Positions 1 through 43,337 of a DNA stretch of 43,337 nt are shown piece after piece. The DNA comes from Chitinophagaceae bacterium. Lineage in GTDB: Bacteria > Bacteroidota > Bacteroidia > Chitinophagales > REEL01. Below the pieces are notes generated by a model that saw nothing but the letters and a program-made list of their open reading frames with translations, was not told the DNA's origin and did not search any database. The position numbers were made by a program, and so were the translations under genes. The first letter of the stretch is position 1, and each line of letters begins with the position of its first letter. The DNA lies in assembly GCA_007695095.1 (NCBI GenBank), contig REEL01000123.1, forward strand, positions 1-43,337, written 5' to 3'.

Positions 1-111
1 ATAAATCTATTTAAGGTCTTTGTGGTCTCACTATTTTCGCGGAAATTTGCAATTTCAATATATAAATTGGGGAAATTTAAAACTTAAAACACCGTTTTAA
101 ACAAAAAATCA

Positions 112-1701
112 ATGCTTAAATTCAAAAAACTCAGTATTACTGTTATAACCCTCATTTTTAGCAGTAGTTTATTTGCCGGTGATTTAATGCCGGTTTATGA
201 AAGTGTTGATGTAAAATCTGACACGGCATCTCTTGCTTATACTACTGAAGAATTTGAAGAGGAATCCTTTTACGTGGCTTGTACCCTTGATAGTATGTTA
301 GTTAACCTATACAAGGGATATAAGTCTGAAAATCAGGCACATTTTTTTGGTTTTGACACAAGCGCATTACCCCATTATTCGGATTCAACATTGCATGCCT
401 GGTTGAGGCAAATGCCGGTTGTAATGCCCTTTGCGTTCAATAACAGAGTTAAAAGATTTATTGAATTATACGCATATCAAAGAAGGCAGCAAGTAGCTCA
501 TATGTTAGTTCTTGGAGAAACCTATTTCCCGATTTTTGAAGAAGCCCTTGAAAGAAAAGGAATGCCACATGAATTAAAGTACCTTCCGGTTGTAGAGTCA
601 GCCTTAAACAACCATGCAGTATCGAGAGTTGGAGCAACGGGAATATGGCAAATTATGCAACCTACCGGACGAATGCTGGGGCTAACTATCAATTCTGTTG
701 TGGATGAGCGACGCGACCCTTATAAAGCTACTGAAGCGGCTTTAAATTATCTGGAAAGCTTACACAACATTTATGGAGACTGGTTGCTGGCATTAGCTGC
801 ATATAATTGCGGGCCGGGGAATCTTAACAGAGCCATTCGCAGGTCGGGGGGAAAAAGAAATTATTGGGAGTTGCTTCCTTATATCCCTCGCGAAACAAGG
901 GGCTATGTACCTGCATTTATTGGAGCTGCTTTTGTAATGAATTATCATAATAAGTTTAACATTAGGCCGGTTGAAAATGATTATCAATGGATGGCAACAG
1001 ATACTATAATGATAAAAGATAGAATTACGTTTTCACTCATTTCAGAAAAGCTGGGAATTCCAAAAGAAACAATTGAATATTTAAACCCTGCCTATAGGGC
1101 AAAATTTATCCCTGAGTCCGGAAATGGCTTTCCTTTAAAGCTGCCGATAGAGTATTTAGCCTCTTTTGAAGCAAATGCAGATACATTATTTGCAATGGAA
1201 AGAAAGGCTGCTCCTGTTGATCCTGTGCCGGCAGTTACTCAAGCGGCGAGCCAAAGAACAATAGTGCCGGAAAACTCTGTAAGACTGCATTATACCGTAA
1301 AAGAAGGCGATAATATAGGCTTTATTGCTGAGTGGTATGACGTTAGGGCACAAGACATTCGAGACTGGAATAATATCAGAGGTAATATTATAAGAGTTGG
1401 TCAGCGATTAACCATTTTTGTTCCGGAAGGCAATGCGGATAAATACAGAGGCATTAATGACATGGACTTTGCTCAAAAAAGAGCATATTTATCTTCAAAA
1501 AGAACAAACCCGGGTGTTTCTGCCACCATTGATCCGGAAAAATGCGACTGCGAACTATATACGGTTCGCTCAGGGGATACCCTTTGGGACATTTCCAGAA
1601 AATACCCGGAAGTGAGCGTTGACGACCTTAGGCGCGCCAATAACCTTAGTGACTCACGAACCTTGAGGCCGGGAATGGTACTCAAAATAAAACAACCATA
1701 A
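112..1701 (+). CDS. mltD: LysM-containing lytic transglycosylase (MltD-like)
   Basis: Predicted exported murein lytic transglycosylase that cleaves peptidoglycan strands to 1,6-anhydro-muropeptides. A signal peptide spans about residues 1-22 (hydrophobic core, cut near LFAG). The goose-lysozyme-like SLT domain covers about 145-260, with probable catalytic Glu162 in VVESALN followed by GATGIWQIM and the family signature AAYNCGPGN. Two LysM peptidoglycan-binding repeats sit at the C-terminus (about 392-438 with YTVKEGDN, and 482-527 with YTVRSGDTLWDIS). The order signal-SLT-LysM-LysM and length 529 match MltD. Only 7 nt separate its stop from the downstream ABC-F gene, suggesting co-transcription. 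The 111 bases before it hold no recognisable gene end and no exact TAnnTTTG site. Confidence 0.93.
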   Translation: MLKFKKLSITVITLIFSSSLFAGDLMPVYESVDVKSDTASLAYTTEEFEEESFYVACTLDSMLVNLYKGYKSENQAHFFGFDTSALPHYSDSTLHAWLRQMPVVMPFAFNNRVKRFIELYAYQRRQQVAHMLVLGETYFPIFEEALERKGMPHELKYLPVVESALNNHAVSRVGATGIWQIMQPTGRMLGLTINSVVDERRDPYKATEAALNYLESLHNIYGDWLLALAAYNCGPGNLNRAIRRSGGKRNYWELLPYIPRETRGYVPAFIGAAFVMNYHNKFNIRPVENDYQWMATDTIMIKDRITFSLISEKLGIPKETIEYLNPAYRAKFIPESGNGFPLKLPIEYLASFEANADTLFAMERKAAPVDPVPAVTQAASQRTIVPENSVRLHYTVKEGDNIGFIAEWYDVRAQDIRDWNNIRGNIIRVGQRLTIFVPEGNADKYRGINDMDFAQKRAYLSSKRTNPGVSATIDPEKCDCELYTVRSGDTLWDISRKYPEVSVDDLRRANNLSDSRTLRPGMVLKIKQP

Positions 1702-1708
1702 TCAGACT

Positions 1709-3685
1709 ATGTTTTTTGCAAATAATTTAGAAATAACATTAGGAGGAAAACTTCTCATGGATAGCATTTCTTTCGTTGTTAATCCCGGCGATAGAATTGG
1801 CTTAATTGGTAGAAACGGAGCAGGCAAAACAACTCTTTTAAGATTGTTAAACGGAGAAAATAAGCCTGACAGCGGAGAGGTTGAAGTACCCTCAGATTAC
1901 TCTATCGGCTTCCTGAAACAGGAAATAAACATAGAAGGGGATGAAACCGTAAGAAAAGAAGCTTCAAAAGCTTTCAAAGAGCTAAATGCCTTAATCGATA
2001 AAATCCAGGCTGTAGAAGATAAAATCCAAAAATTTGAAGAGTTTGAATCCGATGACTATATGGATACGCTTGATCAGTTACACCAATTGAATGAAAGCGC
2101 CGGAATTTTGGGGATTGAACAGGTAAACAAAAGTGTTGAACAGGTACTAATGGGACTTGGATTTTTGAGAGAGGAACTGGATAAACCGGTTAGTCATTTC
2201 AGCGGAGGCTGGCAAATGCGAATAGAACTCGCAAAAGTTTTATTAAGTAATCCGGATTTAGTTTTACTGGATGAGCCAACCAACCACCTTGACATAGAAT
2301 CAGTTCAGTGGTTAGAATCTTATTTAAAAAGTTTTAAAGGAGCCATTATCTTAGTTTCTCACGACCGTGCATTTTTAGATAAGGTTATTAACAGAACTTT
2401 TGAGCTGGTAAATGGCAAGTTATATCATCATAAAGGAAATTTTTCGGAATATGAAGAAGTAAAAGAAGAGCGTAAACGATTGATGCTGTCTGAGCGGGAG
2501 AATATGATGAAAAAGATTTCTCAGATGGAACGAAATGTAGAGCGATTCCGCGCAAAAGCCAGTAAAGCAAAGTTTGCTCAGTCACTTGTGAAAAAGCTCG
2601 ATAAAATGGAAAATGTGCTTCCGGAAGCCGAAGAAGAAGACCTGGAAAATATAAAATTCGCATTTCCTGAAGCTCCTCCCAGCGGCAAGTGGATCTTTAA
2701 AACATATAATTTGGGACATGCTTATGGGGAGAAAAAAGTCCTGAATAATATCAATGTATTTTTTGAGCGATTTGACAGAGTTGCTTTTGTTGGCAGAAAC
2801 GGAGAAGGAAAAACGACCTTGTCGCGGATAATTGCAAAGAATATGGAGCACACAGAAGGAAAAGCTGAGTGGGGACATAACGTAAAAGTGGGTTATTATG
2901 CACAGCACCAGGCAGATTTAATTGCCGGAAATCAAACGGTTTTAAATGTAATTGAAAATGCTGCTGACGAAAAAATGAGACCTAAAGCAAGGAGTTTACT
3001 CGGAGCATTTTTATTCTCGGGGGATGATGTATTCAAGAAAGTGTCTGTACTTTCCGGTGGGGAGAAAAGTCGTTTGGCCCTGGCAAAACTATTATTGGAT
3101 CCGGTTAATTTTTTGATTTTAGATGAGCCTACAAACCACCTTGACTTACGCTCTAAGGAGGTTTTGAAAAAAGCACTTTTAGCATTTGGCGGAACACTAA
3201 TTGTGGTATCTCACGACAGGGATTTTCTAAAAGGACTTACCAACAAAGTCCTTGAATTTAAAAACAGAAAAGTAAAAGAACATCTGGGAGATATTTACGA
3301 ATATCTTGAAAAAGAGAAACTTTCAGATATCAGAGAGCTGGAGCGAAAAGATAAACAACAATCTTCAAAACAGAAAGTACCGATTTCAGACAAGCAAAGC
3401 CAATTTTTTGAAAAAAAAGAGCTGGCAAAGAAAGTAAAAAAACTAAAAAACGAGTTTTCTAAGCAGGAAAGCTTAATCACCCAACTGGAAAAAGAACAAC
3501 AAAAAACTGAAGAAAAATTAGCTGACCCTGAAAATTATAACGGTTCTTCACCGGATCCTGAACTCTTAAAAGTCTATGGTGAAATGAAGAAAAAAATAGC
3601 TGAGGCAGAAAGCTTGTGGGAAAAACTGGGTGAAGAGATGGAAGATGCACAAAATAAGTTAAATTCATTGGAAAACTTACAATGA
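1709..3685 (+). CDS. ABC-F family ATPase (Uup/EttA type)
   Basis: Soluble duplicated ATP-binding protein of the ABC-F group, which acts at the ribosome rather than in transport. The first cassette has Walker A GRNGAGKT (34-41), signature SGGWQ near 165 and Walker B LVLLDEPTNHLD near 184-195. The second has Walker A GRNGEGKT (362-369), signature LSGGEKS and LILDEPTNHLD. The inter-domain linker is a basic helical segment (about 250-300) expected to contact tRNA in the ribosomal E/P site. The last roughly 90 residues form a charged coiled coil as in Uup. No membrane segment is present. Whether it acts like Uup, EttA or YheS cannot be decided by eye. Co-oriented and probably co-transcribed with the transglycosylase. 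Confidence 0.93.
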   Translation: MFFANNLEITLGGKLLMDSISFVVNPGDRIGLIGRNGAGKTTLLRLLNGENKPDSGEVEVPSDYSIGFLKQEINIEGDETVRKEASKAFKELNALIDKIQAVEDKIQKFEEFESDDYMDTLDQLHQLNESAGILGIEQVNKSVEQVLMGLGFLREELDKPVSHFSGGWQMRIELAKVLLSNPDLVLLDEPTNHLDIESVQWLESYLKSFKGAIILVSHDRAFLDKVINRTFELVNGKLYHHKGNFSEYEEVKEERKRLMLSERENMMKKISQMERNVERFRAKASKAKFAQSLVKKLDKMENVLPEAEEEDLENIKFAFPEAPPSGKWIFKTYNLGHAYGEKKVLNNINVFFERFDRVAFVGRNGEGKTTLSRIIAKNMEHTEGKAEWGHNVKVGYYAQHQADLIAGNQTVLNVIENAADEKMRPKARSLLGAFLFSGDDVFKKVSVLSGGEKSRLALAKLLLDPVNFLILDEPTNHLDLRSKEVLKKALLAFGGTLIVVSHDRDFLKGLTNKVLEFKNRKVKEHLGDIYEYLEKEKLSDIRELERKDKQQSSKQKVPISDKQSQFFEKKELAKKVKKLKNEFSKQESLITQLEKEQQKTEEKLADPENYNGSSPDPELLKVYGEMKKKIAEAESLWEKLGEEMEDAQNKLNSLENLQ

Positions 3686-3708
3686 AAAAACGGATTTACT
3701 AATAGTGG

Positions 3709-3729
3709 TTTTTTAACTCAGTTAAAAAA
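3709..3729. promoter_or_regulatory. Perfect 9-bp inverted repeat before the hydratase gene
   Basis: TTTTTTAAC and its exact reverse complement GTTAAAAAA are separated by the trinucleotide TCA. It lies 23 bases after the ABC-F stop and 5 bases before a -7-like element. It could be a weak AT-rich terminator for the upstream pair or an operator covering the -33 region of the next promoter. The stem has only one G-C pair, so a strong terminator is doubtful. Confidence 0.4.
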
Positions 3730-3733
3730 TTAC

Positions 3734-3741
3734 TAAGTTTG
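3734..3741 (+). promoter_or_regulatory. Bacteroidota -7 element (TAAGTTTG)
   Basis: Exact match to the Bacteroidota -7 consensus TAnnTTTG, 14 bases before the hydratase start codon. No clear TTG -33 element is seen at 17-23 nt; that position falls in the inverted repeat just upstream. The predicted leader is only about 8-10 nt. Confidence 0.5.
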
Positions 3742-3755
3742 AATAAAATTAATCT

Positions 3756-4538
3756 ATGTACAATACTTTAAAGTATGAACTAAAAAATGGGGTAGCTACG
3801 ATATCCCTTAACAGGCCTGAAGTTTATAATGCGTTTAACGAAGAGATGAGTTTTGATTTACAAAAAGCATTAAAAGAGGCCTCAAAAGACGACAATGTAA
3901 GGGTTTTAGTTTTAACAGGAGAAGGAAAAGCCTTTTGTTCCGGTCAGGATTTAAAAGATATTAAAGGCAAACTGGGGGATAGAAATCTGGGAGAATCTGT
4001 CCATAAAAGATATAATCCTATTATTTCGTCTATTCGAAAAATGCCCAAACCGGTGATTTGCCGATTAAACGGAGTTGCGGCAGGCGCAGGCTGTTCTTTG
4101 GCTTTGGCATGTGATATAGTTATTGCCGCTGAAAATGTAGTTATGACTGAAGTTTTTATAAAAATCGGATTAGTGCTTGATTCGGGCTCGTCCTATTTTT
4201 TACCCAGACTAATGGGATATCACAGAGCTTTTGAACTGGCTACAAAGGGAGACAAAATTACCGCAGTAGAAGCATTAGAATTTGGTATGGTCAATAAAGT
4301 TGTACCGGCAGATCAATTAGACCGGGCGGTTAAAGAGCTTACAGATTATTATGCAAAAGCACCCACCAAAGCAGTAGGTCTGATAAAGTCTATGCTTAAC
4401 AAGTCTTATCATAAAAATCTTGAGGAAATGCTAAATGAAGAGGCTTATGCGCAGGAAATTGCCGGATATACAGCCGATTATAAAGAAGGAGTTACAGCTT
4501 TTTTAGAAAAAAGACCTCCGGAATATAAAGGAAAATAA
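3756..4538 (+). CDS. Enoyl-CoA hydratase/isomerase family protein (PaaG-like)
   Basis: Crotonase-fold enzyme acting on an acyl-CoA thioester. The fold signatures are present: AFCSGQDLKDI (59-69) forms the first half of the oxyanion hole and RLNGVAAGAGCSLALACD (103-120) the second. IGLVLDSGSSYFLPRLMG contains Asp142 at the place of the catalytic Asp of PaaG, while the Glu pair of true hydratases is not evident. That favours the PaaG isomerase group (2-(1,2-epoxy-1,2-dihydrophenyl)acetyl-CoA isomerase) over FadB-type hydratases. Its 260 residues are the usual family length. No other phenylacetate genes are nearby, so the substrate is open. It has its own -7-like element and is transcribed away from the ABC-F gene. 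Confidence 0.85.
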   Translation: MYNTLKYELKNGVATISLNRPEVYNAFNEEMSFDLQKALKEASKDDNVRVLVLTGEGKAFCSGQDLKDIKGKLGDRNLGESVHKRYNPIISSIRKMPKPVICRLNGVAAGAGCSLALACDIVIAAENVVMTEVFIKIGLVLDSGSSYFLPRLMGYHRAFELATKGDKITAVEALEFGMVNKVVPADQLDRAVKELTDYYAKAPTKAVGLIKSMLNKSYHKNLEEMLNEEAYAQEIAGYTADYKEGVTAFLEKRPPEYKGK

Positions 4539-4554
4539 AATATAAATGTAAACA

Positions 4555-4577
4555 TTCATGCGTGAATCACGTATGAA
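4555..4577. repeat. 23-nt near-palindrome between hydratase and methyltransferase genes
   Basis: TTCATGCGTGA and TCACGTATGAA are 11-base arms with one mismatch around a single A. It lies in the 56-nt gap before the methyltransferase gene. It could be an RNA hairpin or a binding site; no run of T follows, so it is not an intrinsic terminator. Confidence 0.4.
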
Positions 4578-4594
4578 GTATTTAATTCTAAAAC

Positions 4595-5164
4595 ATGGTA
4601 AACACAAAAAAAAGATTGGTTTTTCTCAAAGAATTCTTTAAGGATTTTAAAGTTGCTTCTTTAATACCAACATCTAATACAGCAGTCAAAAACGCCCTTG
4701 ACAAATTAAATCTCGAGACCAAAAAAACGGTCGTAGAGTATGGCCCGGGCGAAGGTGTTTTTACCTATGCCATTCTTGAAAGATTACCGGCAGACAGCAA
4801 ATTAATTGTCATTGAAACAAACCTTGAGTTTATTAATATTCTCAATAAAATAGATGACGAAAGGTTAATTGTATTACATGACTCAGCAGAAAACATTGAA
4901 GCCCTTATGGAAAAGGAAGACTGTGCTTCAGTAGATGTGATTATTTCAGGCATCCCCTTATCGCTATTACCCAAAGCGGTAGTTACTAAAATAATTCAAA
5001 ACTCCTGTAAAAGCCTGAGTGAAAACGGTATTTTATTCATCTATCAACATTCATTTTTTGCAATGAAATTTCTCAAAAAAGAGTTTACTACTGTTGAAAA
5101 ATATTTTGAGCCTATGAATTTGCCGCCCCTGTTTTTTATGAAAGCTCTTAAAAATAAGGTTTAA
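4595..5164 (+). CDS. SAM-dependent methyltransferase (phospholipid N-methyltransferase-like)
   Basis: Small class I SAM-dependent methyltransferase. Motif I is VVEYGPGEGVFT (46-57), followed by the acidic beta-2 end VIETN. The pattern of an N-terminal helix ending in ASLIPTSN, then the Rossmann core and an aromatic C-terminal segment (YFEPMNLPPLFFMKA), resembles bacterial phospholipid N-methyltransferases of the PmtA group and KsgA-like rRNA enzymes. An IISGIPLSLLP segment lies where NPPY-type residues occur in KsgA, and its lack of N-P-P-Y argues for a lipid rather than a base substrate. No membrane helix is present. Its stop overlaps that of the convergent hemerythrin gene by 3 nt within TTAA. 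Confidence 0.75.
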   Translation: MVNTKKRLVFLKEFFKDFKVASLIPTSNTAVKNALDKLNLETKKTVVEYGPGEGVFTYAILERLPADSKLIVIETNLEFINILNKIDDERLIVLHDSAENIEALMEKEDCASVDVIISGIPLSLLPKAVVTKIIQNSCKSLSENGILFIYQHSFFAMKFLKKEFTTVEKYFEPMNLPPLFFMKALKNKV

Positions 5165-5622
5165 CGGTTATTTAGCATCCGACTCAATTCATTTAATTCT
5201 TCTTCAGACAAAGTTTTTTGAATTTCTTCAAAAAGAACTCTTTCTTCCTTTCTGATATGTTTTTCCAATGTGTGGGCAAATGTGTCCATAAGCTCAACAT
5301 CAGGAATTTGACTATCCAACTTTTCAATTAAAGAACTCATTAATTTGTGTTCCCCTGTCAATTCTGTTGTCAACATTTCAATTTTTTCAGAGTAGCCCTT
5401 TGTATATTTAAAAAGAATATCTTCTTCTGTCTGAAAGTGAGGTTTTAGTTTTTTTTCAAATTGTTCCTTTAGATACGTTATTTTATCGTTCGGATCTACA
5501 GGCAAATCCCTGTAAACAGGGGCGTTTTTTTTAACTAATTGGGCTAGCAGTAGTCCGTCATGATGATCCCGGGAGAGCTCTATAAGCGCAGCGTGTCTTT
5601 TTAGCGGTGTTCTTTTTTCCAT
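5161..5622 (-). CDS. Hemerythrin HHE-domain protein
   Basis: Four-helix-bundle protein expected to hold a di-iron centre that binds oxygen or nitric oxide, or serves repair of iron-sulfur proteins. Candidate ligands are visible: His20/His21 in RDHHDG, His62 and Glu66 (HFQTE), His92 in GEHKLM, and His122 with Glu126 (HIRKE). The length of 153 residues is that of a stand-alone HHE cation-binding protein; there is no signal peptide or membrane segment, so it should be cytoplasmic. It is divergent from the DUF4878 lipoprotein gene and convergent with the methyltransferase gene, so it forms a single-gene unit. Confidence 0.85.
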   Translation of the reverse strand: MEKRTPLKRHAALIELSRDHHDGLLLAQLVKKNAPVYRDLPVDPNDKITYLKEQFEKKLKPHFQTEEDILFKYTKGYSEKIEMLTTELTGEHKLMSSLIEKLDSQIPDVELMDTFAHTLEKHIRKEERVLFEEIQKTLSEEELNELSRMLNNR

Positions 5623-5698
5623 CTTTTTCGTTTTATTTAATTTTTTTAGATTAATATTGCTGAATAATATAACATAAATTAACCATTAAAATTTTAAA

Positions 5699-6067
5699 AT
5701 GAAAGCCATTACTTTTTTATTTCTTACTGTTTTCATTATGTTTTCAGCATGTAACAGGAAAGACAGTCCTGAAGAAGTTGCTACAAAATTCTTGACTCAT
5801 TTGTCAAACAATGAAGTACATCTGGCAAAAAGATATGCAACCCGAGAAAGCGGAATGATGCTCGATATGGTGGAAGGTATGAGAAAAAGTTTTGGCACAG
5901 AAGATGATTTTGATGACTATGGTGGTATGGTTGTTAAAACCATTAGCTGTGAAATAGAAGGAAACTATGCTAAATGTACCTACTGCTGTAATCAGGCTGA
6001 AAATGAAGATGAGATTTTACTCAGAAAGGTAGACGGGGAGTGGTTAGCATACCTGCCAAAAGATTAA
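5699..6067 (+). CDS. DUF4878-like lipoprotein
   Basis: Small exported lipoprotein: the hydrophobic signal ends in the lipobox FSAC with Cys18 as the lipid-bearing residue. The mature part begins with SPEEVATKFLTHLSNNEVHLAKRYA, trimmed here to its start, and continues with a pattern typical of the DUF4878/NTF2-like fold found in Bacteroidota lipoproteins. Two further cysteines form TYCC near residue 98. The charged C-terminus ends in DGEWLAYLPKD, also typical of that family. Function is unknown. It stands alone, divergent from the hemerythrin gene, with no exact TAnnTTTG promoter. Confidence 0.7.
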   Translation: MKAITFLFLTVFIMFSACNRKDSPEEVATKFLTHLSNNEVHLAKRYATRESGMMLDMVEGMRKSFGTEDDFDDYGGMVVKTISCEIEGNYAKCTYCCNQAENEDEILLRKVDGEWLAYLPKD

Positions 6068-6207
6068 AAGAGTTTAAAAGAAAATTTGCTTTTTTATGTG
6101 TAAAGAGCTTTAAGGCAATAAATTAAATGTAGAAAACTGTATTCAGTTTTTTAATTTGTTCAAATTTTTGTTTAAGTTAGATGTTTGGAATAATAAAAAC
6201 AAAAATC

Positions 6208-6594
6208 ATGATACTAAGAAAATATAGCGCTTTTCTGTTTACTGCTCTAATAACCCTTATGATTAGTTTTCTTTCACTAAATCCGGCAGAAGCTGAAAAC
6301 AGACTAAAGGAAAGAATTAAATCTATGACGATTGAAGATAGAAATGATTTATTGGTGAATGCTCACCAAAAATTTTTTCAACTACCTTATTCCGGAGAAA
6401 AAATAAGCAATGAAATCATGCCTGTGGTTACAGCAAAACGTCAAAATTATGCTCCAAACTTTCCTGAGAGAAGTGAAGCCGGAGACCCTACAGAAAACAT
6501 CCACAAATGGATGATCGAATACCCTGAAGAGCTGGCCGCCTACATTACATACCTGAACGACAAATTCAGAGAATTGGAAGAGTCTGCCCGATAG
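6208..6594 (+). CDS. Unrecognised small secreted protein
   Basis: Not assigned to a family. The reading frame is open from an ATG at 6181, but the ATG at 6208 is preferred because it gives a clean signal peptide: a basic MILRKYS, a hydrophobic core to about residue 24, then a likely cut after PAEA. The mature part of about 97 residues is mostly helical and charged, with RLKERIKSMTIEDRND, an aromatic NIHKWMIEYPEEL stretch and a C-terminal acidic helix. There are no cysteines in the mature part and no second membrane segment. Periplasmic or secreted location is inferred. It lies just before a membrane glycosyltransferase gene with its own promoter, so operon membership is doubtful. Confidence 0.6.
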   Translation: MILRKYSAFLFTALITLMISFLSLNPAEAENRLKERIKSMTIEDRNDLLVNAHQKFFQLPYSGEKISNEIMPVVTAKRQNYAPNFPERSEAGDPTENIHKWMIEYPEELAAYITYLNDKFRELEESAR

Positions 6595-6655
6595 AAATAA
6601 ATCCCGGGATAAAAAGATTTTAACATTCTTCTGAGCATTATCAATGCTTCCTTGT

Positions 6656-6663
6656 TACTTTTG
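6656..6663 (+). promoter_or_regulatory. Bacteroidota -7 element (TACTTTTG)
   Basis: Exact TAnnTTTG match 17 bases before the ATG of the membrane glycosyltransferase gene, giving a predicted leader of about 10-13 nt. No exact TTG -33 element is seen at the right distance. Confidence 0.5.
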
Positions 6664-6680
6664 CAATCCATAAACACAGA

Positions 6681-8207
6681 ATGTTAAAATCAAACCTAAA
6701 ACCCTTTTATATTTTTTTGCTCACTTTCATATTAGTGAGCTTTATCCGTTCTCCGCAATCCAACAGACCTCTTTCTTATCATCATGAATTTTGTACTGCC
6801 GTAGCTTTACGTGTTATGGATATATGGTGGGAAAACGGTATAACGGAGTACAACTTTGCTCCTGTTATGACTTATGGTGCTGAAGCAAATAAATTCATTA
6901 ATAATCATGCAACCGGGAGCATGCAAATGGTTGATGAAGAAGGGAACTACTACTACATTTCACATCCTCCTCTGGCATACTATATGCCATATATCTTATT
7001 TAATATTTTTCAATCCCCGCCAAATGTTTTTGGCTTACAATTTTTTCAGTGGATAATACATTTGCTCTGCGGAATATTAATTTTTTACATGGCAAAGCTG
7101 CTAATCAGAAAAGTTAAATTACCTGAATATGCAGAAATGTTTGGCATCGTTTGCTTCCTGATTTATATGTTAAACCCGGCAACGCTCTGGTTTCAGGGAA
7201 ATGTTTATATGTCCGATACGCTGGTTCAGCTGTTTTTTATCTCCTCTCTTTTTTTATGGTGGAACATGTTGACAGATAAACCATTTATCTCTCAAAAATT
7301 AGCTTTCCCTTTATTTTTAGTAAGCGGATTCTTAGGGGGACTTACATCCTGGCTTAGTTATCTGCTTGTTGCCGGGCTTTTGTTACATGCTGTTTTTTTT
7401 ACGGAGAAAAAGCAAAAAATGGTCATTTCATCTGTTCTTTTCGGAGTGGCCCATTTGCTAAGCATTGGCATTACATTTTATCTTTATAGTCGTATAAATG
7501 GTTCTGAGGCAGTAATTGCGGAGTGGTTTCAACGATTTGGGCAAAGGGGGGTATCCGGAAATAGCTTTTTGAATATTTTCAGTCATCTAAAAGTTGCTGT
7601 GGTAAATTATGGAGTAAATTTCTTTGCAATAATCGTTTTTATTATTGCTTCCGCTTTTTTAGCTTATCCGACGATTAAAAATTTCAAGCATAAAAAAGTT
7701 TTTATAAAGCTTCTACTGTCAACTCTACTTCCGGTTTTGCTAATCCATCTTATTTTACCAAACTATGTCGGTCATGATTTTACAACGATTTATTTAGCTC
7801 CTTTTTTAGCCTTTTTAGCAGGTGCTTTATGGTTGATTTTATATATAAAATTTAAAAACAATCCCCAGGCTTTTTATTTGGGAAGTGTGATTGCATTACT
7901 TTTTTCAGTTATGAATTTTTATGTGATTAACTTGCCGGGCGAACTATCTATAAAGGGTAAAGAATATAAAACATATCAACAAAACGGCAATTTTATAGCC
8001 CGATTTAAGGAACAAGATGCTGTCTTTTTTATAGAACAGTCTCCGGCAAATCCTCAGCTTGTTTATTATGCAAAGAGGAATGTTCGTTATGTAGAAAGTC
8101 CCGCTGATGCACAAAAATTTCTCGAAGAGAGAAACTATGACAGAGGGCTGCTTTTTTTATATGATAAAAATGGTCTGATTTATCGCTTTGAAGAAATCCA
8201 ACGCTAA
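6681..8207 (+). CDS. Membrane glycosyltransferase-like protein (GT-C/GT39-type fold)
   Basis: Polytopic inner-membrane protein of 508 residues with roughly 10-12 hydrophobic segments: one at 7-24, several between 118 and 400, and a soluble C-terminal tail of about 90 residues. The first periplasmic loop has acidic and aromatic residues and YISHPPLAYYMPY; the HPP-x-x-Y arrangement is typical of GT-C enzymes of the ArnT/PMT/GT39 group, which use polyprenyl-phosphate sugars. Substrate and acceptor are unknown. A membrane protein lacking catalysis is the alternative. The start codon is supported by a -7 element 17 bases upstream. No polysaccharide operon surrounds it. Confidence 0.65.
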   Translation: MLKSNLKPFYIFLLTFILVSFIRSPQSNRPLSYHHEFCTAVALRVMDIWWENGITEYNFAPVMTYGAEANKFINNHATGSMQMVDEEGNYYYISHPPLAYYMPYILFNIFQSPPNVFGLQFFQWIIHLLCGILIFYMAKLLIRKVKLPEYAEMFGIVCFLIYMLNPATLWFQGNVYMSDTLVQLFFISSLFLWWNMLTDKPFISQKLAFPLFLVSGFLGGLTSWLSYLLVAGLLLHAVFFTEKKQKMVISSVLFGVAHLLSIGITFYLYSRINGSEAVIAEWFQRFGQRGVSGNSFLNIFSHLKVAVVNYGVNFFAIIVFIIASAFLAYPTIKNFKHKKVFIKLLLSTLLPVLLIHLILPNYVGHDFTTIYLAPFLAFLAGALWLILYIKFKNNPQAFYLGSVIALLFSVMNFYVINLPGELSIKGKEYKTYQQNGNFIARFKEQDAVFFIEQSPANPQLVYYAKRNVRYVESPADAQKFLEERNYDRGLLFLYDKNGLIYRFEEIQR

Positions 8208-8294
8208 ATTCTCAAAAAGAAATAACAATACAACTTTTTATTTAAGTCTAATGTTGTTATATTTAATAGGTTTTCTAATACATAAATACTAATT

Positions 8295-9752
8295 ATGAGT
8301 ACATCTGCTGAAGCTGTTATTGTTCCAAAGTCAAAAAACACAGATATCGAAAGGTGTGAGCAAGTTTTTAATCTGCAAAAACTAAATCTACAAGCACTAA
8401 AAAACACGACTGCCAAAGAAAGAAAGGCAAAGCTGAAAAAATTGATGAATGTAATCATCGAACGAAAGGAAAATATTCAACAGGCGATATATAAAGATTT
8501 CCGAAAGGCACCGTCAGAAGTTGATATTTTAGAAATTTACCCTACTTTAACAGAAATAAGGCATACAAGAAAGCATTTGTCTGACTGGATGCGCACGGAA
8601 ACGGTATCAACGCCAATGACGCATTTCGGATCTTCAGCTGAAATTATGTATGAACCAAAAGGTAGAGTACTGATTATATCACCCTGGAATTATCCTTTCT
8701 TTTTGGCAATTGGGCCATTGGTATCAGCTATTGCTGCCGGAAACTCTGTTATAATTAAACCCTCTGAATTTACACCTAACACGGCTTCAGAAATAAAGAT
8801 ATTGATTGAGTTGGTATTCCCGGAAAATGAAGTCGCAGTTATAGAAGGAGATCACGAAATAGGTGCAGAGCTCCTAAAGTTACCTTTTGACCACATTTTT
8901 TTTACCGGAAGTCCGGCTGTAGGAAAAATTGTTATGGGAGCTGCCGCTAAAAATCTGACTTCAGTAACACTTGAATTAGGAGGCAAATCTCCTGTTATTG
9001 TAGACGAAAGTGCGAAAATTAAAGATGCTGCACAAAAAATTAGCTGGGGTAAATTAATAAACAGCGGTCAAACTTGCATTGCCCCGGACTATCTTTTGGT
9101 TCATGAAAAAGTAAAAGATGAATTAATAACTGAAATTATTGCTTCTGTAAAAGATAAATATGAAAGAGACGGACAGGATATCATTTCCAATGGTGATTAT
9201 TGCCGCATAGTAAACAGAAAGCATCACCAAAGAATAAGCGCATTAATTGAAGACGCCATTGAAAAAGGAGCAAAGGTTCTATATGGCAGTAATGTAGAGG
9301 CAGAACAAAATTTTATTGCTCCAACCATACTAACTGACATTAGTGAAGATGCCGAAATAATGCAGGAAGAAATTTTTGGCCCTGTTTTGCCTGTTTTCAC
9401 CTATAAAAATCCCCAAGAAGCTGTAGATTTTATCCAAAAAAGAGAAAAGCCATTAGCCTTTTATGTCTTTTCAAAAAATAATAAAAACACTGAGTTTTAT
9501 CTGAAAAATACCACTTCAGGCGGAGTTTTGGTAAACGACACAATTTTACATGTTTCCCATCAGAATCTTCCTTTTGGAGGGGTGAATAATAGCGGCATCG
9601 GAAATGCTCACGGAATATTCGGATTCAAAGCTTTTTCTCATGAAAAATCAGTTATGCGACAAAACACTGTTTTTAGCTTGGCAAAATTTATGCATCCGCC
9701 TTATAATAAGTTTACAAAAAGGTTGATAGATTTTACTTTAAAGTATTTTTGA
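8295..9752 (+). CDS. NAD(P)-dependent aldehyde dehydrogenase (class 3 / fatty aldehyde type)
   Basis: Oxidises an aldehyde to the acid with NAD(P). Catalytic residues are visible: PWNYPF with the oxyanion Asn132, cofactor motif FFTGSPAVGK (202-211), general base Glu227 in LELGGKSP and nucleophile Cys261 in NSGQTCIAPDY. The SGQTCIAPDY form and length of 485, shorter than betaine-aldehyde-type enzymes, place it with class 3 ALDHs acting on aromatic or long-chain aldehydes. The C-terminus carries a basic, hydrophobic stretch (FTKRLIDFTLKYF) that could give membrane association as in fatty-aldehyde enzymes. Twelve nt separate it from the cyclase gene downstream, so the two are probably co-transcribed. 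Confidence 0.92.
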   Translation: MSTSAEAVIVPKSKNTDIERCEQVFNLQKLNLQALKNTTAKERKAKLKKLMNVIIERKENIQQAIYKDFRKAPSEVDILEIYPTLTEIRHTRKHLSDWMRTETVSTPMTHFGSSAEIMYEPKGRVLIISPWNYPFFLAIGPLVSAIAAGNSVIIKPSEFTPNTASEIKILIELVFPENEVAVIEGDHEIGAELLKLPFDHIFFTGSPAVGKIVMGAAAKNLTSVTLELGGKSPVIVDESAKIKDAAQKISWGKLINSGQTCIAPDYLLVHEKVKDELITEIIASVKDKYERDGQDIISNGDYCRIVNRKHHQRISALIEDAIEKGAKVLYGSNVEAEQNFIAPTILTDISEDAEIMQEEIFGPVLPVFTYKNPQEAVDFIQKREKPLAFYVFSKNNKNTEFYLKNTTSGGVLVNDTILHVSHQNLPFGGVNNSGIGNAHGIFGFKAFSHEKSVMRQNTVFSLAKFMHPPYNKFTKRLIDFTLKYF

Positions 9753-9764
9753 TATTACCCTATT

Positions 9765-10541
9765 ATGAAATTAAGTTGGTATAATTCCGAGAAAAAATGC
9801 TACCAGGCAGATTTAATGAAGCCGCTTGACATTTCCATTCCTTTAGTAGTAAATGCTGATGGGCCAAAAGCTTGGGGAGCTCCCCCATTTTATGCAGAGC
9901 CCTGGAAAAGTGAAGATGGAAAATTCGTGGGAGCCGTTTCTGAAGGCGCTCCGGTAAACTTTTTTAATGTACAGATAAATCCTCACGGAAACGGCACACA
10001 TACAGAATGTGTAGGTCATATTACTGACCGCCCCTTCACCATAAACCAGTGTTTAAGGAGGTTCTGGTTTCCGGCTCTGCTGATTAGCCTCACTCCTGAA
10101 GAAACAGAAAATAAAGATCGGGTATTATTAAAAAACCAGATTGAAAATGCTGCTGCCAATTATCAGGATGCAGAGGCACTTATTATTCGAACGTTGCCAA
10201 ATACTCCCAACAAGAAAATTTATGACTATACCGGTGAAAATCCGGCTTATTTTGATGTGAAAGCACTTCAATGGATGGCGACTGAAACTAATATTAAACA
10301 TTTACTCACAGACCTTCCCTCTGTTGACAGAGAAAGTGACGGAGGAAAGCTTGCCGGACACAAAGCCTTTTGGCAGTATCCCCACCAAATTCGCGAAGAC
10401 GCAACCATTACTGAAATGATTTATGTTCCTGAAAGCATACCTGATGGTTTGTATTTGCTAAATATCCAGATTGTCAGTTTTGAGCTGGACGTCAGTCCCA
10501 GTAAACCGATATTGTATGCGCTGGAAGAAGAGTCTTCTTAA
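9765..10541 (+). CDS. Cyclase-family metal-dependent hydrolase (kynurenine formamidase-like)
   Basis: Member of the cyclase/arylformamidase superfamily, which hydrolyses amide or lactone bonds using a bound metal. The metal motif reads HGNGTHTECVGH (74-85), matching the family pattern HxGTHxDxPxH with three deviations: one extra residue before the GTH, Glu81 for Asp and Val83 for Pro. The remaining secondary-structure pattern (ALIIRTLPN, KHLLTDLPSVDRE, GLYLLNIQIVSFELD) agrees with the fold. A kynurenine formamidase role is possible but no other kynurenine-pathway gene is adjacent. It follows the aldehyde dehydrogenase by 12 nt; the next gene has its own promoter. Confidence 0.8.
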   Translation: MKLSWYNSEKKCYQADLMKPLDISIPLVVNADGPKAWGAPPFYAEPWKSEDGKFVGAVSEGAPVNFFNVQINPHGNGTHTECVGHITDRPFTINQCLRRFWFPALLISLTPEETENKDRVLLKNQIENAAANYQDAEALIIRTLPNTPNKKIYDYTGENPAYFDVKALQWMATETNIKHLLTDLPSVDRESDGGKLAGHKAFWQYPHQIREDATITEMIYVPESIPDGLYLLNIQIVSFELDVSPSKPILYALEEESS

Positions 10542-10567
10542 ATTCAGGTTTTCCTAAAAACTAATGC

Positions 10568-10599
10568 TTGTTATCAATCTGATTTTATCCTTAACTTTG
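10568..10599 (+). promoter_or_regulatory. Bacteroidota promoter: TTG, 21 nt, TAACTTTG
   Basis: A -33 TTG at 10568-10570 and an exact -7 TAACTTTG at 10592-10599 are spaced by 21 nt, within the 17-23 nt expected for Bacteroidota housekeeping promoters. The -7 element ends only 5 nt before the aminotransferase ATG, so the transcript should start at or within a few bases of the start codon. Confidence 0.65.
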
Positions 10600-10604
10600 A
10601 ATTT

Positions 10605-11810
10605 ATGATTTCAAACAGAGAATTATTTCTAAGACATGTAGCTCAAACTTCTACAGCTCCGTTAATGCTTGAAATACAAGAAGCAAAAGGGGTTTATTTA
10701 TTTGGAAAATCAGGAAAAAAATATCTGGATATGATTTCAGGTATAAGTGTTAGCAGTCTTGGTCACGGACACCCTGAAATAGTTGAAGCTGTAAAACATC
10801 AGGCAGAAAAGTTTATGCACCTTATGGTATACGGCGAATACGCCCAATATCCTCAATCAGAATTAGCTCATTTATTATCAGAAAATTTACCGGCATCTTT
10901 AAACAGTTGTTATTTTGTAAACTCCGGAGCAGAAGCAACGGAAGGTGCTATGAAGCTGGCTAAGAAAGTTACCGGCAGAAGCGAGATAATCTATTGCAAA
11001 AGCTCTTATCATGGCAGTAGCCAGGGAGCACTGAGCATTATGGGTGATGAATATTTTAAGCAAAACTTCAGACCACTATTGCCGGACTGCAAAATGATAG
11101 AATATGGCAACAGCTCTGATATAGAAAAAATTAGTAAAAAAACAGCCTGTATTTTTATAGAACCTGTACAGGCAGAATCCGGGGTAACCGTACCTCCGGA
11201 GGAATATTTACAGAGCATTAGAAAGAAGTGTGATGAAACCGGGGCGCTTTTAGTGTTTGATGAAATTCAAACCGGTATGGGACGAACCGGAACGCTGTTT
11301 GCCTTTGAGCAATCAGGAGTTGTTCCGGATATTTTGCTTTTAGCTAAAGCACTTGGAGGTGGCATGCCAATAGGTACATTTATCGCTTCTAAAAATCTGA
11401 TGGATAACTTTACCGATAATCCGGTTTTAGGTCATATTACAACTTTTGGAGGGCATCCGGTAAGTTGCGCAGCGGCTAAGGCAAGCCTAAAGGTGATTTT
11501 GAGAGAAAAGTTGTGGGAAAATGCACTTCGCCTGGAAGCATTATTTAAAAAAGAACTCAAACATCAAAAAATTGTATCTTTTCGTTCAAAAGGAGCTCTT
11601 ATGGCAATTGAATTTGAGTCTGAAAAGTTTAACAGGGATGTAATTAGTAAATGTATTGAATCCGGCTTAATCACGGATTGGTTTTTGTTTGCCCCTCATT
11701 GTCTTCGGTTAGCGCCTCCTTTAATAATGGATCTGGAAACCGCTAAAAAAGCATCTCAAATAATTCTTCAGGCAATTGAAGAAACCGCTTTAAATGAAAA
11801 AACTGCTTAA
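10605..11810 (+). CDS. Class III pyridoxal-phosphate aminotransferase
   Basis: Fold type I PLP enzyme of the acetylornithine/ornithine/omega-amino-acid aminotransferase group. Visible elements are NSGAEATEGAMKLAKK (cofactor phosphate loop), the substrate-side YHGSSQGAL, FDEIQTGMGRTG (Asp to the PLP pyridine nitrogen) and Schiff-base Lys248 in LLLAKALGGGMPIG. Length 401 is that of ArgD/OAT-type enzymes. No arginine-biosynthesis genes are near, so an acetylornithine role is not supported; beta-alanine, GABA or ornithine are equally possible. Its promoter lies immediately upstream, and the YCF48-like lipoprotein gene follows after 9 nt, so these two probably form an operon. Confidence 0.88.
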   Translation: MISNRELFLRHVAQTSTAPLMLEIQEAKGVYLFGKSGKKYLDMISGISVSSLGHGHPEIVEAVKHQAEKFMHLMVYGEYAQYPQSELAHLLSENLPASLNSCYFVNSGAEATEGAMKLAKKVTGRSEIIYCKSSYHGSSQGALSIMGDEYFKQNFRPLLPDCKMIEYGNSSDIEKISKKTACIFIEPVQAESGVTVPPEEYLQSIRKKCDETGALLVFDEIQTGMGRTGTLFAFEQSGVVPDILLLAKALGGGMPIGTFIASKNLMDNFTDNPVLGHITTFGGHPVSCAAAKASLKVILREKLWENALRLEALFKKELKHQKIVSFRSKGALMAIEFESEKFNRDVISKCIESGLITDWFLFAPHCLRLAPPLIMDLETAKKASQIILQAIEETALNEKTA

Positions 11811-11819
11811 CTTAAAGAC

Positions 11820-12770
11820 ATGAAAAAACTGCTTCTTTTATTCTTGCCTGTTTTGTTTTTTTCCTGTCAAAAACTTGATGAAGTAAGCTATAACTATATC
11901 CCTCATGAAACAAATACAGACATTACTGTAGAAGACATCTATTATGTGGAAGGTTTGGGAATGATAGCTTGTGGAGGAAACCGATATACAGATGGCCTCT
12001 GGTTGAGAAAAGAAGACCATGAAGAAAATTGGATAAGTGACAGTATAACTGATAAAGCATTGTATAAAATCAGATTTGTGAATCCTCTGTTTGGATTAGT
12101 TATAGGTTTTGACGGACGCATTTTTCGCACCTTAGATGGAGGAGAAAATTGGAGTTTGTATCAATATGGAAATTATCACCCCTTTCAGGACATAAGTATT
12201 GCAAACGACACGGTTATCTATTTAGCCGGTGGCAAAAGTTACAGCAATGGGCAAATTACCAAAACCATAAGTGGAGGAACGCACTGGGAAAGCAGCTCCT
12301 TTGAACCTGCTATTCGCTGTTTACATTTTTTTGATAAGGATACCGGATTTGCTGCCGGTTATGGAGTTCTTATGTTTACCCATAATGGCGGAGAAAGTTG
12401 GCATAACACAGCTATTCAGGGAGATTTTTTTATCGATATGTTTTTTGTTGACAGAAATGCCGGATTCCTACTGGGTTATCAGGGGAAAGTCTTAAAAACA
12501 GTTGATGGCGGAGAAAGCTGGCAAACAGTCTTAGAGGGGAATCGCCTTTTTAGCAGCAGAAATAATCCCGAAAGCATTCATTTTTATGATAAAAATCACG
12601 GCATGATTACCGGGAGAAATGGCTTTACGGCATATACTTCAAATAGCGGTAAAACCTGGAAAAAAATTAATGGAATCCCTGATATTCATTTTAAGAGTGT
12701 ATTTATGATTTCTACCACATCCGCTTATTTAGCCGGAGAAAACGGAACGATTATTGAAGTTTTTCCATAG
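11820..12770 (+). CDS. YCF48-like beta-propeller lipoprotein
   Basis: Exported lipoprotein with lipobox FFSC (Cys16). The mature part carries repeated BNR/sialidase-type motifs, TLDGGENW, HNGGESW, TVDGGESWQ and SNSGKTWKK, spaced about 45-60 residues apart, each preceded by a phrase such as NPLFGLVIG or DKNHGMITG. That is the pattern of the YCF48/photosystem II stability-factor propeller; in heterotrophic Bacteroidota such proteins are unrelated to photosynthesis and probably bind partners or sugars. It is shorter than many homologues (316 residues) and has no T9SS tail. It starts 9 nt after the aminotransferase stop, and serA follows after 31 nt. Confidence 0.82.
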   Translation: MKKLLLLFLPVLFFSCQKLDEVSYNYIPHETNTDITVEDIYYVEGLGMIACGGNRYTDGLWLRKEDHEENWISDSITDKALYKIRFVNPLFGLVIGFDGRIFRTLDGGENWSLYQYGNYHPFQDISIANDTVIYLAGGKSYSNGQITKTISGGTHWESSSFEPAIRCLHFFDKDTGFAAGYGVLMFTHNGGESWHNTAIQGDFFIDMFFVDRNAGFLLGYQGKVLKTVDGGESWQTVLEGNRLFSSRNNPESIHFYDKNHGMITGRNGFTAYTSNSGKTWKKINGIPDIHFKSVFMISTTSAYLAGENGTIIEVFP

Positions 12771-12801
12771 TAGACTTTTACCCTTATTCTAAAATTAAAC
12801 C

Positions 12802-14031
12802 ATGAAAAAAACATCTTTTCCAAAAGATAGAATAAAAATACTTTTCCTTGAAAACATTAGTCAAACAGCAAAAATCACCTTTGCAGAAGCGGGCTTTTCT
12901 GATATTGAAGAAATTCCGGGAGCTTTATCAGAATCAGAGTTAAAAGAAAAAATTAGAGATGTTCACATTTTGGGCATTCGTTCCAAAACCAAAGTTTCAA
13001 AAGCTGTATTGCGAAATGCAAAAAAACTATTAGCAATAGGATGCTTTTGCATAGGAACAAACCAGGTTGATTTAGATGCTGCGGCTGAAGAGGGTATAGC
13101 TGTTTTTAACTCACCTTATTCTAATACCCGCTCAGTAGCTGAATTGGTTATTGGTGAAAGTATTTTGTTAATGAGAAAAATCCCTGAAAAAAATGCAGCT
13201 GCACACCGGGGAATTTGGAAAAAAGAAGCCACAGCCAGCCATGAGCTGCGTGGTAAAACTATGGGAATTATTGGATACGGACACATAGGGTCTCAGGTTA
13301 GTATTTTGGCAGAAAACTTAGGCTTGAAAGTACTTTTCTATGATACAGAAAAAAAATTAGCACTTGGAAATGCACAGCAGATTAGCTCTTTGGATAGTTT
13401 ACTGGAATCTTCTGATATAATTACTTTGCATATTCCGCTTAGTAAACAAACTTCAAATTTTATCAACCGAAAGAATATCGAAAAAATAAAAGAAGGTGCT
13501 GTCATTTTAAACCTGAGTCGTGGAAATGTAATTGACTTGAAAGCATTAAAATCAGCAATTGAAAATAAAAGAATTAAAGGTGCAGCAATTGATGTTTACC
13601 CTATTGAACCGGAAAAAAACGGGGATCGCTTTGATTGTATCCTGGCCGGCATGGAAAATGTTATTTTAACCCCTCACATAGGTGGTTCAACATTGGAGGC
13701 TCAGGAAAATATTGGCCGGGAAGTAGCTACAAAAATTATTGACTTCATAGATAAGGGGATTTCAACAGGTTCTTTTTCTATACCGGAAATTAGTCTGCCT
13801 CCTCAGAAAAATACCAGCCGAATTCTGCATATTCACAAAAATGTACCGGGCATGCTTTCTGAAATAAATAGCGTGGTGGCTAAAGCAGGGTCTAATATTT
13901 CAGCTCAGTACCTAAATACTAAAAATGAAATTGGATATGTTGTGCTGGACATCGATAAAGGAAGTGGAAAAAAAGTTTTAAAAGCACTGAATGATATAAA
14001 AAATACCATCAAAACCAGAATTTTGTATTAA
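12802..14031 (+). CDS. serA: D-3-phosphoglycerate dehydrogenase, E. coli-type with ACT domain
   Basis: First enzyme of serine synthesis: oxidises 3-phosphoglycerate to 3-phosphohydroxypyruvate with NAD. The nucleotide-binding loop is GYGHIG (158-163). Catalytic residues are Arg240 (LSRGNV), Glu269 (PIEPEKN) and His292 (TPHIGGST). After the dehydrogenase core comes RILHIHKNVPGMLSEI, the entry to an ACT domain (about 340-409) that in the E. coli enzyme binds serine for feedback inhibition. At 409 residues it is the short E. coli-type form. It is 31 nt downstream of the YCF48 lipoprotein gene. The usual serC partner is not adjacent. Confidence 0.93.
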   Translation: MKKTSFPKDRIKILFLENISQTAKITFAEAGFSDIEEIPGALSESELKEKIRDVHILGIRSKTKVSKAVLRNAKKLLAIGCFCIGTNQVDLDAAAEEGIAVFNSPYSNTRSVAELVIGESILLMRKIPEKNAAAHRGIWKKEATASHELRGKTMGIIGYGHIGSQVSILAENLGLKVLFYDTEKKLALGNAQQISSLDSLLESSDIITLHIPLSKQTSNFINRKNIEKIKEGAVILNLSRGNVIDLKALKSAIENKRIKGAAIDVYPIEPEKNGDRFDCILAGMENVILTPHIGGSTLEAQENIGREVATKIIDFIDKGISTGSFSIPEISLPPQKNTSRILHIHKNVPGMLSEINSVVAKAGSNISAQYLNTKNEIGYVVLDIDKGSGKKVLKALNDIKNTIKTRILY

Positions 14032-14115
14032 TTTGAAAAACTAAAACTTTAGACCTCTGTTTTTCGATTAAAACCAAACTGACAAAAAAGCGTTTACTGC
14101 TTAAAACGATTAACT

Positions 14116-15327
14116 ATGAGCAAACCTATTGCTATTATTGGTGCAGGAATTTCTGGCTTAACCGCTGCACACTACTTAAAAAAAGCCGGAAAAAAAGTTA
14201 TAGTAATCGAAATTACTGACAGGCCCGGAGGCAGAGTGAAAACGGATAAATTTGATGGTTTTCTCTTAGACCATGGCTTTCAGGTATTATTGACGGCCTA
14301 TCCGGAGGCAAAAAAAGTGCTGGATTATAGTAAATTGAAATTGAGATACTTCCAACCCGGAGCTCTTATTTTTAATAAGGGAAAAAAAACAATACTATCA
14401 GACCCTTTCAAAATGCCCTCAACTTTATTTAGCACCTTGTTTTCCGACGCAGGAACTATAGCCGATAAGTTGAAAATTTTAAAATTAAAAAAACAACTCA
14501 GTAAAATATCAATTGAAGAAATTTTTACAAAGAAGGAATTGACGACTCTTGAATATTTAAGGAATTTTGGTTTTTCTGAAAAAATGATTCAACAATTCTT
14601 CAGACCTTTTTTGTCAGGCATTTATTTAGAAAAAGAATTGAGAACTTCAAGCCGGATGTTTGAGTTTGTTTTTAAAATGTTTTCGGAAGGAGACGCAGCT
14701 ATTCCTGCTTTTGGAATCGAAGAAATAAGCAAACAACTGTCTGAGCAACTTTCCGGTGAAGAGTTACTTACCGAAAACGGATATAAAAGCCATGAAGGAA
14801 ATACAGTTATTTTGGAAAATGGAAGTCAAATAGAAGTAGAGGCTATAATCTTTAGCTTTAATAAAAATCAAAAAGATGAGTGGCGGAGTACGACAAACCT
14901 ATATTTTTCATCCGGAACTTCACCAGTTGACAGGCCCATTTTATTGCTGAATGCAGATAAAAATTCACTCGTAAATAACATTACCGTTATGTCAGATGTT
15001 TCGGGTTCCTATTCTGTAAATGGAAATTCTTTGATATCAGTTACCTTAATCGGTGACTACAGGGATGTAAATGAAGATAAATTAGTTGAGGATGTAAAAA
15101 AGGAGCTTTCCCAAAGCTTTGGTAATGTAGATAGCTGGACCCTGGCAAAAATATATCATATAAGAAAAGCATTACCGGAAATTGATTCTTATATCGACTA
15201 TCCTGATTCTGAAAGCTTACTAAATGAGGACGGAACCTATAATTGTGGAGATTATCACCTCAATCCATCTTTGAATGCCGCAATGAAAAGTGGTCGGTTG
15301 GTAGCAGAGAAAATTTTAAACCAATAA
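14116..15327 (+). CDS. FAD-dependent amine oxidase/desaturase-like oxidoreductase
   Basis: Flavoprotein with an N-terminal dinucleotide-binding fold: IIGAGISGLTAAHYLKK (6-22) ends in an acidic beta-2 (VIVIE), then DRPGGRVKTD and FLLDHGFQVLL, as in the amine oxidase/protoporphyrinogen oxidase/phytoene desaturase superfamily. The C-terminal segment YNCGDYHLNPSLNAAMKSGRLVAEKIL is the usual second flavin-contact region. Length of 403 is short for phytoene desaturases (about 490), so a soluble oxidoreductase with unknown substrate is more likely. The last six codons and stop lie in a 40-bp sequence that is repeated 281 bp further on. Confidence 0.8.
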   Translation: MSKPIAIIGAGISGLTAAHYLKKAGKKVIVIEITDRPGGRVKTDKFDGFLLDHGFQVLLTAYPEAKKVLDYSKLKLRYFQPGALIFNKGKKTILSDPFKMPSTLFSTLFSDAGTIADKLKILKLKKQLSKISIEEIFTKKELTTLEYLRNFGFSEKMIQQFFRPFLSGIYLEKELRTSSRMFEFVFKMFSEGDAAIPAFGIEEISKQLSEQLSGEELLTENGYKSHEGNTVILENGSQIEVEAIIFSFNKNQKDEWRSTTNLYFSSGTSPVDRPILLLNADKNSLVNNITVMSDVSGSYSVNGNSLISVTLIGDYRDVNEDKLVEDVKKELSQSFGNVDSWTLAKIYHIRKALPEIDSYIDYPDSESLLNEDGTYNCGDYHLNPSLNAAMKSGRLVAEKILNQ

Positions 15328-15346
15328 TGACTATAAGTTTTCAGCC
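15307..15346. repeat. 40-bp direct repeat, copy 1
   Basis: Starts GAGAAAATTTTAAACC and ends AAGTTTTCAGCC. It is identical over 40 bases to 15588-15627. It contains the last codons and stop of the FAD oxidoreductase gene and, on the other strand, a copy of the last codons of the convergent lipoprotein gene. This indicates that the two convergent genes once met here a few bases apart. Confidence 0.92.
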
Positions 15347-15587
15347 ATCAGGGTTATAAAATAATTGAATAATAAAACCTTCGAATAATCGTATAGTGAA
15401 GTAAAATGAAAGAAACCGGTTAATTTTAGAAACGTTCTGATTTCTGATTTCTTCATTCAAATGTTCTATTGTTCAAATTAACCATTCCTGTTTTGTGCAA
15501 TGGGTCACCCAAAATCAAGATTTTTTGTCAATAAAGCACTGATTATCAACATAGAAATTGGGGGCATCAACGTCGCACACAAAACAG
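15347..15587. mobile_element. 241-bp insert between 40-bp direct repeats
   Basis: Segment found only between the two 40-bp copies, with no open frame of note. Its right part (15486-15589) is bounded by the 12-bp perfect inverted repeats TCCTGTTTTGTG and CACAAAACAGGA, giving a 104-bp MITE-like unit that also holds the small palindrome TGGGTCACCCA. The left part (15347-15485) has simple short repeats (CTGATTTCTGATTTC, TTCAAATGTTC/TTGTTCAAAT). A 40-bp duplication is much longer than usual transposase target duplications, so recombination or template switching may have been involved. Confidence 0.55.
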
Positions 15588-15627
15588 GAGAAAATTTTAA
15601 ACCAATAATGACTATAAGTTTTCAGCC
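15588..15627. repeat. 40-bp direct repeat, copy 2
   Basis: Exact second copy of 15307-15346. Here the minus-strand reading is live: it supplies the last codons and stop codon of the lipoprotein gene. The plus-strand reading is a dead copy of the oxidoreductase C-terminus. Its first two bases coincide with the end of the right inverted repeat of the MITE-like unit. Confidence 0.92.
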
Positions 15628-17276
15628 TCAATAAATTCAATCCTTGGAAAACGGGAAAGTTTTCTGTTTCTAGCTTCACCGTTTATTTGGCGGATAACCT
15701 CCCTGCGCGAAGATTTTCTTAGCTTGTACTCAATCGTATCTCCGGCAAATGTAATGGCTGTGTTGTAGAGGTTGTTTTGAGCATTTCTTGCTATAAGGGA
15801 TTCAAAATTTCGCTGTAAATCCTGTTCTTTTGAGCGGATTAGAAAAATCAATCCTAAATCCTCTTTTGAATACGTAACCACATACAAACTTTCTGTTGGT
15901 GTTTCAAAAAGTTTCCAATTATCTGATTGTTTTAGTGCTTGCATATGCTGAGGAATATGCACTTCATGATTTCCGACAGCAAATTTTTTATACACTCCTG
16001 TATTGTTCCAGTTTTCCCGTTTCCCCCTTCCAGGTATATAAAAGCAGGAATCTATAACTGAGGCTTTATCATCTAAAAAAAGCAGGGTTTGCCGTGCAAT
16101 TATCTGTGTACCTCTCCAGGGCTGAGTGCCTCCTCCACTAATCAGGTAACCCGGTCCTCCGCTATAAATTTCAGGAGTTGAATTATGTCCCCGGCCGATA
16201 GCCAAATAATAATCCCGATCTTTTGACAAGGCTTTTTCTACTAAAGCTAAGGGCGGTCTGTAATCTGTTAACAATGCTATTAAACCGAAATGACGGAGAT
16301 GATTTGTTTCAACTCCTTTCGTATGCCGGGCAGCATCCATCCAGACTTTCATGATTCCGCTCATAGGATCTTGATGAAACGTTCTGAGCTCTGCTCTGGA
16401 AAATTGTCTTCTAAAAGGGGGGAATCTTCTTAGATTTTTGCTGCTGTAGGTGTATTCCCAAACTAACTGATCCAATAGGTTTTGAGTTGCGATTTTGATA
16501 TCTTCAGACTCTGCAAATGAATGAAGCACCAGTAAAGCATTGATTGAATATCCTGAATACGGTAAAGAGTTAAATTCAAAGAACCCTCCTTTTCGCAACT
16601 CATTTACATGATTTAATAACCACTTTTCCAATCCGTTTTCAATATTGTTATACTTTTTATCATCACTGACATTTTCATACATCCACTGGTTTTTCAAGTA
16701 GCGTGAGGTTTCGCTCATCAAAATATGGTTTTCTGTTTCCCTCATAACTCTAAAAGTACGGGGTGTTTTTAAAGCCGGCTTTCCTCCACTGTGAATCAAA
16801 AGGTTTTGGGCAATGTGGTTTTGTGTTTCCGGATATAGAATGTCCGGCTTATCTCGAAAAGTATATAACAACACACATAAGGGAATTTCAGTAAAATCAT
16901 AGTCGCCGCGTGGATTTAGTATCCAACGGGTGCCACTCCGCCCCCAGGGTTCCAGACTTTTAATATATTCATTTACTTTATCAATTTCATTTCCACTTAA
17001 AAGCTTTGCTATCATTATTCGGGGCTCTGAAACTTTGCCCCGCGTTTCCCAATCGCTTAATATTTGATTTGAGTAATAAGCCGTAAGTGAATGTTCCTCT
17101 GCCGAAATTCTATTTCCTAAACGTTCTGAATACTCAAGTACGGGAAGCTCTTTATCAAAATTAGCTCCCAAAGGCAGGCGATTTTTACCAAAGTAATAGC
17201 TGCAGGAAACAAGCAAACTTATTGAAAACAGCAGGATTAACTTTATCAAAAAGCTTCTTAAAAAATTAAAGTTCAT
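15612..17276 (-). CDS. Unrecognised 554-residue lipoprotein, possibly an alpha/alpha-toroid protein
   Basis: Exported lipoprotein by its N-terminus: hydrophobic core, then LLVSC with Cys25. No family was recognised with confidence. About residues 60-350 are helical with W/Y-rich turns (SLEPWGRSGTRWILNPRGD, GGFFEFNSLPYSGYSIN), and about 350-540 look beta-rich with GRGHNSTPEIYSGGPGYL and GGGTQPWRGTQ. A helical toroid followed by a beta-sandwich would resemble polysaccharide lyases of the alginate lyase/heparinase type, but no catalytic Asn/His/Tyr set can be placed. It is transcribed alone, towards the FAD oxidoreductase gene, and its stop lies in the 40-bp repeat. Confidence 0.6.
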   Translation of the reverse strand: MNFNFLRSFLIKLILLFSISLLVSCSYYFGKNRLPLGANFDKELPVLEYSERLGNRISAEEHSLTAYYSNQILSDWETRGKVSEPRIMIAKLLSGNEIDKVNEYIKSLEPWGRSGTRWILNPRGDYDFTEIPLCVLLYTFRDKPDILYPETQNHIAQNLLIHSGGKPALKTPRTFRVMRETENHILMSETSRYLKNQWMYENVSDDKKYNNIENGLEKWLLNHVNELRKGGFFEFNSLPYSGYSINALLVLHSFAESEDIKIATQNLLDQLVWEYTYSSKNLRRFPPFRRQFSRAELRTFHQDPMSGIMKVWMDAARHTKGVETNHLRHFGLIALLTDYRPPLALVEKALSKDRDYYLAIGRGHNSTPEIYSGGPGYLISGGGTQPWRGTQIIARQTLLFLDDKASVIDSCFYIPGRGKRENWNNTGVYKKFAVGNHEVHIPQHMQALKQSDNWKLFETPTESLYVVTYSKEDLGLIFLIRSKEQDLQRNFESLIARNAQNNLYNTAITFAGDTIEYKLRKSSRREVIRQINGEARNRKLSRFPRIEFIEAENL

Positions 17277-17657
17277 AAAGTATCAAATAATTGAATTTAG
17301 TTTTTCACGTGCAAACAGGAAAACGTCTCTAAGCATAGAATCGTTTATACAAACATAAATGTTCTTTAAGTAATTAGCAATGTAGTGATGAGAAAGTAAA
17401 AAAGATTGAAAGTTAAAAGGGGAAAATTGGCTGTGGCAGTTAATGGACAAATTATGATGGTCAACGGAAAATAAAAGGGGTGTTCCTTGACATAAATTGA
17501 CTACTTTCGGCTCAAGTCATTAGCTCAAGCCATGACCTGAGGAACTTTTGCTTTTTAGGGAAAAGCTAATATCTTCGAAAAATTAGAATATGCTCATTTT
17601 TTTTACTTTTGTTAAGCGTTTAAAAATGTTGCAAACAAACTTAAAAGAAGTAGCTAC
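17277..17657. other. 381-bp gap between divergent genes
   Basis: Separates the lipoprotein gene from the UPF0158 gene and contains no convincing gene. Seen here: a 13-bp tandem duplication (CTCAAGTCAT at 17511, CTCAAGCCAT at 17524), a 6-bp GTTCCT/AGGAAC pair enclosing it (17482-17487 and 17540-17545), and the promoter of the UPF0158 gene near its right end. Confidence 0.6.
17604..17611 (+). promoter_or_regulatory. Bacteroidota -7 element (TACTTTTG)
   Basis: Exact TAnnTTTG match 46 bases before the UPF0158 start codon. No exact TTG -33 element at the expected distance. Confidence 0.45.
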
Positions 17658-18086
17658 ATGAAATTAACGGAAGGACAAATAAAAGATATAGCCGAAAATC
17701 TTGACATGGGATTGTGTTGTTATTACCACCTGAAAACGGGTGAAATTGAAGTAGCTCCAAATTTTAATGATGTTGACTGGATTGGGCAAGATACCGAACC
17801 ATGGGAAGAGACTCTGGATAAATTAGATGAAAATTGGGGTGACTATTTCGAATTTGAAAAAATGACATCACATGAGAGTTTCGAAGTAATGTCCGATTTT
17901 GCAGAGTTAGTTGATAATCAGAATATACAAGACAAGTTATTTAAAGCATTGAATAAATCCAAACCATTTCGCAACTTCAAATGGGAAATTGATAGCTCAG
18001 GTGAATACAGACAAAAATGGTTCGATTATAAGAACCAAAGACTGATTGAATTTGTAAAAAACCAGATAGAACTGCATAACCGATAA
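17658..18086 (+). CDS. UPF0158 family protein
   Basis: Acidic cytoplasmic protein of 142 residues matching the UPF0158 pattern: an N-terminal helix (LTEGQIKDIAENLDMG), a short strand stretch with YYHLKTGEIEVAP, then SHESFEVMSDFAELV, and the C-terminal FRNFKWEIDSSGEYRQKWFDYKNQRLIEFV, trimmed here to shorter recognisable parts (SGEYRQKWFDYKNQ). In this family the GEYRxxWFxF segment is the most conserved. Function is not known. There is no signal peptide or membrane segment. It is a single-gene unit with its own promoter in a gene-poor accessory region, which fits a horizontally acquired or optional gene. Confidence 0.8.
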   Translation: MKLTEGQIKDIAENLDMGLCCYYHLKTGEIEVAPNFNDVDWIGQDTEPWEETLDKLDENWGDYFEFEKMTSHESFEVMSDFAELVDNQNIQDKLFKALNKSKPFRNFKWEIDSSGEYRQKWFDYKNQRLIEFVKNQIELHNR

Positions 18087-18372
18087 ATTACGAATTGAAT
18101 AACTGGGGTTAGACGAATTTAAAGAGAAAGTTCTGAATGCCGAGAAGGGTTTCTTAGCATGTGCAAGCTTTTAACCCATATTTAGGTAGCTTTACCAAAA
18201 GACAAAGAAACGGTTTCCTTATAAACTGATAAGTTGAAATTTTTTGATGCATCAATTAAATTAGTTAAATCCAAAATCTCCAATTCACAGGCATTATTAA
18301 AGAGTGTGATAAATCAGGTATTTTAGGTTTGTCCTTCGATAAACTAAATATTCGATCCAAATCTTTTTTTAA
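18087..18372. other. Gene-free gap with a faint coding-like remnant
   Basis: Between the UPF0158 and helix-turn-helix genes no complete gene is found. On the minus strand, 18182-18313 is open for 43 codons ending in SVYKETVSLSFGKAT and looks protein-like, but it lacks a start and continues only in other frames, so it may be a decayed gene or chance. Confidence 0.4.
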
Positions 18373-18419
18373 AATAATCAATTCTCAATTCGCGATTCGC
18401 GAATTGAGAATTGATTATT
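18373..18419. promoter_or_regulatory. 47-bp near-perfect palindrome, probable operator
   Basis: Two perfect 23-bp arms (left arm starting AATAATCAATTCTCAATT, right arm ending AGAATTGATTATT) flank a single central T. The right edge abuts the -7 element TAACTTTG of the helix-turn-helix gene and the centre falls at its -33 position, so a protein bound here would block RNA polymerase. Autoregulation by the downstream HTH protein is the simplest reading; a transcribed hairpin is less likely because transcription should begin after it. Confidence 0.75.
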
Positions 18420-18426
18420 AACTTTG
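18396..18426 (+). promoter_or_regulatory. Promoter of the HTH gene (TTC, 20 nt, TAACTTTG)
   Basis: Exact -7 TAACTTTG at 18419-18426 with a near -33 element TTC (consensus TTG) at 18396-18398, spaced by 20 nt. It is embedded in the 47-bp palindrome. Predicted transcription start near 18430 rules out a translation start at 18411 and favours the ATG at 18447. Confidence 0.55.
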
Positions 18427-18446
18427 TTGTTATAAATCTAACAAGA

Positions 18447-18959
18447 ATGAAAAAGCATAGCGGCATGCGGCCACATGACATCGTGATTTTGTTAAAGATA
18501 GCGGCTAAAAAAGATACGCCTTGGTTAATGAAAGATTTAGCCATTGAATTGGGTATCAGTGGCAGTGAAGTAAGCGAAAGTTTGAACCGTTCTTCCCTGG
18601 CAGGATTGATTACCAAAGACAAAAAGCACTTGATGAAACTTGCTATTTTAGACTTTTTGACGCATGGTTTACGCTATGTATATCCTCAGCATCCCGGAGC
18701 TAAAGTCAGAGGTATGCCCACGGCACATGCAGCACCCCCATTAAATCAAGAAATTGTAAGTGAAGAGGCTTATGTATGGCCCTATGGCGAAGGAACCGTT
18801 CGTGGAGAATCCATTGAACCTCTGCATCCTAAAGTGCCGGAAGCTTGTTTGAAAGATCCTGAATTTTATGAATACATGGCTTTGTGTGATGCTTTACGCG
18901 TAGGACGTGCAAGAGAAAAAAATAAAGCCATCGAAATACTTCGTGAAAAACTATGTTAA
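18447..18959 (+). CDS. Winged-helix/HTH transcriptional regulator, unclassified
   Basis: Probable DNA-binding protein of 170 residues. The N-terminal 60 residues form a MarR-like winged helix: IVILLKIAAKKDTPWLMKD, then the HTH LAIELGISGSEVSESLNR (31-48) and LAGLI. The rest is a distinct domain with a proline-rich centre (YPQHPGAKVRGMPTAHAAPP), VWPYGEGTVRGESIEPLHP and a C-terminal helical tail with RVGRAREKN. I recognise the domain pair from bacterial proteins annotated only as HTH proteins. The start at 18447 is chosen over the in-frame 18411 because the latter lies inside the palindrome/promoter. No partner gene follows within 390 bases on the same strand. Confidence 0.75.
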   Translation: MKKHSGMRPHDIVILLKIAAKKDTPWLMKDLAIELGISGSEVSESLNRSSLAGLITKDKKHLMKLAILDFLTHGLRYVYPQHPGAKVRGMPTAHAAPPLNQEIVSEEAYVWPYGEGTVRGESIEPLHPKVPEACLKDPEFYEYMALCDALRVGRAREKNKAIEILREKLC

Positions 18960-19352
18960 AGAACACGCAAATAAACAGAATAGCAAGACATTGGCAGAGC
19001 ATTTAACAAACTCAATAGAGTAAAACATTACATTAATCACCAATTCAGCGGTGTAAATTTGAACAGCAGTAAAATGCAAGACCCAAAAGTAGTTTATGGT
19101 ATACAATGGAAACACCTTCACTATCGCAAGTCTTTAACCAAAGCCATATATTAAGCAACTTGTGCCTTTCAAGAAAGAGACCGATAAAAACTCAAAATAT
19201 TAAAAGCCCTTTTTACTCCTTTAAGAATTAATCATATTTAAAATGTATTTGTTAGAGATTAAAAGTAACTTATGAACTGCAAAATTGAGGACTTTTGGTG
19301 GCTTTTGTGCAGTAAAAAAAGTTTTGAGAAAATTGTAAGTACCCCTTTTTTC
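18960..19352. other. 393-bp gap downstream of the HTH gene
   Basis: No gene is supported. A frame after the HTH stop (ending LAEHLTNSIE near 19023) is short and has no homology I can name. At the right end an imperfect ACTGC/GCAGT inverted pair (about 19277-19314) precedes the convergent RetSat-like gene end; it lacks a clear T-run. Confidence 0.5.
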
Positions 19353-20939
19353 CTACTTCATCACCTCTTTCAATACATTTTTATTTAAAATAACACCGGC
19401 AGTTAAAACACCCGAAAAAGCAGCACCTCCAACCCCACAGCTTACGATATCCTGGCCACTTAAGTAAAAGTTTTTTACCGGTGTGCGGGGTTTTAAAAAC
19501 TTTTGTTGAAAACGAGCCGGGCTGTGATCTATTCCATAGATTTCTCCTTTGTCGTAGTTTACAAAGTGTTTGGTCGTTAATGGAGTTGATAGCTCGTAAT
19601 AATCTACTTTTCCTCTCAAGGCGGGCTCTCTTTTGTATAATTCTTCCAACAATCGGATGGATAAAGATTCTTTCAGCTTTTCGTACTCTTCTCCTCTTTT
19701 CATCCATTTGGTGTCTTCCCACTTTTGAAAAATTTCATAGGGCAACAAAGTAATGATATCAATGGTGCTTTTCCCTGGATAACGATTACTCCAGTCCGGG
19801 TCTTTAGCTGAGGGAAAGGAAATATAGACCACCGGAAAGTCTTCGTTAATATCTTTCAGATACTTCCGGACATTCTCATCATGGCTTAGTTGCTCCGGAT
19901 AAATCCAGTAATTTGCTTTGGGTAAGTTCAACTCTTCCGGACTACCATTTAACCCAATATACAAACAGGCATGAGCAACAGAGGGATTTATTTTACTCAG
20001 CTGTTTTTCCAATTTTTGTTTCCGGTATGTTTCTTCAGGCAGCAGTTTTTTATAACTGTTAACAATTCCGGCATTGCTTATGATATTTTTCGCATAAAAG
20101 ACCTTTCCGTCACTCATTTTAACCCCAATGGCTTTATTGTTTTCAACCACCACCTCTTCTACGTCTGCACTAACCAAGACTGCTCCACCATGCTTATGTA
20201 AAACTCCGGCTATACTATCTGCAATTACGGATGAACCACCAACAGGAAAAAATCCACCTGACAAATAATGCCGAACCAAAATGGCATGCATAGCGAAACT
20301 ACTCTGCTCCGGAGGCAGGCCATAATCACCGAATTGAGCGGTTAAAACTTTAATCAATTCATTGTTATTGGTGAGTTTGCTCAAAACCGCCTGAGTTGTT
20401 TGGCTAGCATATTTCAGGAAAGGTTTTCTTAAAAAACTGCCGGCAACAAAACTGACTACCGGCGGCAATGCTTTTTCTACAAAAAAGTTTTTGGAGAGGC
20501 CGCTAACCTTAAATATCAAATCTACATAAGCGTCTATGGCCTCTTTATCCTCCGGAAAATATAATTTCAGCTTTGCTTTAAAGTTTTTAGTACCCTTTAC
20601 AAAATTATAGATTTTTTCACCAATCACTATTCTGTCATAAACTTCCCCCATGTCTGCCCATTTAACCTTGTTGTCAGACACATAATCAAAGATTTTTTTT
20701 AACGCACTTTTATCATTATCCACACTGCCGATATAATGAATTCCCACATCCCACTCATAGCCTTTTCGTTTAAAAACATGTGTAAAACCACCGGCAGTAT
20801 AATGCTTTTCCAATACTAAAACTCTTTGACCGGACTTTGCCAGCAAGGCCGCCGTTGTAAGCCCTCCCATTCCGGAACCGATAACAATACTGTCGAAAGG
20901 CTCATTAATATTGTATTGCTTCTTGTATGACTGTATCAT
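19353..20939 (-). CDS. RetSat/CrtI-like NAD(P)/FAD oxidoreductase
   Basis: Flavoprotein of the phytoene desaturase/carotenoid isomerase/retinol saturase superfamily. The N-terminus carries IVIGSGMGGLTTAALLAKSG (19-38) and VLVLEKHYTAGGFTH; the segment GYEWDVGIHYIG is characteristic of the RetSat branch. The C-terminus has FYLSGQDIVSCGVGGAAFSG, the second FAD contact. Length 528 is right for that branch. A polyene or polyunsaturated lipid substrate is likely, but no carotenoid genes are adjacent. Its ATG overlaps the stop of the response regulator by 1 nt (TAATG), so translation is coupled, tying a redox enzyme to a two-component system. Confidence 0.85.
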   Translation of the reverse strand: MIQSYKKQYNINEPFDSIVIGSGMGGLTTAALLAKSGQRVLVLEKHYTAGGFTHVFKRKGYEWDVGIHYIGSVDNDKSALKKIFDYVSDNKVKWADMGEVYDRIVIGEKIYNFVKGTKNFKAKLKLYFPEDKEAIDAYVDLIFKVSGLSKNFFVEKALPPVVSFVAGSFLRKPFLKYASQTTQAVLSKLTNNNELIKVLTAQFGDYGLPPEQSSFAMHAILVRHYLSGGFFPVGGSSVIADSIAGVLHKHGGAVLVSADVEEVVVENNKAIGVKMSDGKVFYAKNIISNAGIVNSYKKLLPEETYRKQKLEKQLSKINPSVAHACLYIGLNGSPEELNLPKANYWIYPEQLSHDENVRKYLKDINEDFPVVYISFPSAKDPDWSNRYPGKSTIDIITLLPYEIFQKWEDTKWMKRGEEYEKLKESLSIRLLEELYKREPALRGKVDYYELSTPLTTKHFVNYDKGEIYGIDHSPARFQQKFLKPRTPVKNFYLSGQDIVSCGVGGAAFSGVLTAGVILNKNVLKEVMK

Positions 20940-21382
20940 TATTGAGCTAAAATATTTTTATTAGGAAATTTTACCAGACTCATCCAAAAATACTCAATGG
21001 CATGTATCATCTCCATAAAATCATCTATCTCCAAAGGTTTTGATAAAAAACAGTTTGCCTGATAGTGATAGGCAAGGTTTACATCTCTTTGCGATGAAGT
21101 AGTAGAAAGTATTATAATAGGTATGTGTCTTGTTTTATCAGAGCTTTTTAGAATTTCCAATACTTCAAATCCGTTCTTTTTTGGTAGATTTAAATCGAGT
21201 AAAATCAGCTCCGGGCTTTCCGACTCCATAAACTTACCTCTCTTAAAGACATAATCGAGTGCGTCGATTCCGTTTTTAACTACAGATAGCGAATTGTTAA
21301 TTTCGCTCTCTTCAAAAGCCTCTTTAGTTAAAATGATGTCTCCCTCATTGTCTTCAACCAGTAAAATATGTATCCTATTCAT
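20939..21382 (-). CDS. Single-domain response regulator (Rcp1-like)
   Basis: Receiver-only protein of 147 residues. Acidic pocket Glu10/Asp11, phosphoacceptor Asp63 (LLDLNLP), Thr94 after ILS and Lys115 (FLSKP) are all present. The GDIILTKEAFEE start and the loop with GKFMESESPELILLDL match the Rcp1-like group that pairs with phytochrome-type and other hybrid kinases. There is no output domain; signalling must pass by protein contact. It lies 122 nt after the histidine kinase on the same strand and overlaps the RetSat-like gene by 1 nt. Confidence 0.92.
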   Translation of the reverse strand: MNRIHILLVEDNEGDIILTKEAFEESEINNSLSVVKNGIDALDYVFKRGKFMESESPELILLDLNLPKKNGFEVLEILKSSDKTRHIPIIILSTTSSQRDVNLAYHYQANCFLSKPLEIDDFMEMIHAIEYFWMSLVKFPNKNILAQ

Positions 21383-21504
21383 GTTACTTATTTAATGGCT
21401 TTTAGAAAATTCATCTTTGCCGGATGTTTTTTACTTTAAATTCAGAATTAGAATAGTTTAACTGTAGAAAATTCTTCAATAAAAATATTAAATATTTTTG
21501 AAAA

Positions 21505-22881
21505 TTAACCTTTTTCAATCACCGGGATTGTAAAATAAAAAGTTGTTCCCTTGTTTTCCTCTGACTCCAAGCAGACTTCTCCACCCATACTTTCTATAGC
21601 TTTTTTTACAATTGCCAAACCAATTCCGGTTCCACTGTATTCATCTTTATCATGCAGTCTTTGGAACAAAACAAATATTTTACTAAAATATTCTTCCTCT
21701 ATTCCGATGCCATTATCCTGAACTTTAAATTTCCAATATTCCGGTGTTTTTTCACAGCTAATCTCAACAATTGGTACTTCGTCCTTTTTACTGTATTTTA
21801 ATGCGTTACTTATCAGATTTTGCAAAACTTGTGTAATCAGCAACCTGTATGAATAAATCTGTGGTAATTGATTCGTTTTTATTAATGCCTTTTTTTCTTC
21901 TATCAAGTTTTGGTGTGAACCAATAATGTCATTTACAACCATCTGCACATCAAAAAGCTCAATTTCTTTATCTGTAATTCCGGTTCTTGAAAAATCAAGT
22001 AGGTCAATAATGATGTTTTTCATCCTCTTGCAACCGCCCACAGCCAAAGAAATATATTGTCTGCCTTTGTCGTCAAGTTTGTCATTATATCGTTGCTCCA
22101 ATTTGCTGACAAAACCACTAACCATTCGTAAAGGTTCCTGCAAATCGTGAGAAGCAACATAGGCAAACTGCTCAAGCTCTTCATTTTTTTGTTCTAACTT
22201 CTTTACCGAGGCGCTTAGGCTTTCTTGATTCACTTTTAGCTTATTTCCCAATTCTATTTGTTTATCTAAACTGGCCTCTAGACCAAAAAACAGTTTGGGA
22301 ATTAAAAATGAAAAAACAGCGCTCAAAAAAAGCAGATTAGCTGATACGGCTATCCAGTGTTCTATTTCAAAACCTTCAACCTGCACGGTAGTTTCATAAG
22401 GAATAAGGTTAAACTTAATAAAAACTCCAACTAATAAACAAACAAAAAGGTTAACGTAGAAGCTTATAAAGGCATTCCTGCTATGAAAAATTAATATAAA
22501 AAAAATGGATACTGCCAGCAGATAAAGTAAACCCGGTCCTGAATCATCAATAAAAAACAGCAGGAATACGCCTGAGCTATAAGCGATGAAACAAAAAATC
22601 CGTTTTCTCCAGATTACCGGCAAGTCGGTAGGTGCTATAATCAAAATTAAAAGAACTAAAACAGCTATGTCGAATATAACAATGGCAATACTTCCCACTA
22701 ACAATCCCATAAAGATTCCGGGGATTATAGCAATTAAAGTTAAAGGCAATATATAGCTCATTGTAATGGCAAATAGCTTATCCCGCCAATATGATACATC
22801 GTTTTTAGCGTACCTGTTTTCTGTACAGCGTAATTCAATACCTTTACGGTACTTTTCCCAAAAATTCATAATAAAATACAA
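21505..22881 (-). CDS. Membrane sensor histidine kinase
   Basis: Sensor kinase of 458 residues. About seven hydrophobic segments between residues 36 and 200 form the membrane sensor; no PAS, GAF or periplasmic domain is evident. A coiled coil (205-238) leads to the HisKA domain with phosphoacceptor His245 in YVASHDLQEPLR, then HATPase motifs N (NLISNALKYS), G1 (VQDNGIGIEEEYF) and G2 (GTGIGLAIVKKA). The start at 22881 is plausible; Met5 (22869) is equally possible. It probably phosphorylates the single-domain response regulator encoded downstream. The ligand is unknown. An AT-only 9-bp hairpin (21481-21499) lies just after its stop and may weaken read-through. Confidence 0.92.
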   Translation of the reverse strand: MYFIMNFWEKYRKGIELRCTENRYAKNDVSYWRDKLFAITMSYILPLTLIAIIPGIFMGLLVGSIAIVIFDIAVLVLLILIIAPTDLPVIWRKRIFCFIAYSSGVFLLFFIDDSGPGLLYLLAVSIFFILIFHSRNAFISFYVNLFVCLLVGVFIKFNLIPYETTVQVEGFEIEHWIAVSANLLFLSAVFSFLIPKLFFGLEASLDKQIELGNKLKVNQESLSASVKKLEQKNEELEQFAYVASHDLQEPLRMVSGFVSKLEQRYNDKLDDKGRQYISLAVGGCKRMKNIIIDLLDFSRTGITDKEIELFDVQMVVNDIIGSHQNLIEEKKALIKTNQLPQIYSYRLLITQVLQNLISNALKYSKKDEVPIVEISCEKTPEYWKFKVQDNGIGIEEEYFSKIFVLFQRLHDKDEYSGTGIGLAIVKKAIESMGGEVCLESEENKGTTFYFTIPVIEKG

Positions 22882-23003
22882 CCTGTCTTTAAAGTCAATT
22901 TGTAATAATGGAGCGCAGCTTTTAAAGGGATTTTGATTGTTCGCTTAGAAGCTCTTCTTTTAGTAATACTTTTAATCCTCTCGTAAAGGTTACAAATTTT
23001 CTT

Positions 23004-23037
23004 AAAAAAAAAAGAGCCTTGCTGTTAACAAGGCTCT
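23004..23037 (-). terminator. Intrinsic terminator of the SprB-repeat gene
   Basis: On the minus strand GAGCCTTG and CAAGGCTC form a perfect 8-bp GC-rich stem with a 7-nt loop, directly followed by about ten T. It lies 31 bases past the stop of the T9SS cargo gene. Confidence 0.9.
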
Positions 23038-23067
23038 AATATAATAGAGTTTCTAAATAAGTTTTTT

Positions 23068-24732
23068 TTATTGCTTAATAAACCTGCTTTGCATTAAAAC
23101 ATCATTTTCTGAAATAACACGGATAAAATAAATCCCTTCAGTAAATTCTGCTGCATTTATTTCAATATACTCAGCGTTTAAATTCGTTTGTTGCTCTAAG
23201 TAAACAATTCTCCCGTTACCGTCAAAAATTGTCACAACTACCTGCTCAAGTCCTATTAGCTGCTCATGGTTAATTCTAAGGTAATCATTAACCGGATTTG
23301 GATATGTTTTTACTGTATTAAAGGTTTTAACCTCAAAAACTGAATTCACTTCCTCATCAAAAAGCACATCAGCAGTAAATGTAGCGATACATCCATTTGC
23401 ATCTGTTACAGTAAGCGTATACTCACCATATTCCAAATCTGTAATTTCACTCGCTTCTCCTCCATTGCTCCACTCATAAGAATATGGATCGGTACCTCCA
23501 CTTACAGAGGCCTCTACTGATCCATCTTCACTCTCGTTTGTAGTGGCATTTACAACTGTTAATACGGCTGTAATAGGATCCGGCTCTCTGACATCGGCCT
23601 CTCCCGTTACTTCACAATCATTCGCATCTGTTACAGTTACTGAGTAAAGCCCGGCTTCCAGTCCGCTGATTGTATTATCAGTTGATCCGTCTTGCCAAAG
23701 AATGTCAAAGGGCGCAGTACCACCACTAATATTTACCATAGCTGAGCCGTCACTATCACCAATACAGGTTGGCGATACAGTGGTGAAATCAATTGTTGGT
23801 GCATTTGGAAAAATAAGCTCAACGCTGGCTGTTTCTTCGCAACCTAAGCTATCTGTCACAGTAACGCTAAATAATCCACCACCTAAGTTAAACACCTCAG
23901 AGCCGGTATCTCCTGTGTTCCATTGATACGAATAAGGCTCAATACCTCCGGTTGCTACAACCGCTGCTTCGCCGTTTTCCTCACCACAGTCAGGATTTAC
24001 GGATGTTATATCTAATGTATAGCCGGGGCATGGATCAAAAACTTCTTCACACATAACGGCAAATACTGCATGAGAAACAGCTAAACCCCAGCCATCAGTA
24101 GCATCATTATACGGAACCCAGTCACCGGTATTCCATAATTCCCAGGCAGAATTTGGTGCTCCGGGTCCTCTGTCTGTTGTTGTCAACAAAACAACTGTAT
24201 CATTGGGAGCATAAGAAAACTCTATGCCTAAATAAAAATCATCGTTAATCGGTTGTGGGTTTGAGAACTCAACAACAAATGGTGAACCTGAGTTTGCAAA
24301 ACCTACAATATCGTCATAAAAAATTTGCTCCGTCATAATCACATTTCCCGGCTGACCATTAGTTCCGGTATTATCCCAAACATTTACAGAAAAAGTTGCT
24401 GTCGGCCCTGAAGAACTGGCTGCCGAAATAAACAGCAATGCGCTGTCTAATGTGTTTCCCGGATAACTATTCTGAAAGAAATCTGCTTTTGCCACATCTC
24501 CAAACTCGTTTTGGCCGGCAACATAGCCATCATTCGTCATGTAAATAATAAATGAGTCTGTTGCCGTAATGTTTGTTAGCGTTTCGCAAATAGTTGTGGA
24601 AGAACTGCCCGCACTAAATAAGTTCTGAGGATTTATGGCTGAAGCATTTGAATATTGCTGAGCATTTCTGTCGGCCTTAACAGTCAAAATACCTATACTT
24701 AAAAAAAGTACGCTTAAAAAAAGTTTTTTCAT
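23068..24732 (-). CDS. Secreted protein with SprB-type repeats and T9SS sorting tail
   Basis: Exported surface or secreted protein of 554 residues. Signal peptide 1-20 (MKKLFLSVLF, cut after VKA). Residues about 50-230 form a beta-rich N-terminal domain. Three tandem SprB-type repeats follow (239-307, 312-382, 387-455), each with a GGxxPYSYxW-like segment and a closing VTVTDxxGC. The last about 80 residues (KTYPNPVNDYLRI ... GIYFIRVISEN) are a type A T9SS C-terminal sorting domain, removed on export. This gene is direct evidence that the organism has a T9SS. SprB repeats occur in gliding adhesins, though this protein is far shorter than SprB. Own promoter and terminator. Confidence 0.92.
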   Translation of the reverse strand: MKKLFLSVLFLSIGILTVKADRNAQQYSNASAINPQNLFSAGSSSTTICETLTNITATDSFIIYMTNDGYVAGQNEFGDVAKADFFQNSYPGNTLDSALLFISAASSSGPTATFSVNVWDNTGTNGQPGNVIMTEQIFYDDIVGFANSGSPFVVEFSNPQPINDDFYLGIEFSYAPNDTVVLLTTTDRGPGAPNSAWELWNTGDWVPYNDATDGWGLAVSHAVFAVMCEEVFDPCPGYTLDITSVNPDCGEENGEAAVVATGGIEPYSYQWNTGDTGSEVFNLGGGLFSVTVTDSLGCEETASVELIFPNAPTIDFTTVSPTCIGDSDGSAMVNISGGTAPFDILWQDGSTDNTISGLEAGLYSVTVTDANDCEVTGEADVREPDPITAVLTVVNATTNESEDGSVEASVSGGTDPYSYEWSNGGEASEITDLEYGEYTLTVTDANGCIATFTADVLFDEEVNSVFEVKTFNTVKTYPNPVNDYLRINHEQLIGLEQVVVTIFDGNGRIVYLEQQTNLNAEYIEINAAEFTEGIYFIRVISENDVLMQSRFIKQ

Positions 24733-24767
24733 AATGTTTTTAATTTAGTTAGTTTTTAAATTCAGAC

Positions 24768-24775
24768 CAAATATA
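24768..24775 (-). promoter_or_regulatory. Bacteroidota -7 element (TATATTTG)
   Basis: On the minus strand an exact TAnnTTTG match ends 35 bases before the ATG of the SprB-repeat gene. The nearest TTG is 25 nt further upstream, slightly beyond the usual spacing. Confidence 0.5.
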
Positions 24776-24910
24776 GGCAATTATTCCCTTTAACGAGAAT
24801 CAAGACATAAATAAATTATATATAAACTAAAAAACAATGGGTTAACATTGTGTTATTAAATAAATTTAACACCTGCTTACAATAAAAATAGTGTCATATA
24901 GACCATAGTA

Positions 24911-26161
24911 CTACTTTTCCTTTTCACTACCTAAAAAGAATAGAAAAAACAGAAAAAAAGCTGCCCCAATCTGAGTTTCCAATGGATGCTCCGTCATAAA
25001 TGAAGTAAATTGAGAAAACTGAAAAGCTAAAGGTGTTAATAAAACATAATTCTTTTTAGAAAAAAATGGAAAGAAGGTCATTAAAAATAACATTAAAAGT
25101 GTTAAAACACCACCACCTATAAAAGAAAATAAAAATTGATTGTGGGGAAGGGTTCGGTTTTCTACCGGAACTTCCGGTTTCAGCTTTTCATAGGCTCCGT
25201 CAACAGCCTCTCTAATATCTCCGTATCCGTGACCTGTAAAACCACCTTCTTTGGCTGCTATAAGTCCCGCTTCTAAAGAAATCAGCCTTCGCATATCTGA
25301 ATAAGCGACCTCCCTCTCTCCGGCTTTATACATACCAATATCGTGCTTCATATAATGATATTTTTGAGCAAAAGTCGGGATGGTGTGATATGCCAGAAAT
25401 GGCAGTGCAATTAAAAACAGGCAACTGATAAATATAAAAAGGTATTTTTTTCTTCTGAACAATTCTAAAACCAGTATTAGAAAAAGCCCCCCATACAATG
25501 CCAGCAAGCCACTTCTTACGGCCAATATGTGCAGATAAACGAAACAAATTAACAATACAATCACAAAAAAGTACCACAATTTATCTGCGAAAAAAGGCTT
25601 TTTAATCAGCTCTGTCAAACAAATAAATGCGGCTAAAGCAACCAGGAGACTAAACCGAATGTGATGAATAGGAGTAGGTAAAACTTTAGCATACTTATAA
25701 CTCTCCATCACATTTTCAAAATCAATAATAAAATTAAAAACAGAAAAAGAAATGGCAATCATCACTATACACAGAAAAATAATTTTCAGAAGCCGGAAAT
25801 GATTTTTATTTAAAATGGCAAAAGCTCCCAAAGTCAATGGCAAAATCAAAAACGGCAATTTAATCCGCAGTCTCTCCAAAAAATATTCTGTATTTGAAGA
25901 ATATAACCCACTGATCAGCACTGAAAGAAAATATAATATTGAAAACCAAAATAAGGGGTGATATAAAAATATTTTTTTATCAATTTTTTTCTGAATAAAA
26001 AAGGCGACTGCCAATAAAGGAAGTAACGCTGTAGTTATACTTAACAGGGCCTTTGAAAAAAAAAGACCTGCAAAAAAAAGGGTACTTGCAAAAACAACTA
26101 ATGCAGAATCTCTGCTCAAGTTACTTTCCTGTTTAAAAGATTGTAGATACCTTTGAACCAA
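24911..26161 (-). CDS. O-antigen ligase/polymerase-like membrane protein
   Basis: Polytopic inner-membrane protein of 416 residues with about 10-11 hydrophobic segments. A long central loop (about 260-340) sits between LAVRSGLLALYGG (Arg216) and LPHNQFLFSFIGGG (His340); the Arg ... His pair and GHGYGD (310-315) are typical of the Wzy_C/WaaL group, which transfers undecaprenyl-linked polysaccharide to an acceptor. Whether it is a ligase or polymerase cannot be told. The only available start is TTG at 26161, since an in-frame stop lies close upstream and no in-frame ATG occurs before the first membrane segment. It is divergent from the sigma factor gene with only 55 bases between them. Confidence 0.75.
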   Translation of the reverse strand: MVQRYLQSFKQESNLSRDSALVVFASTLFFAGLFFSKALLSITTALLPLLAVAFFIQKKIDKKIFLYHPLFWFSILYFLSVLISGLYSSNTEYFLERLRIKLPFLILPLTLGAFAILNKNHFRLLKIIFLCIVMIAISFSVFNFIIDFENVMESYKYAKVLPTPIHHIRFSLLVALAAFICLTELIKKPFFADKLWYFFVIVLLICFVYLHILAVRSGLLALYGGLFLILVLELFRRKKYLFIFISCLFLIALPFLAYHTIPTFAQKYHYMKHDIGMYKAGEREVAYSDMRRLISLEAGLIAAKEGGFTGHGYGDIREAVDGAYEKLKPEVPVENRTLPHNQFLFSFIGGGVLTLLMLFLMTFFPFFSKKNYVLLTPLAFQFSQFTSFMTEHPLETQIGAAFFLFFLFFLGSEKEK

Positions 26162-26198
26162 CTTTAAAAAATTTTATTAATTCTATGTATGATAAGTT

Positions 26199-26206
26199 TA
26201 ACTTTG
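26199..26206 (+). promoter_or_regulatory. Bacteroidota -7 element (TAACTTTG)
   Basis: Exact TAnnTTTG match ending 10 bases before the GTG start of the sigma factor gene, so the mRNA should begin within a few bases of the start codon. No exact TTG -33 element at 17-23 nt. Confidence 0.5.
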
Positions 26207-26216
26207 AAATTGAAAA

Positions 26217-26789
26217 GTGAAAGATAAAAAACAAAATAAACAAAATAAGGACAAAGTTTTTGAAAAAGAATTTTTTCCGCATATAGAGGCCCTTTATAAC
26301 TTCGCCTTTCACCTTACGTATAACGAGGAGGATGCAAATGATTTGGTGCAGGAAACTTTCCTGAAAGCTTATCGGTTTATAGATTCATACGACCAGGGAA
26401 CGAATGCAAAGGCATGGTTGTTTAAAATTTTGAAAAATGCATTCATTAATGAATACAGAAAAAAAGTTAAACAGCCTTCCAGAGTTGACTATGAGGAAAT
26501 TGTAAATTATCACAATACCGATGACGATGCAAAAGTAGGAAGCCTGGATCTAAGACAGGATGTTTTTCAGGATATGTTGGGAGATGAAGTTACCAAAGCC
26601 CTGAACTCATTACCGGTTGATTTTAAAACAGCCATATTACTGTGTGATGTAGAAGGATTTACTTATGAAGAAATTGCTCAGATTGTAGACATTCCAATAG
26701 GCACTGTGAGATCAAGATTACACAGAGCAAGGCAAATGTTAAAAGATGTTTTAAAAGAATACGCTCAAAACTTAGGTTATAAATTGTAG
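26217..26789 (+). CDS. ECF-type RNA polymerase sigma factor
   Basis: Sigma-70 family group 4 protein of 190 residues. Region 2 spans about 20-85 (YNFAFHLTYNEEDANDLVQE, FLKAYRFIDSY, TNAKAWLFKILKNAFINEYR in pieces) and region 4 spans about 125-180 (LNSLPVDFKTAILLCDVEGF, then the HTH YEEIAQIVDIPIGTVRSRLH). The closely kept wording suggests the core ECF sigma factor widespread in Bacteroidota. The start must be GTG at 26217: an in-frame TGA lies two codons upstream and no in-frame ATG follows in the N-terminus. A lysine/asparagine-rich tail precedes region 2. The zinc-type anti-sigma gene begins 2 nt after its stop. Confidence 0.92.
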   Translation: MKDKKQNKQNKDKVFEKEFFPHIEALYNFAFHLTYNEEDANDLVQETFLKAYRFIDSYDQGTNAKAWLFKILKNAFINEYRKKVKQPSRVDYEEIVNYHNTDDDAKVGSLDLRQDVFQDMLGDEVTKALNSLPVDFKTAILLCDVEGFTYEEIAQIVDIPIGTVRSRLHRARQMLKDVLKEYAQNLGYKL

Positions 26790-26791
26790 AT

Positions 26792-27058
26792 ATGAATAGA
26801 AAAGAATGTAATAAGCATGATTGTGATGAAATGCTTGAAAAGGTAATGATGGCATTAGATGGTGCTTACAGTCATGAACAGGAAAAACAGTTTTTAAAAG
26901 ATATTCAACATTGCTCTTGTTGTTTAGAGATATACGATATTGAAAAAAACTTTAAAACTTTTTTATGTCGAAAAGTACACAGAAAAAAAGTCTCTGAAGA
27001 TTTAGTAAACGGAATAAAGAATAAAATAAGCCTGAGTATTATTTCCGGAAAAGACTAA
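26792..27058 (+). CDS. Small zinc-type anti-sigma factor
   Basis: 88-residue cytoplasmic protein that probably binds the sigma factor encoded 2 nt upstream. The layout (N-terminal cysteine/acidic stretch HDCDEML, helix, then HCSCC around residue 48 and a basic helix) is that of the ZAS/zf-HC2 anti-sigma domain. The usual H-x3-C-x2-C becomes His directly before C-x2-C, with another His in SHEQE as alternative ligand, so zinc ligation may be unusual. No membrane segment follows, indicating a soluble, redox- or zinc-sensing form rather than a transmembrane anti-sigma factor. Its stop shares CTAA with the stop of the convergent TauE gene. Confidence 0.75.
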   Translation: MNRKECNKHDCDEMLEKVMMALDGAYSHEQEKQFLKDIQHCSCCLEIYDIEKNFKTFLCRKVHRKKVSEDLVNGIKNKISLSIISGKD

Positions 27059-27804
27059 ACGGCAATAAAGCTGATCCAAAATAAACGAGCTGACATAATA
27101 ACCAACACAGCTACCAACACCCGCTGAATACCTAAATGTCCCAGACGGACAGACCACTTACTACCAAACCAGCCACCAAAAGCCATTCCCACAGAAAGCA
27201 TTATTCCACTCTCCCAGTTTATATAACCTCCATAGGCAAACAGGATTAACACAAAGAGAGTAAAAACAAAATTTACAAATACTTTTATAAAGTTTGAATG
27301 AACAAGATTTAAACCAAATAAAACCGGTATTAAAATCAACATAATTACTCCAATCCCGGCCTGAATAAACCCCCCGTATATACCCAATAAAAAAAACACG
27401 ACCGCGGCTACCGGATTTTTATGCTTAACCTTAGCTATAAATTCAGCTTTGGGCTTATAAATCATTAAAAAAGCAATCAGCAACATAACGATGGACAGGG
27501 TAAGATTAAACCACTGAGAGGAAATATGTATAGCAATCCAAAAACCAACTACCGACCCTAAGACTGCGAATATTGAAGGTAATATTGACAAGCGAAATTC
27601 AGAAATTCCGGAATTTTTCAAGCTCAGAACTGAAAAAAAAGACTGCACTAATACAGCAAGCCGGTTCGTGGCATTAGCCTCCACAGAAGGTAATCCTAAA
27701 AAAATTAATGCGGGCAATGTCAGCAAAGAACCACCACCGGCAATAGCATTTACTAAACCGGCAAAAAAACCAACTGCAACAATTAATAACAATTCAATTA
27801 ACAC
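27055..27804 (-). CDS. TauE/SafE family membrane transporter
   Basis: Sulfite exporter/organic-acid permease family (Pfam TauE) with 249 residues and about 8 membrane segments in two inverted-looking halves. The first half has AIAGGGSLLTLPALIFLGLP and ANATNRLAV, the second GGFIQAGIGVIMLILIPVLF, which are family signatures. The substrate is not predictable; sulfite, sulfoacetate or other small anions are typical. Translation starts at GTG 27804. It is convergent with the anti-sigma gene (4-base overlap) and divergent from the SDR-like gene. Confidence 0.88.
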   Translation of the reverse strand: MLIELLLIVAVGFFAGLVNAIAGGGSLLTLPALIFLGLPSVEANATNRLAVLVQSFFSVLSLKNSGISEFRLSILPSIFAVLGSVVGFWIAIHISSQWFNLTLSIVMLLIAFLMIYKPKAEFIAKVKHKNPVAAVVFFLLGIYGGFIQAGIGVIMLILIPVLFGLNLVHSNFIKVFVNFVFTLFVLILFAYGGYINWESGIMLSVGMAFGGWFGSKWSVRLGHLGIQRVLVAVLVIMSARLFWISFIAV

Positions 27805-27959
27805 CCCTTATTTTTTGACGAAATTACATAATTCCAATTTATATTGCCTTTCTAAACTAATTTGTAAATTCAAAAATGCTTTGCTTAAGAATATATACTT
27901 TTACATTGAGTTTAAGTATGAGAATTAAGCTTTTTAAAAGCCTTTATTTAAAAAATATA

Positions 27960-28628
27960 ATGGAAAAAGAATCGAACATAAAAAATGGAAAAGTTGCTTT
28001 AGTTATTGGTTCTACCGGGCTTATAGGTCAGCATCTCACAAAATTGCTGCTTGAAAACCCGGACTTTGAGTCAGTTAAAGTGTTTGTTAGAAAAAAATCT
28101 ACCTTGTATCACCCGAAGCTAAAGCAAATCGTCACCGATTTTGAAAACCCCGACAGCTACCGTGAGCAACTGAGTGGAGATTATTTGTTTTGTTGCTTAG
28201 GCACAACCAGGAAAAAGGCCGGATCTAAAGCTGCGTTTAAAAAAGTTGACTATGATTATCCGGTAAATTTTGCCCGTATCGCCTTAGAAAATAATGTCAA
28301 AAAAATGATGATTGTTACAGCGATTGGAGCCAACTCGCAATCTACTTTTTTTTACAGTAAAGTAAAAGGCGAGGTCGAAGACAGTCTGAAGCTCATGGAT
28401 TTTGACCAGTTATTTGTTTTTCAACCATCCCTGCTCTTAGGTGAAAGAAAAGAAAAGCGCTTTTTAGAAAACCTTACTGCTTACGTACTTAAACTTTCCA
28501 GCTTCGCCCTTACCGGCTTTTTAAGCAAATACAGACCTATCCCGGCAGAAGTTGTTGCCGCCTCAATGATTGACAAAACAGATATAAAAGAAAGAGGCAT
28601 CTTTGTGTATCAATCAAATAATATTTAA
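27960..28628 (+). CDS. NAD(P)H-binding SDR-like protein (HTATIP2/YwnB-like)
   Basis: Atypical short-chain dehydrogenase of 222 residues. The N-terminal VALVIGSTGLIGQHLTKLL carries the GxxGxxG dinucleotide-binding turn; FCCLGTTRKKAGS and DYDYPVNFARIA follow as in the HTATIP2-like branch, with YSKVKGEVE providing the Tyr-x3-Lys pair. The C-terminal FQPSLLLGERKE and KYRPIPAEVVAASM also fit. The frame is open from 27876, but the ATG at 27960 is preferred because the extra 28 residues are not conserved-looking. Three bases after its stop coaX begins, so the gene probably leads the coaX transcript. Substrate unknown. Confidence 0.8.
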   Translation: MEKESNIKNGKVALVIGSTGLIGQHLTKLLLENPDFESVKVFVRKKSTLYHPKLKQIVTDFENPDSYREQLSGDYLFCCLGTTRKKAGSKAAFKKVDYDYPVNFARIALENNVKKMMIVTAIGANSQSTFFYSKVKGEVEDSLKLMDFDQLFVFQPSLLLGERKEKRFLENLTAYVLKLSSFALTGFLSKYRPIPAEVVAASMIDKTDIKERGIFVYQSNNI

Positions 28629-28631
28629 AAA

Positions 28632-29360
28632 ATGATAAACCTTTGTATTGATGCCGGAAACAGTAAAGTAAAGCAAGCTGTAATTTCAAACAGTAAGATT
28701 GTTGAAAAATGGGCCGGCCGAAATATATCTGTAAAAAAAATTTCCGATTGGAGAAAAAAATACCCCTTTGACGGAATTATTTTAACCAGCGTTCGAAATA
28801 TAAGCGAGGAAAGTCTTTCTTTTTTAAAAAATACAGACGCTAAAAACATTATTGAACTTTCCCACACGACCAAACTACCTTTTTCTATAAATTATGAGCA
28901 AGCAGAAAGCTTAGGAAAAGACAGAATCGCTGCCGCAGCTTATGCACAAGGATACCATAATCAAAATTGTATAATAATAGATACCGGAACTTGTATCACT
29001 ATTGATCTTTTTGATAAAACAAAGGGGTTTATGGGAGGCAGCATTCTTCCCGGCTTACACATGCGATTTAAAGCTTTACATAATTATACAGACAAATTGC
29101 CGTTGTTAAGTGCATCCGGCAATTTTAAGGTAACCGGAAATTCAACAAATGAAGCCATAAACAGCGGAGTTATGTTTGGAACACTGCTGGAAATTCAGGG
29201 ATTTATTAACTATTACAAAGAAATGTTCAAAGAAATTGACATTTTATTAACCGGAGGAGACATGCACTTCTTTGAAACTCAGCTAAAAAATAAGATATTT
29301 GCAAATTCTGATTTAGTCATGCTGGGATTAGATAAAATTTTATACTATAATGCAACATAA
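28632..29360 (+). CDS. coaX: Type III pantothenate kinase
   Basis: First step of coenzyme A synthesis, ATP-dependent phosphorylation of pantothenate, by the ASKHA-fold CoaX enzyme. Visible are the phosphate-1 motif CIDAGNSKVK (5-14) with Asp7, the pantothenate-side SLGKDRIAAAAYA (about 94-106), IIIDTGTCITIDLFD with the second ATP-binding Asp, and GGSILPGLHM. Length 242 is typical. It overlaps the following outer-membrane protein gene by 11 nt and follows the SDR-like gene by 3 nt. This coaX/porin arrangement is the usual one in Bacteroidota. Confidence 0.92.
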   Translation: MINLCIDAGNSKVKQAVISNSKIVEKWAGRNISVKKISDWRKKYPFDGIILTSVRNISEESLSFLKNTDAKNIIELSHTTKLPFSINYEQAESLGKDRIAAAAYAQGYHNQNCIIIDTGTCITIDLFDKTKGFMGGSILPGLHMRFKALHNYTDKLPLLSASGNFKVTGNSTNEAINSGVMFGTLLEIQGFINYYKEMFKEIDILLTGGDMHFFETQLKNKIFANSDLVMLGLDKILYYNAT

Positions 29361-30660
29361 ACTGAAGCACTTTTTTGCTTTTACGATTTTCAATTTTTTA
29401 TTGGTTTCCTCCATACAAGCACAGGAAAATTCACCATATTCAAGATTTGGAATCGGAGATTTAGACAATGCCGTTACAACACAGCAAAAAAGTTTTGGGG
29501 GGCTTGGAGCTGCAGTACAACAAAGAAACCGAATCAATACAGCAAATCCGGCTTCCTATGCATCAATAGGGCTTACAACCTTTGAGCCCGGAATCTTTTT
29601 TCAAAGAAGCTCCTACACTTTGGGTGATAGCACATATCAATCTAACGACGCCTCGATAAATCACTTTGCCTTTGCCTTCCCACTCAAAGAAAACTGGGGA
29701 CTAAGCTTTGGGTTATTGCCTTTTTCAAGAAGTAATTATCATTTTGAAAATACCGGAACAGATACTGAAACCGGACTTACGGTAAATCAAATATTTAAAG
29801 GGGACGGGGACTTATATAAGGTTTTTATTGGTTCCGGATATAAGGTTGGAAACCTTTCTTTCGGACTTCAGGGAAATTTAATCTTTGGCAGATATAATCG
29901 AATTAAAAAACTGGCCTTCCCGGGAACGCCATTTATGCTTAACAGCCGAAAATTAACTGCGAATAAATTTAGTGTATTTAAATGGGAAGCAGGATTGCAA
30001 TACAATCTGCCGCTAAGCGAAACTCAGCGTATTGTATTTGGAGTGAGCGGAAATACAGCGCAGAAAATGAATATTACTCAGGATGAAGTTTGGCAAAGAT
30101 TTACTTTTGTTGAAAATAGAAGAGTAAACATCGTTGATACGATTAGCATATCAACCGGCAACACCTTAGAGTCAAACATACCTGCCGGGTTTCAGCTTGG
30201 AGCATCTTATTACATGGGGAGCACCTTCATGGTTGGTGCTGAATTTTCCTGGTCAAACTGGGAAAATTTTGACGATGTGCTTACTCAAAATGCATATAAT
30301 GATGTTTACAGAGTTTCATTTGGTTTGGAATACACTCCCGAAATGCCAAATCTGGAACAAATTTTACGTCAGGGACAAGAAACCGGTGGTGCCGGAAACT
30401 ACTTTCAGAGAGTTAGCTACAGGCTCGGAGGATACTTTGGTTCTCAAGGTTTGACAATTGATGGGGAAGAATTAAACGAGTTTGGTATAACTTTTGGACT
30501 AGGTTTACCAATGAGAAGCTTTTTTAACAGAATAAATCTCGGACTTGAAGTGGGAAGTCGTGGAGCAAATACAGACAATCTGTTTAATGAAACCTTTGTG
30601 AAAGGCTACCTGGGCTTAACGCTAAACGACAGATGGTTCATACGAAGAGAGTTTAATTAA
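29350..30660 (+). CDS. Outer-membrane beta-barrel protein (coaX-linked family)
   Basis: Exported protein of 436 residues with signal peptide 1-25 (ends SSIQAQ). The mature start ENSPYSRFGIGDLDN is a hallmark of a Bacteroidota outer-membrane family encoded next to coaX. Alternating-hydrophobic strands run through the protein (for example WGLSFGLLPFSRSNYHF, GLGLPMRSFFNRINLGLEVG) and it ends with an aromatic/charged strand. A FadL/PorV-like barrel is likely; cargo is unknown. It overlaps coaX by 11 nt, so translation is probably coupled. Confidence 0.8.
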   Translation: MQHKLKHFFAFTIFNFLLVSSIQAQENSPYSRFGIGDLDNAVTTQQKSFGGLGAAVQQRNRINTANPASYASIGLTTFEPGIFFQRSSYTLGDSTYQSNDASINHFAFAFPLKENWGLSFGLLPFSRSNYHFENTGTDTETGLTVNQIFKGDGDLYKVFIGSGYKVGNLSFGLQGNLIFGRYNRIKKLAFPGTPFMLNSRKLTANKFSVFKWEAGLQYNLPLSETQRIVFGVSGNTAQKMNITQDEVWQRFTFVENRRVNIVDTISISTGNTLESNIPAGFQLGASYYMGSTFMVGAEFSWSNWENFDDVLTQNAYNDVYRVSFGLEYTPEMPNLEQILRQGQETGGAGNYFQRVSYRLGGYFGSQGLTIDGEELNEFGITFGLGLPMRSFFNRINLGLEVGSRGANTDNLFNETFVKGYLGLTLNDRWFIRREFN

Positions 30661-30673
30661 AAATAGTTTTTTA

Positions 30674-30681
30674 TAATTTTG
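30674..30681 (+). promoter_or_regulatory. Bacteroidota -7 element (TAATTTTG)
   Basis: Exact TAnnTTTG match 40 bases before the ATG of the TPR gene, in the 61-base gap after the outer-membrane protein gene. No exact TTG -33 element. It may start a secondary transcript inside the envelope cluster. Confidence 0.45.
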
Positions 30682-30721
30682 CTTCACAGATATTTAACTT
30701 GTTTACAGAAATCATGGAATT

Positions 30722-32101
30722 ATGGAAAAATTAACGACTATGAAATGGATATATTCAGCAATTGTGTCTACATTAATATACAGCTTGTTTTTCGGAAACA
30801 TTGCTGTAGCTGAAAAAAAAGATGTTCTCGACATCTTCGATTTGGAAAATATTAGCTGCTCAGAATATGGGCCGGACAGCGCATTTACTGTAAGAGAATA
30901 CTCTCTTTACCGGACACATTTTGATCAGGAAAACTACGAATTAGCAGCGCCACACTGGAGATATGTCTTTAAGAATGCACCTGCTATACGTCAGAGACTT
31001 CATATTGACGGTGTAAGAATGTATAAGGATTTTATCTCCAAAGAAACCGATGATGCCAGAAAAGAAAAACTCATAGATACCTTGTTTTTGATTTATGACA
31101 CCAGAATGAAATGTTTTAGTGAAGACCCTACTGTTTTAGGCTTCAAAGCCTCTGACATGTTTAACTTACGTCCGTCTGATAATGAAGCTATCCGAAAAAC
31201 CTTTAAACGGTCTTTTGAGTTAGCCGGAAAAGACAACAGACACTTTTTTGTGCACCCCTATATACTTACCGTTGTGCGCGCTGAAAGAGCAAACAATCTC
31301 GAAAAAGAAGAGGTAATAAAAGTTTATGAGGAAATGATGGACATCATAGATTATAATATTGGAAAAAACAATGATGTTGCCGGCTTTACGGCTGCCAGAG
31401 AAAGGATAGAGCCATTGATTTCAGAATATTTAGATTGTGAAACATTATTACCAATCGTAAAAAGAAATTATCCGGACAATAAAGATAATGCAGAGCAACT
31501 TGAGCGCATGTATAACCAGCTTAGAATGGCTCGTTGTCAGTCTGACCCAATTTTCATGAAAGTTCTTATCAGTCTGAACGAACAAAATCCATCTGCTGAA
31601 AATGCCTTTAGAATTGCCAATTCATTATCCACTAGTGGCAGACTGAGAGAGTCAATTCCATATTATAACCAGGCTGCAGAGCTTGAAAATGATAGAGCAA
31701 AAAAAGCAGAATATTTTCTGGAGCTGGCAAAAGTATACAGAAGACTTGAAAACTTTCCTCAATCCAGAACCTTTGCCCGTCAGGCAATCAACTTAAGGTC
31801 ATCATGGGGAGAGCCTTACATACTTATCGGGGATCTATATGCTTCCAGCGGCCCTCTTTGTGGGGAAGGAACCGGATGGGATAGTCAGGTTGTAACCTGG
31901 ATAGCCATAGACATGTACGAAAGAGCTAAGCAGGTTGATGGAAGTGTTGCTTCTGAAGCAAATCAAAGAATCAGCCGATATGAAAAATTTATGCCTTCAA
32001 GGGGGGAATCCTTTATGAGAGACTTAACTGAAGGAGATTCTTACAAAATAGAATGTTGGATCAACGAGACAACTACTGTAAGATATGGTCCATCAAACTA
32101 A
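30722..32101 (+). CDS. Exported TPR-repeat protein
   Basis: Exported protein of 459 residues with signal peptide ending near NIAVAEK. The bulk is alpha-helical with tetratricopeptide-like pairs: DQENYELAAPHWRYVF near the N-terminus and, in the C-terminal half, FRIANSLSTSGRLRESIPYY, FLELAKVYRRLENFPQSRTF and WGEPYILIGDLYASSG. This family sits between the coaX-linked barrel and LptC in many Bacteroidota and is expected to act in the periplasm as a scaffold, though no role is established. Two starts are possible (30722 and ATG 30743); the latter gives a more typical signal peptide (MKWIYSAIV). A perfect 15-bp hairpin follows its stop. Confidence 0.8.
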   Translation: MEKLTTMKWIYSAIVSTLIYSLFFGNIAVAEKKDVLDIFDLENISCSEYGPDSAFTVREYSLYRTHFDQENYELAAPHWRYVFKNAPAIRQRLHIDGVRMYKDFISKETDDARKEKLIDTLFLIYDTRMKCFSEDPTVLGFKASDMFNLRPSDNEAIRKTFKRSFELAGKDNRHFFVHPYILTVVRAERANNLEKEEVIKVYEEMMDIIDYNIGKNNDVAGFTAARERIEPLISEYLDCETLLPIVKRNYPDNKDNAEQLERMYNQLRMARCQSDPIFMKVLISLNEQNPSAENAFRIANSLSTSGRLRESIPYYNQAAELENDRAKKAEYFLELAKVYRRLENFPQSRTFARQAINLRSSWGEPYILIGDLYASSGPLCGEGTGWDSQVVTWIAIDMYERAKQVDGSVASEANQRISRYEKFMPSRGESFMRDLTEGDSYKIECWINETTTVRYGPSN

Positions 32102-32122
32102 AATTAAATGAACTTGTTTTAA

Positions 32123-32154
32123 AAAGCTGTAGGTTACTTGTAACCTACAGCTTT
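32123..32154. repeat. Perfect 15-bp hairpin between the TPR and lptC genes
   Basis: AAAGCTGTAGGTTAC is followed after TT by its exact reverse complement. Only three T close the plus-strand stem before ATTGC, so it is a poor intrinsic terminator in the direction of the operon; on the minus strand five T follow. It begins 22 nt after the TPR stop and ends 21 nt before the lptC ATG. It could be an attenuator, RNA-processing site or transcript stabiliser. Confidence 0.7.
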
Positions 32155-32175
32155 ATTGCTTATATTCACTATATA

Positions 32176-32742
32176 ATGTCCTTACAGTACCTAAAAGAAG
32201 GCTTCGTACTTTCTTTAATTTTATTTGTTACGGTGTTTTCATTTTCCTGCTCAACAAATCCTGATGAGATAAAAGCTCTTTACTCAAAATTGGAAATGCC
32301 CGATGAACAAGGCAGAGATGTTCTTATTGTTTACAGCAAAAAAGGAATTATTAAAGCCCGTCTAAGTGCACCCTTATTAATCAGACACTTTGGAGAAGAT
32401 GATTTAACAGAATTTCCGGAAGGCCTCCACCTGATTTTTTATAATGAGGATGGAGATATAGAAAATGAACTGACCTCAAACTACGGACTCAGAAACGAAA
32501 AAACAGAAGAGATGCTTGCTAAAGATGATGTAGTAGTAATAAATAAAAAAGGCGAAAAATTAAACACCGAAGAACTCATTTGGAATCAGAAAACATCCAG
32601 AATTTATTCTGAAAAATTTGTTAGAATACAAACGGCTGATGAAATAATTTATGGCGATGGATTAGATGCTAATGAAGATTTTTCAGAATATACCATCTTA
32701 AATATCAAAGGAATTATTAACTTACAAGACGAGAGTATTTAG
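32176..32742 (+). CDS. lptC: LptC-like LPS export lipoprotein
   Basis: Periplasmic part of the Lpt bridge that carries lipopolysaccharide from the LptB2FG pump to LptA. The N-terminal hydrophobic segment ends in FSFSC (Cys25), suggesting lipoprotein processing as is common in Bacteroidota LptC. The rest is a run of short beta strands with GIIKARLSAPLLIRHF, LHLIFYNEDG, LTSNYGLRNEKTEEMLAKD and NTEELIWNQ, the LptC/LptA jellyroll wording. ATG 32176 is chosen over an upstream in-frame start that would run through the hairpin and the TPR gene. Length 188 residues. The small two-TM gene follows after 16 nt. Confidence 0.88.
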   Translation: MSLQYLKEGFVLSLILFVTVFSFSCSTNPDEIKALYSKLEMPDEQGRDVLIVYSKKGIIKARLSAPLLIRHFGEDDLTEFPEGLHLIFYNEDGDIENELTSNYGLRNEKTEEMLAKDDVVVINKKGEKLNTEELIWNQKTSRIYSEKFVRIQTADEIIYGDGLDANEDFSEYTILNIKGIINLQDESI

Positions 32743-32758
32743 TAAAAAATAAACCGTT

Positions 32759-33001
32759 ATGTGGAATAAACTCAAAATAAAAATAATGCTGGCCACAGCT
32801 TTCTTCGGGATAGTGCTTGCTGCTGTCTTATGGATTATGGAGGGCTTTCTTCACAACCATGTTATATTAATTTTCTTATTTTCAGGAATTGCCTGGTCAA
32901 TATCTTTTGCTTCTACCGTTCAGGAGAGAGTTCAAGAGAGATATGAAGAAGATAAATGGAAAGCCTTTGAAAAAGAGCAAAGAAAAAAGAATTCCGGCTA
33001 A
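32759..33001 (+). CDS. Small two-TM membrane protein of the lptC cluster
   Basis: 80-residue protein with two hydrophobic segments (about 8-27, IMLATAFFGIVLAAVLWI; and 34-53, ILIFLFSGIAWSIS) and a highly charged cytoplasmic tail (QERVQERYEEDKWKAFEKEQ). No family is recognised. It is likely a real gene: it fills the interval between lptC (16 nt gap) and the CNNM gene (36 nt gap) in the same direction and has a plausible membrane topology. Its role may be linked to LPS export or the CNNM protein by position only. Confidence 0.65.
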   Translation: MWNKLKIKIMLATAFFGIVLAAVLWIMEGFLHNHVILIFLFSGIAWSISFASTVQERVQERYEEDKWKAFEKEQRKKNSG

Positions 33002-33009
33002 TCTTGCAA

Positions 33010-33017
33010 TATCTTTG
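33010..33017 (+). promoter_or_regulatory. Bacteroidota -7 element (TATCTTTG)
   Basis: Exact TAnnTTTG match 20 bases before the ATG of the CNNM/CorC gene. No TTG at 17-23 nt upstream. Possible internal promoter of the envelope cluster. Confidence 0.4.
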
Positions 33018-33037
33018 TAAAAAATTACACCTATTAA

Positions 33038-34303
33038 ATGGATAGTATACAAATCCTGATTGTTACAATTATTTTGTCCGGCTTTTTTAGCGGGATTGAA
33101 TTGGCTTTTGTTTCTTCCAATAAGTTGCAAATAGAACTGGAAAGGAAAAAAGGCAGCCTTTCCGGAAAAATTCTATCCCGATTTATTAAAAATCAGTCTC
33201 GCTTTCTCGGCACCACGCTCATCGGTAATAATATTGCATTAATTATTTTCTCGCTTTCGATGTCTCTTTTGCTGGAACCTTTTATCATTGAGCTTGTTCC
33301 GGCTTCTATTTCCGGTGATTTCACCAGTTTGCTGCTCATTACATTAATTACCACTTTCGTTGTATTATTTTTTGGGGAATTTCTGCCAAAAATTCTATTC
33401 CGGCTAAACCCTAACAGCATCTTATCGTTTTTCGCACTCCCTATCTGGTTCGTATATTACCTTTTATATCCCCTCGTTGAAATAATGGTGGCTCTTTCAA
33501 AATTTCTTTTAAATTATGTTTTCAGACTTAACTATACAGATGCGGCACCTGTTTTTAACAAATACGATCTCGAGCACATCATTAAAAACCCTTACTTAAA
33601 TAAACAAAATGGTGATGAAGATATAAAAACAACCATTTTTGAAAAGGCACTTTTTCTTATAGAAGTAAAGGTGCGAGAGTGTATGATACCGAGACCTGAA
33701 GTCATTGCTTTAGAAGTAAAATCAAGCATTCAGGAGCTTAAAAAAACGTTTATTCGGAATAAGGTTTCCAGAATAATAATTTATGACACTAATATTGATA
33801 ACATTGTGGGGTATGTCCACCATTTTGAATTGTTAAAAAAGCCTGAACAAATAACAGATATCATTTTTCCAATACCGGTTATCCCGGAGTCTATGCCTGC
33901 CAGAGATTTGTTGAGCCGCTTTATAAAAGACCAAAAAAGTATTGCCTGGGTTATTGATGAATACGGGGGAACCGCCGGAATTGTAACTATCGAAGATGTC
34001 CTGGAAGAAATATTTGGAGAAATTAGAGACGAATATGATCATGATGAGTTTATTGAAAAACAAATTTCAGAAACTGAATATATTTTTTCAGGAAGAATGG
34101 AGATAGATTATGTCAATGAAAAATATAATCTTAACTTGCCTGACGAAGACTTTGAAACCTTGTCGGGACTTGTTGTTTCAGGTCATGAAAGCATTCCGGA
34201 CATGAATGAGGTCATCGAAATTGATGGCTTTGAGTTTACTGTTTTGAATGTCAGTGAAAAGCGTATAGAAACCTTAAAAATTAAGATTTTAGAAAAACAA
34301 TAA
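33038..34303 (+). CDS. CNNM/CorC-family (hemolysin-like) membrane protein
   Basis: Membrane protein of 421 residues with the order CNNM transmembrane domain, CBS pair, CorC/HlyC C-terminal domain. The first segment LSGFFSGIELAFVSSNKLQIE and GTTLIGNNIALIIFSL are typical of CNNM magnesium/cation exporters, with VLFFGEFLPKILFR near residue 110-123. The CBS region includes VRECMIPRPEVIALE and SIAWVIDEYGGTAGIVTIED; the C-terminus has YIFSGRMEIDYVNE and ETLSGLV. Old annotation as hemolysin is not meant literally; divalent cation export or homeostasis is the better guess. Confidence 0.88.
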   Translation: MDSIQILIVTIILSGFFSGIELAFVSSNKLQIELERKKGSLSGKILSRFIKNQSRFLGTTLIGNNIALIIFSLSMSLLLEPFIIELVPASISGDFTSLLLITLITTFVVLFFGEFLPKILFRLNPNSILSFFALPIWFVYYLLYPLVEIMVALSKFLLNYVFRLNYTDAAPVFNKYDLEHIIKNPYLNKQNGDEDIKTTIFEKALFLIEVKVRECMIPRPEVIALEVKSSIQELKKTFIRNKVSRIIIYDTNIDNIVGYVHHFELLKKPEQITDIIFPIPVIPESMPARDLLSRFIKDQKSIAWVIDEYGGTAGIVTIEDVLEEIFGEIRDEYDHDEFIEKQISETEYIFSGRMEIDYVNEKYNLNLPDEDFETLSGLVVSGHESIPDMNEVIEIDGFEFTVLNVSEKRIETLKIKILEKQ

Positions 34304-34346
34304 AACATCTTGAACGAAGAAACGTAATTTAAATGACGCTTTTATT

Positions 34347-34376
34347 TTGTCATATATCTAGAAAACCGTTATTTTG
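34347..34376 (+). promoter_or_regulatory. Bacteroidota promoter: TTG, 20 nt, TATTTTG
   Basis: TTG at 34347-34349 and TATTTTG at 34370-34376, spaced by 20 nt; the -7 element is one T short of the TAnnTTTG consensus. It lies 33 bases before the foldase ATG, in the 105-base gap after the CNNM gene. Confidence 0.5.
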
Positions 34377-34408
34377 CAAAAATTATCAAAAAAAACCTGA
34401 AAAATAAA

Positions 34409-36505
34409 ATGGGTGTAATAATTAAAATCAGAAATCGACTTGGATTTCTTCTCATTGCTCTTATAGCTGTCGCTATTATTGCTTTTTTGTTCATGGACAT
34501 CAGTTCTGAAGGAACAGCTTTAGGGGGGAGGCCTACAAATGTAGGAAGTGTAGATGGTGAAACCATTAGCCTTCAAGACTTTGAAAGAAGATATCAGCAA
34601 ACGCTCGACAACTACAGAGCTAACACAGGACAAAGAACTTTGGGTGAAGAGCTTACTTTTTCACTTAGAAATGACACCTGGAAAGAAATGGTTGAACAAA
34701 TTATCCTTACCGGAGAATACCAAAGGTTAGGCATAAGGGTAACCAGTGATGAATTACTTGAAATGATTTCAGGAGAAAGCCCTGACCCTAACATTGTTCA
34801 GGCTTTTACAAATCCGGAAACAGGTCAGTACAATCCTCAGGAAGTATTGAACATTATTCAAAACCTTGACCAGGATCCTACAGGTGAAATGCGTGCTCAG
34901 TGGATAGCCTTTGAGCGTTTTATACTTCAAAACAGAAAGCGTGAAAAGTATAATAACCTGATTAAACATGCTGTTTTTGTTCCTGAATGGCAAGCCCGTT
35001 TTGACCATACGATAAAAAACGAAAATGTTAATTTTGAATTTGTCTATCTTCCTTATAATACTCTGGAGGACGATGAAATCGATGTTTCTGACAGAGACCT
35101 CAGAAATCACATTAATAACAATCCGAAAAGATATAAAACAGAAGCCACCAGAAGCATAGACTTCGTGAGCTTTCCTATCATACCAAGTAAAGAAGATTCT
35201 TTAGAATCAAAAAACTGGTTGTTAGAAAGAAAAGATGACTTTAAGGCGACCAATGATGACTCTACCTATATCAGACTATATTCAGAAACAGCTTTTAACC
35301 CGGCTTACCTTAATATAAATCAAATCAGTGGCAAATTTACTGATACCTTTTTTACTATGGAGCCGAGACAAATTTTAGGCCCGTATCTTGAAAACGATAA
35401 GTTTGTTTTAGCCAAGTTGGTAGATAGAAAGTTAATTCCTGATTCTGTTCAGGCAAGACACATTCAGTTGAATGTAAACACACAGGAAGAGTTTACAACT
35501 AAAAGAGAATTAGCCGATTCATTGCTGGCAGAAATTAAAGATGGCGCAAGCTTTTCTGCTATTGCCAACGACTTCAGTGATGACGTTTTTACAACCTCAC
35601 AAGGTGGTGATTTAGGCTGGGTAATGCCCGGAGACCAGTTTGCTACAATTAATGATCAATTATTCTTTAAAAGAGAACAGGGAGATATATTCATAGTTAC
35701 CGGTCAGCAAGGGTTTCATATAATAGAAATAACAAGAGCCGAACCATCAACTGAAGCAGTGAAAGTTGCTTATTTATCCCGTTCTATAAGAGCCGGAAGT
35801 GAAACTGAAAGAAGCGCCTTTTCCAAGGCAAGTGCTTTTGCCGGTCAAAACAGAACATTGGAGGAGTTTAGAGAAAATGCTCCCCATGAAATAAAAAGCG
35901 CTAACGGCTTAGGCCAAAATGATTACATGGTGCCCGGAATTGGTGTTTCCAGAGAAATCGTTCAATGGGCTTTTCGCTCAAGATTGCACGAAGTTTCAGG
36001 TGCGTTTAGTCTTGACGACAGCTATGTGGTTGCTATAGTTACCGCTTCGACCAGAAAAGGCACAGCAGAGCTTGATATGGTAAGAGAGCAGGCAAAAGCT
36101 GCTGTAATTTTAGAAAAAAAAGGCGAAAGACTGGCCGAAAGAATGAATACACTTAGAGGTCAACATCAAAGCATCAATCAGTTAGCAAATGCTTTAGAAG
36201 TAGATGTAAAAACGGCTACCGGCTTAGGTTATAACGAAAATTTCCTTACCGGCATCGGGCAAGAGCCACGAGTGGTGGCTTTTGCTGCAGGTATGGAACC
36301 CGGTAACTTATCGCAGGCAATTATCGGCAACAGAGGTGTTTTTGTCATTTCTTTAATCTCTAAGCAAGAAGCTCCTTCGATTACAGATTTTACGACTCAA
36401 AAGCAACAGATTAAAACAAATATTAATAATCGGGTGGATTTTAATCTGCTTGAAAATTTAAAAGAAACGTCTAACATCGTTGACAACAGACATGAGTTTT
36501 ATTAA
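34409..36505 (+). CDS. PpiD/SurA-like periplasmic peptidyl-prolyl isomerase and chaperone
   Basis: Membrane-anchored periplasmic foldase of 698 residues. A single N-terminal membrane segment (about 11-31, LGFLLIALIAVAIIAFLFM) is followed by a SurA_N-type chaperone region (FERRYQQTLDNYRA, EMVEQIILTGEYQRLGIRV). The parvulin PPIase domain lies at about 348-450 (SVQARHIQLNV, FSAIANDFSDD, QGGDLGWVMPGDQF, QGFHIIEITRAEP). A second, degenerate parvulin-like unit and a C-terminal helical region follow, as in PpiD. It should help outer-membrane proteins fold. It is last in the envelope cluster before a strong terminator. Confidence 0.9.
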   Translation: MGVIIKIRNRLGFLLIALIAVAIIAFLFMDISSEGTALGGRPTNVGSVDGETISLQDFERRYQQTLDNYRANTGQRTLGEELTFSLRNDTWKEMVEQIILTGEYQRLGIRVTSDELLEMISGESPDPNIVQAFTNPETGQYNPQEVLNIIQNLDQDPTGEMRAQWIAFERFILQNRKREKYNNLIKHAVFVPEWQARFDHTIKNENVNFEFVYLPYNTLEDDEIDVSDRDLRNHINNNPKRYKTEATRSIDFVSFPIIPSKEDSLESKNWLLERKDDFKATNDDSTYIRLYSETAFNPAYLNINQISGKFTDTFFTMEPRQILGPYLENDKFVLAKLVDRKLIPDSVQARHIQLNVNTQEEFTTKRELADSLLAEIKDGASFSAIANDFSDDVFTTSQGGDLGWVMPGDQFATINDQLFFKREQGDIFIVTGQQGFHIIEITRAEPSTEAVKVAYLSRSIRAGSETERSAFSKASAFAGQNRTLEEFRENAPHEIKSANGLGQNDYMVPGIGVSREIVQWAFRSRLHEVSGAFSLDDSYVVAIVTASTRKGTAELDMVREQAKAAVILEKKGERLAERMNTLRGQHQSINQLANALEVDVKTATGLGYNENFLTGIGQEPRVVAFAAGMEPGNLSQAIIGNRGVFVISLISKQEAPSITDFTTQKQQIKTNINNRVDFNLLENLKETSNIVDNRHEFY

Positions 36506-36524
36506 TCTGCTTTATAAATAAATG

Positions 36525-36564
36525 AAAAAAGAGTTGCTTCCTTTTGAGGCAACTCTTTTTTTTT
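36525..36564 (+). terminator. Strong intrinsic terminator of the envelope cluster
   Basis: GAGTTGC and GCAACTC form the core of a stem extended by A/T pairs and CTTC/GAG-type pairs near a 5-nt loop, followed by nine T. It begins 20 bases after the foldase stop. Confidence 0.93.
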
Positions 36565-36613
36565 GAACTATTTATTTTAAAACCGATTTAACTAAGGTAT
36601 AAAACATTAAAAA

Positions 36614-37126
36614 ATGAGCGAGAATTTAGTAAACAGAGTAGCAAAAAGTGGAATTATTACTCTTGATTTAGAAAAATATTTACCGGCTAAAGATAGTATC
36701 AGCAGTATTGATTTAAAACAATTTTTAGTTCAGGAGATTGCTTTAATGGAAAAGCCTTTCCGCCAGTCTTTAGAAGACTTCTCAACAGAAGCCTTTACCG
36801 GGAAGGAGGTTGCATTATATTGCTCCGCTGACGCCATCCTGCCACATTGGGCATATATGTTGATAGCGGCAAAATTAAGTGGCATTGCAGAGAAGGTTTA
36901 CTTTATGAAACCGGAAGAACTTTTAAAATTAAAATTAATCGATGAAATAAGCAGACTAAATCCTGAAAGCTTTGAATCTAAAAGAGTTGTTGTAAAAGGT
37001 TGTAATAAACCCGGAATTGATGCCGCTGCATATATTGCAATTACCAATAAGCTACTACCTGTCGTCAAATCGCTTATGTATGGGGAGCCTTGCTCTACAG
37101 TTCCGGTTTACAAGAAAAAAACTTAA
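36614..37126 (+). CDS. DUF2480 family protein
   Basis: 170-residue cytoplasmic protein of the Bacteroidota-restricted DUF2480 family. Typical phrases are NRVAKSGIITLDLEKYLP near the start, IDLKQFLVQEIALMEKPFR, then LYCSADAILPHWAYMLIAAK and the C-terminal VVKGCNKPGIDAAAYIAITN with SLMYGEPCSTVPVYKK. The cysteines in YCSADAILPHWAY, KGCNKP and GEPCSTVPV are conserved in the family as I recall it and could bind metal. Function is unknown. It is transcribed after a terminator, so it has its own promoter, although no exact TAnnTTTG site is seen. Confidence 0.85.
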   Translation: MSENLVNRVAKSGIITLDLEKYLPAKDSISSIDLKQFLVQEIALMEKPFRQSLEDFSTEAFTGKEVALYCSADAILPHWAYMLIAAKLSGIAEKVYFMKPEELLKLKLIDEISRLNPESFESKRVVVKGCNKPGIDAAAYIAITNKLLPVVKSLMYGEPCSTVPVYKKKT

Positions 37127-37142
37127 CAAATTAACTTCTTTA

Positions 37143-37523
37143 TCAGTTAGTTACTTTTTCAAAAAGCATTTTTTCTTCTATTCCACCGGCATTCATCAAA
37201 AAGCTAAGCGAGTCCTGTGTAAGCCTTAGTATTTCAACATTTATGTCTAATTTATTTATGGGGTTGACTGTGAGATTTCTACCACTAATATTAAATGTAC
37301 CGCTATCTATCTCTGCGCCCAATTTGGATTTGTATGTCCTGTCATCATTAAAAACAAAATACACATCTCTTCCAAAACATTGATTATCAGCATGTGCCTC
37401 AGAGGTCCAGCTTACACAATCCCATTTACCCGTAATCTTTTCATACACCTCTTCACTATTACAGGATGTCAGTAAAAAAGCAAATAACATAACCATAATA
37501 CCCGGCACAAATAAACTTTCCAT
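37143..37523 (-). CDS. Lipocalin-like lipoprotein
   Basis: 126-residue exported lipoprotein with lipobox LLTSC (Cys21). The mature part starts with a lipocalin-like KITGKWDCVSW, followed by short strands such as VYFVFNDDRTYKSK, GTFNISGRNLTVNP and LRLTQDSLSFLM, the pattern of small lipocalin-like/DUF4923 proteins of Bacteroidota. Two cysteines (WDC and NQCF) could pair. Ligand unknown. It is convergent with DUF2480 and 61 bases downstream of a small membrane-protein gene on the same strand. Confidence 0.75.
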   Translation of the reverse strand: MESLFVPGIMVMLFAFLLTSCNSEEVYEKITGKWDCVSWTSEAHADNQCFGRDVYFVFNDDRTYKSKLGAEIDSGTFNISGRNLTVNPINKLDINVEILRLTQDSLSFLMNAGGIEEKMLFEKVTN

Positions 37524-37584
37524 AAATATTGTTTAAATCTTTTCGAATTATAAAATCTATAAAATAAAAGCTTTTCTTTCCTTT

Positions 37585-37980
37585 TTATTTTACGCTCTTC
37601 CTTGAAGCCGCTTTTAGCTCTAGTATTACAAGTCCAAAAATCAATGTAACTTCAATGATAAAATATAAAAGACCCGCAATGGTTAATAGCCTGTTAAAGT
37701 AAAATACCAATGCAATGGTTAAACAGCAATAAGCCGAATTTGCAAAAGCGATATACTTCATAAATATTCTCCAATCCTTACGGGCATATAAAAAGCAGAA
37801 AAAGGAATACACTGCAAAGATTAAAGCTATTGCAGATAATAAATATAAGACTTTTCGCGGCATTCCAAAAAAAGGCTCAAGTTTTACCAAAACGACCCCC
37901 AGTAGAAATGCTGATAGCAATGCCCCTATGCTATCAATTAAAAAGAGTTTTTGAGGGTTTTTGGATAAAAATCCTATCAT
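37585..37980 (-). CDS. Four-TM membrane protein of unknown function
   Basis: 131-residue protein with four hydrophobic segments at about 12-32, 42-65, 72-94 and 98-121, short loops and a basic C-terminus (AASRKSVK). No catalytic motif, cysteine pair or lipobox is visible. The family is widespread in Bacteroidota as a hypothetical protein, and no function can be offered. It lies 61 bases upstream of the lipocalin-like gene; the two may be co-transcribed. Confidence 0.65.
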   Translation of the reverse strand: MIGFLSKNPQKLFLIDSIGALLSAFLLGVVLVKLEPFFGMPRKVLYLLSAIALIFAVYSFFCFLYARKDWRIFMKYIAFANSAYCCLTIALVFYFNRLLTIAGLLYFIIEVTLIFGLVILELKAASRKSVK

Positions 37981-38175
37981 CTGACTTTTGTGTTTATTCT
38001 ATTGAAATAAGTAAAAGAGGTGAACTCTAATTTATTTTCTCAAACTATAAATTTTGGGTAAAACTAATGTTTTTTTCTATCCCAAAAGTTGCTGTATCTG
38101 TAAATACCCGGCCTCATACCTTATATTATTAAATAAAAAGTGAAAAAATGATTTTGAGGGTTTTCTTTTTTGAGC

Positions 38176-39651
38176 TTATAGTGTTTTTAAAAATCCGGCA
38201 GCATATTCTAAATGCTTTTTTTGTTTTTCTTTTGGCATTTTGTCAAAGGTTTTTACCAACATTCCCAGCCTAGGGTTTTGTAAAAAGAAATCCCTGTGGG
38301 TGTCCATAAACCGCCAAAATAAGCCATCCCATACCGGCTGCCAGCCACCTTTTTTATAATCACTCATTTTTATGATGTAATTGCTGCCACTAATATACGG
38401 TTTGGTGGACATGATACCGCCATCAGCAAATTGACTCATTCCGTAAATATTCGGAACCATTACCCAATCGTATGCATCAATAAAAAGCTCCATAAACCAA
38501 CGATACACTTCATCGGGATCAAACTCACACAGTAGCATAAAATTACCCAATATCATGAGCCGTTCAATATGGTGGCAATAACCGGTATCCAATACCCTTT
38601 TAATCGTGACATCTACAGGTTCAATACCGGTAGTGCCATCCCAAAAGGAAGGCGGAATCTTACGCTTAAACCCCCAAAAGTTTCTTGTTCGCTCTTCGTT
38701 GCCTTTTAATTCATAAACAGCTCTGATAAATTCCCGCCAGCCCAAAATCTGTCTTATAAAACCCTCAAGAGAATTTATAGGTATATTGTTTTTTTCAGCA
38801 AATTCCAAAGCTTCCTCTACCACAAAGCCGGGAGTTAGTAAGCCTGTGTTCAACATGGGAGTTAAAAGACTGTGATGTAAAATATTTTCCTTTGAAACTA
38901 TAGCATCTTCATAAGGCCCAAACTCCATAAATCTATTTTTAAAAAAATCATTTAACCACTTCTTGCTCTCTGAAAAATTTGTTGGATAAATAAATCCGGT
39001 ATTTATTTTGCCAATATTATCCGGGAAATGTTTTTCAGTATAAGCTACAGCCTCATTGTAAAAATTGTCTAAACTTGCGAAATTGACTTTTGGCGGGACT
39101 TTAGCTTTCGGATATTTTAATCGGTTTTCACTGTCATAGGTCCATTTCCCACCGACCGGACTTTGCCGGTTTTCTATTAAAATATTTCTGTTTTTCCGCT
39201 GAGTCTTATAAAAATCCGTTTGAAAGAATCGCTTTTTACCTGAAAAATAGCTCTCTATTTCTTCAAAAGAATTGATGAATAATGGGGTTCTGTTTTTATT
39301 CAGTTGAATCTGATTTTCCTTGCAGGCTTTGCTAATTCTTTGTTCCAGCCAATTGTCTGTTGTGTCTATGTATTCTAAAGTTTGAATGCCTTTAGACTTC
39401 AAGTGTGGAATGAGTTTTCGAACATCCGACAACTCATCAAATGAATCTATATATCTAAGCTGAATGTTTTTTGACTGAAGATAGCTTTCGTAAAACTTCA
39501 TACTTGCTCTGTGAAATACAATTTTTTGCTTGTGGAAGTTAAATTGCTTAAAAAACAATGATTCTTCTATCAAAAAAATGGTTTCACATTTTGAAATAAG
39601 TGGGTTTTGCTCAAAAAGTTGATGTGGGAAAAGGATGCCTGTTTTTTTCAT
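38176..39651 (-). CDS. Cryptochrome/photolyase of the FeS-BCP family lacking the cluster cysteines
   Basis: 491-residue flavoprotein of the bacterial FeS-BCP (PhrB/CryB, DPRP) group, which repairs (6-4) photoproducts or senses blue light. The N-terminal alpha/beta domain starts [13 protein letters not shown]; the FAD domain has [30 protein letters not shown] (about 356-370), [14 protein letters not shown] and [16 protein letters not shown]. In PhrB four cysteines bind a [4Fe-4S] cluster, two of them in SDYCxxC; here that reads SDYKKGG, the cysteine about 88 residues earlier aligns with a proline, and the last falls in a shortened segment ([11 protein letters not shown]). The ATG at 39651 overlaps the upstream stop as ATGA and is preferred over the in-frame 39675. 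Confidence 0.88.
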
Positions 39652-39794
39652 AATTTTTGTTTGTTCTTTCGGCATTTATCGCTGCAATATTTTACTTCAC
39701 TCCATACCTTTTCCCATTTCTTGCGCCAGGAAAAAGAACGTTTGCATACAATACAAATCTTTTCGGGTAAATTTTGTTTTTGGATGTTTTTCAT
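39648..39794 (-). CDS. DUF2256 small zinc-finger protein
   Basis: 48-residue protein with four cysteines in zinc-ribbon spacing: [15 protein letters not shown] (Cys14, Cys17) and [11 protein letters not shown] (Cys37, Cys41). The C-x2-C ... YCSDxCR form and RPFxWRKKW-like segment identify the DUF2256 family, which is repeatedly found beside cryptochrome/photolyase genes. Start is ATG 39794; the TGA stop overlaps the ATG of the FeS-BCP-type gene by 4 nt. It lies 39 bases after the stop of the permuted photolyase gene, so all three genes form one operon. A role as partner or maturation factor is inferred from linkage only. Confidence 0.9.
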
Positions 39795-39833
39795 AAAAAC
39801 AGCCTTTGGCGTTTTTGGTTGTAAAACATCCCT

Positions 39834-40934
39834 TCAGCTTATGTTGGACAGCTGTTTATTAACTTTTTTCCAGTAAGAAAAAAAAGATGGAAAATAACCA
39901 CTGATATTTTCAGAAATCCAATCTCTTTCTTCCATGATTCCTTTATATCCGTAGTTTAGCGGATGCTCTTTAAAATATATCTTTTCTAATTGATAAGTAT
40001 TAGCCAAGGACTCAAAAGAGCCTCTAAACACCTGAATATCAGGAATGTTTTTACTCAAAGCCAACATAAAGTCCACACACTTTTCACTTATTGGAAAATC
40101 AGAAAAGAATTGAGGATCGATCAGCAAAATACGGTTTCCCTCTTCCTCTTTATGCCAGAGCGGGTCCAGATTATAGTAGTTATAAATAAAAGTAGGCTTG
40201 TTTCTGTCTACCCCTACAGCCGGGATTTCGGGCCATTTGGTCTCCGGTAAAAACTTTTGTGTAGACAGCAGCTCAGTCGGAACTTCCATCTCCTTAATCT
40301 GCTCATAGGCCTCGTCTAAAAAAGTATTTGTCTGCCCGGTTCGGGTAAATTTATTGATATTTTCCTGATTGGCGTAATACTGTTTATGGCTGTTTACTCC
40401 TGCAACCCATTGCCAGCTGCAGGCATTACTTGCCCAATCTCCGTCTAACAGATGATAGTACATCCATTTTGCGGGGTGCAACCAATGTGACTTGCCGATA
40501 TTGCAAGTGATAGAAGCAGTGTACATCCTACAATGATTGTGCATATATCCGGTTTTGTATAATTGGTGTATAGCCCTGTCAACGCCCTCTATTCCGGTTT
40601 TTCCATTTACTATTGACTCCGGGATTTCATAATTTAAAAAATCCTGCCGAAGATGTTTAATCTCTTTATTTAAATCCTTTACCTGTCCCACTCTTTGGAA
40701 ATAATCCCGCCAGCAAAGCTCTTTTACAAAGGTTTCTATTTCGTAAAGTTTAAACTCCCTTTTTAAAACACTTTCGAGTACCATTTTGGTACTAATAACA
40801 CCTCTTGAAATGTAGGGAGACAAATAGGTAACGGCTCCGTCAATATAGTTTCGGGTTTTCCCATACTTCAGCGGGTCGATTTGTTCTATTTTTTCCAAAA
40901 CGGATTTGTAGTCTGTTGGTATTTCAACTTTCAT
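39834..40934 (-). CDS. Photolyase FAD-domain protein with C-terminal alpha/beta domain (probable circular permutation)
   Basis: 366-residue flavoprotein. It opens almost directly with the photolyase FAD-binding domain: YLSPYISRGVIS (37-48), ELCWRDYFQRV (72-82), GKTGIEGVDRAIHQLYKTG and GYMHNHCRMYTASI (129-142), then LLDGDWASNACSWQWVAGV (162-180). The N-terminal antenna alpha/beta domain of normal photolyases is absent. Residues about 247-340 instead carry its wording at the C-terminus: FIYNYYNLDPLW, RILLIDPQFF, PISEKCVDFMLALSKNI, IQVFRGSFESL and EKIYFKEHP. The two domains thus appear in reversed order. No photoproduct specificity can be assigned. First gene of a three-gene operon. Confidence 0.85.
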   Translation of the reverse strand: MKVEIPTDYKSVLEKIEQIDPLKYGKTRNYIDGAVTYLSPYISRGVISTKMVLESVLKREFKLYEIETFVKELCWRDYFQRVGQVKDLNKEIKHLRQDFLNYEIPESIVNGKTGIEGVDRAIHQLYKTGYMHNHCRMYTASITCNIGKSHWLHPAKWMYYHLLDGDWASNACSWQWVAGVNSHKQYYANQENINKFTRTGQTNTFLDEAYEQIKEMEVPTELLSTQKFLPETKWPEIPAVGVDRNKPTFIYNYYNLDPLWHKEEEGNRILLIDPQFFSDFPISEKCVDFMLALSKNIPDIQVFRGSFESLANTYQLEKIYFKEHPLNYGYKGIMEERDWISENISGYFPSFFSYWKKVNKQLSNIS

Positions 40935-41086
40935 CTATATTTTTAAATGTTCTACACTTAACAAGAATATTGGAATCTTGTTTTTTCTGAAAAAAATAAT
41001 AAGAACCTCCCCTGATTTAACTGTCTCGCTTAAACCCTTAGTAAAAGCATAATTTCACCCATAAGCCTCGGAAAGAAGACCCCGCT
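40935..41086. other. Upstream region of the photolyase operon
   Basis: Contains the presumed minus-strand promoter of the photolyase operon, though no exact TAnnTTTG element is seen, and an AACAAGA/TCTTGTT inverted pair (40960-40982). No gene. Confidence 0.45.
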
Positions 41087-41105
41087 ATTCGTTGTAGCTA
41101 CGAAT
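41087..41105. repeat. REP-like hairpin at the end of the transposase remnant
   Basis: ATTCGT and ACGAAT enclose TGTAGCT, with the inner palindrome GTAGCTAC. It shares GTAGC and GCTACGAA-type sequence with the hairpin at 41384-41407 on the other side of the transposase remnant. The transposase stop codon lies inside it. Confidence 0.6.
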
Positions 41106-41375
41106 CATTCAAAATATTACACAAATCAACTTTAATCACGCTCAACTTTCCGGCATAATTTCTTGCACTCGAATATATATAATCTTCCGGATTATCAACT
41201 ATACGTGTCCGAACAGGATTTTCATGGATGTAATCAAGCTTTTGTTGCATGAACTTATGACTAAAAATTTCTTTTGGTTGATTTTCATGTGTCCAAAACT
41301 GAACATGTCCGCCTCAGGAGGATATTGTTTATTACGCTTATGTTTATTAGCCGCATGTTCAAACAATTTCAACAT
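41098..41375 (-). pseudogene. Y1 (REP-associated, IS200-like) transposase remnant, C-terminal part
   Basis: Minus-strand translation gives VQFWTHENQPKEIFSHKF, then QQKLDYIHENPVRTRIVDNP and EDYIYSSARNYAG, the well-known C-terminal half of REP-associated tyrosine transposases (RAYT). Upstream in another frame comes MLKLFEHAANKHKRNKQY, the preceding family segment. The two join in frame if 17 bases (41305-41321) are removed. The N-terminal half with the HUH and catalytic Tyr region is missing. The gene is therefore truncated and interrupted and should be inactive. Confidence 0.85.
41305..41321. mobile_element. 17-bp palindromic insertion in the transposase remnant
   Basis: The sequence ATGTCCGCCTCAGGAGG includes most of a 15-bp near-palindrome, TCCGCCT-C-AGGAGGA (one mismatch). 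Its removal restores the transposase reading frame exactly (NKQY joined to VQFW), and AT is present at both edges as a possible 2-bp target duplication. It resembles the TCTGCCTnAGGCAGA palindromes in the flanking repeats. Confidence 0.5.
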
Positions 41376-41383
41376 CCCCCACT

Positions 41384-41407
41384 GTTCGTAGCATCCTTGC
41401 TACGAAC
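41384..41407. repeat. REP-like hairpin GTTCGTAGCA/TGCTACGAAC
   Basis: Perfect 10-bp stem with a 4-base loop (TCCT), located where the truncated transposase breaks off and just before the left long direct repeat. Together with 41087-41105 it brackets the transposase remnant. Confidence 0.8.
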
Positions 41408-41580
41408 AAGACAAAAAGCCGGTTATATTTATAAAAAGACCTTTTGCATGACGAATTAAAAATAAGCATTTATTCAAAGAACTTTTGTTTTCTACTATCC
41501 CATTTTTACAGGTTTCTTTATCTGCCTGAGGCAGAGATACACAGAAGTGTTTTATCCGATTTTTTCGTGTAAGTAGCATG
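41403..41580. repeat. Long direct repeat A, left copy
   Basis: About 178 bp starting CGAACAAGACAAAAAGCCGG and ending AAGTAGCATG, closely matching 43027-43210 with scattered substitutions and small indels. It contains the perfect 7-bp palindrome TCTGCCT-G-AGGCAGA (41521-41535). A minus-strand reading through it is unlike any family and its frame is not kept in the other copy, so it is taken as non-coding. Confidence 0.85.
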
Positions 41581-41667
41581 CAATCAAGTTTCAAAAACGC
41601 TTCCAATTCCCGATCGCTGATATCGCTAATTTTAGGACAAAACTTGTTTGCATGAAATATACAAATA

Positions 41668-41722
41668 ACTGTTAATTTGGTCAGTACGATGACATAATTT
41701 GTATTAATTTGGTTAGTTTGAG
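41668..41722. repeat. 55-bp direct repeat B, left copy
   Basis: Starts ACTGTTAATTTGGTCAGT and ends TTTGAG; about 91 percent identical to 42929-42983 (5 differences by eye). Internally it holds two copies of TTAATTTGGTYAGT spaced 32 bases apart. It lies 49 bases past the 3' end of the ATPase gene. Confidence 0.85.
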
Positions 41723-41770
41723 GATTGAAAATTTAAAATACATTTATGAAGAAATTATTTCCATTTAAAA

Positions 41771-42895
41771 TTAAGTAATAAATTTCTGGTAGTTGTCCTG
41801 ATGGACCGTTTCGAAAGTTGCATCCGGATAATTTTTCACAAAAGCTCTGGGTGGTTTTACTTTTTTATTTCGCCATTTACATTCAAAGGCAAACAATTTT
41901 CCATTGTGCATTTCAATCAAATCAATTTCCTGTCCGTCATAAGTCCGCCAAAAAAAATACTGCATATGCTTATCCCGGTAAATATTGTATTTCATTCTTT
42001 CATTGAGGATATATTGCTCCCACAGCTCGCCCGTATCATTTCTGACAGAAAGAGGTTGAAAATTACCGGTGAGTGCATTTCGGATGCCATTGTCATAGAA
42101 ATACCATTTTTTGCTCTTTGTCACTTCTTTTCGCAGGTTGTTGCTGTATCCAGTCAAAGGATAGATGATAAACGATTTTTGAAAAAGATCAAGGTAGCGT
42201 TCAACTGTGTTTTTGCTCATACCGAGTTGCCTTCCAAGTTCATTAGAAGAAACTTCCGAACCAATCTGATGAGCAAGTAAAACAAGTAAATCTTTTAATC
42301 TCTTCGCATTCCTGACTTTTTCAAATACCAATATATCTTTCAGTAAATAAATATTAACCGATTCGTTCAGGTATTTCTGCTTTTCTTTTTGTGTGGATAT
42401 TGTAGAAAGTTCAGGGTAGCTGCCAAAAACAAGTCTTGATTCAAGGTTTTGTTTTGTTTGCAACGGGTTCTCATTTTGTTGCCACTCTTCTTGAGAAAGC
42501 GGAAATAAATGGTAAGTAATCGTTCTGCCTGTCAGCGGTTCGCCCATTTGAACCAAATCGAAAGCAGACGAACCGGTCAGAATGATATGCAGGGGCTTGA
42601 TCTTATCAATCATCAGCTTTGCTTTCCGGGAAATATCCCGGATATATTGAGCCTCATCTATAATCAGTAATTTATAGCCTTCAAGCACTCTTGAATAATT
42701 GGATACACTGCGTTCTTCCAACATTTTTTCAACAAGCACGTCTTCTCCGTCAAGCCATAAAGTAATGTCTTTATTTTTTTGGTAAATAGTGTTCAGCAAT
42801 TCAGTTTTACCCACGCGTCTTGCACCAAGCAAAAGTGTTACTTTTTGCTTGTTCAGATGTTTTTCAATTTCATATCGCAATACTCTGTTTATCAT
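41771..42895 (-). CDS. AAA_14/DUF4143 ATPase
   Basis: 374-residue ATPase of the archaeal-ATPase-like AAA_14 group with C-terminal DUF4143. Walker A is GARRVGKT (24-31), Walker B LLIIDEAQ (76-83), sensor-like LTGSSAFDL (106-114) and Arg123 in GRTITYHLFPLS. The middle part has a winged-helix-like segment (SSNELGRQLGMSKNTVERYL), and the C-terminus has ELWEQYIL, FFWRTYDGQEIDLIE and LFAFECKWRNK, which has the E-x-K look of a PD-(D/E)XK-like nuclease fold. Such proteins are abundant, poorly understood and often in accessory DNA. The gene is intact. It is flanked by direct repeats and transposase debris. Confidence 0.9.
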   Translation of the reverse strand: MINRVLRYEIEKHLNKQKVTLLLGARRVGKTELLNTIYQKNKDITLWLDGEDVLVEKMLEERSVSNYSRVLEGYKLLIIDEAQYIRDISRKAKLMIDKIKPLHIILTGSSAFDLVQMGEPLTGRTITYHLFPLSQEEWQQNENPLQTKQNLESRLVFGSYPELSTISTQKEKQKYLNESVNIYLLKDILVFEKVRNAKRLKDLLVLLAHQIGSEVSSNELGRQLGMSKNTVERYLDLFQKSFIIYPLTGYSNNLRKEVTKSKKWYFYDNGIRNALTGNFQPLSVRNDTGELWEQYILNERMKYNIYRDKHMQYFFWRTYDGQEIDLIEMHNGKLFAFECKWRNKKVKPPRAFVKNYPDATFETVHQDNYQKFIT

Positions 42896-42915
42896 TGTTG
42901 TTGAGATTGTTAATA

Positions 42916-42923
42916 CAAAATTA
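42916..42923 (-). promoter_or_regulatory. Bacteroidota -7 element (TAATTTTG) of the ATPase gene
   Basis: On the minus strand an exact TAnnTTTG match ends 20 bases before the ATPase ATG. No exact TTG at the -33 distance; the B repeat starts 5 bases upstream, so its duplicated motif would lie over the -33 region and beyond. Confidence 0.5.
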
Positions 42924-42928
42924 ATAAA

Positions 42929-42983
42929 ACTGTTAATTTAGTCAGTATAATGACAGAATTTGTATTAATTTGGTCAGTTTGAG
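42929..42983. repeat. 55-bp direct repeat B, right copy
   Basis: Same orientation as 41668-41722. Contains TTAATTTAGTCAGT and TTAATTTGGTCAGT 32 bases apart and the small inverted pair GTCA-GTATAA-TGAC. It sits directly upstream of the ATPase promoter and could be an operator. Confidence 0.85.
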
Positions 42984-43026
42984 AGTTGTTTTTGGTTTAT
43001 CTTCCGCGCTAATCATGAGCTTCCTC

Positions 43027-43210
43027 CGAACAAGACAAAAAGCCGGTTATATTTCTAAAAAGACCTCTTTGCATGACGAGTTAAAAAAATAAGCATTTAT
43101 TCAAAGAACGGTTTTGTTTAGCTACTTTTTGTTTTCTACTGGTTTCTTTATCTGCCTTAGGCAGAGAGCTATCGAAGTCTTTTATCCGGTTTTTTCATGG
43201 AAGTAGCATG
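43027..43210. repeat. Long direct repeat A, right copy
   Basis: About 184 bp matching 41403-41580 in the same orientation, from CGAACAAGACAAAAAGCCGG to AAGTAGCATG. The internal palindrome is TCTGCCT-T-AGGCAGA (43151-43165): arms kept, centre changed. It runs straight into the second transposase remnant. Confidence 0.85.
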
Positions 43211-43212
43211 CC

Positions 43213-43305
43213 GGATTGGTAGCAGAACCTGAACATTATTTATATAGCAGTACTTCTAATTATGCCGGTATAATTAGTTTGTTTGATGTAGAATGCGTAT
43301 TTTAA
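43213..43305 (+). pseudogene. Second Y1 transposase remnant, extreme C-terminus
   Basis: Plus-strand translation GLVAEPEHYLYSSTSNYAG followed by IISLFDVECVF and a stop matches the last about 30 residues of REP-associated/IS200-like Y1 transposases (family pattern NPV-x-AGLV-x-x-PE-x-YLYSS-x-x-NYAG). Everything upstream has been replaced by repeat A, so only the tail remains. It points opposite to the remnant at 41098-41375. Confidence 0.8.
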
Positions 43306-43337
43306 TTCAGAATTACGTTTAATTTCTTGTCCGGTAG

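Follow-up and report, generated by a model that had tools for sequence, protein, structure and literature searches.

Photolyases of inverted topology have already been described, as NewPHL (Emmerich et al. 2020, doi 10.1093/nar/gkaa1147) and under the alias SPL (Xu et al. 2021, doi 10.1093/molbev/msab191). NewPHLs/SPLs combine this inverted topology with CPD repair in ssDNA, and the NewPHLs named in the same source are alphaproteobacterial (PMC13274461). The class is defined by the lack of the N-terminal alpha/beta antenna domain (PMC9649867). We analysed a window of 43,337 nucleotides from a Chitinophagaceae bacterium (contig REEL01000123.1), whose source assembly is a Bacteroidota genome of 3.49 Mb with 98.6% completeness, and found that it carries an inverted-order photolyase gene of the NewPHL/SPL type. 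The initial annotation had started from the premise that photolyases and cryptochromes carry the antenna domain first. That premise is outdated, given the description of the inverted NewPHL/SPL enzymes (PMC13274461).

The gene occupies 39834..40934 on the minus strand, starts with ATG, encodes 366 amino acids and is assigned from Pfam, relatives and an AlphaFold2 model. Residues 1-224 (40263..40934, minus strand) form the helical FAD-binding catalytic domain, assigned from PF03441, structural matches to 1dnp and 1iqr (VIA Z 16), mapping to 1owl and conservation. This is followed by an inter-domain linker at residues 225-247 (40194..40262, minus strand), placed from the secondary structure of the model, and by a C-terminal alpha/beta domain of the HUP type at residues 248-366 (39837..40193, minus strand), which is antenna-like by fold and profile comparison and has its final helix after SFFSYWKK. 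All motifs quoted in the initial annotation are present in the reading frame at the expected places. The catalytic part contains YLSPYISRGVIS at residues 37-48, CWRDYF at 74-79 and DWASNACSWQWVAG at 166-179, and the C-terminal part contains NYYNLDPLW at 252-260, RILLIDPQFF at 268-277, VFRGSFESL at 302-310 and EKIYFKEHP at 317-325.

We observed a single Pfam match in the 366-residue protein, FAD_binding_7 (residues 69-195, E 1.8e-23). Pfam, a VIA match from residue 1 and the six reading frames confirmed that the protein starts with the FAD domain and has no antenna domain ahead of it, and Pfam, AlphaFold2 and VIA likewise bore out the proposed reversal, with the FAD domain first and the alpha/beta domain at the C-terminus. 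The protein therefore has the domain order of NewPHL/SPL (catalytic FAD domain first, extra domain C-terminal), shares with that class the lack of an N-terminal alpha/beta antenna domain, and does not show the canonical arrangement of PF00875 N-terminal to PF03441 in Pfam, VIA or six-frame translation. Its best PDB sequence match was the class III photolyase 4u63 (E 6e-15), followed by the class I enzyme 1owl. The highest-ranking PDB hits were to CPD photolyases of classes III and I, in each case to the C-terminal catalytic half, and no inverted photolyase was found in the PDB sequence searches. A DASH cryptochrome (TIGR02765) was rejected at 76.9 bits, compared to a curated cut-off of 317.05.

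The AlphaFold2 model of the whole protein, with 45 natural sequences as input, reached pLDDT 95 and pTM 0.92. Residues 1-224 aligned with residues 194-462 of 1dnp, the E. coli photolyase, at VIA Z 16.0 and 2.8 A over 213 residues. To map the catalytic residues, we aligned the protein to 1owl, the A. nidulans photolyase, with phmmer and counted positions from the printed alignment. E283, W286, N349, M353 and W392 of 1owl, residues of its CPD complex, correspond to E72, W75, N133, M137 and W176. W390 and W367, the two inner Trp of the electron-transfer chain, correspond to W174 and W151, and the flavin-facing N386 to N170. None of these eight residues of the protein varies among 45 sequences, and D164 and D166 are invariant as well. 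In comparison to the invariant dyad of W174 and W151, the position of the third Trp (W314 in 1owl; about residue 102 by alignment) usually holds H, Y, N or R. A Trp dyad is also found in D. shibae NewPHL (PMC8948257) and a flavin-facing Asn is conserved in NewPHL (PMC12083526); the 366-residue protein has both features, the dyad at W174 and W151 and the Asn at N170.

Residues 236-366, folded alone, gave an alpha/beta domain with pLDDT 91. Foldseek with the C-terminal domain alone returned no match with E <0.001; phosphopantetheine adenylyltransferases (nucleotidyltransferase-type folds) came first and Usp domains were listed. Together with VIA rows of Z 5-6.8 for Usp-type domains and no Pfam match in the C-terminal part of the protein, this would suit a generic HUP or Rossmann-like domain with no special antenna kinship, such as a Usp- or nucleotidyltransferase-like lid. 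However, after re-alignment of the Foldseek candidates with VIA, the top two rows were antenna domains of FeS-BCP-type photolyases, 8a1h 21-149 and 8ijy 2-128 (VIA Z 7.2, 2.4-2.5 A, 93-95 residues). Photolyase and cryptochrome N-terminal domains made up most of the top 14 VIA rows, and some of these rows reach the helix after the antenna domain. Since common fold arrangements can attain a VIA Z of ~7, sequence profiles were needed.

We built a C-domain profile from 47 Bacteroidota sequences and compared it with one of canonical antenna domains from 30 photolyases. The two scored 26.8 by hhalign, compared to a mean of 12.7 (sd 2.3) for column shuffles, none of which reached this value (0/150; z ~6). 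In the pairwise comparison, the hhalign probability between the Bacteroidota C-domain and canonical antenna domains was 24%. Against full-length profiles, the C-domain aligned with the N-terminal domains of canonical (27.9) and DPRP (25.3) photolyases, and the other full-length families (cryptochrome-like, SDR, flavin reductase, DUF2071 and others) scored 9.3-16.5. Against the DPRP antenna profile alone, the score was 29.1. Single-HMM searches with the Bacteroidota C-domain found nothing significant outside the family. The shuffle test, the placement on the antenna region within full-length photolyases and a PF00875 match to the equivalent Deinococcus domain (below) all speak against a generic HUP domain, which we regard as quite unlikely.

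The Deinococcus relatives are plasmid-borne and share 35% identity in the FAD domain. In the Deinococcus homologue, FAD_binding_7 (102-218) is followed by PF00875 (DNA_photolyase) at 300-395, with E 7e-4 for the protein and 4e-5 for the fragment. The Deinococcus C-domain profile matched canonical antenna domains with an hhalign P of 97%, from the first strand through the following helix (z ~20 over shuffles), and the two were reciprocal best non-self HMM matches among 3,950 sequences. Judged from these sequence comparisons, the Deinococcus homologues provide the decisive bridge to the antenna domain. With the Deinococcus C-domain alone, tblastn found only Deinococcus. The resemblance to the antenna domain proposed in the initial annotation is borne out, by VIA structure and profiles for the Bacteroidota family and by clear sequence homology for the Deinococcus relatives. 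The C-terminal domain of inverted photolyases may thus be a displaced antenna-domain homologue, which is possibly a new finding.

Bacteroidota and Deinococcus C-domains were weakly alignable (z 4.0). The Deinococcus members have extra cysteines like those of FeS enzymes (C-x2-C...C after the FAD domain, plus another in the GAAC/GLNC/GLPC column), whereas the Bacteroidota family has no cysteines at these columns and so lacks the four-cysteine set. Four FeS-cluster cysteines are a feature of only some SPLs; they are optional in NewPHL/SPL and their absence does not exclude membership. On the plasmid of Deinococcus sp. QL22 (L109:2396-3687), the FAD and antenna-like domains are encoded by two ORFs with a 4-base overlap, which is either a naturally split photolyase or the result of one frameshift.

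Alphaproteobacterial members were found in Ruegeria, Peteryoungia, Niveispirillum, Novosphingobium and Asticcacaulis. Their C-domains are connected to canonical antenna domains only by way of Deinococcus, whose C-domain they match at z 7.4. They had no direct match to canonical antenna domains, with 18/150 shuffles scoring as well, and the Bacteroidota C-domain was not alignable with them in the comparison made. The conserved neighbourhood in Alphaproteobacteria differs from that in Bacteroidota: in five loci (L110, L113, L105, L115 and L106) the inverted photolyase lies near or beside AarF/ABC1/UbiB kinase genes, with DUF3429 genes as its neighbours in Asticcacaulis and Novosphingobium.

A related-locus search recovered 80 Bacteroidota loci that encode relatives with 47-68% identity. 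The full-length relatives have ~360-370 amino acids, the same start and the same domain order, and align end to end; a few fragments at contig edges and some members with inserts depart from this length. Five loci (L048, L052, L053, L058 and L060) have ~30-55 extra residues, with aligned lengths of 390-414 compared to ~360. The C-terminal domain was detected in 18 of 395 sampled Bacteroidota genomes, each time in an open frame of about family length, and six-frame translations on either side of the gene contained no antenna-domain remnant. Because of the 80 loci, the missing remnant and the family-length frames in these genomes, we conclude that the reversed order is a conserved family trait with a patchy distribution. 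The homologue search called for by the initial annotation therefore found the same order throughout the full-length members, and the orthologues and six frames offered no sign of homologues with an upstream antenna domain that a frameshift had removed here. A frameshift or assembly error that cost the gene such a domain has a negligible probability, as no remnant is present and full-length orthologues from independent assemblies start alike; we rejected it.

A viral or phage origin was also rejected: viral contigs contained no relative of the Bacteroidota family and none of the Deinococcus protein, and phage matches were confined to the FAD-domain part. Two loci with other titles carry the Bacteroidota family, L070 (Polynucleobacter) and L071 (Sphingomonadales), the latter title being probably misassigned, as the phylum drawn for its genome yielded matches identical to those of the Bacteroidota sample.

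Taken together, the protein is a Bacteroidota branch of the known inverted class without the iron-sulfur cysteines, with the class set by its described features. With NewPHL it shares the N-terminal class I-like FAD domain, the C-terminal extra domain, the Trp dyad and the FAD-facing Asn, but the Bacteroidota family appears as a separate deep branch and its C-domain does not align with the alphaproteobacterial ones. It resembles SPL in the missing N-terminal alpha/beta domain and in a FAD domain like that of class I/III. In contrast to SPLs, which were described without an alpha/beta domain, the Bacteroidota family has one at the C-terminus, and it lacks the cysteine set of which the Deinococcus relatives keep the like. 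Class I CPD photolyases, represented by E. coli PhrB and by a 443-aa gene in the same genome (contig C67), have the same FAD fold and catalytic residues and a related antenna-type domain. They differ in domain order, and the inverted protein is shorter and does not conserve the third Trp of the triad. The FeS-BCP/prokaryotic (6-4) photolyases, including the DPRP encoded downstream, belong to the same superfamily and their antenna domains give the best VIA rows; they have canonical order, PF04244 and a FAD domain of another lineage. In the FAD-domain tree, the Bacteroidota, Deinococcus and alphaproteobacterial inverted proteins fell outside the sampled clade of canonical photolyases and cryptochromes, on long branches and with an unsafe root. 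A single clade of all inverted proteins, in which alphaproteobacterial NewPHL-like proteins stood in for characterised NewPHLs, was neither supported nor rejected, with a p-AU of 0.177 and recovery in 2% of bootstraps.

In the window, the inverted photolyase is followed on the minus strand by a DUF2256 zinc-ribbon-like gene of 48 aa directly downstream (39648..39794; PF10013, E 4.2e-21) and then by a DPRP/FeS-BCP-type (6-4) photolyase gene of 499 aa (38176..39675; PF04244, E 6.7e-53). We counted such neighbours over 81 loci, window included (80 for DUF2256). A DPRP/FeS-BCP-type photolyase was nearby in 40/81, DUF2805/TIGR03643 in 38/81, Flavin_Reduct in 37/81, a PF00875+PF03441 cryptochrome or photolyase in 25/81, the DUF2256 motif in 34/80, DUF2071 in 11/81 and SDR in 9/81; at least one such neighbour was present in 72/81. 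The gene usually sits in such a cluster of light and UV-repair genes. A proteorhodopsin gene lies upstream in four loci (L047, L049, L054 and L057), and a beta-carotene dioxygenase-like gene occurs in six loci, in L054 further upstream of proteorhodopsin. Rhodopsin and photorepair are combined in light-gene islands at the proteorhodopsin loci. Upstream of the inverted gene, the minus strand carries a gene for an AAA_14/DUF4143 ATPase, a common accessory ATPase family (41771-42895), and broken reading frames at 41060-41330 (DYIHENPVRTRIVDNPEDYIYSSARNYAG) with short inverted repeats of the GTTGTAGCTACGAA type nearby. These frames resemble the C-terminus of an IS200/REP-associated transposase, presumably a decayed mobile element. 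Promoter-like sites were no commoner than in shuffles.

The domain order and predicted fold, together with the conserved catalytic residues, the family and the gene cluster, make it very probable that the gene encodes a functional CPD-type photolyase belonging to the inverted NewPHL/SPL class, with a C-domain that is a relocated antenna homologue. A photoreceptor, that is, a cryptochrome-like regulator, would be compatible with the loci linked to cryptochrome-like and proteorhodopsin genes and with the two other photolyase-type genes of the genome. This is very unlikely, since the lesion-binding residues of CPD photolyases are invariant, the model shows no C-terminal tail past the C-domain, and NewPHL/SPL enzymes repair CPDs (PMC13274461).

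As a repair enzyme, the protein would bind FAD in its N-terminal helical domain, and FADH-, on excitation with blue or UV-A light, would donate an electron to the pyrimidine dimer that E72, W75, N133, M137 and W176 hold in place. Oxidised FAD would be re-reduced via the Trp dyad, W174 then W151, possibly aided by the flavin reductase that is often encoded alongside and is a plausible source of reduced flavin. The C-terminal HUP-type domain may pack onto the catalytic domain and serve as its lid or scaffold; Emmerich and colleagues are said to have described the NewPHL C-terminal domain as sealing the FAD site. The most likely substrate would be CPDs in ssDNA, as reported for NewPHLs, and the enzyme would act alongside the other photolyases encoded in the genome, one of class I and one of FeS-BCP type. 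8-HDF is an unlikely chromophore, because the sole match to FO synthase in the genome was below the cut-off (20.7 vs 374.1 bits).

The homology of the C-domain to the antenna domain argues for a rearrangement over a primitive antenna-less form. One possibility, which we hold tentatively, is that a single circular permutation gave rise to the whole NewPHL/SPL class, that the C-domain is a true antenna domain still capable of carrying a chromophore, whether at a comparable site or a new one, and that the class is not a primitive antenna-less ancestor. A chimera, in which the N-terminal antenna was lost and a related HUP domain later gained at the C-terminus, possibly derived from the antenna of a DPRP/FeS-BCP-type photolyase, seems rather unlikely. 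It would fit the similar scores of the Bacteroidota C-domain on the DPRP (29.1) and canonical (26.8) antenna profiles, the FeS-BCP-type photolyases in the best VIA rows, the Deinococcus C-domains that instead resemble class I antenna domains, and the two-ORF coding in QL22, which suggests that the domains can be separate modules. However, one origin is simpler, because the Bacteroidota and Deinococcus C-domains sit at the same position and are weakly alignable, and the Deinococcus match extends through the post-antenna helix, as a clean permutation predicts.

It has been proposed that SPL/NewPHL enzymes may be ancestral to the whole of the photolyases and cryptochromes, in part on the grounds of their shortness and missing antenna domain. 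If the antenna domain sits at the other end, as indicated by sequence for the Deinococcus proteins and by structure for the Bacteroidota family, this argument becomes weaker, and the class would look rearranged and not primitive. The Bacteroidota family also lends itself to testing whether an antenna domain still works from the other end of the protein.
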